Made by a program: the position numbers and the translations under genes. Shown piece after piece: positions 1 to 64,000 of a stretch of 64,000 bases of DNA. Every line of letters starts with the position of its first letter. Position 1 is the stretch's first letter. The stretch spans positions 62,001 through 126,000 of the forward strand of contig CALWAP010000002.1 of assembly GCA_944375715.1 (NCBI GenBank), in the 5' to 3' direction. Origin of the DNA: an uncultured Clostridia bacterium. GTDB taxonomy: Bacteria > Bacillota > Clostridia > Oscillospirales > Butyricicoccaceae. Under the pieces are notes generated by a model, which saw nothing but the letters and a program-made list of their open reading frames with translations, was not told where the DNA came from and did not search any database.

Positions 1-918
1 GACATGGACGCCCTGCCCATATCGGAACGCACCTTCCTGCCGTTTATGTCGCTGCACGAAAACAAAATGCACGCCTGCGGGCATGACGGGCATATGGCCA
101 TGCTTTTGGAGCTCGCTGTAAGGGTTGACAGCTTGACAGAACCCCCTCCATGCAACCTGCTGCTGATATTCCAGCCGGCTGAGGAAACGTCTGGAGGTGC
201 AGAAGACATCTGCCTCTCAGGGATACTTGAAAAATACAATGTCAGCCATATATTCGGCTTCCACCTGTGGCCCGGGCTGCCTGAAGGTGAAGTCTATACA
301 AAAAGCGGGCCCATGCTGGCCAGAAGTTCCGAGCTGGATGTGGACATATACGGCAAAAGCTCCCATATAGCAAGGCCGTCTGAGGGTTTAGACGCCCTTT
401 ACGCCCAGACTCTTTTCATCAAATCGGCCTATGATATGGAAAAAAGCGAGCTGCCTCCTTCTGAGCTGCGGCTGCTGCGCTTCGGAAAGGCCGAAAGCGG
501 TACCGTAAGGAATGCCATAAGCGCCAAAAGCAGTCTTCTGGGCAGCATGAGGGCCTTTTCCGACGAGACCTTTGACTATATGAAAAAACGCCTTGCGGAA
601 ATAGCTGCTGACACCCAAAGGCTGACCGGCTGCGACATAAATATCCGCCTGAGCGAGGGGTACCCTCCTGTGATAAACGACAGTAAACTCTATGACGCAG
701 TATGCTCATTTTTGGGACCAAATGCCCCTCACGCCCTTAAAGAGCCTTTTATGATAGCCGAAGATTTTTCCTTTTACGGCAAATATGTGCCTTCCCTGTT
801 TTTCTTTTTGGGTGCCGGTGATCGTCCATCTCTGCACTCCAGAGATTTTAACTTCAATGAGGGAATTCTTCTGAGGGGCGCCGATTTTTATACGCGTCTT
901 TTAGGCTTTGAATTTTAA
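1..918 (+). CDS. M20-family amidohydrolase, 5' end outside the window
   Basis: This is the C-terminal part of an M20D-type metal-dependent amidohydrolase (N-acyl amino acid, hippurate or N-acetyl-diaminopimelate deacetylase group). The frame is open from base 1. The first residues, DMDALPI, match the metal-binding loop that normally sits about 90 residues into the protein, so the true start lies upstream. Visible motifs are HACGHDGH (metal ligands) and FQPAEE (catalytic Glu pair). The lid domain and a late dimetal His (PSLHSRDF) follow. Substrate cannot be assigned from sequence. It is the first of seven M20-family genes in this window. No clear terminator follows before the hydrogenase operon. 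Confidence 0.85.
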   Translation, partial: DMDALPISERTFLPFMSLHENKMHACGHDGHMAMLLELAVRVDSLTEPPPCNLLLIFQPAEETSGGAEDICLSGILEKYNVSHIFGFHLWPGLPEGEVYTKSGPMLARSSELDVDIYGKSSHIARPSEGLDALYAQTLFIKSAYDMEKSELPPSELRLLRFGKAESGTVRNAISAKSSLLGSMRAFSDETFDYMKKRLAEIAADTQRLTGCDINIRLSEGYPPVINDSKLYDAVCSFLGPNAPHALKEPFMIAEDFSFYGKYVPSLFFFLGAGDRPSLHSRDFNFNEGILLRGADFYTRLLGFEF

Positions 919-1105
919 CTTTTTGTATATTTACTGTTTTTTCTACAATTTGTTATTGAATTTGCTGTTTTCAAAAAATAACCGATCGATTTTTATGCAG
1001 TTCCGGCATTTAGCTATTATATATAGAAAAAAAGCAGCGCTTTTTTACCTTTTGACAATTTTTGATATTTTTACCCTTGATAATGAAAAAAGGTTGTTTC
1101 GAGCC

Positions 1106-1180
1106 GCCTATCGGGCTAAAATAGGCATATGTGATCCGCCCGACGGCGGTTTGCGTGGTATGGCGGTATGTGTTTACCGC
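1106..1180 (+). promoter_or_regulatory. Three consecutive hairpins in the leader of the hydrogenase operon
   Basis: Between the M20 gene and the hydrogenase operon lie three adjacent inverted repeats. They are GCCTAT/ATAGGC (1106-1111 and 1121-1126), CCGCC/GGCGG (1136-1140 and 1145-1149) and GCGGTA/TACCGC (1163-1168 and 1175-1180). None is followed by a T-run, and the last ends 12 bases before the ribosome binding site. A TTGACA box at 1052 lies upstream, but the nearest -10-like hexamer (GATAAT, 1079) is 21 bases away, so the promoter is unclear. The arrangement suggests a folded 5' leader. I do not recognise a known riboswitch consensus. Confidence 0.35.
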
Positions 1181-1205
1181 ATGACTGAAAAAACGGAGGA
1201 TGCTT

Positions 1206-3041
1206 ATGAGCAGATTAGAATTTTATTCCACCAGCGGCAGCCAGGCCGTGGTGGAATCCCTTTACCGCGACCTGGAACACCGGATAGTTGCCAGCCCCCC
1301 GGGGCTGTGCCCTGTCGACCTGGCCGCAGCCTTTCTTAAAATGTGCCATGCTCAGACCTGCGGCAAATGTGTTCCCTGCCGCGTCGGCTTAAGGCAACTC
1401 AGCCTTCTTATCGACGATGTTTTGGAAAACAGGGCCACAATGGAAACCCTCTCCATGATCGAGCGCACGGCCCAGGTCATATCCGACAGCGCCGACTGTG
1501 CCATAGGGTATGAGGCAGCCAATATGGTGCTGAAGGGCATCAGGGGATTCCGCGACGACTATGTTTCACATGTCATGACAGGGCGCTGCCTTTGCAATCT
1601 TGACCAGCCGGTACCATGTGTGGCTCAGTGTCCTGCCGGTGTCGACATTCCCGGCTACATAGCGTTGGTAGAGGCAGGCAGATATGCCGACGCTGTCAGG
1701 CTTATAAGGAAAGACAATCCCTTCCCCGGGTCCTGCGGCCTTGTATGCGAACATCCCTGCGAATCCCGCTGCCGCAGGAACATGCTGGAAGGCGCCGTAA
1801 ATATCAGAGGCCTCAAAAGATATGCCGTTGACCATGCCGGCACAGTTCCCCCTCCTGCCTGTGCCGAAAGCACGGGCAAAAAAGTCGCTATAATAGGCGG
1901 CGGACCCAGCGGGCTTTCAGCGGCGTATTACCTGTCGCTGATGGGGCACAAAGCCACCGTATTTGAAACGAGAAAGCGTCTTGGCGGTATGCTGGCCTAT
2001 GGCATACCCAGCTACCGACTGCCGGCCGAAGAGCTGCAAAAGGACATCGACGCGATTTTGGCCACCGGGGTGGAAGTCCGCCACGGTATTGTCGTGGGCA
2101 AGGATATCACCCTTGCCCAGCTGGAAAAGGAATATGATGCTATATATATTGCCATCGGCGCTCATACTGACAAGAAAGTAGGCATGGAAGGCGAAAACCT
2201 CAGAGGCGTAGTGTCGGCTGTTGAGATGCTGAGGGCCATAGGCGACGGCGTGCTTCCCGATTTTACAGGCAAAAAAGTTGTCGTCATAGGCGGAGGCAAT
2301 GTAGCCATGGACTGCTGCCGTTCGGCCGTGCGCCTTGGCGCCAAAACGGTCAGCGTCGTGTACAGGCGCAGACAGCAGGACATGACAGCCCTGCCTGACG
2401 AAGTAGAGGGCGCATTGGCCGAAGGCGTCGAACTCATGCCCATGATGGCCCCTCTGAGGATCGAAGGCGACGAAAATGAAAATGCCGCGGCACTGTGGGT
2501 CCAGCCTCAGAGAGTCGGAGCCATAGATTCAGCTGGCAGGCCTACCCCCGAAAAGGCAAATGAGCCTGAAGTCCGTATAGAAGCCGACATTATAATCGTC
2601 GCCATTGGCCAGAGCATTGAGCTTAAAGCTTTTGAGGAGGAGGGCGTTCCTATCCACAGGGGTACAATCGCGGCGCTTCCCAGCGGTGACGTTGAAAACA
2701 ACTCCGGAATATTTGCAGGCGGCGACTGTGTTACCGGCCCCGCCACCGTCATAAAGGCCATCGCCGCCGGCAAGGTCGCTGCGGCCAACATCGATGAATA
2801 TCTCGGCTTTGATCATACCATTGAAGTAGACATAGACATACCCGCACCTTATCTTGATAAGCGCCCCAGCTGCGGACGTTCAGAACTGCCAATGAAAAAA
2901 GCCTATGAGCGCAAGGAGTGCTTCGGATGCATCGAATGCGGCTTCAGCGACGAAGTAGCCAATCAGGAGGCCAAGCGGTGCCTCAGGTGCGATCACTTTG
3001 GTTACGGCGTATTCAAAGGAGGGAGGAAAAACCAATGGTAA
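1206..3041 (+). CDS. NuoF C-terminal domain / GltD-like FAD-NAD(P) oxidoreductase fusion, hydrogenase partner
   Basis: This 611-residue flavoprotein probably passes electrons between NAD(P)H and the [FeFe]-hydrogenase encoded downstream. Residues about 1-110 resemble the 4Fe-4S C-terminal domain of NuoF (CGKCVPCRVG near residue 51). A GltD-type iron-sulfur segment follows (PCVAQCPAGVDIPGYI, near 137). Next come two dinucleotide-binding folds, GGGPSGLSAAYYL near 230 for FAD and GGGNVAMDCC near 361 for NAD(P). A Cys-rich tail (CFGCIECG, then CLRC) ends the protein. The FMN-binding part of NuoF is absent. I chose ATG 1206 because GGAGGA lies 5 bases upstream; the ATG at 1200 falls inside that site. 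The stop overlaps the hydA start by 7 bases, so the two are translationally coupled. Confidence 0.85.
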   Translation: MSRLEFYSTSGSQAVVESLYRDLEHRIVASPPGLCPVDLAAAFLKMCHAQTCGKCVPCRVGLRQLSLLIDDVLENRATMETLSMIERTAQVISDSADCAIGYEAANMVLKGIRGFRDDYVSHVMTGRCLCNLDQPVPCVAQCPAGVDIPGYIALVEAGRYADAVRLIRKDNPFPGSCGLVCEHPCESRCRRNMLEGAVNIRGLKRYAVDHAGTVPPPACAESTGKKVAIIGGGPSGLSAAYYLSLMGHKATVFETRKRLGGMLAYGIPSYRLPAEELQKDIDAILATGVEVRHGIVVGKDITLAQLEKEYDAIYIAIGAHTDKKVGMEGENLRGVVSAVEMLRAIGDGVLPDFTGKKVVVIGGGNVAMDCCRSAVRLGAKTVSVVYRRRQQDMTALPDEVEGALAEGVELMPMMAPLRIEGDENENAAALWVQPQRVGAIDSAGRPTPEKANEPEVRIEADIIIVAIGQSIELKAFEEEGVPIHRGTIAALPSGDVENNSGIFAGGDCVTGPATVIKAIAAGKVAAANIDEYLGFDHTIEVDIDIPAPYLDKRPSCGRSELPMKKAYERKECFGCIECGFSDEVANQEAKRCLRCDHFGYGVFKGGRKNQW

Positions 3042-4789
3042 GAAATGTGAACCTTACAATAGACGGCCTTTCTGTCACTGTGCCTGAGGGCACAAGTATA
3101 CTTACAGCCGCCAGAGGGGTCGGCATTAACATACCCAGCCTTTGCTATCTCAAGGATATAAACGAAATCGCAGCCTGCAGGGTTTGCGTCGTGGAAATAG
3201 AAGGCATACAAAAGCTTGTGGCTTCCTGCAACAATAAAGTATGGGATGGAATGGTGGTACATACCAATTCACCCAGAGTAAGAGAAGCCAGAAGGATAAA
3301 TGTCGAGCTTCTGCTGACACAGCATAACTGTGACTGCCCCTATTGTGTCCGAAGTGGAAACTGCGAGCTTCAGAAGCTGGCAAATGATCTGGGATTAAGC
3401 CATCTTAATTATCACAAGGACATAATACCCTCTACATGGGATAACAGCTTTCCCCTTATAAGGGATGCCAGCAAGTGCATCAAGTGCATGAGATGCGTAC
3501 AGGTCTGCGACAAGGTGCAGGGCCTCAATATCTGGGATGTATCCAATACCGGCTCGCGGACAACTGTCGACGTTTCTCTTGGACGTAAGATAAGCGAAGC
3601 CGACTGTGCCCTTTGCGGCCAATGTGTCACCCATTGTCCCGTCGGCGCATTGCAGGCCAGGGATGACACCCGCAGGGCATTTGACATGCTTAACGACAAA
3701 GACCTTATAACGGTAATCCAAATAGCTCCTGCCGTTCGTGCGGCGTGGGGTGAAAGCCTGGGCCTTTCCAGAGAAAAGGCCACGGTAAATCGTCTTGTTG
3801 CCGCCATGCGCCGTATGGGCTTCAATTATGTATTTGATACCAATTTTTCGGCCGACCTTACGATAATGGAAGAAGGCAGCGAGTTCCTGCAGCGCCTTTC
3901 CAACAGGGAAAGTTACAGCTGGCCCATGTTCACCTCCTGCTGCCCTGGCTGGATGAGGTTCATAAAGAGCCAATATCCCGAAATGGTCAAAAACCTTTCG
4001 ACAGCCAAGAGCCCCCAGCAGATGTTCGGCGCCGTGGCAAAAAGCTATTTTGCCGAAACCATCGGCGTAGATCCCCACAAGATACGCTGTATATCGGTCA
4101 TGCCCTGTATCGCAAAAAAGCAGGAGGCCGATATACCCGTTATGAATGACGCCTGCGGCGATCCCGACGTTGACCTGGTTCTTACCACAAGAGAGATCGT
4201 CCGCATGATAAAAGCCGAGCATATTGACGTAAACTCACTTGAAGAAGAGGAGTTTGACTCTCCTCTTGGTGTCAGCAGCGGCGCAGGAGCCATTTTCGGC
4301 GCCACAGGCGGCGTTATGGAGGCGGCTTTACGTTCCGCCTATTATCTTGTAACGGGCAAAAACCCCTCCACCGACGCCTTCAAGGGCGTAAGGGGTCAGG
4401 AGGGCTGGAAAGAGGCCGAATTCGACATCGCTGGCAACACCATAAAGGTAGCTGTCGCCAGCGGCCTGGGCAATACCAGAAAGCTGATGGAGGCCATAAA
4501 GTCGGGCAAGGTTCAGTATGATTTTGTCGAAGTCATGGCCTGCCCAGGTGGATGCACAGGCGGCGGCGGACAGCCCATACACGAGGCCCAGGAGCTGGCT
4601 GCCAAGCGCGGCGATGTCCTTTACGGCCTTGATAAGGTAAACAACCTCCGCTTCTCCCACGAGAACCCCTCGGTTGTAAGGCTTTACAGTGAGTATCTGG
4701 TAAAGCCTCTGTCCCACAGGGCGCACGAGCTGCTGCATACCGACCATGAGGCATGGGAAATGCCCCTGTCGCCCCACCTTAAAAAATAA
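3035..4789 (+). CDS. hydA: [FeFe]-hydrogenase catalytic subunit, monomeric multi-cluster type
   Basis: This cytoplasmic enzyme of 584 residues reversibly reduces protons to H2. The N-terminal [2Fe-2S] domain has Cys residues around 36-66. The His-ligated NuoG-like cluster is QHNCDCPYC...C, and two 4Fe-4S ferredoxin motifs follow (CIKCMRCVQVC, CALCGQCVTHC). All three H-cluster loops are intact: TSCCPGW near 299, MPCIAKKQE near 355 and MACPGGCTGGGGQP near 500. The reading frame is open further upstream, but ATG 3035 follows AAAGGAGGGAGG. The GltD-like partner resembles the glutamate-synthase-linked group A2 of the published hydrogenase classification; that subgroup call is from memory. No maturases (HydEFG) are in the window. 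A strong terminator follows. Confidence 0.95.
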   Translation: MVRNVNLTIDGLSVTVPEGTSILTAARGVGINIPSLCYLKDINEIAACRVCVVEIEGIQKLVASCNNKVWDGMVVHTNSPRVREARRINVELLLTQHNCDCPYCVRSGNCELQKLANDLGLSHLNYHKDIIPSTWDNSFPLIRDASKCIKCMRCVQVCDKVQGLNIWDVSNTGSRTTVDVSLGRKISEADCALCGQCVTHCPVGALQARDDTRRAFDMLNDKDLITVIQIAPAVRAAWGESLGLSREKATVNRLVAAMRRMGFNYVFDTNFSADLTIMEEGSEFLQRLSNRESYSWPMFTSCCPGWMRFIKSQYPEMVKNLSTAKSPQQMFGAVAKSYFAETIGVDPHKIRCISVMPCIAKKQEADIPVMNDACGDPDVDLVLTTREIVRMIKAEHIDVNSLEEEEFDSPLGVSSGAGAIFGATGGVMEAALRSAYYLVTGKNPSTDAFKGVRGQEGWKEAEFDIAGNTIKVAVASGLGNTRKLMEAIKSGKVQYDFVEVMACPGGCTGGGGQPIHEAQELAAKRGDVLYGLDKVNNLRFSHENPSVVRLYSEYLVKPLSHRAHELLHTDHEAWEMPLSPHLKK

Positions 4790-4796
4790 AATGGCC

Positions 4797-4827
4797 AAAA
4801 GCCGCCCCTATTAAGGGCGGCTTTTTT
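4797..4827 (+). terminator. Intrinsic terminator of the hydrogenase operon
   Basis: GCCGCCC and GGGCGGC form a 7-bp stem with a 7-base loop, followed by six T residues. Confidence 0.9.
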
Positions 4828-4870
4828 AAACGCAACCTGCGGCTGCCCCCAAAACAACCCAAAGTTGGTT

Positions 4871-4897
4871 TTGGCAACCGAGGGTTTCTGATATAAT
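4871..4897 (+). promoter_or_regulatory. Probable promoter of the XRE regulator, extended -10
   Basis: TATAAT at 4892-4897 is preceded by TGA, giving an extended -10. A weak TTGGCA lies at 4871 with a 15-base spacer. The -35 region contains the inverted repeat GTTG/CAAC, a possible autoregulatory site. Confidence 0.6.
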
Positions 4898-4921
4898 AAC
4901 TCCCAAAAAGGAGGCATTCTT

Positions 4922-5812
4922 ATGAGCATGGGACAGAAAATACAAAACCTCAGGCAGTCAAAGGGCCTTTCCCAGGAACAGCTGGCCGAAAAGCTGGATG
5001 TTTCCCGCCAGAGCGTTTCCAAATGGGAAAGCGGCGCGGCCAGGCCCGAAACAGAAAAGCTGATAGCCCTGGCCGACCTTTTCGGCGTCACCACCGACTA
5101 CCTCCTAAAGGACGGCGAGACGCCATCCCCGCCGACGGCAAAAAACAAAGCCTTCCCTGCGCTGACGGTTTTTCTTGCGCTGGCTACTTTGGTACTTTTG
5201 GTTTTTTCGATTTATCTTTACCGGGAATCACTTACCACTAAGGATGCGTCAGAAGAAGCCGGGGAGCAGTTATCCTTTGAAGAGCTGGAAAAATATTATT
5301 ACTCCTTTGCGCGGCAGCACCGCCTTGACTATGTGCCTTTTTTTGAAAAGGGGAGCGCCCCCTTGGAAAGCTCCGAATACCTGTTTTTCGCATTTGCCGT
5401 CAACCTTGATAATTGGGGGGAGCAGAAGGGCGTCATGTCAAAAGAATATGTGGAAGACACCGTGCGGCGATATTTCGGGATAAGCGGCATCTCCCACACC
5501 GCCCTTGCCAAGGCCTGGGATTTTGACGGCGAAAATTATACCGCCATCCCCCAAGGCATGCTGCCAAAGCCCGTATGCCTGCTGAGGTCATACTCGGTTT
5601 ACGAAGAAAACGGGAATATCAATTACGAAATCACATTGGATTTCTGCCAGGCCCCCGACAACTCCCAGGAAGGGTATGACACCCTTGATACGCTGCTGGA
5701 AAACTGCGGCCGCCCGGAGCTTGAAGTGATATCGACCGAACGTTTTTCATATACTGAATCATCTCTTTCATCATCCCCTGTGTTCCTTTCCCACACGGCG
5801 GTTCCCGATTAA
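4922..5812 (+). CDS. Membrane-anchored XRE-family transcriptional regulator
   Basis: This 296-residue protein has an N-terminal Cro/C1-type helix-turn-helix (residues 1-65, with [11 protein letters not shown] at the recognition helix). A short linker leads to one transmembrane segment (about 78-100, [17 protein letters not shown]). About 190 residues of unrecognised domain follow and should lie outside the membrane. The topology suggests a one-component membrane sensor that binds DNA on the cytoplasmic side. No target is evident beyond its own promoter. AAAGGAGG lies 7 bases before ATG 4922. It is transcribed alone, with a terminator on each side. I do not recognise the C-terminal domain. Confidence 0.8.
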
Positions 5813-5842
5813 AAAAAGAGCGTCCATATGGACGCTCTTTTT
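5812..5842. terminator. Bidirectional terminator between convergent genes
   Basis: A perfect 20-base palindrome (GAGCGTCCAT and its complement, 5818-5837) is flanked by an A-run and a T-run. It can serve both the XRE gene and the convergent aminotransferase gene. Confidence 0.9.
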
Positions 5843-5851
5843 AATAAAAGC

Positions 5852-6994
5852 CTATTTCTCAAGGGATTTTACAAACCGCTCCAGGCGGTCCATGCCCTCT
5901 TTCAGCATTTCGTCGGAATAACTGTAAGATATCCTGAAAAAATCATCGGCGCCGAAGCTCTCACCCGGCGTAACAGCCAGCTTTGCCTCGTGCAGAAGCC
6001 TTGTGCAGAAAGCCATCGATCCCATGCCGAAGCGGGCAATGCTGGGGAAAACATAAAATGCGCCTTCCGGCCTGTTAACCGAAAGCCCCATGGCTTCAAG
6101 CCTCTGCAAAACATAATCCCTGCGCTTTCTGTATACCTCTATCATCGGCGAAGGGTCATAGTCAAGGGCCTTTATGCAAGCGTTCTGAATAAAGGAGGAG
6201 GCCGAAACGACGGCATACTGATGAATGGGTTCAAACGCTTTTTTGACCTCCCTCGAGGCCATAAGATATCCGGCGCGCCAGCCTGTCATGGCATAGGGCT
6301 TGGCAAAGCTCTGGATTACAATAAGGCGGTCGCGGAACTCGCGGAAGGAGGCGAAGCTGCGGTAATTTTCGGTATATACAAGGCGGCTGTAAACATCGTC
6401 GCATATAATAAACATTTTCCTTTCGGCAAGCACCCTTCTCATCATTTCAAGGGTCTCAGGCGTATATATACATCCCGTAGGGTTGTTGGGCGAGGTCAGT
6501 ATAATAGCCTTGGTTTTGTCCGAAAGGGCGGATTTAAGCCTTTCCTCGGTTATCTGAAAACCGGTATCAGAAGTCTCCAAAGGGACGCATACGCCGCGGC
6601 AAAGCTTTATAAGCTGCTCGTAAAGCACATATCCCGGCATAGGGACGATGACCTCATCACCTGGGTTTATTATGCCGAAAAGGGCAGTGAACAGGGCTTC
6701 GGTGGCGCCGACGGTGAAGATTATCTCATCGGGGGCGTAATCATAGCCGTTCTGTCTTTTTTCAAACTCGGATATGGCCGAAAGCAGCTGCGGCTGGCCG
6801 TTGTTCGGGGGATAGTGGGTGATGTTGGCGTCAAGGTCGGCCTTGGCCTGCTCCTTGATAATATCGGGCGTGTTGAAATCGGGTTCGCCCAGGGTCAGGA
6901 ACATGCAGCCCTCGACGGTGCCGGCCAGGCGGGTGAACTCCCTTATGCCGCTCCTTTTGATTTGGCTCAAAGCAGAGTTTAAATATTCGGTCAT
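5852..6994 (-). CDS. PatA-like class I PLP-dependent aminotransferase
   Basis: This 380-residue fold-type I aminotransferase carries the PLP lysine in SFAKPYAMTGWRAG (near residue 228). It also has the NNPTG phosphate/aspartate-binding segment (SPNNPTG) and the substrate-Arg region near FRISYSYS. The N-terminal SGIREFTRLAG and the late GAFYVFPSI stretch closely resemble B. subtilis PatA, an N-acetyl-LL-diaminopimelate aminotransferase, as I remember it. Divergence from lysA-asd supports a role in lysine/diaminopimelate synthesis, but an aromatic or aspartate aminotransferase remains possible. The start is ATG 6994 with GGAGAAGGG upstream; the frame extends further 5' without a site. Confidence 0.8.
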   Translation of the reverse strand: MTEYLNSALSQIKRSGIREFTRLAGTVEGCMFLTLGEPDFNTPDIIKEQAKADLDANITHYPPNNGQPQLLSAISEFEKRQNGYDYAPDEIIFTVGATEALFTALFGIINPGDEVIVPMPGYVLYEQLIKLCRGVCVPLETSDTGFQITEERLKSALSDKTKAIILTSPNNPTGCIYTPETLEMMRRVLAERKMFIICDDVYSRLVYTENYRSFASFREFRDRLIVIQSFAKPYAMTGWRAGYLMASREVKKAFEPIHQYAVVSASSFIQNACIKALDYDPSPMIEVYRKRRDYVLQRLEAMGLSVNRPEGAFYVFPSIARFGMGSMAFCTRLLHEAKLAVTPGESFGADDFFRISYSYSDEMLKEGMDRLERFVKSLEK

Positions 6995-7024
6995 TGCCCT
7001 TCTCCTTTCTTTTCTGACCTTTTG

Positions 7025-7053
7025 ATTATACATTAAAAACCGGGCCTCGTAAA
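7025..7053 (-). promoter_or_regulatory. Promoter of the aminotransferase gene
   Basis: On the minus strand TTTACG (7053-7048), a 17-base spacer and TATAAT (7030-7025) are well placed. The -35 mirrors that of the divergent lysA promoter. Confidence 0.6.
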
Positions 7054-7060
7054 TACGCAC

Positions 7061-7090
7061 TTTACGCAGAAGCTTTGTGCATGATATAAT
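7061..7090 (+). promoter_or_regulatory. Promoter of lysA-asd, extended -10
   Basis: TTTACG (7061-7066), an 18-base spacer and TATAAT (7085-7090) with an upstream TGA form an extended -10 promoter. The two divergent -35 boxes make an inverted repeat, CGTAAA/TTTACG. Confidence 0.65.
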
Positions 7091-7123
7091 ATTTTTTAAT
7101 CAAGTACGCAAGGAGAATGTAAG

Positions 7124-8386
7124 ATGAAGCAGCTGCCTTTTGACAGGGAAAAACTCGAGCAGATAGCCGCCGTCTATCCCACACCCTTCCATATATACGA
7201 TGAGGAAGGAATAAAAAAATGCGTGAAAGAGCTTTATGGGGCATTTTCATGGAACAAGGGCTTCCGAGAGTATTTCGCCGTAAAGGCCCTGCCCAACCCG
7301 TTCATACTCTCTCTTTTGTCCTCCTTGGGCTGCGGGTGCGACTGCGCCTCCCTGCCTGAACTTATGCTGAGCGACGCTTCGGGCGTAAACGGTGAGCGAA
7401 TTATGTTCAGCTCCAACGACACCCCTTTGAACGAATATGAGTGTGCAAACGCCCTGGGGGCCGTCATAAACCTGGATGACATATCCCACATAGAAATGCT
7501 TGACCGCCTGGAGCATTTCCCAAAAACGGTCTGCTGCCGCTATAACCCCGGCAATGCCTTTTCGATGACCAACGACATCATGGGCCATCTGGCCGACTCC
7601 AAGTTCGGAATGACCAAGCCCCAGCTTTTTGACGCCATGGCCATTTTGAAAACCAGAGGGGTAAAGCGGTTCGGCATACATTCCATGCTTGTAAGCTGCG
7701 CTATGGAAAGCGAATATTACCCCCGCCTTGCCAAGAGCCTTTTCGAGCTGGCTTTGGAGGTAAAGGCCAAAACCGGCGTCACGGTAAGCTTCCTCAACCT
7801 TTCGGGAGGATTGGGCATACCCTATTATCCCGACCAGGAGCCGATAAACATAAAGGCCATCGGAAATGCCGTAAAGGAAGAATATGAAAAAACCCTTGTC
7901 CCCGCCGGCATGGAGGTCGATATCTATACCGAGCTGGGCAGGTATATAACCGGTCCCTACGGATACCTTGTGTCAAGGGTCATCCATAAAAAACAGATCT
8001 ACAAAAACTATATCGGCCTTGACGCCTGCGCGTCCGACCTTATGAGGCCCGCCATGTACGGCTCTTACCACCACATAACCGTCATGGGCAAGGAAAACAT
8101 GCCCTGCGACCGCCTTTACGATGTGACGGGCTCGCTGTGCGAAAACAACGACAAGTTTGCCATAGACCGGCTGCTGCCCGAAGTGCAGACGGGCGATCTT
8201 GTGGTCATTCACGACACGGGGGCTCACGGCCACTCCATGGGCTATAACTACAACGGCAAACTGCGTTCGGCCGAGCTGATGTACCACAAAGACGGAACGG
8301 TCACGATGATAAGAAGGGCCGAAAAACCCTCTGACTATTTTGCAACGCTGGATTTTTCACCATATGCCGATAAACTTCTTAAATAA
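7124..8386 (+). CDS. lysA: Diaminopimelate decarboxylase
   Basis: This PLP enzyme of fold type III decarboxylates meso-diaminopimelate to L-lysine, the last step of the pathway. It is 420 residues, the usual family length. The PLP lysine lies in YFAVKALPNP (near 50). A Gly-rich phosphate loop (NLSGGLGIPY) and the conserved Cys of GSLCENNDKF (near 343), contributed across the dimer, are present. AAGGAG precedes ATG 7124. It is followed 16 bases later by asd, a natural pairing because asd supplies the aspartate semialdehyde that enters the same pathway. Confidence 0.93.
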   Translation: MKQLPFDREKLEQIAAVYPTPFHIYDEEGIKKCVKELYGAFSWNKGFREYFAVKALPNPFILSLLSSLGCGCDCASLPELMLSDASGVNGERIMFSSNDTPLNEYECANALGAVINLDDISHIEMLDRLEHFPKTVCCRYNPGNAFSMTNDIMGHLADSKFGMTKPQLFDAMAILKTRGVKRFGIHSMLVSCAMESEYYPRLAKSLFELALEVKAKTGVTVSFLNLSGGLGIPYYPDQEPINIKAIGNAVKEEYEKTLVPAGMEVDIYTELGRYITGPYGYLVSRVIHKKQIYKNYIGLDACASDLMRPAMYGSYHHITVMGKENMPCDRLYDVTGSLCENNDKFAIDRLLPEVQTGDLVVIHDTGAHGHSMGYNYNGKLRSAELMYHKDGTVTMIRRAEKPSDYFATLDFSPYADKLLK

Positions 8387-8402
8387 GAAAGGAATGATTT
8401 AA

Positions 8403-9404
8403 GTGGAAGCATGCAATGTCGCCATTTTGGGCGCAACAGGCGCCGTCGGCCGCGAGATGCTGGCCCAGCTTGAGGAAAGGAATTTCCCCGTCAAAAACTT
8501 AAAGCTTTTGTCCAGCGCAAAAAGCGCAGGCAAAAAGATAACCTTCAAAGGAAGCGAAATTACCGTCGCCGAAGCAGCGGAGGACGCCTTCAAAGGCGTG
8601 GATATAGTTCTCGGCGCTGCCGAAAACGATATATCAAAAAGATTTGCCCCCGCCATAAAGGCCTCGGGAGCCGTTTATGTCGACAATTCCAGCGCCTTCC
8701 GCCTTGATAAGGATGTCCCGCTGGTCATTCCCGAAATAAACCCCGGGGACATAGCCATGCACAAGGGAATAATCGCAAACCCCAACTGCTCGACGATAAT
8801 CGCTCTGGTGGCGGCCAATCCGATTTCCTCCCTTTCGCCCATAAAGGCAATGGTAGCCTCCACCTATCAGGCCGTGTCGGGTGCTGGCGCGGGCGGCATA
8901 ACCGAGCTTGAAGGCCAGCTTTCGGCCTTTCCAAAATGCGAAACCGTTTCTCCCTCGGTATTTCAGTACCAGATAGCACTGAACCTCATCCCCCAGATAG
9001 GTTCCTTCGGCGAAAACGGCTACACCAGCGAGGAAATGAAAATGCAGAACGAGGGCCGCAAGATACTCCATCTTCCCGAAATGAAGGTGTCCTGCACCTG
9101 TGTCAGGGTACCCGTCATGCGTTCCCATTCCATTTCCCTGACGGTCATCACCGAAAATGAAGTTTCGGTAAAGGACGCCTGCGAGGCCATTGCGGGCGCC
9201 CCCGGCTGCCGCCTTTATGACGACGTGTCGGCCTTAAAATACCCAATGCCCCTTCTGACATCGGGACAGGATCTTGTCTATGTCGGAAGGATAAGGAAGG
9301 ATCTGGCCTTTGAAAACGCCATTTCCCTTTGGTGCTGCGGCGACCAGATAAGAAAGGGTGCAGCCACAAACGCCGTACAGATAGCCGAGCTTCTGTTAAA
9401 ATAA
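8403..9404 (+). CDS. asd: Aspartate-semialdehyde dehydrogenase
   Basis: This enzyme reduces aspartyl phosphate to aspartate semialdehyde with NADPH, the branch point to lysine, threonine, methionine and cell-wall diaminopimelate. The 333-residue protein begins with the NADP loop GATGAVGREML. It has the catalytic Cys in NPNCSTI (near 129) and the catalytic His region RVPVMRSHS (near 238). The start is GTG at 8403, seven bases after AAAGGA. An ATG inside the spacer opens only a two-codon frame, so GTG is the real start. It is cotranscribed with lysA and ends at a strong terminator. Confidence 0.93.
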   Translation: MEACNVAILGATGAVGREMLAQLEERNFPVKNLKLLSSAKSAGKKITFKGSEITVAEAAEDAFKGVDIVLGAAENDISKRFAPAIKASGAVYVDNSSAFRLDKDVPLVIPEINPGDIAMHKGIIANPNCSTIIALVAANPISSLSPIKAMVASTYQAVSGAGAGGITELEGQLSAFPKCETVSPSVFQYQIALNLIPQIGSFGENGYTSEEMKMQNEGRKILHLPEMKVSCTCVRVPVMRSHSISLTVITENEVSVKDACEAIAGAPGCRLYDDVSALKYPMPLLTSGQDLVYVGRIRKDLAFENAISLWCCGDQIRKGAATNAVQIAELLLK

Positions 9405-9410
9405 GCAAAA

Positions 9411-9438
9411 AAGGCCGGAGGCACAGCCTCCGGCCTTT
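9411..9438. terminator. Terminator between asd and the convergent anti-sigma gene
   Basis: A 12-bp stem (AAGGCCGGAGGC and its complement) has a 3-base loop. It is A-rich upstream and T-rich downstream, so it is usable in both directions. Confidence 0.85.
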
Positions 9439-9441
9439 GGC

Positions 9442-10143
9442 TTACTCGATTTTTATCTCATCGGTTTTCAAAATTACCGACGCCGCCGTTTTGACAAGCT
9501 CCAAAGGCTCCAGACCCCTTGCGACCATGAGGTAATCTATGCCGCCGCTTTCAAACTCGGCCGTACAGACGCCATTCTCATTCCGCCCGAACAAGACCCC
9601 CGTCTTTCCGATATATGTCGTCTGCGTTTCGCTTTCGGGCGAAAGATAAATGCAGTCCTTGACTATCCCCAGGCTGGACATCTCGACCGACATTTCCTTT
9701 TCGTCAAGCTGCCACCTGACGGTCACGGTATCTTCCGACATTCCGCCGTCAGGCTTTTGGTAAACATACGCCTGGCCATTTTGCATTACAAGCCCTTCAG
9801 ATATATACGATGGGAAAGCGTCCTTGCCGTAATAATCCATAATACTGCCCATATCCCACAAAAGCTCTGTGTCCTCCAAAGGGTCATACCTTGCGTAATC
9901 AAGCGACACTATGCCCTCGATACTGTTAAAGGACACACTGTCCAGGCTTATCGAAAAGGCCTCGCTTTCTGTTTCCCCGCTTTCAAAGGCCGCAGGCGAT
10001 ACCAGGGCCAGGCAGGCTGCGCAGGCAGCCGCGCAAAGTTTCAAAATCATGTTTTTCCTCCTTTTTTTCCTGTACCCGGCAGCTTCAGCGTAATATCCGT
10101 CACTTATCATGCCCATCGCCGCTTCAAAGGTTTTCAAATCCAT
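9442..10143 (-). CDS. Probable membrane anti-sigma factor, no recognised domain
   Basis: This 233-residue protein has a short cytoplasmic N-terminus (about 30 residues with KKRRKN), one hydrophobic segment (about 32-50, MILKLCAAACAACLALV) and a soluble outer domain. I recognise no family. The anti-sigma role is inferred from its position: its ATG overlaps the stop codon of an ECF sigma factor gene (TAATG), so the two are translationally coupled, the usual arrangement for a sigma factor and its membrane-bound regulator. The outer part may be the sensor. The gene shares a terminator with convergent asd. Confidence 0.6.
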   Translation of the reverse strand: MDLKTFEAAMGMISDGYYAEAAGYRKKRRKNMILKLCAAACAACLALVSPAAFESGETESEAFSISLDSVSFNSIEGIVSLDYARYDPLEDTELLWDMGSIMDYYGKDAFPSYISEGLVMQNGQAYVYQKPDGGMSEDTVTVRWQLDEKEMSVEMSSLGIVKDCIYLSPESETQTTYIGKTGVLFGRNENGVCTAEFESGGIDYLMVARGLEPLELVKTAASVILKTDEIKIE

Positions 10144-10697
10144 TAAACAAGCCCCCTTTCCTCAAGACAGCGCCTGAGCCGTGTGCGGATACGGCTCAGC
10201 CTGACCGATACGTTTTTGGCGCTCAGCCCCGACGCTTGGGAAATATCCTCATAGCTCATAAAAAAGGCATACCTCTGCATGAATACCACGCGGTCTCTTT
10301 TTGAAAGGCTTTTTAAAAAGCCCTCTATTTCCAAAGCCAGCTCCTTCGCCTCCACCTCCCCCATGGGATCGCTTTTGGACACAAGCACGCCCTCCAACTC
10401 GTCTATCGCAACGTTGCGCCGGGAATCCCTTTTCAAAGCCGTATGTTTCTTCAAAGCGGCAAGGGATATGTTCCTGACCGTTTTGCAAAGATATGCCAAA
10501 AGGGACTTCGGCCTTTGGGGCGGTATGCTGTTCCACAAGGCAAGATAGGCGTCGTTTACACATTCCTTGGCGTCCCGGCTGTCGCCCAGCACACCCTCTG
10601 CAAGACTGCGGCAAAGCCTGCCGTAGGAAAGGTCCAGCTCGGTCAACGCTTTCTGGCTGCGGGCAAAAAACAGCTCGATTATTCTGCCGTCCTCCAA
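10143..10697 (-). CDS. ECF-type RNA polymerase sigma factor
   Basis: This 184-residue sigma-70-family protein has a region 2-like helix bundle (AKECVNDAYLALWNSIPP, near 45-62) that binds core polymerase and the -10 element. Its C-terminal region 4 helix-turn-helix (YEDISQASGLSAKNVSVRLS) contacts the -35. Regions 1 and 3 are absent, as in the ECF group. The overlapping downstream gene probably encodes its anti-sigma factor. I could not identify its target promoters. The divergent flavodoxin-like gene 130 bp away is a candidate member of the regulon, by position only. Confidence 0.85.
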   Translation of the reverse strand: MEDGRIIELFFARSQKALTELDLSYGRLCRSLAEGVLGDSRDAKECVNDAYLALWNSIPPQRPKSLLAYLCKTVRNISLAALKKHTALKRDSRRNVAIDELEGVLVSKSDPMGEVEAKELALEIEGFLKSLSKRDRVVFMQRYAFFMSYEDISQASGLSAKNVSVRLSRIRTRLRRCLEERGLV

Positions 10698-10764
10698 AAA
10701 ATCACTCCCTTCACCGAATAAGTAGCCTTTTGGCTTTCAAAACTACAACCTTTGAATGAAAAGT

Positions 10765-10793
10765 TTGCCCAAAAGCCCAAAATCGATTATGCT
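10765..10793 (+). promoter_or_regulatory. Possible promoter of the flavodoxin-like reductase gene
   Basis: TTGCCC (10765-10770), a 17-base spacer and TATGCT (10788-10793) lie 33 bases before the start codon. Confidence 0.4.
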
Positions 10794-10825
10794 TAAACAA
10801 AAAACCAGCTTTAAAAGGAGGCACT

Positions 10826-11416
10826 ATGTCAAAAAACATTCTTATAATCCTGGGCGGCGGCCGCCCCAACGGAAATACGCATCGTCTTGTACAGGCTTTC
10901 AAACGCGGCGCCGAGGATTCCGGGCACTCGGTCACAGTGTTTTCCCTTATGGCAAAAGAAGTCAAAGGGTGCCTCGGCTGCAATTTCTGCCGTTGGGGCA
11001 GGCCATGCATACAGAAGGATGATTTTCCCGAACTTGCTGAAAAAATCAAGGACGCCGACCTTATCGTTTTTGCTTCCCCGCTTTATTTCTGGACATTATC
11101 AGCCCGCATCAAAGCCGTAATTGAGCGCCTTTACTCCCTGGCCGAAAAGGACAGCGACCCTCCCCTGGGACGCTATGAAAAGTACCCTGCCAAAGACTGC
11201 GCCCTTTTGATGACTGCCGCCGACAACCTTTTCTGGACCTTTGAACAGGCTGTTTCCTACTACCGTTTTGCCATAGTTAATTACATAGGCTTCCATGACA
11301 AAGGCATGCTTTTGGCCGGCGGCTGCGGCAGCTCTTCCGGAAAGCCGGAAATAGAAAAAACGGGACATCTTGACTCTGCCTATAATTTCGGCAAAACCGT
11401 TTATCTTGAAGTGTGA
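10826..11416 (+). CDS. Flavodoxin-fold NAD(P)H-dependent oxidoreductase
   Basis: This 196-residue protein starts with a flavodoxin-like FMN phosphate loop (ILGGGRPNGNTHRL). A conserved GCLGCNFCRW motif near residue 49 is typical of the iron-sulfur-flavoprotein or NAD(P)H:FMN reductase group. The next strand ends in SPLYFWTLSARIKAVIER, which lines the FMN site. It is likely a cytoplasmic flavin-dependent reductase; its electron acceptor is unknown. The start has AAAGGAGG six bases upstream. It stands alone, divergent from the ECF sigma operon. Confidence 0.8.
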   Translation: MSKNILIILGGGRPNGNTHRLVQAFKRGAEDSGHSVTVFSLMAKEVKGCLGCNFCRWGRPCIQKDDFPELAEKIKDADLIVFASPLYFWTLSARIKAVIERLYSLAEKDSDPPLGRYEKYPAKDCALLMTAADNLFWTFEQAVSYYRFAIVNYIGFHDKGMLLAGGCGSSSGKPEIEKTGHLDSAYNFGKTVYLEV

Positions 11417-11426
11417 CCTTCCCGCC

Positions 11427-11455
11427 TTGAAAGAAAAGGCGTTTTGTTGTAGAAT
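11427..11455 (+). promoter_or_regulatory. Promoter of purB
   Basis: TTGAAA (11427-11432), a 17-base spacer and TAGAAT (11450-11455) match the consensus well. Confidence 0.65.
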
Positions 11456-11501
11456 ATTTTAAGGTTATTTGTCACAAAGAAAAATATACGGAGGCAGATT
11501 T

Positions 11502-12938
11502 ATGAATCCCAACGAAAAGTACTCTTCCCCCCTTTCGTCGAGATACGCCAGCGACGAGATGCAGTACCTTTTCTCACCGCAGTTCAAGTTTTCCACATGG
11601 CGCAGGCTGTGGATATATCTGGCCGAGGCCGAGCAGGAGCTGGGCCTGGATATAACCGACGAACAGCTTGACGAAATGAGAGCCCATATCGAGGACATCG
11701 ACTTTGAAAAGGCGGCCGCTTTCGAGAAAAAGCTGCGCCATGACGTCATGGCCCATGTCCATACCTATGGCGAGCTGTGCCCCAACGCCATGCCCATAAT
11801 CCACCTGGGCGCCACATCCTGCTATGTGGGGGACAACACCGACATAATCATCATGCGCAAGGCTTTGGAGCTTATAAGGGCAAGGCTTGTGGCCGTTTTG
11901 AGGGTCCTGCGCGATTTCGCCTGCAAATACAAATCCCAGCCTACATTGGCCTTCACCCATTTCCAGCCCGCCCAGCCGACGACGGTGGGCAAAAGGGCCT
12001 GCCTTTGGATTAACGACCTGACTCTTGACCTTGAAGAGCTGGAACAGGTCATCAAGGCCGTCCTGCCCCTGGGCTCCAAAGGTACCACCGGCACCCAGGC
12101 CAGCTTTTTGGAGCTGTTTGACGGGGATTACTCCAAAGTTAAGAAGATAGACGATATAATCGCAAAAAAAATGGGCTTTGAAAAGGCCGTTCCCGTTTCG
12201 GGCCAGACCTATTCCCGCAAGCTGGACAGCAGGGTTTTGGACCTTTTGTCCCACATTGCCCAGAGCGCCCACAAGTTCTCCAACGACATAAGGCTTTTGG
12301 CCCACCTCAAGGAGGTTGAAGAGCCCTTTGAAAAGAACCAGATAGGCTCCTCGGCCATGGCCTATAAGCGCAATCCCATGCGCAGCGAGCGCATAGCCTC
12401 CCTTTCACGTTATATTATGACAGACGCCCAGAATGCCGCCATTACGGCTTCGGCTCAGTGGTTTGAGCGTACTTTGGACGACAGCGCCAACAAGCGTATC
12501 TCGATACCCGAAGGATTTTTGGCCTGCGACGCCGTACTGAGCCTTTATGCCAATGTGGCAAACGGCCTTGTCGTTTATCCCAAGGTCATTGAAAAGCACA
12601 TGATGCAGGAGCTGCCCTTCATGGCCACCGAAAACATCATGATGGACGCCGTCAAAAGGGGCGGCGACCGCCAGGAGCTGCATGAACTGATAAGGCAGCA
12701 CTCGATGGCGGCCGGCTATGCCGTCAAGATGGAGGGCAAGGACAACGACCTTCTGGACCGCATAGCAAATGACCCCCATTTCGGCGTAACAAAGCAGGAG
12801 CTTGAACACATGATGAAGCCCGAAAACTTCATCGGCTGCGCCGCCATGCAGGCCGAAAGCTATATAAACGAGGTCATAGATCCTCTCCTTGCAAAGTATC
12901 AGGCCGTAAACGCAAACGAAAACGAAATAAAAGTTTAA
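11502..12938 (+). CDS. purB: Adenylosuccinate lyase
   Basis: This fumarase/aspartase-superfamily enzyme releases fumarate from SAICAR and from adenylosuccinate in purine synthesis. The 478-residue protein has the catalytic His regions HDVMAHVHTYG and THFQPAQPTTVGKR, and the family signature GSSAMAYKRNPMRSE with the mobile-loop Ser. An in-frame TTG at 11469 extends the frame, but ATG 11502 is preceded by CGGAGG at a good distance. The gene is monocistronic between its own promoter and a strong terminator. Confidence 0.95.
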   Translation: MNPNEKYSSPLSSRYASDEMQYLFSPQFKFSTWRRLWIYLAEAEQELGLDITDEQLDEMRAHIEDIDFEKAAAFEKKLRHDVMAHVHTYGELCPNAMPIIHLGATSCYVGDNTDIIIMRKALELIRARLVAVLRVLRDFACKYKSQPTLAFTHFQPAQPTTVGKRACLWINDLTLDLEELEQVIKAVLPLGSKGTTGTQASFLELFDGDYSKVKKIDDIIAKKMGFEKAVPVSGQTYSRKLDSRVLDLLSHIAQSAHKFSNDIRLLAHLKEVEEPFEKNQIGSSAMAYKRNPMRSERIASLSRYIMTDAQNAAITASAQWFERTLDDSANKRISIPEGFLACDAVLSLYANVANGLVVYPKVIEKHMMQELPFMATENIMMDAVKRGGDRQELHELIRQHSMAAGYAVKMEGKDNDLLDRIANDPHFGVTKQELEHMMKPENFIGCAAMQAESYINEVIDPLLAKYQAVNANENEIKV

Positions 12939-12940
12939 AA

Positions 12941-12965
12941 AACGGGGCATAAGCCCCGTTTTTTT
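12941..12965. terminator. Terminator between convergent purB and aminotransferase genes
   Basis: AACGGGGC and GCCCCGTT pair around ATAA, with A residues before and a T-run after. It is usable from both sides. Confidence 0.9.
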
Positions 12966-12966
12966 A

Positions 12967-14148
12967 TCAGATACCTAAATATTTGCGCGTCAGATCCCCG
13001 ATTATCTTTATGCCCCTTTCACAGTCGCTGTCGCTTGCCAAGGAATAGCTTAAGCGGAATGATGTGCAGTCACGTCCGCCGTCGGGGCAGAACTGCCTGC
13101 CGGGGACGACCATGACCCCCTTTTGAGCAAGTTCATCCAAAAATGCGTCAATATCGCACCTCTTGGGCATTGTAACCCAGATGAACATTCCGCCCTGGGG
13201 CTTTGTGAACTCGACATCTCTGTGACAGTATTTCTGAAGAAGTGAATACATGAGCCTGCCCCTGTGGCCGTACAGCTCCCTTAAATGGGCTATCTCGTCT
13301 TCCATTCCATCTTCAAGCAGCTTGCAGCTTATTCTTTGGGCCCAGGTGGAAACATGCAGATCGACAGCTGTTTTAAGCAGGCTGAACCCTTTTCCCATTT
13401 CCCCTTCGGCCACGACATATCCTACCCTTAAACCGGGGGCGATTATCTTTGACATGCTGGATGTAAGCGCCACATACCCGTGCTGGTCATAGTGCTTTAT
13501 AAAGGGGATAAACTCACCGTCATATCTTAGCTCATAGTAAGGGTTATCCTCCAAAACGGGGACATCGTACTTATAGGCCAGGCGGCAGATCTCTTTCCTT
13601 TTATATTCCGGAAGACTTATACCCGTGGGGTTCTGAAAATCGGATATTATGTAAAGCAGCCTGGGCTTTAACGTCCTCATCTTTTCTTCCAGATCCTCAA
13701 GATCAATGCCATCATTTTCCATCTTTACTCCGACAGGCTTGCCGCCCATGCCCTTTATAGTGTCAAGGGCCGCCATGAAGGTGGGATTTTCGCACAAAAC
13801 TATGTCGCCGTAATTACAGAAAAGCTGCACTGCCAGGGCTATGGCCTGCTGCCCGCCGCCCGTAATGGTTATCTCATCATTTTCCCTGACCGTTTCATAC
13901 CTGCGGTTCAGAAAGTTTTTTACGGCCTGCTTGAGGTCGGCCCTGCCGCCTGCCGACGAATAGCTGAGCATCGAGCAGGGATCGCTTTCCAAAAGCTCCT
14001 GAGAAGCCTTTTTAATTCGTTCTATCGGGAAGCCCTCGTCGGGAGGGTTTCCTATGGAAAATTTTATGAGGTTAGGGTCGGACAGCCTGTCTATGCCCGA
14101 TTCCCTGCCGCTTTCAAAAAGCGGCCTTACGTTGTTTGAAAACTGCAT
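12967..14148 (-). CDS. PLP-dependent aminotransferase, 2-aminoadipate/MocR-like branch
   Basis: This 393-residue class I/II aminotransferase has GGGQQAIALAV at the PLP phosphate site, DFQNPTG and the PLP lysine in TSSMSKIIAPGLRVGYV (near 235). The C-terminal Arg is in FRLSYSLAS. The layout resembles LysN/Aro8-type 2-aminoadipate and aromatic aminotransferases, and the catalytic domain of MocR regulators, but no DNA-binding domain is attached. The substrate cannot be named. The gene is transcribed alone towards purB; the gene on the other side (creatininase family) is divergent. Confidence 0.82.
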   Translation of the reverse strand: MQFSNNVRPLFESGRESGIDRLSDPNLIKFSIGNPPDEGFPIERIKKASQELLESDPCSMLSYSSAGGRADLKQAVKNFLNRRYETVRENDEITITGGGQQAIALAVQLFCNYGDIVLCENPTFMAALDTIKGMGGKPVGVKMENDGIDLEDLEEKMRTLKPRLLYIISDFQNPTGISLPEYKRKEICRLAYKYDVPVLEDNPYYELRYDGEFIPFIKHYDQHGYVALTSSMSKIIAPGLRVGYVVAEGEMGKGFSLLKTAVDLHVSTWAQRISCKLLEDGMEDEIAHLRELYGHRGRLMYSLLQKYCHRDVEFTKPQGGMFIWVTMPKRCDIDAFLDELAQKGVMVVPGRQFCPDGGRDCTSFRLSYSLASDSDCERGIKIIGDLTRKYLGI

Positions 14149-14211
14149 ATATTTCCCCTTTCCGCCGGGAATGTACCGACTTTTTATTTAATACAAAAGA
14201 TTATATCACAG

Positions 14212-14241
14212 TTGCTTTTTTAAGGTAAAGGCTATTATAAT
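14212..14241 (+). promoter_or_regulatory. Promoter of the creatininase-family gene
   Basis: TTGCTT (14212-14217), an 18-base spacer and a perfect TATAAT (14236-14241). Confidence 0.6.
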
Positions 14242-14282
14242 ATATTTATAAACGGCTATGCCGATAAAAAAGGAGCGGTTTT

Positions 14283-15038
14283 ATGAGACTTGAAAGAATA
14301 AGCTGGCCTAAGGCCGAGGAGTATTTCAAACATAACGACATGGTCATTTTGCCGACAGGCAGCGTCGAGTGCCATGGCCGCCATGTGGCCCTGGGCACCG
14401 ATTTCCTTGTACCCCAGAAAATAATCGAGCTTATGGAGCCTAAATGCGACGTATTGATAGCCCCGGCCCTGCCCTACGGTTCCTGCGAATACCTCGAGGA
14501 CTTCCCCGGGACCATCAACCTGGGATACGACGTCCTTTATGCCGTTGTAGGCAAAATCGCCGAAAACCTTTACCGCCACGGCGCAAGAAAGTTCCTTTTT
14601 ATGAACGGGCACGGCGGAAACAACGCCGCTTTGGAGCAGGTCTGCATGGATCTGGACAAAAAGGGCGCTTTGGGCGCGGTACTTAATTGGTGGACCCTGG
14701 CCTGGACCCTTGACCCTTCATGGAAGGGCGGCCACGGCGGCGGCGAGGAAACCTCGGCCATGATGGCCATAGGCGACGACCTGGTGGATAAAAGCATGAT
14801 GGCCGACTCTAACATAAAGGATCTGACCGGCAATCTCAAGACAACGGGCTTCGGCACAATAGACTTCCGCGGATTCAACATCATCACAAGAAGGCGCGTG
14901 CGCTCGATAACCGACAACGGCTGGATAGGCACGGACCACCCCAATACCGCCTCCAAGGAGTGGGGAGAAAAAATGCTCAAGGCCTGCGCCGATTACGCTT
15001 TGGACTTTATAGAAGAGTTTAAAAAGGTCGAGCTTTAA
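14283..15038 (+). CDS. Creatininase-family metal-dependent amidohydrolase
   Basis: This 251-residue protein has the metal-binding pattern of the creatininase family: GSVECHGRHVALGTD (Glu, His and Asp ligands, near 24-38), the NGHGGNN loop near 107 and GEETSAM with a late Glu near 157. Known members hydrolyse creatinine, mycofactocin precursors or formamidopyrimidines, so the family does not fix the substrate. GTTTT separates AAAAAGGAGC from ATG 14283. It is a single-gene unit with its own promoter and terminator. Confidence 0.82.
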   Translation: MRLERISWPKAEEYFKHNDMVILPTGSVECHGRHVALGTDFLVPQKIIELMEPKCDVLIAPALPYGSCEYLEDFPGTINLGYDVLYAVVGKIAENLYRHGARKFLFMNGHGGNNAALEQVCMDLDKKGALGAVLNWWTLAWTLDPSWKGGHGGGEETSAMMAIGDDLVDKSMMADSNIKDLTGNLKTTGFGTIDFRGFNIITRRRVRSITDNGWIGTDHPNTASKEWGEKMLKACADYALDFIEEFKKVEL

Positions 15039-15053
15039 AAATATGTCTTTTAA

Positions 15054-15083
15054 AAATCCCGAAGGGAAAACCCTTCGGGATTT
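15054..15083. terminator. Bidirectional terminator
   Basis: A 13-bp stem (AAATCCCGAAGGG and its complement) around AAAA separates the creatininase-family gene from the convergent deacetylase gene. Confidence 0.85.
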
Positions 15084-15085
15084 CT

Positions 15086-16591
15086 TCATTTTCTTTCGGA
15101 AATATAGGATATCACATCATCTTCGGTCATGTTTTCGGTGACCGTCAGCCTGCAAAGGACCCTGAGGCTGCTTTCATCCCCCGCCAAAACCGTATTTTTA
15201 AAATCGGCATCGGTAGTAAAGGTCATTTTAATTCCCAGGTCTTTCAGCGCCTTTTCGGAAATATCGTCATACTGACCCTTCGGATACGCCAGGGCATAAA
15301 CCTCGGGCAGTCCCAAAGAGCCGTATTTTTCAAGATCGGCCCTGAGCTCTGCCATGTAAGCTTCTTCACTCTCGTCGCTTTGAATAAGGGCCACGGGCCT
15401 TTCACCGTCAAGGACCCCATGCATGTCGTAGGTGTGGCACTGTATCTCCATCACGCCCGAACCCTGCATTTCCAACGCCTGGTCCAGCCCGAAATGAGGC
15501 GTTATGGCCATTTCCGTATCTTTATAAGTATCCTTGCCCAAAGAACAGCCTATGACGAATATCGTGGCCTTCATTCCAAGCTCTTTCAAGATCGGATAGG
15601 CATATTCATAATTGCTCATATACCCGTCGTCAAAGGTGACCATGACGGGGTTTCCGGGCAGCGCCCTGCCTTCATATACAAAATCAAGAACATCTTTTGC
15701 ACTGACGGCGCTGTAACCTGCGTCTTTTAAAGCGAGCAAATGGCGTTCAAATGTTTCCGGCGAAACCTCCATCGAGCCGGAAGGGCTTTCGGATATATGA
15801 TGATAAAGCAGAACGGGGATATTTTCGCTCAGGCTGCCGTCATATTCCACCGGCTCCTGCTGAACCTTAAGCACCTCGTTTACATTGGTTCTTGTCACCA
15901 AAACGCCGAAATTCTGCCCGAAAAGCTCCGTTTCTTCGCCCGAAAGGCAGGAAAGGATTATCCCGCATATACCTGCGCCGGCGCAATCGCGTGTATAGAA
16001 GTAGCCGCTTTCGCATGACGCGCTTGTATAGCTGAAATCATAAAAATCACAAATTTTCGAAAGCTGCCTTTTGTAATCCCGCACATCTTCAAATTTAATG
16101 CTGTCCTGCCTGGAGCTGTGCAGCGGCATCATCAAAACGGTAAGCTCAGCGCCTTTTTCATCGCAGTATTCTTTGAGCCTTTCAACGGCATCCAGAGCCC
16201 GGCCGCGTCCGTTTAAACGGATGGTCCCACCTACAGGTTCAAAAGAGGCGCCGCCCCGTTCGAGTTCTTCCATCGACTGAGGCAGCTGAGGCTCGTATTC
16301 CGCCGCTTCGCTTAAGTCAAGACAGAGCATTATGTGGGAATATCCATTCATCACGGCCAAAACAGCAGCCCTCACCGATTTTTCAATATCCATCAGGGGC
16401 TTTATTTCATATGTATGGCCAAAAACCCTTGTCAGCTCCTGAGTATCGAAAAAAGCCGAAGAAGCGCAGCCCGTAACAAGGCCGTCATAGCCTTTCTCAT
16501 CTGCGGTTCCGGCATACGAAAAAAGGCTGAGGGCCAGGGAAATCAAAAGGGCCGCCGATGACGAGCGCAGCATAACTCCTTTCTTTTTCAA
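15086..16591 (-). CDS. Secreted polysaccharide deacetylase family protein (CE4/NodB)
   Basis: This exported protein of 501 residues has a signal peptide (MKKKGVMLRSSSAALLISL..., ending near SYAGTA). About 240 residues of unrecognised N-terminal domain precede a CE4 deacetylase domain. That domain begins at IPVLLYHHIS (near 265) with the catalytic TFDDGYMSN motif (near 320) and the metal His pair in QCHTYDMHG. A late LAYPKGQYDD motif is typical. Such enzymes remove acetyl groups from peptidoglycan or surface sugars. I chose TTG 16591: GGAGGTGA lies 6 bases before it. A GTG at 16600 is inside that site, and ATG 16573 has too short a gap. Confidence 0.8.
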   Translation of the reverse strand: MKKKGVMLRSSSAALLISLALSLFSYAGTADEKGYDGLVTGCASSAFFDTQELTRVFGHTYEIKPLMDIEKSVRAAVLAVMNGYSHIMLCLDLSEAAEYEPQLPQSMEELERGGASFEPVGGTIRLNGRGRALDAVERLKEYCDEKGAELTVLMMPLHSSRQDSIKFEDVRDYKRQLSKICDFYDFSYTSASCESGYFYTRDCAGAGICGIILSCLSGEETELFGQNFGVLVTRTNVNEVLKVQQEPVEYDGSLSENIPVLLYHHISESPSGSMEVSPETFERHLLALKDAGYSAVSAKDVLDFVYEGRALPGNPVMVTFDDGYMSNYEYAYPILKELGMKATIFVIGCSLGKDTYKDTEMAITPHFGLDQALEMQGSGVMEIQCHTYDMHGVLDGERPVALIQSDESEEAYMAELRADLEKYGSLGLPEVYALAYPKGQYDDISEKALKDLGIKMTFTTDADFKNTVLAGDESSLRVLCRLTVTENMTEDDVISYISERK

Positions 16592-16674
16592 AAAAGTCAC
16601 CTCCGGAAATTTTAAAACTAATAAATTTTATCATATTTTAAACCAAACCGCCACAGAAAAATTGTCCTGATGAT

Positions 16675-16710
16675 GCAAAGAGGGCCAGGCATTTGCCTGG
16701 CCCTCTTTGC
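16675..16710. repeat. Perfect 17-bp inverted repeat, terminator-like without a long T-run
   Basis: GCAAAGAGGGCCAGGCA and its exact complement are separated by two bases. No T-run follows on either strand beyond the TTT in the arm. It lies about 85 bp upstream of the minus-strand deacetylase gene and marks the left edge of the structured intergenic region. Confidence 0.8.
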
Positions 16711-16765
16711 TCAAGAAAAAGGAGAGATGATTATGCATGAAGTTAGAAGCTTGCATTTTTAAACT

Positions 16766-17186
16766 GCCGCCTTCGGAGGTCCCCCGAGTAAGTTTTGTTG
16801 CTCACAGAAAGGGGTGTCTTGTAACATTAGAAAGGACGTGTCTTGACTTGGAAGGAGTGGGGGCCCTCCGAAGCGGCTTGTGTGCGGGACGCCGCATTAA
16901 GCGGCGAAACTGAACCGCGGTATCCCGCATGCCGCGGTTATATGTCTGACCCTTTCGGGAATATGACCTCTTTAAGAAGGAGGTGCCTCCCGCGGCATAT
17001 GCCGCGGGAGGTGCAGCGGATTTGTAACAAGGTCATGAAGTTCAAAGAAAATCAATGTCTTTAAGGAGGTTTATGTCTGCCGCTGCTTGTAATTATATAA
17101 TGCACCTTTTTTACCTGCCGGCCAAGCATGTCCCGGAGTTTTGAGGTCCGGTGCCTTTCGGCCGGCCCGCGGCCACGGCCGCGGGC
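16766..17186 (+). ncRNA. Candidate structured non-coding RNA in an 800-bp gene-free region
   Basis: The gap 16592-17407 holds no convincing gene but many GC-rich stems. GCCGC-TTCGGAGG-CCCCC (16766-16785) pairs with GGGGG-CCTCCGAA-GCGGC (16859-16877) around 73 bases. CGCCGC/GCGGCG (16890/16901) is followed by AACCGCGG/CCGCGGTT (16913/16932). The loop of the latter contains TCCCGCA (16923), complementary to TGCGGGA (16883), a possible pseudoknot. A 12-bp palindromic stem (16986-17011), GCCGGCC/GGCCGGC (17117/17160) and a 10-bp stem GCCCGCGGCC (17165-17186) follow. I recognise none of the motifs of RNase P, tmRNA, SRP RNA or common riboswitches. The strand is assumed; the stems fold on either strand. 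Confidence 0.4.
17073..17144 (+). CDS. Possible 23-residue peptide within the structured region
   Basis: AAGGAGGT at 17063-17070 lies three bases before an ATG that opens a 23-codon frame (MSAAACNYIMHLFYLPAK...). It is hydrophobic in the middle and matches nothing I know. A nine-codon frame with a good site also starts at 16733. These may be leader peptides, or chance frames with ribosome-binding-like sequences inside an RNA. The spacing of three bases is short. Confidence 0.2.
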   Translation: MSAAACNYIMHLFYLPAKHVPEF

Positions 17187-17407
17187 GGAAGCTCGGGATG
17201 ACGCCGGGGGAGGTATCTGCATATTGGAAGGTTTTCTGGCGTCTTGTCCTTTGCTGAGTATATATTAAACCGAATTTTATGGATATTCAAAGATTCTTCG
17301 GAGTTTTGATGTCCGCCATAATTAATCGGTTTAACCTCCAAAAGTTCTTTAATTTTTCCCGAGTCTGTTATATAATGGGTGCATAAAAAGAAAACGGAGG
17401 CATATAT

Positions 17408-18427
17408 ATGAAAGTACACGGTAAGAAGATAAAACTGACCGAACTACCCACACCTCTGGAATATCTTCCCACCCTTTCAAAAGATCTGGGAGTGGAGCTT
17501 TACATTAAACGCGATGACATGACATCGCTGGCCATGGGCGGCAACAAGATCCGCAAGCTGGAATACCTGATGCAGGAGGCCGTGGACAGCGGGGCCACCA
17601 TGGTAGTGACGGCCGGCGGCGCCCAGACCAACCACGGCCGACAGACAGCCGGCGCAGCGGCCAAGCTGGGACTCAAATGCGCCATTGTCTGTATCGACAA
17701 TTATCCAGGCGAAATATCGGCCAACATCCTTCTGGACAGGATCATGGGCGCCGACGTCATCCTTCAGGCCCCCAACGGCGATCCCGATCAGCAGGAAAAG
17801 GTCATAAAACAGGTCATTGAAAAATACGAAGCCAAAGGCGAGAAGGTCTACTTTATTCCCGTTGGCGGCTCCAATGACACAGGCCTGCTGGGCTATTACG
17901 AGTGCGCCTGCGAGCTGGACGAGCAGGCAAAAGAAGCCGGCATACCCGAAGCCACCGTTGTTTCCGCCGTCGGCTCCATAGGTACATACATGGGTCTTTT
18001 CTGCGGTCTTAAAAATGAGGGTTCCCATCTTAAACTCCAGGGCATAGCCATTTCCGATTTTGGTGAAAATAAGGAAAAGAGGCTGATGGAGTATTTTGAA
18101 AGCTCCAAGGCCCATTACGGTTTTGATTTTAATGCAAAACCCGAGGATTTTCATATTGAGACGGGCTATGTCCGCGGCGGCTATAACCTTCCCAACGCCG
18201 ACGTCAGGAAAGCCATATACAAGATGGCCAGGGCCGAAGGTATCATTCTTGACCCCTGCTATACGGGGAAAGCCTTTGCCGGACTGCTGGACATGCTGAG
18301 TGAAGGCAAAGTTAAAAAGGGCAGCACCATCATATTCCTTCATTCCGGTGGGCAGCCCGGCATCAACACGCCCCACCACAGGGTGGAGTTTGAAAGAGAG
18401 CTTGCGGACGGAGTCATCGTTCTTTAA
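17408..18427 (+). CDS. D-cysteine desulfhydrase / ACC deaminase family PLP enzyme
   Basis: This 339-residue fold-type II PLP enzyme carries the PLP lysine in MGGNKIRKLEYL (near 47). It also has the TNHGRQTAGAAAKLG substrate loop (near 77) and PVGGSNDTGLLGY, as in the D-cysteine desulfhydrase (DcyD) and 1-aminocyclopropane-1-carboxylate deaminase group. It would release ammonia, and perhaps sulfide, from a D-amino acid. The family name does not settle the substrate. ACGGAGG precedes ATG 17408. A TATAAT at 17371 with a poor -35 is the nearest promoter candidate, and the structured region lies just upstream. Confidence 0.85.
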   Translation: MKVHGKKIKLTELPTPLEYLPTLSKDLGVELYIKRDDMTSLAMGGNKIRKLEYLMQEAVDSGATMVVTAGGAQTNHGRQTAGAAAKLGLKCAIVCIDNYPGEISANILLDRIMGADVILQAPNGDPDQQEKVIKQVIEKYEAKGEKVYFIPVGGSNDTGLLGYYECACELDEQAKEAGIPEATVVSAVGSIGTYMGLFCGLKNEGSHLKLQGIAISDFGENKEKRLMEYFESSKAHYGFDFNAKPEDFHIETGYVRGGYNLPNADVRKAIYKMARAEGIILDPCYTGKAFAGLLDMLSEGKVKKGSTIIFLHSGGQPGINTPHHRVEFERELADGVIVL

Positions 18428-18464
18428 AGCCCTTTAATGGACCGATAAATACGGAGGACACCAA

Positions 18465-19481
18465 ATGAATAAGAAACTGAAAAACGCTCTGGCGGCCACC
18501 GGTGCCGTCGCCCTTCTGGCTGCCGCAACGGCGGCTGCCAATACCATTGATGAAAAAAAGGACCGCAAACGTTATCCCCAAAGCGGGCGTATGGTAGAGG
18601 TCAGGGGCCGAAATATGCATGTTTTCACCTGCGGTTCGGGTTCCAACACCATAGTTATGCTGACGGGACGCGGTACACCCACCCCTTCGCTGGATTTCAA
18701 GCCACTTATAAACCGCCTGGCTTCCAAATACCGCATAGCTGTGCCTGAACCTTTCGGCTATGGCTATTCCGACAAGACTTCCGAGCCCCGCACGATACAG
18801 AACATCGTCGGCGAACTCAGGGAGGGTTTAAGGAAGGCCGGTGTATTCCCGCCTTATGTCCTTTTGGGCCATTCTCTCGGCGGTATACTGACCCTCTATT
18901 GGGCTTCCCACTATCCCAGGGAGGTATCTGCCGTCGTTGGCATAGACACGGCGCTTCCTGCTCAGGGTGAAAAATACGCACGCTCTGCAGTGTTAAAGCC
19001 CATTTTGAAAACCGCCGCCTTTTTAAGCAGGGTAACGCCCATGCGCTTCATCATAAAAAGCGGGCTGATGGATTCGTGCCTCACACCTTTTACAGGCGGT
19101 CAGGAGGACCTAATACCCATAGTCCGGTCCCATGCGGCCAACTTCAAGACCTCTCCAGGTGCCATAAACGAGCTTTTCTCGGTGCCTAAAAACTGCGCCG
19201 AGGTATCAGGGCTAAATTACCCCTCTTCCTGCCCCGTTCTTATGCTGGTATCCAGCGAAAGCTGTGACCTTATAAAGAGCGACCCGTCCGTAAGTCTCGA
19301 TTGGATGGGTGAACATGAGAAGATAGCCATGCATGCCCACAAAGGCAAATGTGTGCTTTTGGAAGGCGGGCACTATCTGCATCATACTGCATCTGATGCC
19401 ATTGCCGCTGAGATATCCGATTTTATCCCCTCCGATGAGTGCCAGGCTCCTTCATTCAGACGCATCCTGGGCCGCAGATAA
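18465..19481 (+). CDS. Alpha/beta-fold hydrolase with N-terminal membrane anchor
   Basis: This 338-residue protein has a hydrophobic N-terminus (residues 8-26, Ala-rich) that could anchor it or act as an uncleaved signal. An alpha/beta hydrolase core follows: FGYGYSDK, the nucleophile elbow GHSLGG (near 137) and a late His in GGHYLHH (near 305). An acid residue is presumably in the SSESCDLIKSD stretch. The substrate is unknown; proline iminopeptidase-like and lipase-like enzymes share this core. Ribosome binding site ACGGAGG. The M20 peptidase gene follows 16 bases later, so the two are probably cotranscribed. Confidence 0.78.
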   Translation: MNKKLKNALAATGAVALLAAATAAANTIDEKKDRKRYPQSGRMVEVRGRNMHVFTCGSGSNTIVMLTGRGTPTPSLDFKPLINRLASKYRIAVPEPFGYGYSDKTSEPRTIQNIVGELREGLRKAGVFPPYVLLGHSLGGILTLYWASHYPREVSAVVGIDTALPAQGEKYARSAVLKPILKTAAFLSRVTPMRFIIKSGLMDSCLTPFTGGQEDLIPIVRSHAANFKTSPGAINELFSVPKNCAEVSGLNYPSSCPVLMLVSSESCDLIKSDPSVSLDWMGEHEKIAMHAHKGKCVLLEGGHYLHHTASDAIAAEISDFIPSDECQAPSFRRILGRR

Positions 19482-19497
19482 GAAATGGTGCAGCAGG

Positions 19498-20628
19498 ATG
19501 GAAAAAATAGTCTCTGATTTTTTTGAGCTGGTGAAGGCCGACGCCATATCCTTCGACGAAAGGAAGGTGGCCGATATACTGCTCAGAAAGCTTGAGGAGC
19601 TGGGCTGCGCCGACATATCCGAGGACGATACCGGCAGCAGGATACAAGGTAACACGGGCAATGTTTTTGCCCGCGTCCCCGGCCAGCTCCCCGGAGCCAT
19701 AATGTTCTCGGCCCATATGGACCGTATGCCCAACGGCTTCGGCATAGACCCCGTTATTGAGGGCAATGTCATATCTTCCAAAAGCGGCACCATTTTGGCG
19801 GCCGACGACCTAGGCGGCGTAGCCGCCATCCTTGACGGCATAAGGAAGCTTAAAGAGTCGGGCAAGCCACACTGCACGGTGGAGATACTCTTTACCGTTT
19901 CTGAGGAAAAGGGCCTTTTGGGCAGCCTCAACTTCGATTACTCGAAAATCAGCTCCAAGATAGCATATGCCCTCGATTCTCCCGGCCATATCGGCAGGAT
20001 ACTTACATCCTCGCCCCATTCGGCCAAGCTGAGCTGTGAGGTTTTCGGCAAGGCGGCCCATGCGGGCTCCGAACCCGAAAACGGCAAAAGCGCCGCCGTC
20101 GGCGCTGCTAAAATACTCGCCACCCTCAGAGAAGGCCGTCTTGACGAGGAAAGCACAGCCAACTTCCCCATCGTCCAGGCGGGCAGCGGCGCTACAAATG
20201 TCGTCTGCGACCATGCCGTAATAAACGGCGAAGCCCGCAGCCGCGACGCGCAGAAGCTTTCCGATTATATTCAATATTTTGAGGAACACTGCCGCAAGAC
20301 TGCCGAGGAGTTCGGCGTCAGGGTGGAAACCTCCTGGAAAAAGGGCACGCCCGGTTTTTCGGTCCCCCACGACTCGGCCAGTGTCAGGCTGATATCCAAG
20401 GTATTCGAGCAGATGGGCGTCACCCCATGCCCCGAGCCCTCTGGCGGCGGCATGGACGCCAACCGCTTCAATATGAACGGGCTTCAGAGCGTGGGCCTGG
20501 CCACGGCCTATTTTGACAACCACACCTCCAACGAGCATGTGCTGCTGGACGAGTTTTTAAGGACAGGCGAAATGGTCTGCTTGGCTGTTCTGGAATATTC
20601 GCAGAACCCAGAAAAATACAATATATAA
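19498..20628 (+). CDS. M20-family metallopeptidase, PepT/YqjE-like
   Basis: This 376-residue di-zinc aminopeptidase-type protein has ligands in FSAHMDRM (near 66) and AADDLGG (near 101). The catalytic Glu pair is SEEKG (near 136), and an ALDS motif, HAGSEPENG (lid) and a final His (FDNHTSNEH) follow. It resembles tripeptidase T-like proteins that trim short peptides in the cytoplasm. The start is taken as ATG 19498. The preceding site (GCAGG) is weak, and an in-frame extension reaches into the upstream hydrolase gene, so translational coupling is likely. A strong terminator follows. Confidence 0.85.
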   Translation: MEKIVSDFFELVKADAISFDERKVADILLRKLEELGCADISEDDTGSRIQGNTGNVFARVPGQLPGAIMFSAHMDRMPNGFGIDPVIEGNVISSKSGTILAADDLGGVAAILDGIRKLKESGKPHCTVEILFTVSEEKGLLGSLNFDYSKISSKIAYALDSPGHIGRILTSSPHSAKLSCEVFGKAAHAGSEPENGKSAAVGAAKILATLREGRLDEESTANFPIVQAGSGATNVVCDHAVINGEARSRDAQKLSDYIQYFEEHCRKTAEEFGVRVETSWKKGTPGFSVPHDSASVRLISKVFEQMGVTPCPEPSGGGMDANRFNMNGLQSVGLATAYFDNHTSNEHVLLDEFLRTGEMVCLAVLEYSQNPEKYNI

Positions 20629-20639
20629 CGCGCTTTTCA

Positions 20640-20667
20640 AAGCCGGGGCGGATGCCCCGGCTTTTTT
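20640..20667 (+). terminator. Intrinsic terminator
   Basis: AAGCCGGGGC and GCCCCGGCTT pair around GGAT and are followed by T residues. Confidence 0.9.
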
Positions 20668-20797
20668 ATCTTATCCGCCGCCATTTTTAGGCGTATTATA
20701 CACATATAAGCGTTAAAAACTATTTACAATACCGGTATATCCCTCGCCCTATTAATGATATACTGTATTCATTCTTTGTTTTTTACGGAGGTGCCCT

Positions 20798-21838
20798 ATG
20801 CTGCTTGCTGTTTTATCCTGCGCCGTTATCGGCGGGATTGCCGGCATCAAGCTCAAGCTGCCCGCCAGCGCCATGCTGGGCTCGCTTATAGCCGTCGCAA
20901 TCTTCACCGTCATAACCGACATCCAGGCTACCCCTGCATGGATAAAGGTGCTGGCCCAGATGGTATCGGGCGGATATATCGGCACTACCATGACTTCCGA
21001 CAGCATCGGGCAGATGAAAAAGATGGCGCCCACGGCCGCCTTTCTGCTTTTGGGAATGTTGGTAATAAATCTTGGAACGGGTTTTATTTTATACCTTACA
21101 TCCCCTCTTGACCTGTGCACCAGCCTTTTTGCCACGACTCCCGGCGGCCTGACCGATGTCACTATCATAAGTGACGACATGGGCGCCGATTCGGCGGTAG
21201 TCAGCGTTTTCCAGGTGTGCCGCATGTCGGCCGCCATATCCATATTCCCGCTGATAATCCCAAAGCTGCTGCATATAAAACCAGGCGGGGCCAAGGTCAA
21301 AAAGGCCGCGAAAAAGAAGTCCTCCATGACTAAACAGCAGTACCTTAACTTCGGGCGTACGATACTTGTGGCCTTCTGCTCAGGGCTTTTGGGCTATCTT
21401 TCGGGCATACCGGCCGGCACCATTATTTTTTCCGTTATAGGTGTCAGCTTTACCAAGATAAAATACGGCATAGGCTTTATACCCTTCCGCTGCAAACAGG
21501 CGGCCCAAATGCTTTCGGGCGCTTTCATCGGCTCCAAAATAACGATGGACACGGTAAAACTGATAATAAGCATGTGGTACAACGCTATCCTGGTTTTGGT
21601 AATTTTCATACCGGCCTGCCTTCTTTTAGGCTACGCTTTGCACAAATGGCGGAAGCTTGACCTGCTGACGGCCCTTTTCTGTTCTGCTCCCGCGGGCGCT
21701 TCCGATATGGCCCTTATCGCCAGCGATGTCGGCGCCGACGGCCCCAATGTAGCCATACTTCAAATAATAAGGATGCTGGGGGTCATTGCCATTTTCCCTA
21801 CCATCACCAAAATACTTGTGGCGGTAACGGGCCTTTAA
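20798..21838 (+). CDS. AbrB-family (ammonia monooxygenase-like) integral membrane protein
   Basis: This 346-residue protein has about nine or ten membrane segments in two related halves. Each half carries a comparable signature: TTPGGLTDVTIISDDMGAD (near 109) and APAGASDMALIASDVGAD (near 297). This internal duplication is characteristic of the AbrB membrane family, which is unrelated to the DNA-binding AbrB found later in this window. Members are proposed regulators or transporters; function is not established. ACGGAGG precedes the ATG. An extended -10 (TGATATACT, 20756-20764) without a clear -35 lies upstream. Confidence 0.82.
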   Translation: MLLAVLSCAVIGGIAGIKLKLPASAMLGSLIAVAIFTVITDIQATPAWIKVLAQMVSGGYIGTTMTSDSIGQMKKMAPTAAFLLLGMLVINLGTGFILYLTSPLDLCTSLFATTPGGLTDVTIISDDMGADSAVVSVFQVCRMSAAISIFPLIIPKLLHIKPGGAKVKKAAKKKSSMTKQQYLNFGRTILVAFCSGLLGYLSGIPAGTIIFSVIGVSFTKIKYGIGFIPFRCKQAAQMLSGAFIGSKITMDTVKLIISMWYNAILVLVIFIPACLLLGYALHKWRKLDLLTALFCSAPAGASDMALIASDVGADGPNVAILQIIRMLGVIAIFPTITKILVAVTGL

Positions 21839-21887
21839 TCCTTAATTACCCTATGCGCGGAGGCCTCGCTTTCGCGCATTAAATCAT

Positions 21888-21916
21888 TTGCTCTTTTCCC
21901 GATTTTGTGATATAAT
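21888..21916 (+). promoter_or_regulatory. Promoter upstream of the YhfC-like gene and the one-carbon genes
   Basis: TTGCTC (21888-21893), a 17-base spacer and TATAAT (21911-21916) with a TGA extension. Confidence 0.65.
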
Positions 21917-21951
21917 GATTTTGATTTGGGATATTTATACTTGAAAGGCTC

Positions 21952-22656
21952 GTGATACTTATGGTCCTGGCGGCCAGCATATTTGCTTTCCTTGTCACCT
22001 TCACATTGCCCATCGGCGGATGTTTTGCCATAGTGACCAAAAACGGCAGATATTTAAAACCTCTGCTTTCCGGAGTATATGCATATATAGGACTGCAGCT
22101 GACGGCCCTTCTTCCGTTTATTCAGACCCTTTCGGATGATCTTTCATCTTTGGGACCGACTTTATCCGCATATGCTGCAGCCTGCATAATGGCTGTGCTG
22201 GCAGAAGGCATCCGAGCTGTTTCGGCCCACTACACTTTGGGCAAAAGTGAGATAAGCCAGGGCGACTGCCTGGCCTCAGGTTTTGGAAGCTGGGCCTTAG
22301 AGGCCGTTTTGACCACCGGACTTGCCGCTATTTCAATTGTCACCAACTATACGGCTCTGGCACCCACGATAGACGGTACAGTCATGCTTCTGTCCGGCCT
22401 TGAGCGTATGGCAGTGCTTCCCATAACGGTGCTTTTTGCCTACCTGACCGTAATGTCATATAAAAACCGCTCGCCTTTGATGTTTGCACTGTCATGTGTT
22501 TTGCGTGCAGGTCTAAACGGAACGCTTTCAGTCGTTCAAACATCCGGCATAAATAGTTCAGTAATAATAGGCGGGCTGTGGGTCGTCGCCCTGGCGGCGT
22601 GCGCCGCCATGTGGAAGATTTTAAAACCCAAAGGCCTTTTCAAAAAAACAAAATAG
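21952..22656 (+). CDS. YhfC-like polytopic membrane protein
   Basis: This 234-residue protein has about six or seven hydrophobic helices. [11 protein letters not shown] near residue 111 resembles the G-G-H-x-x-x-E-A signature I associate with the YhfC putative membrane peptidase family, but the His position is Ser here, so catalysis is doubtful. The start is either GTG 21952 or ATG 21961; GAAAGG sits three and twelve bases from them, neither ideal. Fifty bases separate it from fhs, with no terminator between, so it may lead the one-carbon operon. Confidence 0.5.
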
Positions 22657-22706
22657 TCAAATTGGGGCAATACCCCTCAAAATACAATATTCAGGAGGTT
22701 AGAAAC

Positions 22707-24377
22707 ATGTCTTACAAGTCGGATATCGAAATAGCCCAGAGCGCGGAAATGCTGCCTATCGGCAAAATTGCCGAAAAGCTGAACATTCCCGCCGACGCTT
22801 TGGAGCTTTACGGCAACTACAAGGCCAAAATCAACATAAACCGCCTTCCCGCTGCCGAAAAACAGGGTAAAGTCATCCTTGTCACAGCCATAACGCCTAC
22901 ACCCGCAGGCGAAGGCAAAACGACGACCGTTGTCGGCCTGGGCGACGCCCTTTCCTATATAGGCAAGAAAGCCATCATCGCCTTAAGAGAGCCTTCCCTC
23001 GGCCCGGTATTCGGCGTCAAGGGAGGCGCGGCCGGCGGCGGATATGCCCAGGTCGTCCCCATGGAAGACATCAACCTCCACTTTACAGGCGACTTCCATG
23101 CCATAGGCGCTGCCAACAACCTTCTTGCCGCCATGATAGACAACCATATCTACCAGGGCAACGAACTCAACATCGATCCCTGCCGCATCACATGGCGCAG
23201 GGCTGTCGACATGAATGACCGCCAGCTGAGAAACATCACCGACGGCCTGGGCGGCAGAACCAACGGCGTTCCCAGGGAGGACGGCTTTGACATTACTGTT
23301 GCCTCCGAGATAATGGCCGTACTGTGCCTGGCCACCGATATTACCGACCTCAAAGAGCGCCTTTCGAGGATAATCATCGGTTACACAAGGGACAACCAGC
23401 CCGTGACGGCCGGACAGCTCAAGGCTGCAGGTGCTATGGCCGCTCTGCTTAAGGACGCCATCAAGCCTAACCTGGTCCAGACCCTTGAGCACACCCCCGC
23501 CTTTATCCACGGCGGCCCCTTCGCCAATATAGCCCACGGCTGCAACAGCGTCACCGCCACCAAGACGGCCATGCGTCTTGCCGACTATGTTGTCACCGAG
23601 GCCGGATTCGGTGCCGATCTGGGCGCTGAAAAGTTCCTGGATATCAAGTGCCGTATGGCCGGCATCAAGCCCTCGGCTGTGGTTATTGTCGCCACAGTCA
23701 AGGCCCTTAAGATGCATGGCGGAGTTCCCAAGACCGAGCTTTCGGGCGAAAACCTCGAAGCTTTGGAAAAGGGTCTGCCCAACCTTCTCAGGCATATTGA
23801 GAACATCACAAAGGTATTTGGCCTTCCCGCTGTCGTGGCCATCAACCGCTTCCCCCAGGACACCGAAGCCGAGCTTAAACTGATTGAGGATAAGTGCAAG
23901 GCTCTGGGAGTCAACGTCGCTCTGAGCGAAGTATGGGGCAAGGGCGGCGCAGGCGGCAAAGAGCTGGCCGAGGAGGTCGTGCGCCTTTGCGAAGAGCCCA
24001 ACAGCTTTGATTACTCCTATCCTTTGGAAATGGGGCTTAAGGACAAGATCAAGGCCATCGTCACCAAGATCTACCGCGGCGACGGCGTTGACTTTGCTCC
24101 CGCCGCTTCCAGGGAGATCCGCAAGCTGGAGGAAATGGGCTTTGGCAGCCTGCCGGTCTGCATGGCCAAGACTCAGTACAGCTTCAGCGACGACCAGAAG
24201 AAGCTGGGCGCTCCCGAAAACTTCCGCATAACCGTCAGGTCGGTCAAGGTATCGGCCGGCGCGGGCTTTGTTGTCGCTCTTACGGGAGATATCATGACCA
24301 TGCCCGGCCTGCCCAAAGTACCCTCGGCCGAGAAAATCGATATCGATGAGCACGGCAACATCAGCGGCATTTTCTAA
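22707..24377 (+). CDS. fhs: Formate--tetrahydrofolate ligase
   Basis: This enzyme uses ATP to join formate to tetrahydrofolate, giving 10-formyl-THF, the entry step of the methyl branch of one-carbon metabolism. The 556 residues match the usual length. The nucleotide loop [12 protein letters not shown] (near 70) and the conserved [19 protein letters not shown] stretch are intact. AGGAGG precedes ATG 22707; an earlier in-frame start overlaps the upstream gene and lacks a site. It is the first of three adjacent C1 genes with fchA and folD, an arrangement seen in acetogens and purine- or amino-acid-fermenting clostridia. Confidence 0.96.
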
Positions 24378-24387
24378 TGGTGAAAAT

Positions 24388-25020
24388 ATGAGTTTCAGTG
24401 ATATCTCGATTTCCGAGTTTACCGCCCGTCTTTCTACCAAGGCGCCCGTCCCCGGAGGGGGCGGCGCCTCGGCTCTGGTGGGCGCTTTAGGTTCGGCCCT
24501 GGGCTGCATGGTAGGCTCTTTAACGGTGGGCAAGAAGAAATACGCCGCCGTGGAGGATGACATAAAGTCACTTATGGAACGCAGCCTGACTTTGCAGGAG
24601 CGCCTGCTTACCCTTATTGATAAGGATGCTGAGGCCTTCGAGCCTCTGGCCAAGGCATATTCCCTGCCCTCGTCCACAGAAGAAGAAAAGCAGGAGAAGG
24701 CAAAGGTCATGGCCGAGGTCCTGAAAGGAGCCTGCCAGGTGCCCATTGACATAATGGAGTGCTGCTGCATGGCCCTGGAGCTTATAGCCGAGTACGCCCA
24801 GAAGGGCTCGGCCATAGCCATCAGCGACGCCGGTGTCGGCGCAGCCTTGTGTGCCTCGGCCCTTAAGGGCGCTTCTCTCAATGTCTTTATAAATACAAAA
24901 TCCATGGCTGACAGAGAGAGTGCCGAGGCCTATAACAAAAAGGCCTTTGAAATGCTGGACAAGTATGTACCCATGGCGGAAGAGATCTTCTCCGGCGTCC
25001 AGAAAAGGCTCGTCAAATAG
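24388..25020 (+). CDS. fchA: Methenyltetrahydrofolate cyclohydrolase, FTCD-type
   Basis: This 210-residue protein belongs to the formiminotransferase-cyclodeaminase C-terminal family. It has the conserved N-terminal APVPGGGGASAL glycine loop that binds folate, and a helical body. Stand-alone members act as 5,10-methenyl-THF cyclohydrolases in clostridia. I start it at ATG 24388 with GGTGA upstream, because the longer frame begins inside fhs. The gap to fhs is 10 bases and to folD 12 bases, so all three are cotranscribed. It probably supplies the cyclohydrolase step that the neighbouring FolD seems unable to do. Confidence 0.88.
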   Translation: MSFSDISISEFTARLSTKAPVPGGGGASALVGALGSALGCMVGSLTVGKKKYAAVEDDIKSLMERSLTLQERLLTLIDKDAEAFEPLAKAYSLPSSTEEEKQEKAKVMAEVLKGACQVPIDIMECCCMALELIAEYAQKGSAIAISDAGVGAALCASALKGASLNVFINTKSMADRESAEAYNKKAFEMLDKYVPMAEEIFSGVQKRLVK

Positions 25021-25032
25021 GGAGGCAGTTTT

Positions 25033-25884
25033 ATGGCACAGCTTTTAAAAGGGCTGCCCGTGGCCAAGGCAATAGCCAAGGAGCTTTCCGAACGGTCCGG
25101 GCTGCTTAACGAAAAGGGCGTAAAGCCCACTTTGGCAATACTCCGCGTCGGCAGCCGTCCCGACGACCTTTCTTATGAAAAGGGCGCCGTCAAAAGATGC
25201 GCCGAATGCGGCATTGAAGTCAGAAGGGTCATTTTCTCTGAAAATGTCACCCAACAGGAGCTTATCGAAAGCATTGAGGAAATAAACCGCGATGACACCA
25301 TCCACGGTGTACTCCTTTTCAGGCCCCTGCCAAAGCATATGGACGAAAACCTTGTGTGCGCAGCGCTGGTTCCTGAAAAGGATATGGACGGAATCACCGA
25401 AGGCTCGATGGCCGGCATATTCTCGGGCAGCGGAAAGGGATATCCCCCCTGCACGGCCCAAGCCTGTATTGAAATCCTTGACCATTACGGCATTGAGATC
25501 CAGGGCAGGCGCGTTACCGTCATGGGCCGAAGCAATGTCATCGGCAAGCCGGTTTTCATGCTTCTTTTAAAGCGCAACGCTACCGTTACCGTATGCCATA
25601 CCAAAACAGCTGACCCCGTGGCGGAATGCTCCAGGGCCGACATACTTATTGCCGCGGCCGGCAAGGCAGGCGTTATAACAGGCAGGCATGTGGCCCCCGG
25701 CCAGACAGTTTTAGATGTCGGCATCAATGTGACGCCAGAAGGCAAGCTCATGGGCGATGTGGATTTTGACGCAGCCGAGCCGGTTGTCGGCGCCATCAGC
25801 CCCGTCCCCGGCGGCGTGGGCAGCGTAACCACCGCCGTTTTGGCAAAGCATGTCATTGAGGCGGCGGAAAAATCCCTTAACTGA
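25033..25884 (+). CDS. folD: Methylene-THF dehydrogenase FolD, apparently lacking the cyclohydrolase lysine
   Basis: This 283-residue protein has the FolD fold, with conserved GVLLFRPLPKH (near 95), PEKDMDG and the NADP-site VMGRSNVIGKP (near 164). FolD normally has Tyr-x3-Lys in its active site, where that Lys drives cyclohydrolysis. Here the segment reads SYEKGAVKRC, so the residue four after Tyr is Ala; Lys appears two and six positions after Tyr instead. Aligned to E. coli and human enzymes from memory, the essential cyclohydrolase Lys is missing while the dehydrogenase site looks intact. The adjacent fchA fits this. GGGAGGC precedes the start; a terminator follows. Confidence 0.9.
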   Translation: MAQLLKGLPVAKAIAKELSERSGLLNEKGVKPTLAILRVGSRPDDLSYEKGAVKRCAECGIEVRRVIFSENVTQQELIESIEEINRDDTIHGVLLFRPLPKHMDENLVCAALVPEKDMDGITEGSMAGIFSGSGKGYPPCTAQACIEILDHYGIEIQGRRVTVMGRSNVIGKPVFMLLLKRNATVTVCHTKTADPVAECSRADILIAAAGKAGVITGRHVAPGQTVLDVGINVTPEGKLMGDVDFDAAEPVVGAISPVPGGVGSVTTAVLAKHVIEAAEKSLN

Positions 25885-25896
25885 TTTTTAAATAAC

Positions 25897-25928
25897 AAAA
25901 AGCGGAGGGCTTTACCCTCCGCTTTTTT
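25897..25928. terminator. Terminator after folD, shared with the convergent M20 gene
   Basis: AAAAAGCGGAGGG and CCCTCCGCTTTTTT pair around CTTTA, with A and T runs on both sides. Confidence 0.9.
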
Positions 25929-25936
25929 ATACGGTT

Positions 25937-27082
25937 TTATTCGGCCAAAAAGTCCAAGGCCGCCTGGGCATAGAAAGCGACGCCCGTTTTGAAAGCCTCT
26001 TCCTCAACAAAATAGTGGTCGGAATGGCCCGGGAAGGTGCCGCCGGCGCCAAGGCTGAAGAAAGCACCGGGGACATACTTTGTATATTCGGCAAAGTCCT
26101 CGCCGCCCATACCCTTTTGATCATATTCGACAAAGTCAGTGATTTTCCTTGCCGAAGCAAGACCCTTTTCCACCATTGCGGCATCATTTATCAGCACATC
26201 GGTGATGGCCTCGTACTCAACCTCAGCCTCGCAGCGGTAAGTTTTTGCAGTTTCTTCAATGATGCGCTTCAGAACAACGGGGATCTGCTCATGTACCTCG
26301 CGGCTGAAGCTGCGTATGGTTCCCTCCAAAACGGCCTCGCCCGAAACGATGTTGAACCTGGAACCCGAATGGAATGAGCCGACCGTAACAACCAGCGGCT
26401 CCATAGGCGGGAACTCGCGGCTTACCATTGTCTGAAGGTTCATGACGGTGGCCGCGCCGCACACAGTGGCGTCAACACCCATATGGGGTCCTGCGCCGTG
26501 GCAGGCCTTGCCCTTTATTGTGGCGACAAACCTGTCAGTGGCGGCATGATGGGGACCTGCACTGCTGGTTATCAGCCCGCACTTCTTCATGGCGCCTATA
26601 TGTACGCCGAATATGCCATCAACACCCTCAAGGCAGCCCTGCTCGATAGCCAAAGCTGCGCCCTTGCCGACCTCCTCGGCAGGCTGGAATATAAACCTGA
26701 CGGTGCCTTTAAACTGATCCTTGAGCTGGTTTATGACCATGACCGAACCCAGAAGCATGGAGGCATGGGTGTCGTGGCCACAGGCGTGCATCATGCCGGG
26801 CACACAGCTTTTAAAAGGAAGGTCGGTCTTTTCCTGTATCGAAAGGGCGTCTATATCCCCCCTTAAAGCGACGGTTTTGCCCTCGCCCAAAGTACCTTTT
26901 ATCTCGGCAATGACACCCGTCGGCTCCATAAGCCTGTAAGAAACACCCAGCTCGTCCAGCGCCTCGGCTATCTTCTTTGTGGTGCGGAACTCGTTAAGGC
27001 TGGCCTCGGGATTCTGATGCAGGTCCCTGCGGAAAGCAACGACTTTGTCCTGGACCTCTTCGGCCATTTTTCTGATATCCAT
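25937..27082 (-). CDS. M20-family amidohydrolase (hippurate / N-acyl amino acid type)
   Basis: This 381-residue M20D-type protein has LRGDIDALSI, the metal motif MHACGHDTHASM (near 100), FQPAEEVGKG with the catalytic Glu, the lid motif KACHGAGPHMGVD and a final GGEDFAEYTKYVPG with a late PGHSDHYF. It would remove an acyl group from an amino acid or peptide in the cytoplasm. The start is uncertain: ATG 27082 or an in-frame GTG at 27091, neither with a strong ribosome binding site. It is transcribed alone. Confidence 0.87.
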   Translation of the reverse strand: MDIRKMAEEVQDKVVAFRRDLHQNPEASLNEFRTTKKIAEALDELGVSYRLMEPTGVIAEIKGTLGEGKTVALRGDIDALSIQEKTDLPFKSCVPGMMHACGHDTHASMLLGSVMVINQLKDQFKGTVRFIFQPAEEVGKGAALAIEQGCLEGVDGIFGVHIGAMKKCGLITSSAGPHHAATDRFVATIKGKACHGAGPHMGVDATVCGAATVMNLQTMVSREFPPMEPLVVTVGSFHSGSRFNIVSGEAVLEGTIRSFSREVHEQIPVVLKRIIEETAKTYRCEAEVEYEAITDVLINDAAMVEKGLASARKITDFVEYDQKGMGGEDFAEYTKYVPGAFFSLGAGGTFPGHSDHYFVEEEAFKTGVAFYAQAALDFLAE

Positions 27083-27196
27083 GTCTTTCACTCGCTTTCA
27101 TAAATGATAAACCTATGATATCACCCTTTCTTTTGCCTGTAAAGAGAAAATAAACGTAAAAAATATATAATAAAGAAACTTTTAAGCCGACGGCAT

Positions 27197-27227
27197 AAAA
27201 AAGCGCTCTGCCTAAAAGGCAGAGCGC
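27197..27227 (-). terminator. Terminator of rny
   Basis: Read on the minus strand, GCGCTCTGCC and GGCAGAGCGC pair around TTTTA and are followed by six T residues. Confidence 0.9.
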
Positions 27228-27236
27228 CCATTACTG

Positions 27237-28784
27237 CTATTTTGCGTAATCGACCGCGCGGGTCTCCCTGACAACATGGACCTTTATCGTGCCTGGATAG
27301 CTCATTTCGTTTTCGATCTTGACCGAAAGCTCCCTTGCCAGAAGGACCATATCCTCGTCCTTTACCTCCTCGGGCTTAACAAGAATCCTTATCTCGCGTC
27401 CGGCCTGGAAGGCAAAGCACTTGTCGACGCCCTTCATGCCGCCGGCCAGCTCCTCCAGCTTTTCCAGCCTCTTGATATAGGCCTCAAGGTTCTCCCTCCT
27501 GGCCCCGGGCCTTGCCGCCGAAATGGCGTCGGCCGCCTGGACAAGACATGCCACAACGGTTTCAGCCTCCACATCGCCATGATGGGCCTGTATAGCGTGG
27601 ATGACCTCCTGGCTCTCATGGTATTTCTTGGCAATATCAACGCCAAGGCTGACATGGGAGCCTTCCATTTCATGGGTGACTGCCTTGCCGATATCATGCA
27701 GAAGGCCCGCCCTTTTAGCCAAGGTGGCATCGGCACCTATCTCAGCCGCCAGCAATCCGGCTATATGGGCTACCTCTATCGAATGGTTCAAAACATTCTG
27801 GCCGTAGCTTGTACGATAGCGCATACGCCCCAGAAGCTTGACTATCTCGGGATGGACACCGTGGACGCCTGTTTCGAACAGGGCCCTTTCGCCTTCTTTC
27901 CTTATTATCGTCTCCACTTCGGCGCGGGACTTTTCCACAGTCTCCTCTATCCGCGCCGGATGGATCCTTCCGTCCAGAATCAGCTTTTCCAGGCTGAGCC
28001 TTGCAATCTCTCGCCTTACGGGGTCAAAGCTCGAAAGTGTGATGGCCTCGGGGGTGTCGTCAATTATAAGGTCAACGCCCGTCAGGTTTTCAAGGGTGCG
28101 TATATTGCGGCCCTCCCTGCCGATTATCCTGCCCTTCATCTCGTCATTAGGCAGAGGCACCACCGAAACGGTGGCTTCGCTTACATGGTCGGCGGCACAG
28201 CGCTGGATGGCCAGGGAAATAATCTCCCTTGCCATGGTGTCGCTGTCCTCCTTGAGCTGGCGCTCGATCTCCTTGATCTTGACGGCGGCGTCGTGCCTTG
28301 CCTCCTCCTCGATCTGGCTGATGATAAGGCTTTTGGCCTCCTCGACCGTCATGCCCGACACCTTTTCCAGCATTTCCAGCTGGCTTTTCTTGATCTGACG
28401 GATCTCTTCCTGCAGCTCCTCGTTCTCTTTGAGCTTTTTGTTCAGTTTTTCTTCTTTTGCCTCAATGCTCTCGTACTTGCGGTCAATCGATTCCTCCTTC
28501 TGCTGGAGCCTGCGCTCCTGCTTCTTGAGGTCCTGATTCCGCTCGCGTGTCTCGCGGTCGAACTCAGTCTTGGCTCGATAGATTTCTTCCTTTGCCTCGA
28601 CCAGAGCCTCTCTCTTCTTGGCTTCGGCCGATTTTATCGCCTCATTGATGATCCTTGTGGCTTCATCTTCGGCATTCCCTATCTCCTTTTCAGCGATATT
28701 CTTACGGTACAGATATCCCGCTAAAGCGCCAATCAAAGCCGCCGCGATCAAACCGCATACAATTAATATGGTCTGACCAGGCAC
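27237..28784 (-). CDS. rny: Ribonuclease Y
   Basis: This membrane-anchored endoribonuclease starts bulk mRNA decay in Firmicutes. The 515 residues comprise an N-terminal transmembrane helix (about 5-25) and a long Glu/Lys-rich coiled coil (about 30-190). A KH domain follows with [15 protein letters not shown] (near 220), and an HD domain with LLHDIGKAV (near 355) and the upstream His of [11 protein letters not shown]. The start is GTG 28784 with AAGGAGGA upstream; this gives the normal family length, while the longer frame adds 27 residues without a site. Confidence 0.95.
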
Positions 28785-28870
28785 TTTGTTTTCCTCCTTG
28801 GTTATCGGAAATATGCAGGCCGGGTAAATTAAGCCGTAAAAACTCATAATATCACAGCCTGACATATTAC

Positions 28871-28899
28871 ATTTTATATCCGTGCCGTAAGGTTGTCAA
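28871..28899 (-). promoter_or_regulatory. Promoter of rny
   Basis: On the minus strand TTGACA, a 17-base spacer and TAAAAT give a near-consensus vegetative promoter about 80 bases before the GTG start. Confidence 0.7.
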
Positions 28900-28955
28900 G
28901 GAAAAGACGGGGGCGCATTACGCAAAATTATGCATTTTCGTACATATGCTTTGGC

Positions 28956-29615
28956 CTATTTGGCAAAGACATGACTGCCTATAACGGCAATCGTTTCCCT
29001 GGTGAATATCCACTCGCTTGTGGACTTTTCGGGGTTATAATAGTATATGGCCCCGCCCGACGGGTCCCAGCCGTTCATGGCATCGACAGCAGCCCGTTTG
29101 GCGCTTTCTTCGGGTTCAAGACTGAACTGCCCGTCCACCAGGGCGGTAAATGCTCCCGGCTGGTACAAAACCCCTGCTATCGTATTGGGAAATGAGGGAT
29201 GCTTGACCCTGTTGAGTATGACGGCACCTACTGCTACCTGTCCTACATAAGGCTCTCCTCTGGCTTCGGCAGAAATCATTTTAGCCAGCAGGTAAAGATC
29301 ATCATTGGTCCCCGAGGAAGCCGGAGGAGACGCCGATATACCCATGGCGGCCAGGGTCTTTGCCCCGCATATGCCGTCGGCCGTAAGGCCGTTTTTGCGC
29401 TGGAAGTATTTTACGGCCTCCTCGGTGGCGCTTCCATACACACCGTCAATATTGCCCGTGTAATACCCCCATCTTTTAAGCTTGGTCTGGATCGTCTTGA
29501 CCGTTTCGCCCGAGGATCCCCTGCGGTAAGCCATGGCGTAGGCCGATGAAACCAGCCCCATCACAATCAAAATCACAAGAAAAACGGCCAGCACAGCCTT
29601 TTTTTTAACCTTCAT
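28956..29615 (-). CDS. sleB: Spore cortex-lytic enzyme SleB
   Basis: This exported hydrolase of 219 residues degrades spore cortex peptidoglycan during germination. It has a signal peptide (MKVKKKAVLAVFLVILIVMGLVSSAYA), a peptidoglycan-binding domain (about 30-90, GSSGETVKTIQTKLKRWGYY) and a C-terminal SleB/CwlJ hydrolase domain. The catalytic Glu region is MISAEARGEPYVGQVAVGAV (near 113), followed by a GAIYYYNP tail motif. The domain order matches SleB rather than CwlJ, which lacks the binding domain. Its partner YpeB is not encoded next to it. I could not make out a sigma-G promoter. Confidence 0.9.
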   Translation of the reverse strand: MKVKKKAVLAVFLVILIVMGLVSSAYAMAYRRGSSGETVKTIQTKLKRWGYYTGNIDGVYGSATEEAVKYFQRKNGLTADGICGAKTLAAMGISASPPASSGTNDDLYLLAKMISAEARGEPYVGQVAVGAVILNRVKHPSFPNTIAGVLYQPGAFTALVDGQFSLEPEESAKRAAVDAMNGWDPSGGAIYYYNPEKSTSEWIFTRETIAVIGSHVFAK

Positions 29616-29634
29616 ACAGCAAAACCTCTCTGCT

Positions 29635-29662
29635 TTGAGTTTTTTATAGTTTGTGCTATAAT
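29635..29662 (+). promoter_or_regulatory. Promoter of the methyltransferase-rsmI operon
   Basis: TTGAGT (29635-29640), a 16-base spacer and TATAAT (29657-29662) with a TGC extension. Confidence 0.6.
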
Positions 29663-29691
29663 CGGCTTATTAAACATCGGAGGATATTTTT

Positions 29692-30420
29692 TTGAGATAC
29701 GAACATCATATTACTCTCGAAAAAACCATAATCCAGGACGACCGTTTTTTCAAGCTCTCTCAGGACAGCCTGCTCCTTTCTGATTTTGCGCCCGAGCAGA
29801 AGGGGCGGATCCTCGACCTGGGCTGCGGCGTCGGCGTATTGATGATACTCATGCTGCTCAAAAGCCCCAGGGCCCATGCCCTGGGGCTGGAGATAACCGA
29901 AGGCGCGTGCGAGCTGGCGCGCTTAAACCTGAAAAAATGCGGTCTGGAAACACAGGGCGGCGTTCTTGAGTGCGATATGCGCCTCATGCCCAAAAGGCTT
30001 TACGGCTATTTTGACTGCTGCATATCAAACCCGCCGTATTTTTCGCCCAGCCGCGGTTTTTCCTCCCAAAAATCCGCCATGGCCGCCGCCCGGAATGAAA
30101 GCTGCGGCGATATTATGGATGTATGCCGCGCTGCATTTTATGCACTTAAATGGAGAGGTATATTTCATGTATGTTACCCTGCCAAAAGGCTTTGTGACCT
30201 GACCGAGGCCCTTTCGGCCAACAGGCTGGAGCCCAAGCGCATGAGGTTTGTATATACTTCGCCTGAAAAGCCGCCGTACCTTGTCCTTTTATCTGCCGTC
30301 AAGGGAGGCGGCAGGCACCTGGAGGTCATGGCTCCCCTGCTGGTGACAAAGGACAGCTTTGCGCCCTCCCCGGGACCTTTCGAGCATTACCGCCATCCAT
30401 ACAGCAAACAGGAGAAATAA
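29692..30420 (+). CDS. TrmN6-like tRNA adenine-N6 methyltransferase
   Basis: This 242-residue class I S-adenosylmethionine methyltransferase has the SAM motif ILDLGCGVGVLMI (near 41) and the N6-adenine/glutamine-type catalytic motif NPPYF (near 113). It corresponds to the YabB/TrmN6 family, which methylates A37 of certain tRNAs. The start is TTG 29692 with CGGAGGA at 29679. The next gene, rsmI, begins four bases after the stop, as in other Firmicutes. Confidence 0.85.
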   Translation: MRYEHHITLEKTIIQDDRFFKLSQDSLLLSDFAPEQKGRILDLGCGVGVLMILMLLKSPRAHALGLEITEGACELARLNLKKCGLETQGGVLECDMRLMPKRLYGYFDCCISNPPYFSPSRGFSSQKSAMAAARNESCGDIMDVCRAAFYALKWRGIFHVCYPAKRLCDLTEALSANRLEPKRMRFVYTSPEKPPYLVLLSAVKGGGRHLEVMAPLLVTKDSFAPSPGPFEHYRHPYSKQEK

Positions 30421-30423
30421 CCA

Positions 30424-31257
30424 ATGAATGGAACATTATACATAGTGGCAACGCCAATAGGCAATTTAAACGACCTTTCGCCCAGAGCCTCAGAGACCCT
30501 GGCCGCAGCAGACTTCATCGCGGCCGAGGACACCAGGGTAACGGCCAAACTGCTCAACCGCTTCAGTATAAAGACCCCTTTGATAAGCTATTACGAGCAC
30601 AACAAAAAGCAAAAGGGAGAGTACATCCTTTCACGGCTATTATCCGGAGAGAACTGCGCCTTGGTCACCGACGCCGGCACCCCGGCCATATCGGACCCCG
30701 GCGTGGATCTGGTCGATCTCTGCCTTTCAAACGGCATAGCCGTGCGGGCCGTAGCCGGCCCCAGCGCCATTATAGCTGCCCTTTCCATTTCGGGAATGAA
30801 CTGCGGCCGGTTCTGTTTTGAGGGTTTCCTTTCCACTTCAAAAAAAAGCAGGGAGGCCCATCTTAAGGAAACCGCCTTGGAAAAACGCACAATGGTCTTT
30901 TACGAGGCGCCGCACAAGCTCGTAAGGACCCTTAAAGACATGCTTCAATATTACGGCGACAGGAAAATAGCCTTATGCCGCGAACTTACAAAAATACATG
31001 AGGAGACAGAGCGTACCACCCTGAGCCTTGCTTTGGAAAAATACTCTGCCACCCCTCCCAGAGGGGAGTTCGTGCTGATAGTGGAGGGCTGTCCCGAAAC
31101 CCCGGCCCAGCAGGAAGACTCCGACCCTTTGGATGATGTAAAGGCCCTTGTGGAAAAGGGCGAAAGCCTTTCCTCGGCTGTAAAGGAGGTAAGCTCTTTG
31201 AGGAATATTTCAAAAAACGAGCTTTACCGAATGGCCGTCAGGGCAGAAATATCCTGA
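30424..31257 (+). CDS. rsmI: 16S rRNA (cytidine1402-2'-O)-methyltransferase
   Basis: This 277-residue tetrapyrrole-methylase-fold protein 2'-O-methylates C1402 in the ribosomal decoding centre. Family motifs are YIVATPIGNLNDLSPRA at the N-terminus, AEDTRVTAKLL, the glycine-rich VTDAGTPAISDPG (near 78) and a YEAPHKLVRTL segment. It is coupled to the upstream methyltransferase by a three-base gap. Its 3' end overlaps the convergent spmB stop by 20 bases, so there is no space for a terminator between them. Confidence 0.93.
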   Translation: MNGTLYIVATPIGNLNDLSPRASETLAAADFIAAEDTRVTAKLLNRFSIKTPLISYYEHNKKQKGEYILSRLLSGENCALVTDAGTPAISDPGVDLVDLCLSNGIAVRAVAGPSAIIAALSISGMNCGRFCFEGFLSTSKKSREAHLKETALEKRTMVFYEAPHKLVRTLKDMLQYYGDRKIALCRELTKIHEETERTTLSLALEKYSATPPRGEFVLIVEGCPETPAQQEDSDPLDDVKALVEKGESLSSAVKEVSSLRNISKNELYRMAVRAEIS

Positions 31258-31750
31258 CAAAAAAGGCCGACGACAAAAAGGCCGCCAGGGCCGCCGCCAG
31301 CATGGCCGGCACGGCTTTTGCCGCGGCTTTGGCGCCCGTTTCTTTGCGGTATATCCCCAGAACATAAAGCCCGGTTTCCGATGCCCCCAGCATGACGGCG
31401 GCCGTCTTTCCCGCAAAGGAATCGGCTGTGCAGCGCTGCATGATGTTCATGCCCTCACTCAATGCCGCAGAGCCCGATATGGGCCTTATGAACATCAGCG
31501 GCAGGCATTCTCCCGGAAGCCCCAGCAGGTCGGTGACCGGCCTCAGGAAGGCTCCGAGCATATCAAGGAACCCAGATGCGTCCAGCATCTGGGCCGCCAC
31601 CGTCATAAGCAGCATGGCAGGCAGGATGCCCTTTATGACCGAAAGTCCGGAAAGGGCGCCCCGGCAGAAAACCGAAAAAACATCTACGCCCTTTATGCAG
31701 GAAAATGATATGACAAAAACTATTATGCCCGGGACGAAAATATCGCTCAT
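31238..31750 (-). CDS. spmB: Spore maturation protein B
   Basis: This 170-residue protein has about four hydrophobic helices with a gate-domain motif in the middle (FIRPISGSAALSEGMNIM and LGASETGLYVLGIY), as in SpmB and nucleoside-recognition gate proteins. SpmA and SpmB act in spore core dehydration in B. subtilis. The start overlaps the spmA stop by four bases (ATGA), indicating coupling. The 3' end overlaps rsmI on the other strand. Confidence 0.85.
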   Translation of the reverse strand: MSDIFVPGIIVFVISFSCIKGVDVFSVFCRGALSGLSVIKGILPAMLLMTVAAQMLDASGFLDMLGAFLRPVTDLLGLPGECLPLMFIRPISGSAALSEGMNIMQRCTADSFAGKTAAVMLGASETGLYVLGIYRKETGAKAAAKAVPAMLAAALAAFLSSAFFVRIFLP

Positions 31751-32355
31751 TCCCGCTCACCCCTTCCCATAAAGGCCAATGCCGCTAAAAGTGAACAGGC
31801 CGACGCGCACCAGACGGGCAGAAGTATGCCATATGGGTCCGAGCTTCCCATGGCCGCCCTGATGGAAGCTGCCGTCACGGGTATCAGCTGTATGGACACC
31901 GTATTCATCGCCACCAGCACCGTCAGGGAACGCTTTTCTACCCGTCCCATTTCCGAAAGCCGCTTTAGTTCCCTTGCCGCCTCCAAGCCCGCCGGCGTCG
32001 CGGCGGAGCCAAGGCCCAGGATGTTGGCCGCCATATTCCTGGCTATCGGATCGGCCGCAGTGCTCCCGGCTGTCCTTTTTCCGTATATAAGCCTTATGGG
32101 AAGCTTCAGCACACGCTGGAGGGCTTCGGAAATACCGCTTTCTCTAATAAGCTCCATTATCCCCGACCAGAAGCATATGCCGCCCGCCATCATCACTACC
32201 GTTTCGCCCACCTGAGTAAGGCCGCCCGAAACTGCTTCAGAAAGGCCGCTTAACTGTCCGGTTAATATCCCTGTAATAAAGGCGCACAAAAAGATTATTT
32301 CGACAACTTTTGACAACAAGCCGTATATCACCCCTCGTTTTCCGTCGTTTTCCAC
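31747..32355 (-). CDS. spmA: Spore maturation protein A
   Basis: This 202-residue membrane protein has gate-domain motifs (GGICFWSGIMELIRESG and AANILGLGSAATPAGLEAA) typical of SpmA. It pairs with SpmB in spore core dehydration. The start is uncertain. GTG 32355 opens the frame without a ribosome binding site, whereas TTG 32319 is preceded by GAGGGGTGAT at a normal distance and would remove 12 residues; I suspect the latter. The two genes face rsmI head-on and interrupt an otherwise conserved rsmI-abrB order. Confidence 0.83.
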   Translation of the reverse strand: MENDGKRGVIYGLLSKVVEIIFLCAFITGILTGQLSGLSEAVSGGLTQVGETVVMMAGGICFWSGIMELIRESGISEALQRVLKLPIRLIYGKRTAGSTAADPIARNMAANILGLGSAATPAGLEAARELKRLSEMGRVEKRSLTVLVAMNTVSIQLIPVTAASIRAAMGSSDPYGILLPVWCASACSLLAALAFMGRGERE

Positions 32356-32398
32356 AACTATTTACATTTTTTACACATTATTTTCACCGCTTTTTTTG

Positions 32399-32427
32399 TT
32401 GACAAAATCTTACAATTTTAATAAAAT
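32399..32427 (+). promoter_or_regulatory. Promoter of abrB
   Basis: TTGACA (32399-32404), a 17-base spacer and TAAAAT (32422-32427) form one of the best promoters in the window. Confidence 0.75.
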
Positions 32428-32481
32428 CTAATCGTAAGGTAAATCCATAAACTGACATATTCTTTGTGAGGAGATGCAGAT

Positions 32482-32730
32482 ATGAAATCAACAGGAATCG
32501 TAAGAAAAGTGGACGAGCTGGGACGCATAGTTCTGCCCATTGAATTAAGGCGCACGCTTAATATTGAGCTCAAGGATCCCGTGGAGATATATGTTGACGG
32601 GCAGTCCATAGTCCTTCGCAAACACGAGCCGACATGCGTCTTCTGCGGCAGTTCCAAAAAGGTTACCTCCTTTAAGGGCAAGAACATATGCGCTGCCTGC
32701 AGAGCCGAGCTTTGCGAAGAAATTCAGTAA
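32482..32730 (+). CDS. abrB: AbrB-family transition-state regulator with a CxxC tail
   Basis: This 82-residue DNA-binding protein has a swapped-hairpin AbrB fold (residues 1-47) nearly identical in pattern to B. subtilis AbrB: MKSTGIVRKVDELGRIV, then PIELRRTLNI. In place of the usual AbrB C-terminal domain, residues 51-76 carry two CxxC pairs (CVFC, CAAC), likely a small zinc-binding module. It is probably a growth-phase repressor. Ribosome binding site GAGGAG is close to ATG 32482. The position between rsmI and metG agrees with the abrB locus of Bacilli. Confidence 0.9.
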   Translation: MKSTGIVRKVDELGRIVLPIELRRTLNIELKDPVEIYVDGQSIVLRKHEPTCVFCGSSKKVTSFKGKNICAACRAELCEEIQ

Positions 32731-32763
32731 GGCAATAAAATTATATTGCCGGCCGCCTTTTTA

Positions 32764-32790
32764 AAGAACGCCCACGGGCGTTCTTTTTTT
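32764..32790 (+). terminator. Terminator of abrB
   Basis: AAGAACGCCC and GGGCGTTCTT pair around AC and are followed by a run of eight T residues. Confidence 0.9.
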
Positions 32791-32868
32791 GCCTCCTTCT
32801 TGATGAAAGGGGGGTTTTGTGTTATAGTTTCCTTAACCAATCAAACCATTTACCGAAAGGAAAACAAA

Positions 32869-33327
32869 ATGCCTAACAAAAACTGTACCCCTTCGCTTAT
32901 AAAGAAAAAGCGCAAGCATATATCCCTTTTAAGGGCTCTTTTCAAAAAGGAATCGGACAACGGGTTTTACACGGCTGACAGCATCGACGGCAAAACAAGT
33001 CTTTGGTGGATAGAGGCAAACCAGCTGGGACAAACCAGCTGTTACCCCTGCGTGCTTTACAAGGATGGGGAAGAGCATGCCTTTGTTTCGGGCCGAAGCA
33101 AAAAGGAACAGGAAAGCAACCGCCTTCTGATGGAAAAGTGGAAGGCCACCGTGAACCCTCAAACAATAGATATACTTTTCACCGTCACCGAGCTGGATGC
33201 AGAGGAGTTCTTCCGTCAGTTCAATCCCGCCGAAGAACGCCAGCTCAAAAAACTGTTTATGAATGAAAACGAGGAACAAAACAACGGGGAAAACGTCCAA
33301 AACAATGATGAGAAAGACGGCGAATAA
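32869..33327 (+). CDS. Hypothetical protein with acidic C-terminal tail
   Basis: This 152-residue protein belongs to no family I recognise. It has a basic N-terminus (KKKRKH near residue 12) and a central stretch rich in aromatic residues (SLWWIEANQLGQTSCYPCVLY). The C-terminal 25 residues are rich in Asn, Glu and Asp and probably disordered. No signal peptide or membrane helix is seen. ATG 32869 follows GAAAGGAAA at a good distance; a longer frame through the upstream terminator is not credible. It is flanked by the abrB terminator and the promoter of the VanW gene. Confidence 0.55.
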   Translation: MPNKNCTPSLIKKKRKHISLLRALFKKESDNGFYTADSIDGKTSLWWIEANQLGQTSCYPCVLYKDGEEHAFVSGRSKKEQESNRLLMEKWKATVNPQTIDILFTVTELDAEEFFRQFNPAEERQLKKLFMNENEEQNNGENVQNNDEKDGE

Positions 33328-33353
33328 TGCCATATATTGTAACCATTTAGTAA

Positions 33354-33382
33354 TTGCATGCCGTATTTCGCCTATATATAAT
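33354..33382 (+). promoter_or_regulatory. Promoter of the VanW/G5 lipoprotein gene
   Basis: TTGCAT (33354-33359), a 17-base spacer and TATAAT (33377-33382). A second TATAAT at 33395 lies in the palindrome GGATAT/ATATCC. Confidence 0.6.
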
Positions 33383-33434
33383 TATTAAAGTGGATATAAT
33401 ATCCGCTTCAATAAGCATCCGGAGGTGTCAAGCC

Positions 33435-35213
33435 TTGAAAAAAAACTGCGGGCTTTTAAGGAGTATAATAAAAAAAGCGGGAAAGATTTTTACACTCTAC
33501 CTTCTGATAATCTGCCTGTGTGCCGGGCTTTCGGGATGCGGATCGGGTTCCATTTCAGTAACGGTCAGCATTCTCGGCAACAACCTGAGCGACCTTACAA
33601 AGGCAGATCTGGAAAGGGCCGTTGAAAAGATAGTCGATCAGAACCCTCTGGAAGAAAATATAGTAATATCCTTTATGGGCGGCGAGTATGTGGTAACCCC
33701 CGAGTCGGTTTCGGCAGAATATGATGTCGAAAAAATATCGGAAGACGCGTTTGAAGCCGGAAGCCGCAGCCTCTTTGGCAGGATCTTTGGCTCTGATGAA
33801 ACCGTAGAGATCCCCCTTTCGCTGAAATATGACGAAAATGCCCTTAAAGAACAAAGCCGCCTTGCCTCCGAAGCTTTGAGCCGCGAGGCAGCCGATTTCA
33901 CCTACACGGTGGAAGATGATGGCATAAGGGTATTAAAAGGCAGCGGCGCCTGCACAGCGGACCGGCAGGAGATATACGACCTTATCGCTGAAAACCTTTC
34001 CAAATGTGATTTTTCGGCCATAGAAATGGAAAGCAAAACGGAGTTTGCCGAAATAGATTTTGATAATCTTAAAAGTGAGCTGGACCGTCCCGCCAAAAAC
34101 CCCAGGCTTGACCTTGAAAACGACCCTTCGGGCAGCACAATACTTCCCGGCGAAAGGGGCATTGAGGTCGACATAGAGGTTGCAAAAGCCGCATATGAGC
34201 AGTCGGGCGACGAGGCCGAGTTTTTCTTCCCCGTAAAGTTTACCGAGCCTTCCATATCCATGGCACAGTTCAAAGCCAATCTTTTCAAGGATGTTTTAAG
34301 TTCCAAAACCTCCTCTTTTAATGCATCCCTGGTTGGAAGGACCACCAACGTCAAGCTGGCTTGTGATTTCTGCAACGGAATAATTTTAAACCCCGGCGAC
34401 GAGTTCTCTTATAACGGCGCCGTCGGACCCAGGACATATCAGCGCGGCTTCAAGGACGCAACCGTCTATGTGGCCGGCACCACAGAGGAAGGCGTAGGCG
34501 GCGGCATATGCCAGGTCAGCTCGACAATTTACTCCGCGGCTTTGCATGCCGACCTTAAAATAACCGAAAGGTACAACCACAGCTATATAATCACCTATGT
34601 GCCTTTAGGTGAGGACGCCACAGTGGTATACGGAAGCAAGGATTTCAAATTTGTCAACAACACCGATTATCCCATAAAGCTGTCGGTGACATACGGAAAG
34701 TCGACAATGACCGTCTCCATCATAGGCACCAATGTCTCAAACAAGACGGTCAAGATGTCCACCAAAACACTGTCGACCACCCCCTTTGAGGTTGTCTACA
34801 AGACCGACACTTCCCTCCCCGTCGGCACCACAAAGGTCAAGAACAACGGCTATACGGGCTATGTGACCGAAACCTACCGCATGGTATATGAAAACGGCCA
34901 GCTTGTTTCCAACACCTTTGAAAGCAAGAGCGTCTATAAAAAGCTCGACAAGGTCATACTTGAAAACCCTGCTCCTGAAACTTCCGAGCCTGCAGATGGC
35001 GAGGCACAAATCCCCGGCGATGAAGGCTCCGGAACGCCAGACAGTGAAACCATACCTCCCTCTGGGCAGGATACAAATCCCGAGACCGGAGAAAATGGTA
35101 ACGAGCCGAGCGGCGGCGAAGCAAACGGTGATATCCAGCCTCCTGAAGAAAACAATCCTTCAAGCGGTGAAGGCCAGGTCGATCCCGAGCTTCCCACGGC
35201 CGACAATCCCTAA
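33435..35213 (+). CDS. VanW and G5 domain lipoprotein, cell-wall associated
   Basis: This exported protein of 592 residues has a signal sequence with a lipobox (LSGC, lipidated Cys at about 35). Two peptidoglycan-binding-4-like regions (about 40-290) lead to a VanW domain (about 295-430, with NPGDEFSYNGAVGPR and GGGICQVSSTIYSAAL) and a G5 domain (about 450-515). The last 70 residues form a Pro/Glu/Gly-rich tail. VanW function is not settled; the domains suggest wall binding. TTG 33435 follows GGAGGTG at seven bases. B. subtilis has a G5 protein (YabE) near its metS and yabD genes, so the context is conserved. Confidence 0.85.
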   Translation: MKKNCGLLRSIIKKAGKIFTLYLLIICLCAGLSGCGSGSISVTVSILGNNLSDLTKADLERAVEKIVDQNPLEENIVISFMGGEYVVTPESVSAEYDVEKISEDAFEAGSRSLFGRIFGSDETVEIPLSLKYDENALKEQSRLASEALSREAADFTYTVEDDGIRVLKGSGACTADRQEIYDLIAENLSKCDFSAIEMESKTEFAEIDFDNLKSELDRPAKNPRLDLENDPSGSTILPGERGIEVDIEVAKAAYEQSGDEAEFFFPVKFTEPSISMAQFKANLFKDVLSSKTSSFNASLVGRTTNVKLACDFCNGIILNPGDEFSYNGAVGPRTYQRGFKDATVYVAGTTEEGVGGGICQVSSTIYSAALHADLKITERYNHSYIITYVPLGEDATVVYGSKDFKFVNNTDYPIKLSVTYGKSTMTVSIIGTNVSNKTVKMSTKTLSTTPFEVVYKTDTSLPVGTTKVKNNGYTGYVTETYRMVYENGQLVSNTFESKSVYKKLDKVILENPAPETSEPADGEAQIPGDEGSGTPDSETIPPSGQDTNPETGENGNEPSGGEANGDIQPPEENNPSSGEGQVDPELPTADNP

Positions 35214-35250
35214 AATATAACCGCAAAAGGCTGCAAAGCCGCCGCGGAGA

Positions 35251-35279
35251 TTGATTTCAGACAGCCGATGTGATATTAT
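35251..35279 (+). promoter_or_regulatory. Promoter of metG-tatD overlapped by an inverted repeat
   Basis: TTGATT (35251-35256), a 17-base spacer and TATTAT (35274-35279) with a TGA extension. GACAGC (35260) and GCTGTC (35284) flank the -10 and start site as an inverted repeat. Confidence 0.6.
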
Positions 35280-35289
35280 TATTGCTGTC

Positions 35290-35320
35290 AAGCCCTCGGG
35301 CTTTGCCCGGGGGCTTTATT
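35290..35320 (+). terminator. Terminator-like hairpin just downstream of the metG promoter
   Basis: AAGCCC-CGGGC and GCCCG-GGGCTT form a 12-bp stem with one G-T pair and a 3-base loop, followed by TTTATTTT. It may end VanW transcripts. Because the metG promoter lies before it, metG mRNA should also carry it at its 5' end. Confidence 0.65.
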
Positions 35321-35349
35321 TTAACCTTGATGCAAAGGGGTGCATTTGA

Positions 35350-37290
35350 TTGAATAAAGGCAAATACTTCATTACAACAGCCATAGCATATACCTCGGGC
35401 AAGCCCCATATAGGGAACACATACGAGATCGTCCTGGCCGACGCCATAGCGCGTTTCAAAAGGCTCAACGGCTATGATGTGCTTTTCCAGACGGGCACCG
35501 ACGAGCATGGGCAGAAGATCCAGCTCAAGGCCGAGGAAGCCGGGATCAGCCCACAGGCCTATGTTGACAACATAGCGGGCGAGGTAAAGAAAATATGGGA
35601 TACCATGAACACCTCCTATGATATTTTTGCCCGCACCACCAATAAGGACCATGAAAAAACGGTCCAGAAAATCTTCAAAAAGCTCTATGAACAGGGCGAC
35701 ATTTACAAGGGAAAATACGAGGGCTGGTACTGCGTACCCGACGAATCCTTCTATACAGAGGCTCAGCTGATAGACGGCAAGTGCCCCGACTGCGGCAGAG
35801 AGGTCGTCTGGGCCAGCGAGGAAGCCTATTTCTTCAAACTTTCCAAATATCAGGACAGGCTCATGAAGTACATTGAGGATCATCCCGATTTCATACAGCC
35901 CGAGGCCAGGAAAAACGAGATGATAAACAATTTCCTAAAGCCCGGCCTCCAGGACCTGTGCGTTTCCCGCACCTCCTTTACCTGGGGCATACCTGTTGAT
36001 TTTGACCCCAAGCATGTAATATATGTCTGGATGGACGCCTTAAACAACTATATAACCTTCCCGGGCTTTGATATAGACGGCAACCATGGCGAGCTTTACA
36101 AAAAATATTGGCCAGCTGATGTACACCTTATCGGCAAGGATATTTTAAGGTTCCATACCATCTATTGGCCCATCTTCCTGATGGCCCTGGGCCTCCCCCT
36201 GCCCAAACAGGTCTTTGGCCATCCCTGGCTTTTGGTCGGCGACGGCAAGATGAGCAAGTCCAAGGGCAATGTCATCTATGCCGATGACCTGACGGCTCTT
36301 TACGGCGTCGACGCCGTAAGATACTATCTGCTGCACGACATACCCTTCGCAAGCGACGGCGTTCTGACCCATGAGCTGCTTATCGAAAGGATAAATTCTG
36401 ACCTTGCCAATATCCTGGGCAACCTTGTCAACCGCACCATATCCATGACAAAGAAGTATTTCGGCGGCACCATTGGCAATTTTGAAAAGCACGAGCCCAT
36501 CGACGACGAGCTTATCTCCCTCTGCCTCGAAACACCGAAAAAGGTCGAGGCTAAAATGGACGAGCTTAAGGTCTCTGACGCCATTTCGGAAATAATAACC
36601 CTTCTGCGCAGGGCAAACAAATATGTCGATGAGACCACTCCCTGGATACTCGGCAAGGACGAAAGCCAGAAAGACAGGCTGGATACGGTCCTTTACAACC
36701 TTTTGGAAACCATCAGGATCAGCGCCACCCTGCTTTCCCCCTTCATGCCCGAAACGGCCGAAAAGATATTCAAACAGCTCAACCTTGAAATGGGCGGCTG
36801 GGAAAGCGTAGAGCGCTTTGGCCTTATCCCCAAAGGACACACTGTAGGCGACCCCTCCATACTTTTTGCCCGTATTGACGAGGCCCAGAAGCTCCAGGAA
36901 GTAGAGGAGTTTTATAAGGCCAAGGCACCAGCCGAGGAAAAGAAGACGCCCCAGGTCCCTGAGCTTCCCCAGATAGCCATCGACGATTTCGCCAAGGTGC
37001 AGCTCAGGGTCGCCAAGGTTTTGGAGTGTGAAAATGTACCAAAATCCAAAAAGCTCCTTAAATTCAAGCTGGACCTGGGAGACCAGACAAGGCAGGTGCT
37101 TTCCGGCATAGCCAAATGGTACAAGCCGGAAGACCTCATCGGACACAATGTCATTGTCGTTTCCAACCTTAAGCCGGCAAAGCTCATGGGGCTTGAAAGC
37201 TGCGGCATGATACTTTCGGCTGAATGCGGAGAAGATGACGTAAGGGTCATATTTGCCGACCACTGCGAAAAAGGCTCGGTTCTGGCATGA
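35350..37290 (+). CDS. metG: Methionyl-tRNA synthetase
   Basis: This enzyme charges tRNA-Met in the cytoplasm. The 646 residues comprise a class I catalytic core with the HIGH-type motif KPHIGNTYE (near 18), one CxxC zinc knuckle (CPDC near 144) and DGKMSKSKGN (near 300), an anticodon-binding helical domain, and a C-terminal tRNA-binding OB-fold (from about 540, IDDFAKVQLRVAKVLECE). The start is TTG 35350 with AAAGGGGTG upstream. Its stop overlaps the tatD start (ATGA), as in many Firmicutes. Confidence 0.95.
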   Translation: MNKGKYFITTAIAYTSGKPHIGNTYEIVLADAIARFKRLNGYDVLFQTGTDEHGQKIQLKAEEAGISPQAYVDNIAGEVKKIWDTMNTSYDIFARTTNKDHEKTVQKIFKKLYEQGDIYKGKYEGWYCVPDESFYTEAQLIDGKCPDCGREVVWASEEAYFFKLSKYQDRLMKYIEDHPDFIQPEARKNEMINNFLKPGLQDLCVSRTSFTWGIPVDFDPKHVIYVWMDALNNYITFPGFDIDGNHGELYKKYWPADVHLIGKDILRFHTIYWPIFLMALGLPLPKQVFGHPWLLVGDGKMSKSKGNVIYADDLTALYGVDAVRYYLLHDIPFASDGVLTHELLIERINSDLANILGNLVNRTISMTKKYFGGTIGNFEKHEPIDDELISLCLETPKKVEAKMDELKVSDAISEIITLLRRANKYVDETTPWILGKDESQKDRLDTVLYNLLETIRISATLLSPFMPETAEKIFKQLNLEMGGWESVERFGLIPKGHTVGDPSILFARIDEAQKLQEVEEFYKAKAPAEEKKTPQVPELPQIAIDDFAKVQLRVAKVLECENVPKSKKLLKFKLDLGDQTRQVLSGIAKWYKPEDLIGHNVIVVSNLKPAKLMGLESCGMILSAECGEDDVRVIFADHCEKGSVLA

Positions 37291-38054
37291 TGCTTTTTGA
37301 TTCCCACGCCCATTACGACGACCCACGGTTCGAGCAGGATCTGGATACCCTCCTTCCCTCTATGGAGGGCATGGGGGTAAAATATATAACTAATGTGGGC
37401 ACCGACCTTGAAACCTCCCGCTTCACTGCAAAGCTGTGCGAAAAATACCCATTTATATGGGGCGCCGTCGGGTTCCACCCTCAGCAGGCAAAGGATGCAG
37501 ACGAGCAGGGTTTTGAGGAAATAGGTTCCATGCTGTCGCTGCCCAAAATAAAGGCGCTGGGCGAAATTGGGCTGGATTACTATTACGACCGTTCGGAGCG
37601 CAGCATCCAGCGCGAGGTATTTGCCCGTCAGCTGGACATTGCCTACCGCATGGGCATGCCTGTCATAGTCCATGAACGGGAGGCATGCAAGGAGGTCCTG
37701 GACATTATCAAAGCCTCCCCATGCCGAAACGGGGTAATACACTGTTTCAGCGGCAGCACCGACACGGCCAGGGAATATCTCAACCTGGGGTTTTATATCT
37801 CCTTTACCGGTGTGGTAACATATAAAAACGCCCGCCTGGCCCCCATTGCCGCTGCTTTTGTACCTGACGACAGGATTATGGCCGAAACCGACTGTCCTTA
37901 CCTCACGCCTGTACCCTTCAGAGGTAAAAGGAACGACTCGGGCTACCTCAAGTACACAGTGGCCAGGATAGCTGAGGCCAGGGGCATAACCTTTGAGCAC
38001 GCGGCCCAAATGACATACGAAAACGCCTGTCGCTTTTTCGGCATAGACAGATAA
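37287..38054 (+). CDS. tatD: TatD-family metal-dependent DNase
   Basis: This 255-residue TIM-barrel hydrolase has metal ligands in FDSHAHYDD (near 4-10), GEIGLDYYYD (near 92), VHERE (near 128), HCFSG (near 152) and ETDCPYLTP (near 203). TatD/YabD proteins show DNase activity in vitro. It overlaps metG by four bases and shares its promoter. A strong terminator follows. Confidence 0.92.
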   Translation: MMLFDSHAHYDDPRFEQDLDTLLPSMEGMGVKYITNVGTDLETSRFTAKLCEKYPFIWGAVGFHPQQAKDADEQGFEEIGSMLSLPKIKALGEIGLDYYYDRSERSIQREVFARQLDIAYRMGMPVIVHEREACKEVLDIIKASPCRNGVIHCFSGSTDTAREYLNLGFYISFTGVVTYKNARLAPIAAAFVPDDRIMAETDCPYLTPVPFRGKRNDSGYLKYTVARIAEARGITFEHAAQMTYENACRFFGIDR

Positions 38055-38059
38055 TTTCC

Positions 38060-38088
38060 AAGGCCGGGGTTTTTGCCCCGGCCTTTTC
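38060..38088 (+). terminator. Terminator of metG-tatD
   Basis: AAGGCCGGGG and CCCCGGCCTT pair around a T-rich loop and are followed by TT and further T residues. Confidence 0.85.
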
Positions 38089-38128
38089 CTCGTTAACAAT
38101 TTAGACTTTTTCTGTTTACATTTTTCGG

Positions 38129-38167
38129 TTGACATAAGATATATTTAACCTACAATTATGGTATAAT
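38129..38167 (+). promoter_or_regulatory. Tandem promoters of ftsH
   Basis: TTGACA (38129-38134), a 16-base spacer and TACAAT (38151-38156) form the first. A second -10, TGGTATAAT (38159-38167), is of the extended type. Confidence 0.65.
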
Positions 38168-38197
38168 TATAAAAAATATCTTGAAAGGGAAAATATT

Positions 38198-40018
38198 ATG
38201 AAAGAAGTCAGGCAGCCCTCCAAAAAGCCGCTGATTTACTATTACGCCATAATGCTGCTTGTGGTATTCGTCCTCAACGCGCTGGTGTTCCCCAATTTCA
38301 ATCAGCGTGCCATTACCGAAACCGATTACGGCACCTTTATGACCATGATCGACGAGAAAAACATAGGCCTTGTCGATATACAGTCCAACCAGATAGTCTT
38401 TACCGACAAGGCCCAGCAGAAAATATTCAAAACGGGCATAATGAACGACCCCACGCTGACCGAAAGGCTGCATGATTCGGGGGCCATATTCTCATCAGAA
38501 ATAATAGATGAGGCCTCTCCCATACTATCGTTCCTTCTGTCATGGCTGTTCCCCATACTGCTGTTTGTCATATTGGGGCAGCTTCTTTCCAAGCGCATGT
38601 CAAAGATGATGGGCGGGGGCGGAATGGCCTTCGGGCTCGGTGATTCAGGGGCCAAAGTTTATGTTCCCTCATCTACCGGCATAAAGTTTGACGATGTTGC
38701 CGGGGAGGATGAAGCCAAAGATCTGCTGACCGAAATAGTCGACTTCCTGCACGCGCCTGAAAAGTACAGGGAAATAGGCGCAAAACTGCCCAAGGGAGCA
38801 TTGCTTGTCGGTCCTCCGGGCACAGGCAAGACCCTTTTGGCCAAGGCTGTGGCCGGCGAAGCCAATGTCCCCTTCTTCTCAATATCGGGCTCGGAATTTG
38901 TCGAGATGTTTGTCGGCCGCGGTGCCGCCAAAGTCCGCGACCTTTTTAAACAGGCCAACGAAAAAGCCCCTTGCATAGTCTTTATTGATGAAATAGACAC
39001 TATCGGCAAAAAGCGCGAAGGCAATTTCGGCGGCAATGATGAGCGCGAACAGACCCTTAACCAGCTTCTGACCGAAATGGACGGCTTTGACGGCTCCAAG
39101 GGTGTTGTCGTATTGGCGGCCACCAACCGTCCCGAATCCTTAGACCCCGCTCTGCTGCGTCCCGGCAGGTTTGACAGGCGCATACCCGTGGAACTTCCCG
39201 ACCTACAGGGAAGGATCGACATACTTAAGGTCCACGCCAAAAAGATAAAGCTGGAGCCCAATATTGATTTTGAACCTATAGCCAAAACAGCTGCCGGCGC
39301 CTCAGGCGCAGAGCTGGCAAATATAGTCAACGAGGCCGCCCTGAGGGCTGTTCGCGACGGCAGGAAAGCTGCCAGCCAGAATGACCTTATGGAAAGCGTA
39401 GAGGTGGTTATCGCAGGCTACCAGAAAAAAAGCAGGGTCCTTTCCGATCAGGAAAAAAAGCTGGTTGCCTACCATGAAACAGGCCATGCTCTGGTCGCCG
39501 CTTTGCAGACAAATTCAGCGCCCGTGCAGAAAATAACTATCATCCCCCGCACCTCTGGCGCATTGGGCTTCACTCTGCAGGTTGACGAGGGTGACCATTT
39601 TATAATGTCAAAGGAAGAGCTGCTCAATAAAATTGCAACCTTTACAGGCGGCAGGGCGGCGGAAGAGCTGGTTTTCGGCACCTCCACCACCGGTGCTTCA
39701 AATGACATAGAACAGGCCACTAAGCTGGCCCGCATGATGGTGACCCAGCTGGGCATGACCAAGGAATTCGGCATGGTCTCCTTTGAAAGTCAGACAAACC
39801 AATACCTCGGAGGAGGAGGTTATATGACCTGCTCTCCAGAAACCCAGGCCAGGCTCGACAAAAAGGTCATGGATATCATAGAGGAGCAGCATGAAAAGGC
39901 CCTGGCCCTGCTTAAAGACAATATCGAGCTGCTGCATACCCTTTCCAAATACCTTTATGACCACGAAACCATCACAGGCGAAGAGTTCATGGATATTCTT
40001 AATTCCCACAAACAGTAA
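38198..40018 (+). CDS. ftsH: ATP-dependent membrane zinc protease FtsH
   Basis: This 606-residue AAA+ protease, anchored in the cytoplasmic membrane, degrades membrane and regulatory proteins. It has two transmembrane segments (about 10-30 and 108-128) around a short outer domain. The AAA module has Walker A GPPGTGKT (near 205), [14 protein letters not shown] and the second region of homology ([21 protein letters not shown]). The zinc site HETGH lies near 427 with the third ligand further on. The C-terminus ends soon after the protease domain. It has its own tandem promoters and terminator. Confidence 0.95.
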
Positions 40019-40020
40019 AA

Positions 40021-40048
40021 AAAGGCCGCTTTAAAGCGGCCTTTTTTG
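40021..40048 (+). terminator. Terminator of ftsH
   Basis: A palindromic AAAGGCCGCTTT/AAAGCGGCCTTT stem is followed by a T-run. Confidence 0.88.
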
Positions 40049-40148
40049 TTTATTAATCAGGATTTAATCCCCCGTTTATTTTTTCGCGTAAAAAGTGTGG
40101 TAAAATATATATATAAAGGAAGTAAAGCACACCTGAAAAGGAGTTACC

Positions 40149-40823
40149 ATGAGTAATACTAATCTTATCACAACGGACGAGGAGCAGATCCTTCACATCC
40201 CTCCCGAAGCCATAGACATCTTTATGTCGGAAATGCAGGTCTACCGCGCCGCCATAAAAGAAATGAAGACCAAGCTGGAAAATCTCGACGACAGCTTCCA
40301 CTCAAGATACGAATACAACCCCATTCATCATATCGAAACACGCCTTAAATCCATGCCCAGCATACTTAAAAAAATGGAAAAGATGGGTTACGAATTCACT
40401 GTCGAAAATATGAAGGAGGTGCTCAACGACATAGCCGGAGTCAGGGTAATATGCAATTATCTTGACGATATGGAGCGTGTGGCAGATATGCTTTTAAACC
40501 AGGATGACGTCACATTGCTGCACAAAAAGGAATACCATAAGTATCCCAAGGCAAACGGTTACCGCAGCCTGCATCTTGTGGTTTCGATCCCTGTGTTCCT
40601 GGCTGACGAAAAAAGAGATGTAAAAGTCGAAATACAGATACGCACCATCGCCATGGACCTCTGGGCCAGCCTGGAACACCAGCTGAGATATAAAAACAAA
40701 AATAATATACCCGTACCTGAAGATCTTTCCAAAAGGCTTTACGGCTGCGCTATCGTCCTGACCGAAATAGACAAGGAAATGCAGCGCATATACGACGAAA
40801 TACTCAAGCTGAGCCAGCAGTAG
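40149..40823 (+). CDS. Small alarmone synthetase (RelP/RelQ-like GTP pyrophosphokinase)
   Basis: This 224-residue single-domain (p)ppGpp synthetase has the RelA/SpoT synthetase fold: HHIETRLKSMPSILKKMEK for ATP binding, DIAGVRVICNYLDD (near 97), the GTP-binding PKANGYRSLHL (near 133) and EIQIRTIAMDLWASLEHQL with the catalytic Glu (near 160). No hydrolase, TGS or ACT domain is attached, so it is not the long Rel enzyme. It would raise (p)ppGpp under its own transcriptional control. An extended -10 (TGGTAAAAT, 40098-40106) lies upstream. Confidence 0.9.
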   Translation: MSNTNLITTDEEQILHIPPEAIDIFMSEMQVYRAAIKEMKTKLENLDDSFHSRYEYNPIHHIETRLKSMPSILKKMEKMGYEFTVENMKEVLNDIAGVRVICNYLDDMERVADMLLNQDDVTLLHKKEYHKYPKANGYRSLHLVVSIPVFLADEKRDVKVEIQIRTIAMDLWASLEHQLRYKNKNNIPVPEDLSKRLYGCAIVLTEIDKEMQRIYDEILKLSQQ

Positions 40824-40848
40824 CGCCGGCAGCTTTCTTCACCTTTTA

Positions 40849-40879
40849 AAAGGCGGCATACATTCAGTATGCCGCCTTT
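40849..40879. terminator. Bidirectional terminator between the alarmone synthetase and LysE genes
   Basis: AAAGGCGGCATAC and GTATGCCGCCTTT pair around ATTCA between convergent genes. Confidence 0.8.
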
Positions 40880-40887
40880 ATGTTCTA

Positions 40888-41469
40888 TCAGGAAAGAAAA
40901 AGGGATACGGCGCACCACACCAAAAGCAGGGCCATTACTGCATTTACCTGTTTGGAATATTTTGAAAACATTAACCTGAATACCGACCCAAAAGCTGACC
41001 GGCAAATCGTAAAAGCAAACCCAATGAAGGCCAAAAGCATGGCAAAGGCGAAAAGCGCAGCCCAATTCCCGGCATAATAAGGCAATATATACGCCTCCAT
41101 AGACATTATGCAGTAGATATATATCTTCGGGTTGACAAACTGCAAAAACAAACCAGACGCAAATCCCCCGGCAGAATGGTCATCCTCTATGCTTCCGCTT
41201 TTTACAGTTCCCCATGCCAGATAAAGCATATAAAGAGCGCCAAGCGTGAGCATCGGTGCTTTTATTCTGGGTATTATAGCCGACAATGCCGAACAAAACA
41301 GTGTACAGACCACCATTACAACCGAAAACCCGACCCATATGCCCAGGTTAAACGGTAATGCCCTTTTAAATCCCTTGCGCCCTGCATTTGACATGGACAT
41401 TATATTATTGGGTCCCGGTGTAGCAGCAGTAACGACAGCATATGTCAAAAACGAAAACCAATTAAACAC
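40888..41469 (-). CDS. LysE/RhtB-family amino-acid exporter
   Basis: This 193-residue membrane protein has about six helices and the LysE signature TPGPNN near residue 18. The family exports amino acids such as lysine, threonine or homoserine. The start is GTG 41469 with GAAAGGGG upstream. It is divergent from an XRE-cupin regulator 105 bases away, which probably controls it, so the ligand sensed by the cupin may also be the export substrate. Confidence 0.85.
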   Translation of the reverse strand: MFNWFSFLTYAVVTAATPGPNNIMSMSNAGRKGFKRALPFNLGIWVGFSVVMVVCTLFCSALSAIIPRIKAPMLTLGALYMLYLAWGTVKSGSIEDDHSAGGFASGLFLQFVNPKIYIYCIMSMEAYILPYYAGNWAALFAFAMLLAFIGFAFTICRSAFGSVFRLMFSKYSKQVNAVMALLLVWCAVSLFLS

Positions 41470-41574
41470 ATTTGACAGCCCCTTTCCGAAAGTTTAGAAT
41501 TAAGGTATATATTTATATCTTTTTTCTTATATATTGTACTTTATTTCTAATATACTGTCAATAAGGAGCTGTCC

Positions 41575-42126
41575 ATGGATATAAACAATATCGTAGCAGA
41601 AAATATTAAACAAATAAGAAATGAAAAAAAGCTGACCCTGGACGCGGCGGCCGAGCTTACAGGGGTTTCGCGAAGCATGCTGGCCCAAATAGAAAAGGGG
41701 GACGTAAACCCGACCATAACGGTACTTTGGAAAATAGCCGTAGGATACAAGGTATCCTTTACATCCTTGCTGGAAAAAAAAGGTGAAAAAGTATCTGTCA
41801 TCAAATGCGCCGGCATCACCCCCCTGACAGAAGACGGCGGGAGATATATCAACTACCCCATTTTCCCTTTTGACGATCAAAAACTTTTTGAAACCTATCG
41901 CATAGTTATAAAACCAGGAGGGTATCTTTCTGCAAGACCTCATCTTAAAAATTCCGAGGAATATGTAACGGTTTTTTCAGGAAGTGCGGAAATAACAGTA
42001 GGGACAGAACATTTTGAGCTTTCCAAAGGAGACTCCATGCACTTCCCTGCCGACACAAACCACAGCTACCGCAATCGGGGAGAGGAAACATCGGAGCTTA
42101 GCATGCTGATATATTACAGCAAATAA
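41575..42126 (+). CDS. XRE-family regulator with C-terminal cupin sensor
   Basis: This 183-residue protein has an N-terminal helix-turn-helix (LTLDAAAELTGVSRSMLAQIEKG, near 20-42) and a cupin domain (about 105-180) with the KPGGYLSARPHLKNSEEYVTVFSG-like beta-barrel motifs. Such regulators bind small amino-acid-related ligands and usually control a neighbouring transporter. The divergent LysE-type exporter fits this. The shared 105-bp interval is AT-rich. TATACT at 41551 is a likely -10 for this gene, and no clear -35 is seen. Confidence 0.88.
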   Translation: MDINNIVAENIKQIRNEKKLTLDAAAELTGVSRSMLAQIEKGDVNPTITVLWKIAVGYKVSFTSLLEKKGEKVSVIKCAGITPLTEDGGRYINYPIFPFDDQKLFETYRIVIKPGGYLSARPHLKNSEEYVTVFSGSAEITVGTEHFELSKGDSMHFPADTNHSYRNRGEETSELSMLIYYSK

Positions 42127-42155
42127 AAAAATCGCCTGATTACAGGCGATTTTTT
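42126..42155. terminator. Terminator between the XRE-cupin gene and convergent degV
   Basis: AAAAAATCGCCTG and CAGGCGATTTTTT pair around ATTA. Confidence 0.9.
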
Positions 42156-42166
42156 GTTTGTTTCAG

Positions 42167-43009
42167 TTATCTTTCAATGAAATATGCCAGCCCGGCCGCG
42201 CCCGGCCCCACATGGGTGCCGATAGCCGTTCCAATGCTGTCTATCACGGCATCGTCTGGGGCATACTCCTCCCCCAATATCTCGGCCAGCTTGGGCAGCT
42301 GTACGGGGCTTTCGGTATATCCCAAAGAACAGGGCCTTCCCCTGTCCCTTTTACCCATGCCTGTTGCCGTATCTTTTATAAATGCAAAAGCTTTTGACAG
42401 CCCACGCTCCTTGCCGATAACCTTTACTTTCCCTTCTTCCACACTGAGGATCGGCTTGACTCCTAAAAGCCCGCCTGCCAAAGCGGCAGTTTTTGAAAGC
42501 CTTCCGCCCTTCTGAAGATATTTAAGGGTATCGACCACCGCCATAAGGACTATGTCCTTCTTTTCCCGCTGGATGGCTTCATATATTTCAGATGCCGAAC
42601 ATCCGGCGTCACGCAGCTCCACGGCACGCATTACCAATATCTTAAGTCCAAGCGCAACCGTTTCCGAATCAACATTATATATTTTTTTACCCTCTGCCAG
42701 CTCCGATGCTATCAGGGCACCCTGGTATGTGCCTGACAAAGCCGAAGCCAAATATATGCCTACTATCTCGTCACTCTCATCGCAGCCCTCAAAGGCCTGA
42801 AGGAAATCCTCGGTGGAAGGCTGTGTAGTAGTGGGAAGTTCCTTCGCCTCTCGAAGCTTTTTATAAAACTCGGAAGCTGTAATATCAATATTATCCCTGT
42901 ATTCTTCCTCTCCAAACAACACTTTGACAGGCACCACCCTGACATCCATAGCCTTTGCTTCGGAGGGCAGTATATCGGAATTGGAGTCGGTCACTATTAT
43001 TACGCTCAT
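42167..43009 (-). CDS. DegV-family fatty-acid-binding protein
   Basis: This 280-residue protein has the DegV fold, starting VIIVTDSNSDI, with TTTQPSTEDFLQAF (near 60) and a GTYQGALIASE segment lining the fatty-acid site. A KGGRLSKTAAL motif (near 167) is typical of the second domain. DegV/FakB proteins carry fatty acids to a kinase for phospholipid synthesis. GAGGTAA precedes ATG 43009. The MarR-type gene lies 15 bases upstream on the same strand, so the pair is an operon. Confidence 0.9.
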   Translation of the reverse strand: MSVIIVTDSNSDILPSEAKAMDVRVVPVKVLFGEEEYRDNIDITASEFYKKLREAKELPTTTQPSTEDFLQAFEGCDESDEIVGIYLASALSGTYQGALIASELAEGKKIYNVDSETVALGLKILVMRAVELRDAGCSASEIYEAIQREKKDIVLMAVVDTLKYLQKGGRLSKTAALAGGLLGVKPILSVEEGKVKVIGKERGLSKAFAFIKDTATGMGKRDRGRPCSLGYTESPVQLPKLAEILGEEYAPDDAVIDSIGTAIGTHVGPGAAGLAYFIER

Positions 43010-43024
43010 AAAAAATTTACCTCT

Positions 43025-43462
43025 TTATTTTATTCTGGCTTCGGGCATGAGTTCCTCGGAAACCACAGTCAGCATTTCCTTAAACTTTTCAATGTCTTCC
43101 TTTGAAAATCTGTCACGCATTCGCTGTGCCACTACTTCTATATACTCCTCGTTTATAGTATAGACCTTCTTAAACTTATCGGTCACACGCAGATGATATT
43201 CCCTCCTATCGATGTCAGAAGGTATCTTCTCCACATAACCCTTCCTTACCAGGGACTGCACCCTGTATGAGGCATTGGGCGCCGACAGCCCCACGGTGGC
43301 GGCAAACTCCCCGACGGTAGGGTTTCCAAGGGCATATATCACCTCAGCAGCCAGCGCTTCCATTACCGACATGTCGGCCTGTTCTTTTCCCAGCGACGCA
43401 AAGATATGACGGTAAAAGTGCAGCTTGAATCTGTTATATACATTCTTGAAAACGCTTTGCAT
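43025..43462 (-). CDS. MarR-family transcriptional regulator, FabT-like context
   Basis: This 145-residue winged-helix protein has the helix-turn-helix at about 55-85 (TVGEFAATVGLSAPNASYRVQSLVRKGYVEK) and the wing DRREYHLRVT. The start is ATG 43462 with GGGGAGGG upstream; the longer frame adds eight residues without need. It precedes degV on the same transcript. Since DegV proteins bind fatty acids, a FabT-like role in fatty-acid control is plausible but not shown. Direct repeats at its own promoter may be its operator. Confidence 0.85.
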   Translation of the reverse strand: MQSVFKNVYNRFKLHFYRHIFASLGKEQADMSVMEALAAEVIYALGNPTVGEFAATVGLSAPNASYRVQSLVRKGYVEKIPSDIDRREYHLRVTDKFKKVYTINEEYIEVVAQRMRDRFSKEDIEKFKEMLTVVSEELMPEARIK

Positions 43463-43490
43463 CGTCGGCCCTCCCCGATATTTCAAATTT

Positions 43491-43528
43491 TTTATTTAAA
43501 ATTTTTTATTTAAAACTTTTTATTTAAA
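43491..43528 (-). promoter_or_regulatory. Three 14-bp direct repeats downstream of the marR-degV promoter
   Basis: TTTATTTAAA (plus-strand reading) occurs at 43491, 43505 and 43519 with an exact 14-base period, inside AT-rich sequence between the -10 box and the marR start. The position suits an operator that blocks transcription when bound. Confidence 0.5.
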
Positions 43529-43541
43529 ATAATTTAAGTAA

Positions 43542-43569
43542 ATGATACCACAAAAACACGGTTTGTCAA
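43542..43569 (-). promoter_or_regulatory. Promoter of marR-degV
   Basis: On the minus strand TTGACA, a 16-base spacer and TATCAT with a TGG extension. Confidence 0.65.
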
Positions 43570-43585
43570 GAAATATCTTTACAGT

Positions 43586-43617
43586 AAAAAAACACCCGGG
43601 AAGACCCGGGTATTTTT
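43586..43617 (-). terminator. Terminator of the M20 tandem operon
   Basis: Read on the minus strand, ACCCGGG and CCCGGGT pair around TCTT and are followed by seven T residues. Confidence 0.85.
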
Positions 43618-43635
43618 TATTTAACTCTTTTTAAC

Positions 43636-43763
43636 ATCATGCTGCGCCCTTGGCGCAGGCTCGCTTTGCTCGCAAAGCCAATCTCCCTTAAAAATCCTTG
43701 CCCTTCTGGAGGCCGCACCACTTTGTCAGGTACTCCTCTTTGGTCATGGGAGCCTTGAAATTG
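43636..43763. repeat. Direct repeat copy A (128 bp) downstream of the M20 tandem
   Basis: This 128-bp segment closely matches 43828-43955, offset by 192 bases. It includes the hairpin element GCTTTGC/GCAAAGC and the last 24 codons of an M20 gene. Confidence 0.85.
43688..43762 (-). pseudogene. 3'-terminal remnant of an M20 amidohydrolase gene
   Basis: On the minus strand this encodes NFKAPMTKEEYLTKWCGLQ and then KGKDF with a stop, which is the exact C-terminal motif of the two neighbouring M20 genes. Nothing homologous lies upstream. The LTKWCGL spelling matches the 43880-45205 gene rather than the other paralog (LTQWCGL), so the fragment derives from the former. It has no start codon or ribosome binding site of its own and is not expected to be translated. 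Confidence 0.8.
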
Positions 43764-43801
43764 TTTCCCCGCTTTTGGCGGGGGCCCCTTTTCATTTAAT
43801 A

Positions 43802-43830
43802 GATTTGGGGCGACTTAATCGCCCCAAATC
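43802..43830. repeat. Perfect 12-bp inverted repeat after the M20 gene
   Basis: GATTTGGGGCGA and TCGCCCCAAATC pair around CTTAA. There is no T-run. It separates the remnant from the intact gene. Confidence 0.8.
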
Positions 43831-43955
43831 ATGCTGCGCTTTTAGCGCAGGCTCGCTTTGCTCGCAAAGCCAATTCCCTTTAAAAATCCTTGCCCTTTTC
43901 CAAACCGCACCACTTTGTCAGGTACTCCTCTTTGGTCATGGGAGCCTTGAAATTG
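43828..43955. repeat. Direct repeat copy B (128 bp) covering the M20 gene 3' end
   Basis: This is the partner of the segment at 43636-43763. It includes the intact stop region of the 43880-45205 gene, and is presumably the source copy of the duplication. Confidence 0.85.
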
Positions 43956-45205
43956 GCTTTTACATTAAGGGCCTTTTCGGCACCATTAGCCAGAAGGTCG
44001 ATAGCTGTACAGACAAGGGTCTTGGCAGCGTTGAGATATGCCAGCTCGGGCTTGGCTATCTCGTAATCCGAGCTGTGGCCGATACCCCTGGCCCCGCCTA
44101 TATTCATATGGACAACAGGCATGATAACCGATACATCAGAAGCATCTGTCGAACCGCCAGAGCCGTTGCGCTTGCAGTTCTCAGCACCGAATATCTCCAC
44201 AAGGTTCTGATAAACGACATCCTTGAGCTCCTCGCTCTCGAAGGGGATAATATAGCCGGGAAGCTGAGTGATAATGCACTTTGCGCCCAAAGCATAAGCA
44301 CCGGCCTGTAAAGCCCTGTCAACCTTTGCGGAAGCGTCCAGAACGGCATCTACCGAAAGGCCCCTGACATATGTCTCTATCCTGACATCGGCAGGAACGA
44401 CATTTACAAGATCGCCGCCCTTGGTAATGATAGGATGGACTCTGATGGTGTCCTTATCCTGGAAAGTCTCGCGGTTGGCGTCGATGGCGGCCAGGCCTAT
44501 CTGCGCGGCCTTAAGGGCGTTAATACCCTGATGAGGCGCGGCAGCGTGGGATTCTTTGCCGATATACTGAATCATCTTACCGATAAAGCCCATGCCCGTA
44601 CCGCCGGCATCAGCCTTGATGGGATTGGGGTCTTCGTTTTCGGTAGTGCGGGTATGCTGCATTATCATCATGTCGACATTGTCAAAAAGACCCAGGCGTA
44701 TGAACTCCTGCTTGCCGCCCATCAGTTTGACAGTGCCCTGCTCGATAAGGTTCTTGCGGTACTCCAGCTCGACAAACTCCTCGGCAGGAACATGCATAAG
44801 TGTGATGTCACCGTCAAGGTTCTCCATAATGCCGGGGGTTTTAAGGGCATAGGCTACGCCTATAACCGAAGCCGCCTGAGCGAAATGTCCGCAGGAATGG
44901 GCAGCTCCCGTTTCGGGATCTGCACAGGGATGGCCAGGTGCCACAACGGCGTCCAGCTCGCCCATAATAGCCAGATTGACCTTATGGTCACGGCCCCTAA
45001 CGGGAGTAACTATACCTGTAACGGCGTGGCCATCTGTGTATTCATATCCAAGCTCATCCAACACAGCCTTTATTTTGGCAGCGGTCTTGAACTCTTTGTA
45101 ACCCAGCTCTGGCTCCCTGAAAATCGATTCGCCCAAAGCAATTATTTTATCGGCATTCCGGTCAATGGTTTGGCATGCCGCCTTTTTCATTTCCTGAACA
45201 GTCAT
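43880..45205 (-). CDS. M20-family amidohydrolase, AbgB-like, tandem copy 2
   Basis: This 441-residue M20 protein has the ligand motif GAAHSCGHFAQAAS (near 103), MHVPAEEFVELEYR with the catalytic Glu pair, the lid motif GKESHAAAPHQGINAL (near 215), GSGGSTDASDVS and a late GGARGIGHSSDYEI. The pattern resembles the p-aminobenzoyl-glutamate hydrolase subunit AbgB and related amidohydrolases; the substrate is unknown. It is about four-fifths identical by eye to the upstream paralog. Ribosome binding site AAAGGGGA. It lies 66 bases downstream of the paralog on the same strand, with a GC-rich hairpin between them. Confidence 0.88.
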   Translation of the reverse strand: MTVQEMKKAACQTIDRNADKIIALGESIFREPELGYKEFKTAAKIKAVLDELGYEYTDGHAVTGIVTPVRGRDHKVNLAIMGELDAVVAPGHPCADPETGAAHSCGHFAQAASVIGVAYALKTPGIMENLDGDITLMHVPAEEFVELEYRKNLIEQGTVKLMGGKQEFIRLGLFDNVDMMIMQHTRTTENEDPNPIKADAGGTGMGFIGKMIQYIGKESHAAAPHQGINALKAAQIGLAAIDANRETFQDKDTIRVHPIITKGGDLVNVVPADVRIETYVRGLSVDAVLDASAKVDRALQAGAYALGAKCIITQLPGYIIPFESEELKDVVYQNLVEIFGAENCKRNGSGGSTDASDVSVIMPVVHMNIGGARGIGHSSDYEIAKPELAYLNAAKTLVCTAIDLLANGAEKALNVKANFKAPMTKEEYLTKWCGLEKGKDF

Positions 45206-45226
45206 ATATTTTCCCCTTTCATAATT

Positions 45227-45252
45227 TTCGGGGCGGCGCTCGCCGCCCCGAA
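45227..45252. repeat. Perfect 12-bp GC-rich inverted repeat between the tandem M20 genes
   Basis: TTCGGGGCGGCG and CGCCGCCCCGAA pair around CT, just upstream of the ribosome binding site of the second gene. There is no T-run, so it is more likely an RNA stability or processing element than a terminator. Confidence 0.75.
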
Positions 45253-45271
45253 TGAAATTATTCTATTTCCT

Positions 45272-46603
45272 TTAAAAATCCTTGCCCTTTTCCAGGCCGC
45301 ACCACTGTGTCAGATACTCTTCCTTGGTCATGGGCGCCTTAAAATTGGCTTTGACATTAAGAGCCTTCTCAGCGCCGTTGGCCAGAAGGTCAATAGCTGT
45401 GCAGGCCATTATCTTGGCTGCGGCTATAACCGCGATATCAGGACGCTTGATCTGGTAATCGGCACCGTGTCCTACGCCGCAAGCTCCGCCTATCCTCATA
45501 TGAACAACAGGCATGATGTTGGAAACATCAGATGCATCGGTAGAACCGCCGGGGCCATTGCGGTGGCAGTTGTCCTTGCCCAGAACATAAACCAGATTAT
45601 CATAAACGACATCCTTAAGTTCCTCGCTCTCAAAGGGGCACATATATCCCGGGAGCTGGGTAATGATGCACTTTGCGCCCAAAGCGTAAGCGCCGGCCTG
45701 CAAGGCCCTGTCTACCTTTTCAGACGCATCGAAAATAGCCTGTGTATTGCTGCCCCTGACATAGGTTTCGATCCTGACATCGGCGGGAACGACATTGACA
45801 AGGTCGCCGCCCTTGGTGATGATGGGATGAACCCTGATGGTATCCTTATCCTGGAAGGTCTCACGGTTGGCGTCAATAGCGGCCAGGCCTATCTGGGCGG
45901 CCTTGAGGGCATTGATGCCCTGGTGAGGCGCGGCGGCATGGGATTCCTTGCCTATGTACTGAATAAGCTTACCGACAAATCCCTTGCCGACAGCACCGCC
46001 GGCGTTGCCCTTGCTCCATTCTTCGGCCCCTTCATTCTCAGTAACCGATGTATGCTGCATTATCATCATGTCAATGTTGTCCATAAGGCCCAGGCGGATA
46101 AACTCCTGCTTGCCGCCGAACAGCTTTATGACGCCCTGCTCTTTAAGGCTCTGGCGATATTCCAGCTCGACAAATTCCTCGGAAGGCACATGCATAAGGG
46201 TGATATCGCCGTCAAGGTTCTCCATAATTCCGGGAGCCTTCAAAGCGGCAGCAACACCTATGACCGAAGTGGCCTGGGCCGAATGGCCACAGGAATGGGC
46301 AGCGCCTGTTACAGGATCAGCCTTGGGGTGTCCGGCAACAATAACGGCATCCAGCTCGCCCATAATTGCCAGATTGATCTTATGATCACGGCCCTTGACA
46401 GGAGTGATTATACCTGTTACCGCATGGCCGTCGGTGTATTCATATCCAAGTTCATCCAAAGCAGCCTTTATCTTTGCCGCCGTTTTGAACTCTTTATAGC
46501 CCAACTCGGGCTCGTTGAAGATCGACTCCTGAAGGGCGATCAGCTTATCGGCGTAATTGTCTATGGCCTCGCATGCTGCTTTTTTCATTTCGGCTACATT
46601 CAT
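45272..46603 (-). CDS. M20-family amidohydrolase, AbgB-like, tandem copy 1
   Basis: This is the 443-residue paralog of the next gene downstream. It has the same motifs: GAAHSCGHSAQATS, MHVPSEEFVELEYR, GKESHAAAPHQGINAL, GPGGSTDASDVSNIM and GGACGVGHGADYQI. The two differ mainly in the middle (a VTENEGAEEW insertion here) and in the metal-loop neighbours, so substrates may have diverged. AAGGAGGC precedes ATG 46603, and a good promoter lies about 50 bases further up. It is the first gene of the two-gene operon. Confidence 0.88.
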   Translation of the reverse strand: MNVAEMKKAACEAIDNYADKLIALQESIFNEPELGYKEFKTAAKIKAALDELGYEYTDGHAVTGIITPVKGRDHKINLAIMGELDAVIVAGHPKADPVTGAAHSCGHSAQATSVIGVAAALKAPGIMENLDGDITLMHVPSEEFVELEYRQSLKEQGVIKLFGGKQEFIRLGLMDNIDMMIMQHTSVTENEGAEEWSKGNAGGAVGKGFVGKLIQYIGKESHAAAPHQGINALKAAQIGLAAIDANRETFQDKDTIRVHPIITKGGDLVNVVPADVRIETYVRGSNTQAIFDASEKVDRALQAGAYALGAKCIITQLPGYMCPFESEELKDVVYDNLVYVLGKDNCHRNGPGGSTDASDVSNIMPVVHMRIGGACGVGHGADYQIKRPDIAVIAAAKIMACTAIDLLANGAEKALNVKANFKAPMTKEEYLTQWCGLEKGKDF

Positions 46604-46654
46604 TTTAACTGCCTCCTTTTTTCTATGTGGGACATGACCGCCCCTATTGTTCTG

Positions 46655-46683
46655 ATTGTAGCAAGTTAAGCAGATTATTTCAA
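46655..46683 (-). promoter_or_regulatory. Promoter of the M20 tandem operon
   Basis: On the minus strand TTGAAA, a 17-base spacer and TACAAT. Confidence 0.7.
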
Positions 46684-46759
46684 TATTTCAGTCCGCAAAA
46701 GCGAAATATTGTATAACCTTACAAAAAGAGGCTTCATTTTTTGGTCAATCGGCGGGTAT

Positions 46760-46790
46760 AAAAAACGCGGCGGGAAGCATTCCCGCCGCG
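46760..46790 (-). terminator. Terminator of the M14-SLH gene
   Basis: On the minus strand CGCGGCGGGAA and TTCCCGCCGCG pair around a three-base loop and are followed by six T residues. Confidence 0.9.
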
Positions 46791-46807
46791 GAAAAATATT
46801 TTTTCAG

Positions 46808-49800
46808 TTATTCAACATCCAGATACCTTATCAGCATAGCTGCCGCTTCGGCGCGGGTAGCTGTGCCGGCGGGATCAAGCATGTTATTGTCCTTACCGTT
46901 CAGGACGCCGTTCATCGTGCACCAGCAGATGGCCTCGTATGCGTACTCGGCAACATCCGCGCTGTCGGCATACTCAAGCTGGAAAGCCCATGCGCCTTCA
47001 AAGCCCTTGCCTTCGCTCTGGGCGTACCTGTAAAGCATGGCTGCGACTTCCTGACGCTTGATAAGCTGGTTGGGAGCAAACTCAGTCTCGCTGACACCAT
47101 TTACGATGCCCTCAGACACGGCCCAATCAACAGCATCGGTATACCATGTGTCGGAAGCAACATCTGTGAACTCAGCCTTCTTCTCGGCCTCGGGAGTACC
47201 GGCAGCCCTGTGCAGGATGGTTACGAACATAGCCCTTGTGATATTGCCGTTGGGGTCAAGTTCGGTTTCGCTGACGCCGTTCATAAGGCCGGAGCTGACA
47301 GCTTCGTCCATAATGGCATAATACCAGGCGCTGCTATCGACATCTTCAAAATCAGAAATGGAGATCTTGCCTTCACCATCATCCGGGTCGGTAACCGAAG
47401 GCTTGCTTGTGCCAGAACCGGAGCCACTGCCCGAGCTGCTGTCGTCGTCATCGCTGTCATCGGAGGTAGCGGGGACATAATCCTCACCCAGCAGGCTGGA
47501 GAATGCGAAGTTGCTTATATAAGCATACTCATCACGCTGATGGACCTTGTGGGTCAGAGAGTTGGCAAAGAGAACAATATTGACTTCGTTGCCGTCCTTA
47601 TCCTCGCCCTCATAGGCGATGCCCTGTACCGAATTGTTAAGCAGAGCCTCGCTGGCGGCAGCCTGAACCTCACTTATTGAAGGAATAAAGCCTTCCATGG
47701 GTTCCTTGGTGCCGTCCATCTGAACCAGGACCTGAGCGCCTTCAGGGATAGCCGTAAAGTAACCTGCGCCATATCCGTAAAGAACATCATCGCCCTCGGT
47801 CACATAGCTCGAGTTGACCATTGCAGTGTTCGGATATGTTACAAAGCCAAGGCAGTCCATGCCGCCGGAAACAGAGTTCCTTACCAACTCGGCACCAAGA
47901 AGGGTGCTCCTTGTAGCGCTGCTGCCGTAACCTATATAAGGCGTGCCGTTCTGGACTGCCGTCAAAGCATCACCCGAAAGTGCGCTGGCGCCCATAACCA
48001 ATGTTGCCTCAGAAGGATCGTCGGTAGTTGCAAAATTCATGAGCTCAGCGGCTATGCGGTCATAGTTCCAATTGGCGTTGCTGACCCTGGAACTCCAAAT
48101 AAAACCAGCGGTGCTGGGAGCAGAAGCGCCGGTTATATAAACAACGGGAGCTTCTGTTATGACCTTGGAAGCGGGAACCTTGGACGCAGATACGCCGGTA
48201 GCCGACAGAACATATTCGGAATCGACGGTCTTGTAATCGGCATAAGAGCATACGAAATCGCCATAGTACTCGCTTTCCTCATCGGTTACCATAGCAACTG
48301 TCTTGCCGCTCTGGAGAAGGGCGTTGACAGCAGCTGTGGAATCTTCGGAAACATTGGAAATTATGACCTGAGCACCCTGTGTGCCTGTGAAATAGGATCC
48401 CTGGTCTTCAAGGTAAGCAAGGCAGTCTTCATAGTCCATAAACTCGCCGCAGACAGCCTCAATAGCCTCATAATCGGCGGGCTTTGCAACCGTGACCATA
48501 TCAAAGCCGCGGGTCTCGTTAAAAGCAGTTATACCTTCAGAATAAAGATCGGTCCAATTCTGTATCAGTGTACCGTCGTACAGAGCACCATTGGCGACCG
48601 AACGCTTGGCCTGATACATGGAGACTATCATCGTTCCCTCAGGATAGGTGACGCCGTCAAGGGTGAACTCATCTTCGGTGACAAGGATCTTGACGTCGTT
48701 GCGGGACAGCCACTCCATCATGTCATAGGCGGCCTGCAGGTTCTGCTGGTTTGCGCCATCCATGGGGATTATATAGCACTCGGGATAGAAGTTGCCGTTT
48801 TCGCCTTCGCCGTCATATTCGGGACGGAAAAGTTCTGTTTCTGCACCCTCGGTATCCTTCTGATCGGCAAACCACTGTCCGACCAGCTCATATGCATTGG
48901 AATTAAAGTTTTCTACACCGCGCTCAAAAATCTCGGTCTGGCTTATAAGGTAGCTTTCCTTATTCTGGGCTATGAAATCACTCTGGCCCAGGCTGCCGTA
49001 CATAACCAGGTCGGCGCCGGCATCATTGTAACCGGGCAGTTCGACCGTGTAGGCTACCGTGCCCTGAAGCATGGCAAACTGCGGGGTATAGGAGGTGGAC
49101 ATGTCATCCCAGGGGGACCAGGCCGCACCGCCTTCGCCATCGCTGTAAAGATAGTCGCGCATCGGGGTCACATAGCTGTTATACATCGTATTGTTGGCAA
49201 CGGCTGCAATTCCCAAAGCCACGCCGCCATCCATAAGATGCTCGGACAGAAGGTCATATTCAAAGTTGGGCTCGTGAGGAGGCGAGCAGGGCTCTACCTG
49301 GAAAGCTGTGACCCTGCCGTGGAACTCCGTAAGGGAAACAGGATTGAAGGTAGCTATCAGCTTCTGCATGTTCTGGGTCTCGGCCGTTGTCTGGAAGGAG
49401 TTGTCACGGTTAAGATCATAGCCGTTGGAAGCTGTACGGGTCATATACATACGGCCCTCGACATTCTCTTCGGGGACAAGGATCAGGAAAATGCTGTCAA
49501 GCATCGTGTCGATGTTTAATGTCTCGACTTCCATCTCATAGTATTTGTCAAGATCTACTACGCCGGACTTGCCGTTGCCTGCCTGCAGGAAGCCAAGGTA
49601 CTGATCTTCATACTCGCCGTTTTCATCCTTGATAAGGTCGGGAACGACGACTTCCCTGCTCTGCAGCTCGCTTTCAAGCTGTGCCTTTCCGTCTTCGGTA
49701 AAGCCGGTCAGCTTATTGTAATCAATGCTGCCGCTTTCGGAAGCAGCCGTTTCAAGCACCAGCCACGCAAAATCCATTATGCCGTCAGGAGCCGCGGCCT

Positions 49801-50683
49801 CGTTGGAATGGATGTTGGAGAACATGACAGGGACCTGAAGATCGTCATAAACGCCTGCCTCGATGTCCGCAAGCACCTGTGTGGGGTTTGTCTCGGCCAG
49901 CTCGGTGAACTCGAGCCATTCGGTGACAGTGCTTTCATCATCGGCAATGATGATATAGGGCATATCAAGAGAGTCATAAATATCGCCCGTCGACTGACCC
50001 ATCGAATATTTTTCAACAAACAGGTTTGTGTTTTCAGCTGCGAAATCTACCATCTCATCCAGCTGCTCGTATATTTCGCCCATCGTGTGATAGCTGTCAT
50101 AGGGCACTACCTTTACGGGTACAGAGCCTATAACTTCTTCACCCTGCACAGCGGTCAGATTAAAATAGCCGCAATCGTCCAGATAGGAGCCGCCGTTGGA
50201 ATGAGGCGCGCTGTAATCAGGATAATCAGGATAATCAGGATTATTACTGCTGTAATAAAAATAGCAGATATTCGAGAATGTGACGGTCAGGTAATTCTGT
50301 CCGTTATCTTCCTCGGTATCGGTCGTGATATTCTGGAAGAGGGGGGCACCGTTACCGGCTTCCCACTCGCTGAGGGCGCCGCCCTCATGCTGATTGGGGT
50401 AAAGCTCGGGATCGACATAGAACTTATCTTCATCGCGGGTAAGCTCCCATGTGATTCCTTCTGTATTTTCAATGGCTTCCTCCACGGGGATCATGGCCTT
50501 GAAAGAACGCTCCTCGGTCAGGGATATCATATCCTCGCCGTTTTCGGAGGTGTTCTCAAAGGTCGCGACCGCTTCCGCCGCCTGCACATTTAAAACAGGC
50601 ATCAGCGGGAGAAGGAAAGCCGCAGCCAAAAGCAGCGACATGACCTTCGCTCCGTTGGCCTTGATCTTTTTCTTCAAGATCAT
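46808..50683 (-). CDS. Secreted M14-family zinc carboxypeptidase with three S-layer homology domains
   Basis: This very large exported protein (1291 residues) has a signal peptide ending near VLNVQAAEA and an N-terminal beta-rich region with a short NPDYPDYPDYS repeat (near 150). An M14 peptidase domain follows with zinc ligands NIHSNE (near 290), DLNRDN (near 435), TEFHG (near 460) and the catalytic Glu of VELPG (near 570). A long second module is followed by a Ser/Asp/Gly linker (SDDDDSSSGSGSGSG). Three SLH repeats (about 1110-1290) should bind it to the cell wall. It probably releases C-terminal amino acids from external peptides. ATG 50683 follows AAGGAG. Confidence 0.9.
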   Translation of the reverse strand: MILKKKIKANGAKVMSLLLAAAFLLPLMPVLNVQAAEAVATFENTSENGEDMISLTEERSFKAMIPVEEAIENTEGITWELTRDEDKFYVDPELYPNQHEGGALSEWEAGNGAPLFQNITTDTEEDNGQNYLTVTFSNICYFYYSSNNPDYPDYPDYSAPHSNGGSYLDDCGYFNLTAVQGEEVIGSVPVKVVPYDSYHTMGEIYEQLDEMVDFAAENTNLFVEKYSMGQSTGDIYDSLDMPYIIIADDESTVTEWLEFTELAETNPTQVLADIEAGVYDDLQVPVMFSNIHSNEAAAPDGIMDFAWLVLETAASESGSIDYNKLTGFTEDGKAQLESELQSREVVVPDLIKDENGEYEDQYLGFLQAGNGKSGVVDLDKYYEMEVETLNIDTMLDSIFLILVPEENVEGRMYMTRTASNGYDLNRDNSFQTTAETQNMQKLIATFNPVSLTEFHGRVTAFQVEPCSPPHEPNFEYDLLSEHLMDGGVALGIAAVANNTMYNSYVTPMRDYLYSDGEGGAAWSPWDDMSTSYTPQFAMLQGTVAYTVELPGYNDAGADLVMYGSLGQSDFIAQNKESYLISQTEIFERGVENFNSNAYELVGQWFADQKDTEGAETELFRPEYDGEGENGNFYPECYIIPMDGANQQNLQAAYDMMEWLSRNDVKILVTEDEFTLDGVTYPEGTMIVSMYQAKRSVANGALYDGTLIQNWTDLYSEGITAFNETRGFDMVTVAKPADYEAIEAVCGEFMDYEDCLAYLEDQGSYFTGTQGAQVIISNVSEDSTAAVNALLQSGKTVAMVTDEESEYYGDFVCSYADYKTVDSEYVLSATGVSASKVPASKVITEAPVVYITGASAPSTAGFIWSSRVSNANWNYDRIAAELMNFATTDDPSEATLVMGASALSGDALTAVQNGTPYIGYGSSATRSTLLGAELVRNSVSGGMDCLGFVTYPNTAMVNSSYVTEGDDVLYGYGAGYFTAIPEGAQVLVQMDGTKEPMEGFIPSISEVQAAASEALLNNSVQGIAYEGEDKDGNEVNIVLFANSLTHKVHQRDEYAYISNFAFSSLLGEDYVPATSDDSDDDDSSSGSGSGSGTSKPSVTDPDDGEGKISISDFEDVDSSAWYYAIMDEAVSSGLMNGVSETELDPNGNITRAMFVTILHRAAGTPEAEKKAEFTDVASDTWYTDAVDWAVSEGIVNGVSETEFAPNQLIKRQEVAAMLYRYAQSEGKGFEGAWAFQLEYADSADVAEYAYEAICWCTMNGVLNGKDNNMLDPAGTATRAEAAAMLIRYLDVE
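50214..50240. repeat. Three copies of a 9-bp tandem repeat inside the M14-SLH gene
   Basis: TAATCAGGA occurs three times in a row. On the coding strand it gives the PDY repeat, and the in-frame period of nine bases allows copy-number change without frameshift. Confidence 0.9.
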
Positions 50684-50709
50684 TTCTTTCACTCCTTATC
50701 ATAATTTGA

Positions 50710-50743
50710 CGAATAAATAACCGTATTTGAGAATATTTATTCG
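50710..50743. repeat. Inverted repeat at the transcription start of the M14-SLH gene
   Basis: CGAATAAATA and TATTTATTCG are separated by 14 bases, immediately downstream of the -10 box. It could be an operator or a 5' mRNA hairpin. Confidence 0.6.
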
Positions 50744-50752
50744 TGTGATTGC

Positions 50753-50781
50753 ATTATATCACCCGGCTTTGAGAAATGCAA
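50753..50781 (-). promoter_or_regulatory. Promoter of the M14-SLH gene, extended -10
   Basis: On the minus strand TTGCAT, a 17-base spacer and TATAAT with a TGA extension. Confidence 0.7.
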
Positions 50782-50816
50782 CAAAAATATGAACAATTTT
50801 TTTCCGCTAAATAAAC

Positions 50817-50854
50817 AAAAAAGTGCGGCTTTACAAAAAGTAAAGCCGCACTTT
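50817..50854 (-). terminator. Terminator of the PepT-like gene
   Basis: A perfect 15-bp stem (AAAGTGCGGCTTTAC and its complement) has a five-base loop, with T residues following on the minus strand. Confidence 0.85.
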
Positions 50855-50859
50855 GAATT

Positions 50860-51981
50860 TTAGTCCAGATTTTCGGTCATCAAACGGTAAATTACATTAA
50901 ATGCTTTGCCGAAATCCTCCATAACGAGGTGTTCTTCAGTGGTATGCACATCATACATACCGGTGGATATGCCAGAGCAGTTATATCCGTGGCCCGAGAA
51001 GATATTGGCGTCGCCCGAGCCGTTGCCTACCCTGAACTCGGGAGTAATGCCCTCTGCTTCCAGGGCCTTGACCATTGCCCTTGTCATAAAGCTGTTGGGA
51101 TCGGGCTTGTGAGGCGGGCAGAAGTGATCTACATCAATATCAACGGTAGCGCCGAACTCCTCAGCGGCATCCTTGCACGCCTTAATAATCAGATCGACCT
51201 GGGCCTGGATCTGCTCCTGGGTATGGGAACGGACCTCGCAGGTGAAGGTGACCTTGTCGGTGACGATATTGGTAGCCCCGCCGCCCTCGATGCGCCCTAT
51301 ATTTGAGGTCGTGTCGGGGGCAATACGTCCGAATTTAACTCTGGAAATGGCCGAGGCCGCCACAGCGATGGCGTTGATGCCCTTTTCAGGTTCAATGCCG
51401 CCATGGGCCATCTTACCGTGGAAGGTTATCTCCAAAGCGTCCTTACCGGCGCCCGATTTTGTAAGGCCGCCCAGCTTTCCGGCGCCGTCCAGCGCGCAGA
51501 TGTTTTTGGCAGGCAGCTTGGAATAATCAAAATTCTTTGCGCCGTGCATTCCGTTTTCCTCACATATAGTAAAGAGATAGTACATATCCCTGTGGGGCGT
51601 GCCCGTTTCGGTCAGAACATCCAAAGCTTCCATCATCATGGCTATGCCCGACTTGTCATCGGCGGCCAGGATGGTATCACCCTTGCTTCTTAAAACGCCA
51701 TTTTCAAAGACGGGCTCGATACCTCTTCCGGGCTCGACAGTATCCTGATGGGCGTTGAAGCATATAGCCTCGCCGGGCATTGTACCGGGGATATGTATGA
51801 GCAGGTTGCCCGAGTTGTCGCCGCCGATGGCCTTTCCGGCCTGGTCGCGGTAGACCTCATATCCCCTGTCCTCGAAATATTTCTGGAGATAGTCGGTCAT
51901 GGGGCCTTCATGATATGAGGGGCTGTCTATCTTTATCATTTCGATAAGCCTGTCCAGCACCCTCTGCTGATTGAACTGCAT
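50860..51981 (-). CDS. M20-family metallopeptidase, PepT/YqjE-like
   Basis: This 373-residue cytoplasmic peptidase has metal ligands in FNAHQDTVEPG (near 75), LAADDKSG (near 109), ICEENGMHG (catalytic Glu pair, near 142), the lid motif MAHGGIEPEKGINA and a final His in DVHTTEEH. It resembles the 19498-20628 gene in motif order and is probably a paralog of the same tripeptidase-like group. GAGGAAA precedes ATG 51981. It is transcribed alone. Confidence 0.87.
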   Translation of the reverse strand: MQFNQQRVLDRLIEMIKIDSPSYHEGPMTDYLQKYFEDRGYEVYRDQAGKAIGGDNSGNLLIHIPGTMPGEAICFNAHQDTVEPGRGIEPVFENGVLRSKGDTILAADDKSGIAMMMEALDVLTETGTPHRDMYYLFTICEENGMHGAKNFDYSKLPAKNICALDGAGKLGGLTKSGAGKDALEITFHGKMAHGGIEPEKGINAIAVAASAISRVKFGRIAPDTTSNIGRIEGGGATNIVTDKVTFTCEVRSHTQEQIQAQVDLIIKACKDAAEEFGATVDIDVDHFCPPHKPDPNSFMTRAMVKALEAEGITPEFRVGNGSGDANIFSGHGYNCSGISTGMYDVHTTEEHLVMEDFGKAFNVIYRLMTENLD

Positions 51982-52103
51982 ATAGGTTTCCTCCTGTCTT
52001 TATAAAGGATTTAACAATATTATACTAAACCTCAGCCGCAAAGGCAATAAAGACATTAAAAGGTGTGATAAAACCTTGTTAAGGAAAGCTTTATCCATTG
52101 CCC

Positions 52104-52131
52104 TTGATAAAAGTTTGTGCTATTTTATAGT
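52104..52131 (+). promoter_or_regulatory. Promoter of trkA-trkH
   Basis: TTGATA (52104-52109), a 16-base spacer and TATAGT (52126-52131). Confidence 0.5.
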
Positions 52132-52180
52132 AGGTATATTATTTGCGCCATTAAACAACATATTTTTTGGAGACTCAATA

Positions 52181-53551
52181 ATGCGAATCGTCATTGTAGG
52201 GAATGGGAAGGTCGGCAATACGTTGGCCGAACAGCTTTCCAGCGAAGGACACGACATAACCGTAATAGACAAAAACCAGAAAAATATCGACAATACTATA
52301 AATACACTTGACGTCATGGGTATATGCGGCAACGGAGCCAGCTACCATACCCTTTTGGAGGCCGAGGTCCCAAAGGCCGACCTCCTTATCGCCTGCACCA
52401 GCCAGGATGAGATAAACCTCCTGTGCTGCCTTGTAGGCAAAAAGCTGGGGGCCGGCAACACGATAGCCAGGGTCAGGAATCCTGAATACAGCGACCAGCT
52501 GGTCTTCATGCGTGAAGAGCTGGGCCTTTCCATGAGCATAAATCCCGAAAGGGCCGCGGCCAGCGAGCTTTTCCGCATGCTCAAGTTCCCCTCCGCGCTG
52601 AAAATCGAGAACTTTTCCACTAAAAGGGTCGAAATAGCCGAGCTCAGGCTAAAGGAAGGCTCTGCGCTGGATGGCGTCTACCTCCGTGACCTGCATAAAA
52701 GCTTCAAAGGCAGGGCCCTTATATGCGCTGTCCAGCGCGGCTGCGAGGTGCGTATACCCGACGGCAACTTCATGCTCAAGTCAGGGGATAAGATAAGCAT
52801 AATCGCCTCTGCGCGGGACATGCTGGATTTCTTTTCTTCCCTTGTCGGCATCAAACCTGAAGCCAGGAATGTCATGCTGATAGGCGGAGGACGCATAACC
52901 TTCTATCTGGCCAGGATGCTTTCCGAAAACGGGGCAAAGGTCAAGATAATAGATATCGACCCGGCCCGCTGCGCCGAGCTGGGCGCAGCTTTGCCTAAGG
53001 TCATGGTGATATGCGGCGACGGCACCGACCAGGAACTCTTATGGGAGGAGAATATAAAGGATGCCGACGCCGTCGTCGCCCTGACAGGCCTTGATGAGGA
53101 AAACATAATCCTTGCCCTTTACGCCCAATCTGTAATAGACGGCAAGGTTATAACCAAGGTCAACAGGGACTCCCTTTCCTCTATTGCCGACAAAGTGGGG
53201 CTGGAAAGCATAATATCCCCCCGCTCGCTGACAGCCAGCATTATCATCAGATATGTAAGGGCCATGCAGAATTCCTTAGGCAGCAACATCGAGACCCTGC
53301 ACCGCCTGGTCAACGGACAGGTGGAAGCTCTGGAGTTCAGGGTGAACGATACTTTCCCCCGCCTCGGCGTACCCTTAAAGGACCTGGAGCTCCGGCCCAA
53401 CATACTTATCGGCTGCATATCCCGCAGCGGCAGGACTATTATCCCCGGCGGACATGACTGCATAGAATCAGGCGACAGGGTCATCGTCATTACGACAAAC
53501 CTCCGGCTTGATGACCTTTCAGATATACTTGCAAGGAGCTATACGATATGA
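52181..53551 (+). CDS. trkA: Trk potassium uptake regulatory subunit TrkA
   Basis: This 456-residue cytoplasmic protein gates the TrkH channel in response to nucleotides. It carries two RCK modules: Rossmann fold one starts MRIVIVGNGKVGNTLA and fold two VMLIGGGRITFYLARML (near 228). A TrkA-C subdomain follows each (near 140-220 and 370-456). The start is ATG 52181 after TTGGAGA; the frame is open upstream but without a site. It overlaps trkH by four bases. Confidence 0.92.
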   Translation: MRIVIVGNGKVGNTLAEQLSSEGHDITVIDKNQKNIDNTINTLDVMGICGNGASYHTLLEAEVPKADLLIACTSQDEINLLCCLVGKKLGAGNTIARVRNPEYSDQLVFMREELGLSMSINPERAAASELFRMLKFPSALKIENFSTKRVEIAELRLKEGSALDGVYLRDLHKSFKGRALICAVQRGCEVRIPDGNFMLKSGDKISIIASARDMLDFFSSLVGIKPEARNVMLIGGGRITFYLARMLSENGAKVKIIDIDPARCAELGAALPKVMVICGDGTDQELLWEENIKDADAVVALTGLDEENIILALYAQSVIDGKVITKVNRDSLSSIADKVGLESIISPRSLTASIIIRYVRAMQNSLGSNIETLHRLVNGQVEALEFRVNDTFPRLGVPLKDLELRPNILIGCISRSGRTIIPGGHDCIESGDRVIVITTNLRLDDLSDILARSYTI

Positions 53552-55008
53552 ACCGGGCAATGGTGCTTTATTTTACGGGCCGCATAATAAAGGTTGAAGC
53601 CGCCCTTTTGATGCTCCCCTTTGTAGTGGCGTTGGGATATAAAGAAAAAACAGCCGTATTTTTCCTCATTGCGGCGGCATTAGCCCTCTCTTTAGGCTGG
53701 GCCCTTTCAAGGAAAAAACCTGCTGACCAGGCTATCTACGCCAAAGAGGGCTTCGCCGTGGTGGCATTGGCATGGGTGGCCTTTTCAGCCATAGGTGCGC
53801 TGCCCTTTTACTTAAGCGGCTGCATACCGTCTTATCTTGACAGCCTGTTTGAAACGGTCAGCGGTTTTACGACCACCGGGTCCAGCATATTGGCGTCAGT
53901 AGAGGAACTACCCTACGGGATGCTTTTCTGGCGAAGCTTTACCCATTGGGTCGGGGGCATGGGAGTCCTGGTTTTCGCCATGGCTGTAATGCCCCTTTCC
54001 GACAGGCGCTCAATGCACATGATGCGCGCCGAAGTTCCCGGGCCTATCGTCGGCAAGCTGGTCCCCAAAATGAGGGATACCGCCAAGATACTTTACAGCA
54101 TATATTTTGGCTTGAGCCTCATTATGTTCGTGCTTTTGATTTTGGGCGGGATGCCAATATTCGACAGCGCCATACATGTATTCGGCACAGCCGGCACAGG
54201 CGGGTTTTCCTGCAAAAATTCCAGCGTAGGCTTCTACGACAGCGCGTATATCGATTGGGTCATAACTATTTTTATGGCTTTGTTCGGCGTCAACTTCAAC
54301 CTTTATTACTTTCTGCTTCTAAGGAATTTCAAGGCGGCATTCAAAAACGAGGAACTGCTTTGGTATGTAGGTATAATGACCTCGGCTTCCATAATGATAG
54401 CTTTGGACATAATGCCCGAGTTCGGCTCCTTCTTTACCTCCCTTCGCTATTCGGCCTTCCAGGTGTCGACCATTATGACGACTACCGGATTTGCGACCAC
54501 CGATTTCAACCTGTGGCCAGCCTTTTCAAAAAATATCCTGATCCTTTTGATGTTCATAGGGGCCAGCGCCGGCTCAACAGGCGGCGGCCTTAAAGTATCG
54601 AGGCTCCTGATAATCGCCAAGGCTACCAGGAATGAAATCCGCAAGATGCTCCATCCAAGGATGGTATCGAGCGTCTCCATGGACGAAAAACCCCTCTCTC
54701 CCGAAACGGTCAATTCAGCCTATATGTATCTGGCCATGTATGTCTTTATCGCCGCAGTCAGTGTCGCCATAATTACCCTGGACGGATTTGATTTTGAAAC
54801 CTCTTTCACAGCCATGGCCGCCTGTTTCAACAATATCGGGCCCGGCCTCGGCGCTGTCGGCCCCACCAGCAATTTCGGCGCCATGTCGCATCTCTCAAAA
54901 ATAGTGCTGATCGCCGATATGCTTTTAGGCAGGCTTGAGATATTCCCGCTGTTATTCGGAATATCCTTCCCTGTCCTTAAAAAGCAGCGCAGAAGCGCAA
55001 ACAACTGA
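53548..55008 (+). CDS. trkH: Trk potassium uptake channel subunit TrkH
   Basis: This 486-residue membrane protein has about ten helices and four pseudo-repeated pore loops. The selectivity motifs are seen as SGFTTTGSSIL (near 107), GTAGTGGFSCKNSS (near 211), TMTTTGFATTDF (near 308) and a later GPGLGAVGPTSNF (near 430). It conducts K+ and is controlled by TrkA, with which it is translationally coupled. AAGGAG lies before ATG 53548. A terminator follows. Confidence 0.93.
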   Translation: MNRAMVLYFTGRIIKVEAALLMLPFVVALGYKEKTAVFFLIAAALALSLGWALSRKKPADQAIYAKEGFAVVALAWVAFSAIGALPFYLSGCIPSYLDSLFETVSGFTTTGSSILASVEELPYGMLFWRSFTHWVGGMGVLVFAMAVMPLSDRRSMHMMRAEVPGPIVGKLVPKMRDTAKILYSIYFGLSLIMFVLLILGGMPIFDSAIHVFGTAGTGGFSCKNSSVGFYDSAYIDWVITIFMALFGVNFNLYYFLLLRNFKAAFKNEELLWYVGIMTSASIMIALDIMPEFGSFFTSLRYSAFQVSTIMTTTGFATTDFNLWPAFSKNILILLMFIGASAGSTGGGLKVSRLLIIAKATRNEIRKMLHPRMVSSVSMDEKPLSPETVNSAYMYLAMYVFIAAVSVAIITLDGFDFETSFTAMAACFNNIGPGLGAVGPTSNFGAMSHLSKIVLIADMLLGRLEIFPLLFGISFPVLKKQRRSANN

Positions 55009-55012
55009 TATC

Positions 55013-55049
55013 AAAAAAACGCACGGGAAAATTTCCTGTGCGTTTTTTT
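55013..55049 (+). terminator. Terminator of trkA-trkH
   Basis: AACGCACGGGAAA pairs with TTTCCTGTGCGTT (one G-T pair), with A-run before and seven T residues after. Confidence 0.85.
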
Positions 55050-55096
55050 GGCGGATTTTTAATTACAATAAGTTTTATATCCCAAAAATATAACTA

Positions 55097-56248
55097 TTAG
55101 TCCATTCTTCCGACGATTTCCCCGCTCTTCATATAGAACCTGGGAACCCTGGGCGTGATGACCGAGGGGACCTCCCCAACGGTAGAACCGTAAATATCGG
55201 CCATATCCCATATTTCCTGCCTAAGCTCTCCCGAGCGGCCGATGACTATGACCTCGTCTCCGACCCCTGCTTTGCAATCGGTGACGTCAAGCATCACATA
55301 ATCCATGCACATCTTGCCAATAATCGGTGCAAAGCTGCCGTTTACAATAAAGGAGGCCTTTGTCTGTATGGTCCTGCGCAGGCCATCAGCATAACCAATG
55401 GGCAAAACGGCCACCCTTGTCTTTCTCAGGGTATGGCATATGGGACCGTAACTGACGGGCATTCCCCTTTCTATATCTTTTATCTGATATATCCTGGTTT
55501 TAAGCTGCACCGAGGGAACACAGTGAGTACCCCTTATGGCCGGAGGCTCTATCCCCAGAAGAAGTGAAGCGACACGGACATAATCGTTGTGGCACTCGGG
55601 ATATACCGACGTGAAAAATGAGCTGGCGCTGTGCTTTATAAGGCTGAGGCCATTATCCTTAAGGGCTTCGGCAAACCTGTCGAAAAGGCCTATCTGATGG
55701 CGGTTAAACTCATCGCCTACGGGCAGTTCGGCCGCTGTATAATGGGTAAAAACGCCTTCTGTCTTAAGCCCCGGAAGGGAAGCTATGTAAAGGGCGTCCT
55801 TGACGGCCTCGCTTTCCCGGCCCTCCAGGACTATGCCAAAGCGCCCGAGTCCCGAGTCGGCCTTTATATGGCAGCGTATGGCCTTTCCAAGCCTCTGGGC
55901 CTCCTTTGAAAGGGCCTCGGCATGCTCGATACTTATTACATTCGTAACTATATTATTGTCTGCGGCAATTTCCAGATGCTCGGGCAATACGGGGCCAAGT
56001 GTCAATATATCTGCCTTTACACCGGCGTCCCTCAGCTCCATGGCTTCTTCTATACAAGCGACCGCGAAAAAGTCACAACCCAGCTTCTCCAAAAAAAGCG
56101 AAAGGCAGCTTGCGCCAAGCCCGTAGGCATTGGCCTTGACAACAGCCATTATACGGCTTTTGCCTATATCGTGCTTTATACGGTTATAATTTTCCTCAAT
56201 GGCGTCAAGGGATATCTCCATCCAAGCCCTGTCACGCATATATTTCAT
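55097..56248 (-). CDS. alr: Alanine-racemase-family PLP enzyme
   Basis: This 383-residue fold-type III enzyme makes D-alanine for peptidoglycan if it is a true alanine racemase. The PLP lysine is in AVVKANAYGLG (Lys 38), the catalytic Tyr region in VLPIGYADGLRR, and MCMDYVMLDVT is conserved. Two spots differ from usual Alr: HSASSFFTSVYPE replaces the common HxANSAA segment, and VRVASLLLGIEP replaces the VRPGIALYG type. A serine or broad-spectrum racemase is therefore possible. GAGGGAGG precedes ATG 56248. No second racemase is in the window. Confidence 0.82.
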   Translation of the reverse strand: MKYMRDRAWMEISLDAIEENYNRIKHDIGKSRIMAVVKANAYGLGASCLSLFLEKLGCDFFAVACIEEAMELRDAGVKADILTLGPVLPEHLEIAADNNIVTNVISIEHAEALSKEAQRLGKAIRCHIKADSGLGRFGIVLEGRESEAVKDALYIASLPGLKTEGVFTHYTAAELPVGDEFNRHQIGLFDRFAEALKDNGLSLIKHSASSFFTSVYPECHNDYVRVASLLLGIEPPAIRGTHCVPSVQLKTRIYQIKDIERGMPVSYGPICHTLRKTRVAVLPIGYADGLRRTIQTKASFIVNGSFAPIIGKMCMDYVMLDVTDCKAGVGDEVIVIGRSGELRQEIWDMADIYGSTVGEVPSVITPRVPRFYMKSGEIVGRMD

Positions 56249-56306
56249 ACAAAACTGCCTCCCTCTTTATTTTTCCCCTTTATTATAAACTAGGGTGAGT
56301 GACGGG

Positions 56307-57509
56307 TCAATTGTTCTTTTTTATAACACCGCTTTTGATAAGGGCTGTCTTTGCGCACAGCGGTCCTATAAGTTCGTAAAGTACCGAAGATGTCAGAATT
56401 ATGGTCGAAAGCTGCTCACCCATGTTACCCGGCAATATCCTCATGCCCAAAAAAGCAAGGCCGATGGCAACGCCGGCCTGTGGCACTAAAGCCATTCCGA
56501 AATAGCGGCAGGTCTTTTGATCGGCTCCCGATATTTTGCAGCCGATAAAGGCGCCGATATATTTACCGGCTATCCTTATAATAAAATACCCGACACCCAT
56601 TACACCAACCGTCTTTAAAGCGCCGATATCAAGTCTCATTCCCGACAGTATGAAAAAGCAGGCCAGCACGGGGGGCGAAAAACCGTCCACTTGATCAAAC
56701 AGCTTTACATCGTCACTTTTGTTGATTATTGCCGCTCCAAACGCCATACACGACAGCAGCGGCGAAATATCAAAGGCCGAGCACGCTCCTGAAATAGCAA
56801 GCAAAACAGCAACAGTCAGTATCAGGCGGTTGTCATGGCTTCTCTTTTTAATCACAGCACAGTGCACAAGCCCCAGACCCAGGCCAAAGCCCACTGCTCC
56901 AATATTCTCCAAAACGGGAATCAGCACCCCAAGCATATCGGCACTGCCATTTTCCATAGCCGAAGCCGCAGCCGAAGCCGCCGAAAACAAAAGCAGCGCC
57001 ACCACATCGTCCAGCGCTGTCACCTGTAAAAGCAGATCTACAAAACTCCCTTTGGCCTTATACTGCCTTATGGTCATCATTGTGCTGGCGGGAGCCGTTG
57101 CCGAAGCTATGGCTCCCGCTATAATTGCCAGCGAAAGATCGGTTTTAAACACGCCCCACAAAAGCAATGTTACCAAAACGGCAGCGGACACCGCTTCAAA
57201 AAAAGTAACGATAAACATGGACCTTCCCGAACTTTTAAGAGTGCTCAGCCTGAAAAACTGCCCTACCCTGAAGGCTATAAACGAAAGAGCCACATCGCTT
57301 ATAAAATCTGCCCCTTCGATAAATGTTTCAGGTATCAGATCGAGAAAATAAGGTCCCATCAATATGCCGGCGATTATATATCCGCTGACATCAGGCATTT
57401 TAAGGCGCTTGGTTATCCTTGTCATCGAAAAACCCCCAAAAAGGGTCATCGAAAGGGAAAGCATGATCCTCGCGCCATACCCGGCCTGCTCCAAATATGC
57501 TCTTGTCAT
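56307..57509 (-). CDS. CPA2-family cation/proton antiporter
   Basis: This 400-residue membrane protein has about 12 helices and the Na+/H+ exchanger fold. The ion-binding segment ALDDVVALLLFS (two Asp, near 168) and the early MPDVSGYIIAGILMGP motif (near 39) match CPA2 (KefB/NapA-like) proteins. No C-terminal TrkA-N domain is present. The start is ATG 57509 with GGGGAGGGG upstream; the frame is open eight codons further. It is divergent from a LysR regulator, which may control it. Confidence 0.85.
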   Translation of the reverse strand: MTRAYLEQAGYGARIMLSLSMTLFGGFSMTRITKRLKMPDVSGYIIAGILMGPYFLDLIPETFIEGADFISDVALSFIAFRVGQFFRLSTLKSSGRSMFIVTFFEAVSAAVLVTLLLWGVFKTDLSLAIIAGAIASATAPASTMMTIRQYKAKGSFVDLLLQVTALDDVVALLLFSAASAAASAMENGSADMLGVLIPVLENIGAVGFGLGLGLVHCAVIKKRSHDNRLILTVAVLLAISGACSAFDISPLLSCMAFGAAIINKSDDVKLFDQVDGFSPPVLACFFILSGMRLDIGALKTVGVMGVGYFIIRIAGKYIGAFIGCKISGADQKTCRYFGMALVPQAGVAIGLAFLGMRILPGNMGEQLSTIILTSSVLYELIGPLCAKTALIKSGVIKKNN

Positions 57510-57546
57510 AAAAGCACCCCTCCCCTTAATCACTATTTTATGTTAA

Positions 57547-57575
57547 TTGATTATAAAACAGTTTTGTGATAAAAT
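57547..57575 (+). promoter_or_regulatory. Promoter of the LysR-family gene, extended -10
   Basis: TTGATT (57547-57552), a 17-base spacer and TAAAAT (57570-57575) with TGA upstream. The AT-rich interval is shared with the divergent antiporter gene. Confidence 0.65.
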
Positions 57576-57627
57576 AAAATTAAAGTATTTTAGCTATTCA
57601 TAAAAATTTTTTATAGTGAGGCGTTTT

Positions 57628-58530
57628 ATGATAGATCCCAAACTCAAAACGGTTTTAAGTGTGGCCGAGACACTGAACATTACAAAGAGTGCAAAACTTC
57701 TCTCTCTTACGCAGCCGTCGGTGTCCCAGCATATCAAAGCGGTTGAGGAGACGCTGGGAGTAAAACTTTTTGTCAGGACCAACAGGGGGCTTAAAGTGAC
57801 CGCAGAAGGACAAATCGTGATAGAGTATGCCAAAAAAATGCGCGGACTTTACGGCGTATTGCTTAAACAGCTTGAGGATCAGAAGCGTTCGGTCCAGCAT
57901 CTGACCGTAGGGGTCACCCCCACTGCTGAAAGTAATGCAATATCACAGGTTTTGGCCCTTTATAGTGCCCAAAATCCGTCGATACGCATAACAATCATTA
58001 CTGACACCATCAATAATCTTTATACCAAGCTCAAGGAATATGAAGTTGATTTTGCCATAATCGAAGGGAGCATATCCGATCCATCATGCAGCTCCATACT
58101 TTTGGACACCGACCATCTTGTTTTGGCGGCCTCATCCTCAAACCCCATTTCGTCGATGCCGCTTATACCAATATCCCTTTTGAAACAGCAGCGGCTTATT
58201 TTAAGGCTGCCCTCCTCAGGTACAAGGACGCTTTTTGAAACAGCACTGTCCATGTGCGGCGAAAGTATTGACGCTTTCAATATAATATTGGAGCTGGACA
58301 ACATGAACACCATAAAGGAGCTGGTACAGAGAGATTTTGGCGTCAGTGTCATTTCAAAAAGTGCCTGCCTGGACGATGTTCGAGCCGGGCGTTTCTGCAC
58401 GATACCCATAGAAAAACTCAATATGATAAGAGAAATAAACATTGTCTATACCTCCGATTTCGGACATACCGACATATTGCGCGACATTGTCGCCATATAC
58501 CAGCGCCAGCAGCCCGAAAAACGGATATAA
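57628..58530 (+). CDS. LysR-family transcriptional regulator
   Basis: This 300-residue protein has an N-terminal winged helix-turn-helix (LKTVLSVAETLNITKSAKLL, then TQPSVSQHIKAVEE, near 25-40) and a two-lobed substrate-binding domain (about 90-295). Ligand and targets are unknown; LysR proteins often control the divergent gene, here the CPA2 antiporter. ATG 57628 follows AGTGAGG; a GTG four codons earlier overlaps that site. A strong terminator follows. Confidence 0.9.
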   Translation: MIDPKLKTVLSVAETLNITKSAKLLSLTQPSVSQHIKAVEETLGVKLFVRTNRGLKVTAEGQIVIEYAKKMRGLYGVLLKQLEDQKRSVQHLTVGVTPTAESNAISQVLALYSAQNPSIRITIITDTINNLYTKLKEYEVDFAIIEGSISDPSCSSILLDTDHLVLAASSSNPISSMPLIPISLLKQQRLILRLPSSGTRTLFETALSMCGESIDAFNIILELDNMNTIKELVQRDFGVSVISKSACLDDVRAGRFCTIPIEKLNMIREINIVYTSDFGHTDILRDIVAIYQRQQPEKRI

Positions 58531-58536
58531 AAAAAC

Positions 58537-58567
58537 AAAAAGGACGGAAAATCTTTCCGTCCTTTTT
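58537..58567. terminator. Terminator between the LysR gene and the convergent M20 gene
   Basis: AAAAAGGACGGAAA and TTTCCGTCCTTTTT form a 14-bp stem with a three-base loop. Confidence 0.9.
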
Positions 58568-58579
58568 GTCATTTTAAGC

Positions 58580-59863
58580 TTATTTCATGCTGTCCCATCT
58601 CTGTGGCACAGGCTGGTCACAGAACTTAAGGAGTTCATCCATAGGTTCATTATAAGGCTCATGCCTTATCTCGCAGTCATTATCCAGATATCCCAGGGCC
58701 ACGGCTGCATATGCCGCCGTGCCATAGGGCAGGCCGTTTTCATCCATATCAAATCCCGGATTGTGGCCGCCGATGGATATGCCCTCTTCCTCATTACCTA
58801 TTCCGACGCGCATCATGACCCCGGGATAATACTTGCACAGGACTGAGAAACTCTCAGAACCCATGTTTAAGTCTTTGGGCGCCAGGATGCCGCTTCCCAG
58901 CATGCTTTCAATGGCCTGGGCACCGGCCTTCGCCAGATCCTCGTTATTAATAACGGGGAGGATAGGCCCGACAAGGCGGTCAAACGCCGCCTCGCATCCA
59001 AAAAGGGCAGCCTGGGCCTGCACTATTTCCTTAAACTTGGTTTTGAATATATTGCCCGCCGAGGCGTCGTAAAAGCGGCAGGTACCGCTGAAAGTCAGGG
59101 TCTGCGGTATGACATTTCCGGCAGCGCCGGCCCTGACCATACCCATAGAGTTTGTAAGTATAACAGTTGGCTCAACATAATTCATACGTATGCTCTTTAT
59201 GCACTCGTAGATGGCGACAAAGCAGTCGATAGGATTGTTAGACCTGTCGGGACGGGAGCCATGGCCGCCCTTGCCCGTCAGCGTGACCTGGTATGAAAAA
59301 GCGCCGGCATGAGCAGGTCCGGGCTGGCAATTAAGCTGCCCCGCCCTTAAAGAAGTATCGGTATGCTCAGCAAAGGCGGCATCTATCTTAAGGCCCTTTT
59401 CCTGTATGTACTTCATCACATAATAAATGTTATTGGTGCCCTCTTCGCCCCTTTCAAACAAAAGCCATACCCTGCCCTTTATGGCATCGCGGTTCTGCGA
59501 AAGAATTTTGGCGGCCCCAAGAAGCATGGCGGTATGGCCGTCATGCCCGCACATATGGGCAACACCCGGTACCTTACTGACGCAAGCCTTGGGCTTTTTG
59601 GCGTTCATGGGCAGCTCATCTATCGGCAGCGCGTCACAGTCGGCCCTCAAAAGCACAGCTTTGCCCTCCTGCGGACCATCTATATGTGCCAGAACGCCGC
59701 CGTCGGGAATATTGACATACTCTACGCCCATTTTGTCAAGCTCGCCGCATATCAATTTGACTGTATTGAACTCTCGCCCCGAAAGTTCTGGATTTTCATG
59801 CAAATGACGCCTTATGCTGACGAGATAATCCTTAAGCGCCAGGCTTTCCTTTAAGATTTCCAT
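58580..59863 (-). CDS. M20-family amidohydrolase with an altered catalytic segment
   Basis: This 427-residue M20D-like protein has RRHLHENPELSG (near 19), LRADCDALPI, HMCGHDGHTAM (near 106) and the lid motif GGHGSRPDRSNNPID. The usual QPAEE segment reads LLFERGEEGTNN, so the catalytic Glu pair is kept within a changed context. The protein is 40-50 residues longer than typical members, with an extra C-terminal tail. Substrate unknown. It is transcribed alone from near the palindromic promoter region that it shares with the ferredoxin gene. Confidence 0.84.
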   Translation of the reverse strand: MEILKESLALKDYLVSIRRHLHENPELSGREFNTVKLICGELDKMGVEYVNIPDGGVLAHIDGPQEGKAVLLRADCDALPIDELPMNAKKPKACVSKVPGVAHMCGHDGHTAMLLGAAKILSQNRDAIKGRVWLLFERGEEGTNNIYYVMKYIQEKGLKIDAAFAEHTDTSLRAGQLNCQPGPAHAGAFSYQVTLTGKGGHGSRPDRSNNPIDCFVAIYECIKSIRMNYVEPTVILTNSMGMVRAGAAGNVIPQTLTFSGTCRFYDASAGNIFKTKFKEIVQAQAALFGCEAAFDRLVGPILPVINNEDLAKAGAQAIESMLGSGILAPKDLNMGSESFSVLCKYYPGVMMRVGIGNEEEGISIGGHNPGFDMDENGLPYGTAAYAAVALGYLDNDCEIRHEPYNEPMDELLKFCDQPVPQRWDSMK

Positions 59864-59914
59864 ATAACCGCTCCTTTACGCTGATATTTTCCCGGGTGCT
59901 TGTAGCCCCAGCCG

Positions 59915-59935
59915 ATGTTATAATTATTATAACAT
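59915..59935. promoter_or_regulatory. Palindromic divergent promoter: extended -10 on both strands
   Basis: ATGTTATAA and TTATAACAT are separated by TTA. On the plus strand this reads TG-T-TATAAT, an extended -10 for the ferredoxin gene; because of the symmetry, the same element occurs on the minus strand for the M20 gene. Good -35 boxes are lacking on both sides. Confidence 0.55.
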
Positions 59936-59955
59936 AAATATACGGAGGTTTTTAT

Positions 59956-60729
59956 ATGAAGTTCAAAAAAGTAACAGCCATTTATTTCTCACCTACCTCT
60001 GGCTCCCTTAGAAATGCCATGGCAGTGGCCGAAGGCACAGGCCTCCCTATGGGGAGCATAGATATGACCGCCCTTAAAAATGCGCCGTTAGGCGAAATAT
60101 CATTCGGAAGTGACGAAATCGTGGTTCTGGGCGCTCCCTGTTATGGCGGCAGGATACCCGAAATTGCCTCGTCACGCTTTTCGTTGTTAGCAGGCAACGA
60201 TACCCCCTGCATAGTTACCGTAACCTATGGCAACCGCCATTATGATGACGCCCTTGTGGAACTTTGTGATCTTGCCCAAAGCCATGGCTTTATCCCCATA
60301 GCGGCAGCCGCCCTGATTGCAAAACACACATACGGACATATTGCCGAAAGCCGTCCGGATGAAATTGACCTTGAAACTACACGCCTTTTTGGCCAAAAAG
60401 CCGTTTGCGGCGCTGAAAAAGCCATAATAGATGTAACTCCGTCAGTTCCTGGAAACAGGCCCTATAAAGATGGCGGCAAAGGCGGAATCTTCCGCCCCTC
60501 CACTACCGATGCCTGCGTAAAATGCAGCAAATGCGTAAGTGAATGTCCCACGGGGGCTATCTCTGATGACTGCCGGACGATAGACAACGCCAAATGCCTT
60601 GCCTGCTTCCGCTGCATTTCGGTATGCCCCATGAAGGCCAAAGTCATGGACAGCGAAGAATACAGAGCCTTTGCCGAAGGCTTCACCCAAAAACTTTCCG
60701 TCCCCCGCAAGAATCTCTATATCCTTTAA
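59956..60729 (+). CDS. Flavodoxin-like protein fused to a 2x[4Fe-4S] ferredoxin (EFR1 type)
   Basis: This 257-residue cytoplasmic redox protein has a flavodoxin-fold N-terminal half (YFSPTSGSLRNAM loop for the flavin phosphate; GAPCYGGRIPE and TYGNRHYDDALVEL further on). The C-terminal half has two 4Fe-4S motifs (CVKCSKCVSECP near 192 and CLACFRCISVCP near 216). The architecture matches EFR1-family ferrodoxins, common in gut clostridia; the electron partners are unknown. ACGGAGG precedes ATG 59956. Confidence 0.88.
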   Translation: MKFKKVTAIYFSPTSGSLRNAMAVAEGTGLPMGSIDMTALKNAPLGEISFGSDEIVVLGAPCYGGRIPEIASSRFSLLAGNDTPCIVTVTYGNRHYDDALVELCDLAQSHGFIPIAAAALIAKHTYGHIAESRPDEIDLETTRLFGQKAVCGAEKAIIDVTPSVPGNRPYKDGGKGGIFRPSTTDACVKCSKCVSECPTGAISDDCRTIDNAKCLACFRCISVCPMKAKVMDSEEYRAFAEGFTQKLSVPRKNLYIL

Positions 60730-60750
60730 AAACTCTTATATCAAATATGA

Positions 60751-60776
60751 AAAATCCCGCCTTTCGGCGGGTTTTT
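60751..60776. terminator. Terminator between the ferredoxin gene and the convergent nitrilase gene
   Basis: CCCGCC and GGCGGG pair around TTTC, with A residues before and five T residues after. Confidence 0.8.
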
Positions 60777-61658
60777 CTATCTCCTGTCCTTTCTTACAAA
60801 TGGCTGGCTGACCTGAGTGTCAGTCAGCAGGCCGTATTTATCCGGCCTGCGGTAGGCGTTGCCCCATGTCTCCTTCTGTCGATAGCGGCGCAGCCTTTGA
60901 ATATCCAGCTCGGCTATATATATACCCTCCTTACCCGGGGCCTGCATGATACAGGTGTCACGTGAAAGCCCAGAATCGGGCGGATATGCCACGCCGTCAA
61001 AAACCGTCGAGATGCCATTGCAGTCCGGTACGCTTTCGGGATAATTGCAGGTGGCTATGGCCAGCATATTTTCATATGCCCTGGCCCTGAGCTGGGATAC
61101 CCTGTTTATCTCCATAGGGCATGCGTTGGGCACAAGTATGAGCTCGGCGCCCTTCAGCATGAGTATCCTGGCACTTTCGGGAAACTCGCGGTCATAGCAA
61201 ATCATGGCACCGACCTGCACATTACCCTGCGCCGTTTCCAGATCGGTTACATAAAATTCCTCGCCCCTCTCAAGCTCCCTTTCGATATCGAAGTCACAGG
61301 TATGGACTTTGGCGTAAAGCAGCTTCTTTTCCCCGTGCATATCAAAAAGGGCCATTGAATTGCGCACACCGCTGCCGGTCTTTTCCAAAAAGGTTATTCC
61401 TATGGCCATTTCCAGCTCTTTCGCCAGCTCCCCAAAGGCCGTAACAAAGGGCGAGCCGGCCTCTACCGCCCTTTCTTTCCAGCCCCTGTGGCCCATGCTG
61501 TCATAACCGCAGCTCCACATTTCGGGAAAAAGGGCTATATCGGCCCCCATCTCCTTTGCCCTGCGGCAGTATTCCAAGCCCTTTTCAAGGTTCTCCTTCT
61601 CAGTCGTGCAGGGTGCCGCCTGCAGCAAGGCTATTTTAAGAAAACTCAAACCAATCAC
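60777..61658 (-). CDS. Carbon-nitrogen hydrolase (nitrilase superfamily)
   Basis: This 293-residue cytoplasmic hydrolase has the Glu-Lys-Cys triad in FPEMWSCGY (near 45), YAKVHTCDF (near 116) and MICYDREFPESAR (near 152). The family cleaves amides, carbamoyl groups or nitriles; the nearest functional subgroup is not clear. The start is GTG 61658 or TTG 61649, where a GAGTGA box fits slightly better. It is the third gene of a minus-strand operon with the NYN protein and DUF896 genes. Confidence 0.87.
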   Translation of the reverse strand: MIGLSFLKIALLQAAPCTTEKENLEKGLEYCRRAKEMGADIALFPEMWSCGYDSMGHRGWKERAVEAGSPFVTAFGELAKELEMAIGITFLEKTGSGVRNSMALFDMHGEKKLLYAKVHTCDFDIERELERGEEFYVTDLETAQGNVQVGAMICYDREFPESARILMLKGAELILVPNACPMEINRVSQLRARAYENMLAIATCNYPESVPDCNGISTVFDGVAYPPDSGLSRDTCIMQAPGKEGIYIAELDIQRLRRYRQKETWGNAYRRPDKYGLLTDTQVSQPFVRKDRR

Positions 61659-61682
61659 TCTTTTCCAAGGCCGCTTTAAGGC

Positions 61683-61886
61683 CTATTTCTTCTTTTGTAT
61701 CTTCCGCTTGTTTCCTTTATGGTCAACTATGTATGTGTTGTCCAGCGCAACGGAAAGGCTGGCCTTGACGCTGTCGATATACTCCCTGCGCAGGCTTTCA
61801 TGCTCGTCCCTTTCCTCTTTTGTAAGCTCCCTTACCTTCTTTTCCCTGGCAAGAAAATTTATCCTGTCTATCTTATGCTGCTCCAT
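61683..61886 (-). CDS. DUF896 (YnzC-like) small protein
   Basis: This 67-residue protein starts MEQHKIDRINFLAREKK and contains LTKEERDEHESLRREYIDSVK, the hallmark of the DUF896 family of helical-hairpin proteins found in Firmicutes. Molecular role unknown. GAGAGGTGA precedes ATG 61886. It sits 11 bases after the NYN gene and 24 bases before the nitrilase gene, so all three are cotranscribed. Confidence 0.9.
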   Translation of the reverse strand: MEQHKIDRINFLAREKKVRELTKEERDEHESLRREYIDSVKASLSVALDNTYIVDHKGNKRKIQKKK

Positions 61887-61897
61887 ACGTTCACCTC

Positions 61898-62854
61898 TCA
61901 GTCGGAAATCTTAACTATCCTGCTGCTTCCCTTGCCCTGTATGACTTCCAGCCCGGGTATACTCTGCACAAACCGCTCAAAGCTGCTGTAACCGTAATCC
62001 TTTACCCTAAAGCCCTTGAAGCCGGCGTGTATCCAATGGCCCAGGGAAGCCATTTCCATGCCGCTCTTACCGACAGAAGCCACTTTTTCCCTGGCATAAG
62101 CCTCTATTTCTCTGCGCCTATCACCGCTGTTTTTGAGCCTTAAGGTCAAAACCCCCTTTTCCTCCCTGAGTTCAAAACGGTCCAATTCACCAACAAATCG
62201 CGAAAGGGTACTGTAACCGTAATTTCGCACATCAAAATCGGAATATTTTTTGACCAGGCGGTTGCCCAACTCGGCCAAACCGGTTGTGCGGTTTTTGTCG
62301 TTGTTCTCTGCTATTATGGAAGCTATGTCATTTTCAATAATCGATTTCTTTACCGGTTCAGCCGGCTGGTCGTCATCAATGATTATTTCCACCCGGGTGT
62401 CGGTATCCTCCTCGTCCTCCTGCTGTATCAGCAGCTCCAGGTTTGTGAAAACACTGCATGCCGCTCTGAAGGACCTGGGGGTTTTATTCTCGCCCATGCC
62501 TATGACCTGCTTGCCAGATTCCCTAAGCCTGCTGGCCAGACGGGTAAAATCGCTGTCGCTGGATACTATGCAGAAACCGTCGACCCGGTTTTCATAAAGT
62601 ATGTCCATTGCATCTATTATAAGAGCCGAATCGGTGGAATTCTTTCCCACGGTATTGCTGAACTGCTGCACGGGCAAAAGAGAGTATTCCATCAGCATGT
62701 TTTTCCATCTTGCGCTTTGAGTGCTTGTCCAATCCCCGTATATTCTTTTATATGTTATTACGCCGTACCTGGTCACCTCATCCAATATATACCTGACATA
62801 CTTGGAAGAGATATTCTCCGAATCTATCAATACGGCAAATTTCCTGTCCTCCAT
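61898..62854 (-). CDS. NYN-domain nuclease-like protein with two OST-HTH/LOTUS domains
   Basis: This 318-residue protein begins with a PIN-like NYN domain (about 1-145). Acidic residues sit at AVLIDSENIS (near 8), NSTDSALIIDAMDIL (near 74) and IVSSDSDFTRLASRLR (near 99), the typical metal-binding pattern. An acidic linker follows. Two repeats of a winged OST-HTH/LOTUS type each carry the YGYSTLSRFV/YGYSSFERFV signature (near 220 and 300). NYN plus LOTUS suggests RNA binding and cleavage, an architecture known from eukaryotic MARF1. AAGGAG precedes ATG 62854. Confidence 0.85.
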   Translation of the reverse strand: MEDRKFAVLIDSENISSKYVRYILDEVTRYGVITYKRIYGDWTSTQSARWKNMLMEYSLLPVQQFSNTVGKNSTDSALIIDAMDILYENRVDGFCIVSSDSDFTRLASRLRESGKQVIGMGENKTPRSFRAACSVFTNLELLIQQEDEEDTDTRVEIIIDDDQPAEPVKKSIIENDIASIIAENNDKNRTTGLAELGNRLVKKYSDFDVRNYGYSTLSRFVGELDRFELREEKGVLTLRLKNSGDRRREIEAYAREKVASVGKSGMEMASLGHWIHAGFKGFRVKDYGYSSFERFVQSIPGLEVIQGKGSSRIVKISD

Positions 62855-62938
62855 AAGCCGCTCCTTCTGACTTAAAATCCTACAAATCCATTTTAACATA
62901 TCAAAGCCGCGGATTAAAGCGTCTTTTTACGAACGGAC

Positions 62939-62961
62939 AAAAAGGGGGCCGAACGGCCCCC
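62939..62961 (-). terminator. Terminator of the dtxR-DUF2325 transcript
   Basis: On the minus strand CGGCCCCC pairs with GGGGGCCG, and five T residues follow. Confidence 0.85.
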
Positions 62962-62973
62962 CTGCCAGATTAA

Positions 62974-62989
62974 GTTAGTTTTGGCTAAC
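62974..62989. repeat. Second TTAG/CTAA-type inverted repeat near the DUF2325 gene
   Basis: GTTAG and CTAAC are separated by six bases, between the DUF2325 stop and its terminator. It partly matches the half-site seen in the operator at 63320, but the spacing differs. Confidence 0.35.
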
Positions 62990-63006
62990 CAAGTTTTAAA
63001 AAAAAA

Positions 63007-63297
63007 TCAGCTCCCTGCCGCCATGTGGTTTTTAAGCAGATCACTCAAAGCTGAAGCCGAGCTGCTTTGGCACCTGAGCACTAACGACCCGCAGCGACCG
63101 GCAGCTTCAAAGGCGCATCCCGCCATCTTATGGGAAACCGTACCGGTAAACAAAACAATTATGTCCGGACTTCCTATCTGGCTTGTGAAGTTGCCCCTCA
63201 TTTTAGTAAATACCTTGGCCCTGCATCCGTGTGCTTTGCATATCTGTTTGTATTTACACTCCATACACTCATTACCGCCTACTATCACTACTGTCAT
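63007..63297 (-). CDS. DUF2325-family small Cys-rich protein
   Basis: This 96-residue protein starts TVVIVGGNECMECKYKQICK, with a Rossmann-like first strand, and contains six Cys in CMECKYKQIC, HGC and later positions. DUF2325 proteins are uncharacterised; the Cys content is compatible with metal or redox sensing. GGAGGG precedes ATG 63297. A perfect 24-bp palindrome lies at its transcription start and the dtxR-type gene is directly upstream, so metal-dependent repression is likely. Confidence 0.8.
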   Translation of the reverse strand: MTVVIVGGNECMECKYKQICKAHGCRAKVFTKMRGNFTSQIGSPDIIVLFTGTVSHKMAGCAFEAAGRCGSLVLRCQSSSASALSDLLKNHMAAGS

Positions 63298-63319
63298 ATA
63301 GCCCTCCTTTTAAAAGAAA

Positions 63320-63343
63320 TACGGTTAGCTGCTGCTAACCGTA
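63320..63343. promoter_or_regulatory. Perfect palindromic operator, probable DtxR-family site
   Basis: TACGGTTAGC and GCTAACCGTA are separated by TGCT. The half-site GGTTAGC/GCTAACC resembles DtxR/IdeR-type iron boxes. It abuts the -10 of the DUF2325 promoter and covers the start of transcription. Confidence 0.6.
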
Positions 63344-63371
63344 TAATAACATATCCTTTATCAAAGGTCAA
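63343..63371 (-). promoter_or_regulatory. Promoter of the DUF2325 gene
   Basis: On the minus strand TTGACC, a 17-base spacer and TATTAT with a TGT extension. The -35 overlaps the dtxR stop codon. Confidence 0.65.
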
Positions 63372-63754
63372 CGCTTTTCTTCAAAGTCTTCGCCGCCCGT
63401 CAAAAACTCTCTTATCTTATCAAAGGTCTCATCACTTATGACATGCTCTATACGGCAGGCGTCCCTGGCTGCCGTTTCCGCATCGACCCCGATATGCTCC
63501 AGCCAGCGGGATATGAAAAGATGCCTCTCATACATTTTCTCGGCAATGGCAAGGCCGCTTTCGGTCAGCTCTATAAAGCCGTCCTTATCAACGCTGACAT
63601 AGCCGTTGCTTTTAAAAAGCCCAATAGCCCTGCTGATGCTGGGCTTGGTAAAGTCAAAATACCTCGCTATATCAATAGAACGCACCTTCCCGTTCTGCCC
63701 TTTCAGAATGAGAATAGCTTCCAGATAATTTTCCGCCGATTCCTGTATTTTCAA
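63368..63754 (-). CDS. DtxR/MntR-family metal-dependent regulator
   Basis: This 128-residue protein has a winged helix-turn-helix (about 20-65, VRSIDIARYFDFTKPSISRAI) and a dimerisation/metal-binding helix region. MERHLFISRWLEHIG-like sequence and ACRIEHVISDE supply His, Cys, Glu and His ligands. The Cys in place of the MntR Glu resembles the iron-type DtxR site, while the first helix has Asn (ENYLEAIL) where MntR has Asp. I chose TTG 63754 with GAGAGGAGGA upstream; GTG 63799 with AAAAGGA would add 15 residues. No SH3-like third domain is present. Confidence 0.87.
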   Translation of the reverse strand: MKIQESAENYLEAILILKGQNGKVRSIDIARYFDFTKPSISRAIGLFKSNGYVSVDKDGFIELTESGLAIAEKMYERHLFISRWLEHIGVDAETAARDACRIEHVISDETFDKIREFLTGGEDFEEKR

Positions 63755-63814
63755 ACGGTTTTCCTCCTCTCGGGCGCAGGCCGGACCACCCACGCGCACG
63801 CAGTCCTTTTAAAT

Positions 63815-63843
63815 ATTATACCACCTTTCACCAAAGTAAACAA
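63815..63843 (-). promoter_or_regulatory. Promoter of the dtxR-family gene
   Basis: On the minus strand TTGTTT, a 17-base spacer and TATAAT with a TGG extension. Confidence 0.7.
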
Positions 63844-63848
63844 GCGAC

Positions 63849-63871
63849 AAAAAGCGGGCCTTTTGGCCCGC
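63849..63871 (-). terminator. Terminator of the gene at the right edge
   Basis: On the minus strand GCGGGCC and GGCCCGC pair around AAAA and are followed by five T residues. Confidence 0.85.
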
Positions 63872-63878
63872 CTTGTCG

Positions 63879-64000
63879 TCACATTCCCAGCACCTTTTTG
63901 TATTCGATTTCCTCTCTGACCTTACCAACAGCTGAAAATGACATGCGTGAAAAATCGAATATCCTCTGGGCCATTTCATGCACCTGCTGCCTTGTGACGC
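63879..64000 (-). CDS. C-terminal end of a probable M16 (insulinase-like) peptidase, 5' part outside
   Basis: Forty codons of a minus-strand gene run from the window edge to a TGA at 63879. The peptide VTRQQVHEMAQRIFDFSRMS, then SFSAVGKV, resembles the usual end of M16 zinc peptidase C-terminal domains (an ITREDV-type helix, then a strand ending in a Gly-Lys/Pro turn). This is inferred from a short stretch only. A good terminator directly follows. Confidence 0.45.
   Translation of the reverse strand, partial: VTRQQVHEMAQRIFDFSRMSFSAVGKVREEIEYKKVLGM

Follow-up and report, generated by a model that had tools for sequence, protein, structure and literature searches.

The gap at 16601-17407 of the window (the whole 64,000-nucleotide stretch of DNA analysed here) is noncoding and lies between a minus-strand polysaccharide deacetylase gene and a plus-strand gene for a PLP-dependent enzyme. 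Our analysis suggests that its minus strand likely encodes a stand-alone small RNA acting in trans, which would block translation starts through multiple sites complementary to Shine-Dalgarno (SD) sequences, here called anti-SD sites, and that a box upstream of its promoter would co-activate the RNA and a kinase gene. This reading draws on features of the sequence: the gap is conserved, its promoter has a fixed geometry, anti-SD sites are both enriched and accessible, and the RNA is co-distributed with the kinase gene. From these we infer transcription, its strand and ends, the targets and their repression, and activation by the box. A sequence-only reading had proposed an undescribed structured RNA at this place; that remains the best reading as to kind, and the evidence favours the minus strand, so the strand was probably wrong. 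The features of the locus are:

15086-16600, minus strand: polysaccharide deacetylase gene (PF01522, E 3e-19); a promoter-like sequence of its own lies past the hairpin at 16675-16710
16675-17091, minus strand: candidate main small RNA of ~417 nt with predicted ends; minimum free energy (MFE) z -7.4 against dinucleotide shuffles; 7 anti-SD sites on this strand
16675-16710, minus strand: perfect 17-bp hairpin, proposed as terminator; U tract weak and displaced in the window
16711-16765, minus strand: linker, mostly unpaired, bearing CAUAAUCAUCUCUCCUUUUU (anti-AUG plus anti-SD)
16766-16877, minus strand: stem B, 5' arm 16859-16877 and 3' arm 16766-16785, with a 73-nt pyrimidine-rich loop
16883-16939, no strand assigned: hairpins and 7-nt complement proposed as a pseudoknot; missing in the orthologs
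16986-17011, no strand assigned: 13-bp palindrome, terminator-like, without a U tail; a species-specific insertion relative to the orthologs
17013-17086, minus strand: stem A (17080-17086 paired to 17013-17019), enclosing a pyrimidine-rich loop that bears CAUAAACCUCCUU (anti-AUG plus anti-SD)
17097-17125, minus strand: putative main promoter P2, -35 TTGGCC at 17120-17125, 17-nt spacer, -10 CATTAT at 17097-17102
17135-17146, minus strand: second copy of the box, CCTCAAAACTCC, in the same geometry
17147-17256, minus strand: putative short unit from P1, its 5' end predicted from the -10
17262-17290, minus strand: putative upstream promoter P1, -35 TTGAAT at 17285-17290, 17-nt spacer, -10 TAATAT at 17262-17267
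17300-17311, minus strand: upstream copy of the box, CATCAAAACTCC; the geometry recurs in G004, G002 and G006, and in four genomes ahead of the kinase gene
17408-18427, plus strand: PLP-dependent enzyme gene (PF00291; D-cysteine desulfhydrase-like)

Because the orthologs have diverged too far, BLASTN of the locus against 197 related genomes returned short palindrome matches alone and no real homolog, and we located the orthologous gaps by synteny instead, using the PLP-enzyme gene, which is present in all seven members of the genus. In G004, G002 and G006 this gene lies opposite the same deacetylase gene, with about 430-630 bp between them, and these genomes together with that of the window (G000) make up the RNA-bearing set. 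The two genes are just 152 bp apart, without the RNA, in G001, and in G003 and G005 another gene sits beside the PLP-enzyme gene instead. The named records belong to Clostridia MAGs, several of them from goat and water-buffalo gut. Plasmid records gave no match to the locus, and BLASTN in its own genome found the locus itself and no other copy. As to the lack of hallmarks of known RNAs, on which the sequence-only reading had remarked, Rfam models yielded no gathering-score hit, and relaxing the limit to E 5 brought up nothing relevant; at gathering score there was no match to LhrC, RsaE, RNAIII or any other family in the window or in L034, L035 and L038. The RNA is, as far as the sequences tell, most likely new and restricted to the genus. 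Four orthologs were available, too divergent for a reliable alignment-based covariation test, and their MAFFT alignment was unreliable. The window contains no tRNA genes and no tmRNA. It also holds a 3.3-kb stretch (43487-46807) in which the long frames of the ORF list, 43775-44311 and 44435-46669, both on the plus strand, are unconvincing.

In all four gaps the minus strand carries a promoter in which the box CNTCAAAACTNC is followed after exactly 9 nt by a -35 element (TTG/ATG) and then, after exactly 17 nt, by a -10 element. This geometry is doubled in the window (17311-17262 and 17146-17097), and the counterparts of P2 in the orthologs read TTGCCC/TATACT, ATGCGG/TATTAT and TTGCGC/TATGCT with equal spacings. 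The 50-nt box-promoter pattern was found in 7 of 197 genomes, against 3 for a reversed control, and in the window's own genome at just these two places; the matches in G051, G088 and G164 lie in or adjoin other genes and are probably due to chance. The box followed by 9 nt and TTG, searched with up to one mismatch, is confined to the four RNA-bearing genomes, and the reversed-pattern control gave 0. A stand-alone minus-strand transcript would fit these sequences best. Its transcription would start near 17091, or near 17256 from the tandem promoter, and would end at the hairpin 16675-16710. The unit from P1 has a GACGCC/GGCGTC stem, whose loop bears ACCUUCC and CCUCCCCC, followed by the GC-rich hairpin 17165-17186, which lacks a U tail; it may be read through into the main RNA.

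The stems on which the sequence-only reading was built lie where it had placed them. Positions 16766-16785 pair with 16859-16877 over 18 bp with one bulge and one mismatch, the stem 17165-17186 has 10 bp and a 2-nt loop, the arms of the palindrome 16986-17011 are 13 bp each (12 bp had been given), and the hairpin 16913-16939 holds in its loop the TCCCGCA that is complementary to TGCGGGA at 16883. The perfect 17-bp hairpin at 16675-16710 had been missed. The fold of 16750-17260 has a z of -5.5 relative to dinucleotide shuffles, none of 100 being as good, and the MFE per nt of the gap 16601-17407 is the most negative among the 18 noncoding gaps of more than 100 nt in the window. The pseudoknot drawn from the 7-nt complement gained no comparative support: its region is missing from the three orthologous RNAs, and the palindromes at 16883-17011 that include it are specific to the window's species. 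The core of the palindrome 16986-17011, CCGCGGCATATGCCGCGG, also occurs twice elsewhere in the genome as the stem of ordinary U-tailed terminators (18-nt palindrome matches at L074:459-476 and L075:497-514), and these are the only related palindromes.

The predicted RNA measures 417 nt in G000 (582 nt from P1), 352 nt in G004, 173 nt in G002 and 285 nt in G006, with minus-strand MFE z values of -7.4, -4.8, -4.1 and -7.4, respectively. Stems A and B recur in G004 and G006 with sequences unrelated to those of the window, stem B having 17 bp and a 62-nt loop in the former and 16 bp and a 56-nt loop in the latter. Compared with shuffles, stem B alone gave P 0.007 in G000, 0 of 300 in G004 and a borderline P of 0.047 in G006, while the long stem of G002 is a different one (P 0.07). 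All four orthologs have 5' stems around anti-SD loops, again differing in sequence, and in all four a strong terminal hairpin stands at the same place, ahead of the promoter-like sequence of the deacetylase gene. On the minus strand this hairpin is followed by TTTTCTTTTC, a clear U run, in G004, by TTTTG in G002, and by weaker T-rich stretches in G006 and the window. As regards a promoter and terminator of its own, the candidate RNA keeps the promoter and keeps the proposed terminator hairpin in place, the U tract being weak in the window.

What recurs across the orthologs is unpaired anti-SD sequence, in stems of differing sequence. We scored as anti-SD sites the motif classes CCUCC, CUCCUU or UCCUUU; these were picked after viewing the sequences, so that the P values are optimistic and the following figures indicative. 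The four RNAs hold 21 such sites, against 6.4 +/- 2.3 in dinucleotide shuffles (0/2000), and in 10 cases, against 1.2 in shuffles (0/2000), CAU, the complement of AUG (anti-AUG), lies at most 10 nt away on the 5' side. The mean unpaired probability of the sites is 0.76, compared with 0.48 expected (0/5000). Per species the enrichment is weak in G006 and G004, and in G000 the predicted fold leaves three of the seven sites wholly or mostly paired. In the window the loop of stem B bears CUCCUUCC and GUCCUUUC. The candidate RNA has the unpaired, SD-complementary sequence of C-rich (CCUCC/UCCC-like) type by which the functional class of C-rich/anti-SD RNAs of Gram-positive bacteria is recognised. 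A naive duplex ranking of targets in G000 placed the start region of the kinase gene first of 29; its lead over an unrelated gene was 0.1 kcal/mol, and the ranking included no accessibility terms. Given this margin and the absence of those terms, we set the ranking aside as evidence for a target.

These observations suggest a possible mode of action. The GC-rich stems would hold open the pyrimidine-rich loops and linkers with their repeated anti-SD sites, several of them preceded by anti-AUG, and the loops would pair with the ribosome-binding sites of mRNAs, perhaps aided by Hfq, which is present in the genome, and so block translation initiation. A transcription factor may bind to the box, which lies 9 bp ahead of the -35, and co-activate the RNA and the Ser/Thr-kinase-like gene.

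In all four RNA-bearing genomes the same box promoter precedes this Ser/Thr-kinase-like gene (PF00069; 930-964 aa where complete), the spacer in G002 being 18 nt if TATAAT is taken as the -10. Among the 87 family genomes examined, the gene was found in none of the others. Its upstream neighbour encodes a protein of ~400 aa with no confident Pfam match, and both genes (L089:1574-5728, L090:1196-5367, L091:521-3310 and L092:3639-6035) are missing from the three members of the genus that lack the RNA. This co-distribution, four with and three without, has a one-sided Fisher P of 1/35; whether the four RNA-bearing genomes form a clade is not settled by the PLP-enzyme tree. The kinase gene of G002 is broken up over two contigs, with stop codons in one match, and its N-terminal part is weakly FtsZ_C-like. 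Further copies of the box promoter lie in G004 before a gene that weakly resembles DUF6782-like metallopeptidases (L064:1009), and in G006 before an NYN-domain gene (L083:1501) and before a zinc-ribbon-like gene adjoining a Crp/Fnr-like regulator gene (L082, minus strand, 1501). We tentatively speculate that the RNA would silence translation as one arm of a stress or defence regulon specific to this lineage, in which a single regulator acting via the box would switch on both the large kinase-like protein and the RNA with its roughly seven anti-start sites, the two together damping the translation of many mRNAs at once. A role in phage defence is possible because the kinase domain matches kinase-type defence models in PADLOC, these being its best hits among the anti-phage models.

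Other explanations of the gap have to be weighed. The candidate RNA lies on the same strand as the deacetylase gene and directly upstream of it, with a terminator-like hairpin in between, and could thus be a 5' leader or attenuator that controls this gene via the hairpin. However, in each species a promoter-like sequence of the deacetylase gene's own lies past the hairpin, and the gene is retained in G001 behind a 152-bp gap without the RNA; to our knowledge, repeated anti-SD loops are not among the features of attenuators. We consider such a leader unlikely. Palindromic repeats or decayed DNA without an RNA function would account for the GC-rich palindromes at 16883-17011, which have no counterpart in the orthologs, but not for the promoter, anti-SD sites and gene context retained in four species. 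The sequence-only reading had itself allowed for a cluster of palindromic repeats, of which we found no second copy in the genome. A REP-like family, which would be expected in many copies, was rejected, the locus itself being the only one and the two 18-nt palindrome matches being terminators. Repeats or decay are thus very unlikely.

The remaining alternatives place the function on the plus strand, which is G-rich in the gap 16601-17407 and whose fold in G000 equals that of the minus strand or is stronger. A plus-strand RNA could bind a protein, as a CsrB/RsmZ-like sponge, or the 16S rRNA tail through its many GGA/AGGAGG motifs, and GGA motifs are plentiful in all four gaps. Against this, the conserved promoter lies on the minus strand, and CsrA was not found in the genome, where positive controls were found; given the absence of CsrA, a CsrB-like sponge is improbable, and we judge this plus-strand RNA reading as a whole quite unlikely. 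A simple scan found no sigma-70-like promoter on the plus strand, a weak argument since the scan also misses those on the minus strand. It is also conceivable that a series of tiny peptides is encoded on the plus strand, their frames opening with an ATG behind a strong SD, as in AAGGAGGTTTATG at 17063 and AAAGGAGAGATGATTATG at 16718. From species to species these peptides show no relation, with a short match at E 0.005 as the best, and their SD and ATG motifs mirror the anti-SD and anti-AUG of the minus strand. No ORF is kept among the orthologous gaps on either strand, in agreement with the lack of protein-like frames seen earlier, and we regard the peptides as highly improbable.

If the minus-strand anti-SD RNA is real, regulation by long RNAs with multiple anti-SD sites, known chiefly in staphylococci, listeria and streptococci, would extend to uncultured gut Clostridia. 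The exposed sites and the promoter of this RNA would have been kept even though almost all of its stem sequence has changed, and a concrete promoter motif would tie a small RNA to a kinase gene, making the regulator and regulon searchable.

By analogy, the best explanation is that this RNA acts in the manner of RNAIII, LhrC and the csRNAs, to which we claim no homology. RNAIII of Staphylococcus aureus uses C-rich loops; it is likewise long and built of many hairpins, and several of its C-rich loops are unpaired and pair with ribosome-binding sites (PMC2837412). Unlike RNAIII, the candidate has no shown sequence relation to it and no conserved internal ORF, its promoter and genus are different and its repression is putative. 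The repeated short motifs in the loops of a multi-hairpin RNA also recall CsrB/RsmZ, but the motif would sit on the opposite strand, and the genome lacks CsrA. LhrC of Listeria monocytogenes has three redundant CU-rich sites (PMC4132741). The candidate shares with LhrC1-5 the presence of several redundant CU-rich motifs, placed in loops as well as linkers, the box is comparable with the need of their response regulator for promoter sequence upstream of about -53, and their multiple copies in tandem can be listed as a further likeness (PMC4132741), whereas the candidate is longer, has no Rfam match and is one locus with two promoters as opposed to five copies. The csRNAs of Streptococcus (51-202 nt) differ from it in having a conserved nonamer and CiaR-dependent promoters, the candidate RNAs being 173-417 nt long, with another box and no shown sequence relation. 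Like the csRNAs, which carry anti-SD with anti-AUG in unpaired regions and are transcribed from promoters of one regulon, the candidate combines unpaired anti-SD and anti-AUG (CAU) with what may be a dedicated-regulon promoter (PMC3091779).
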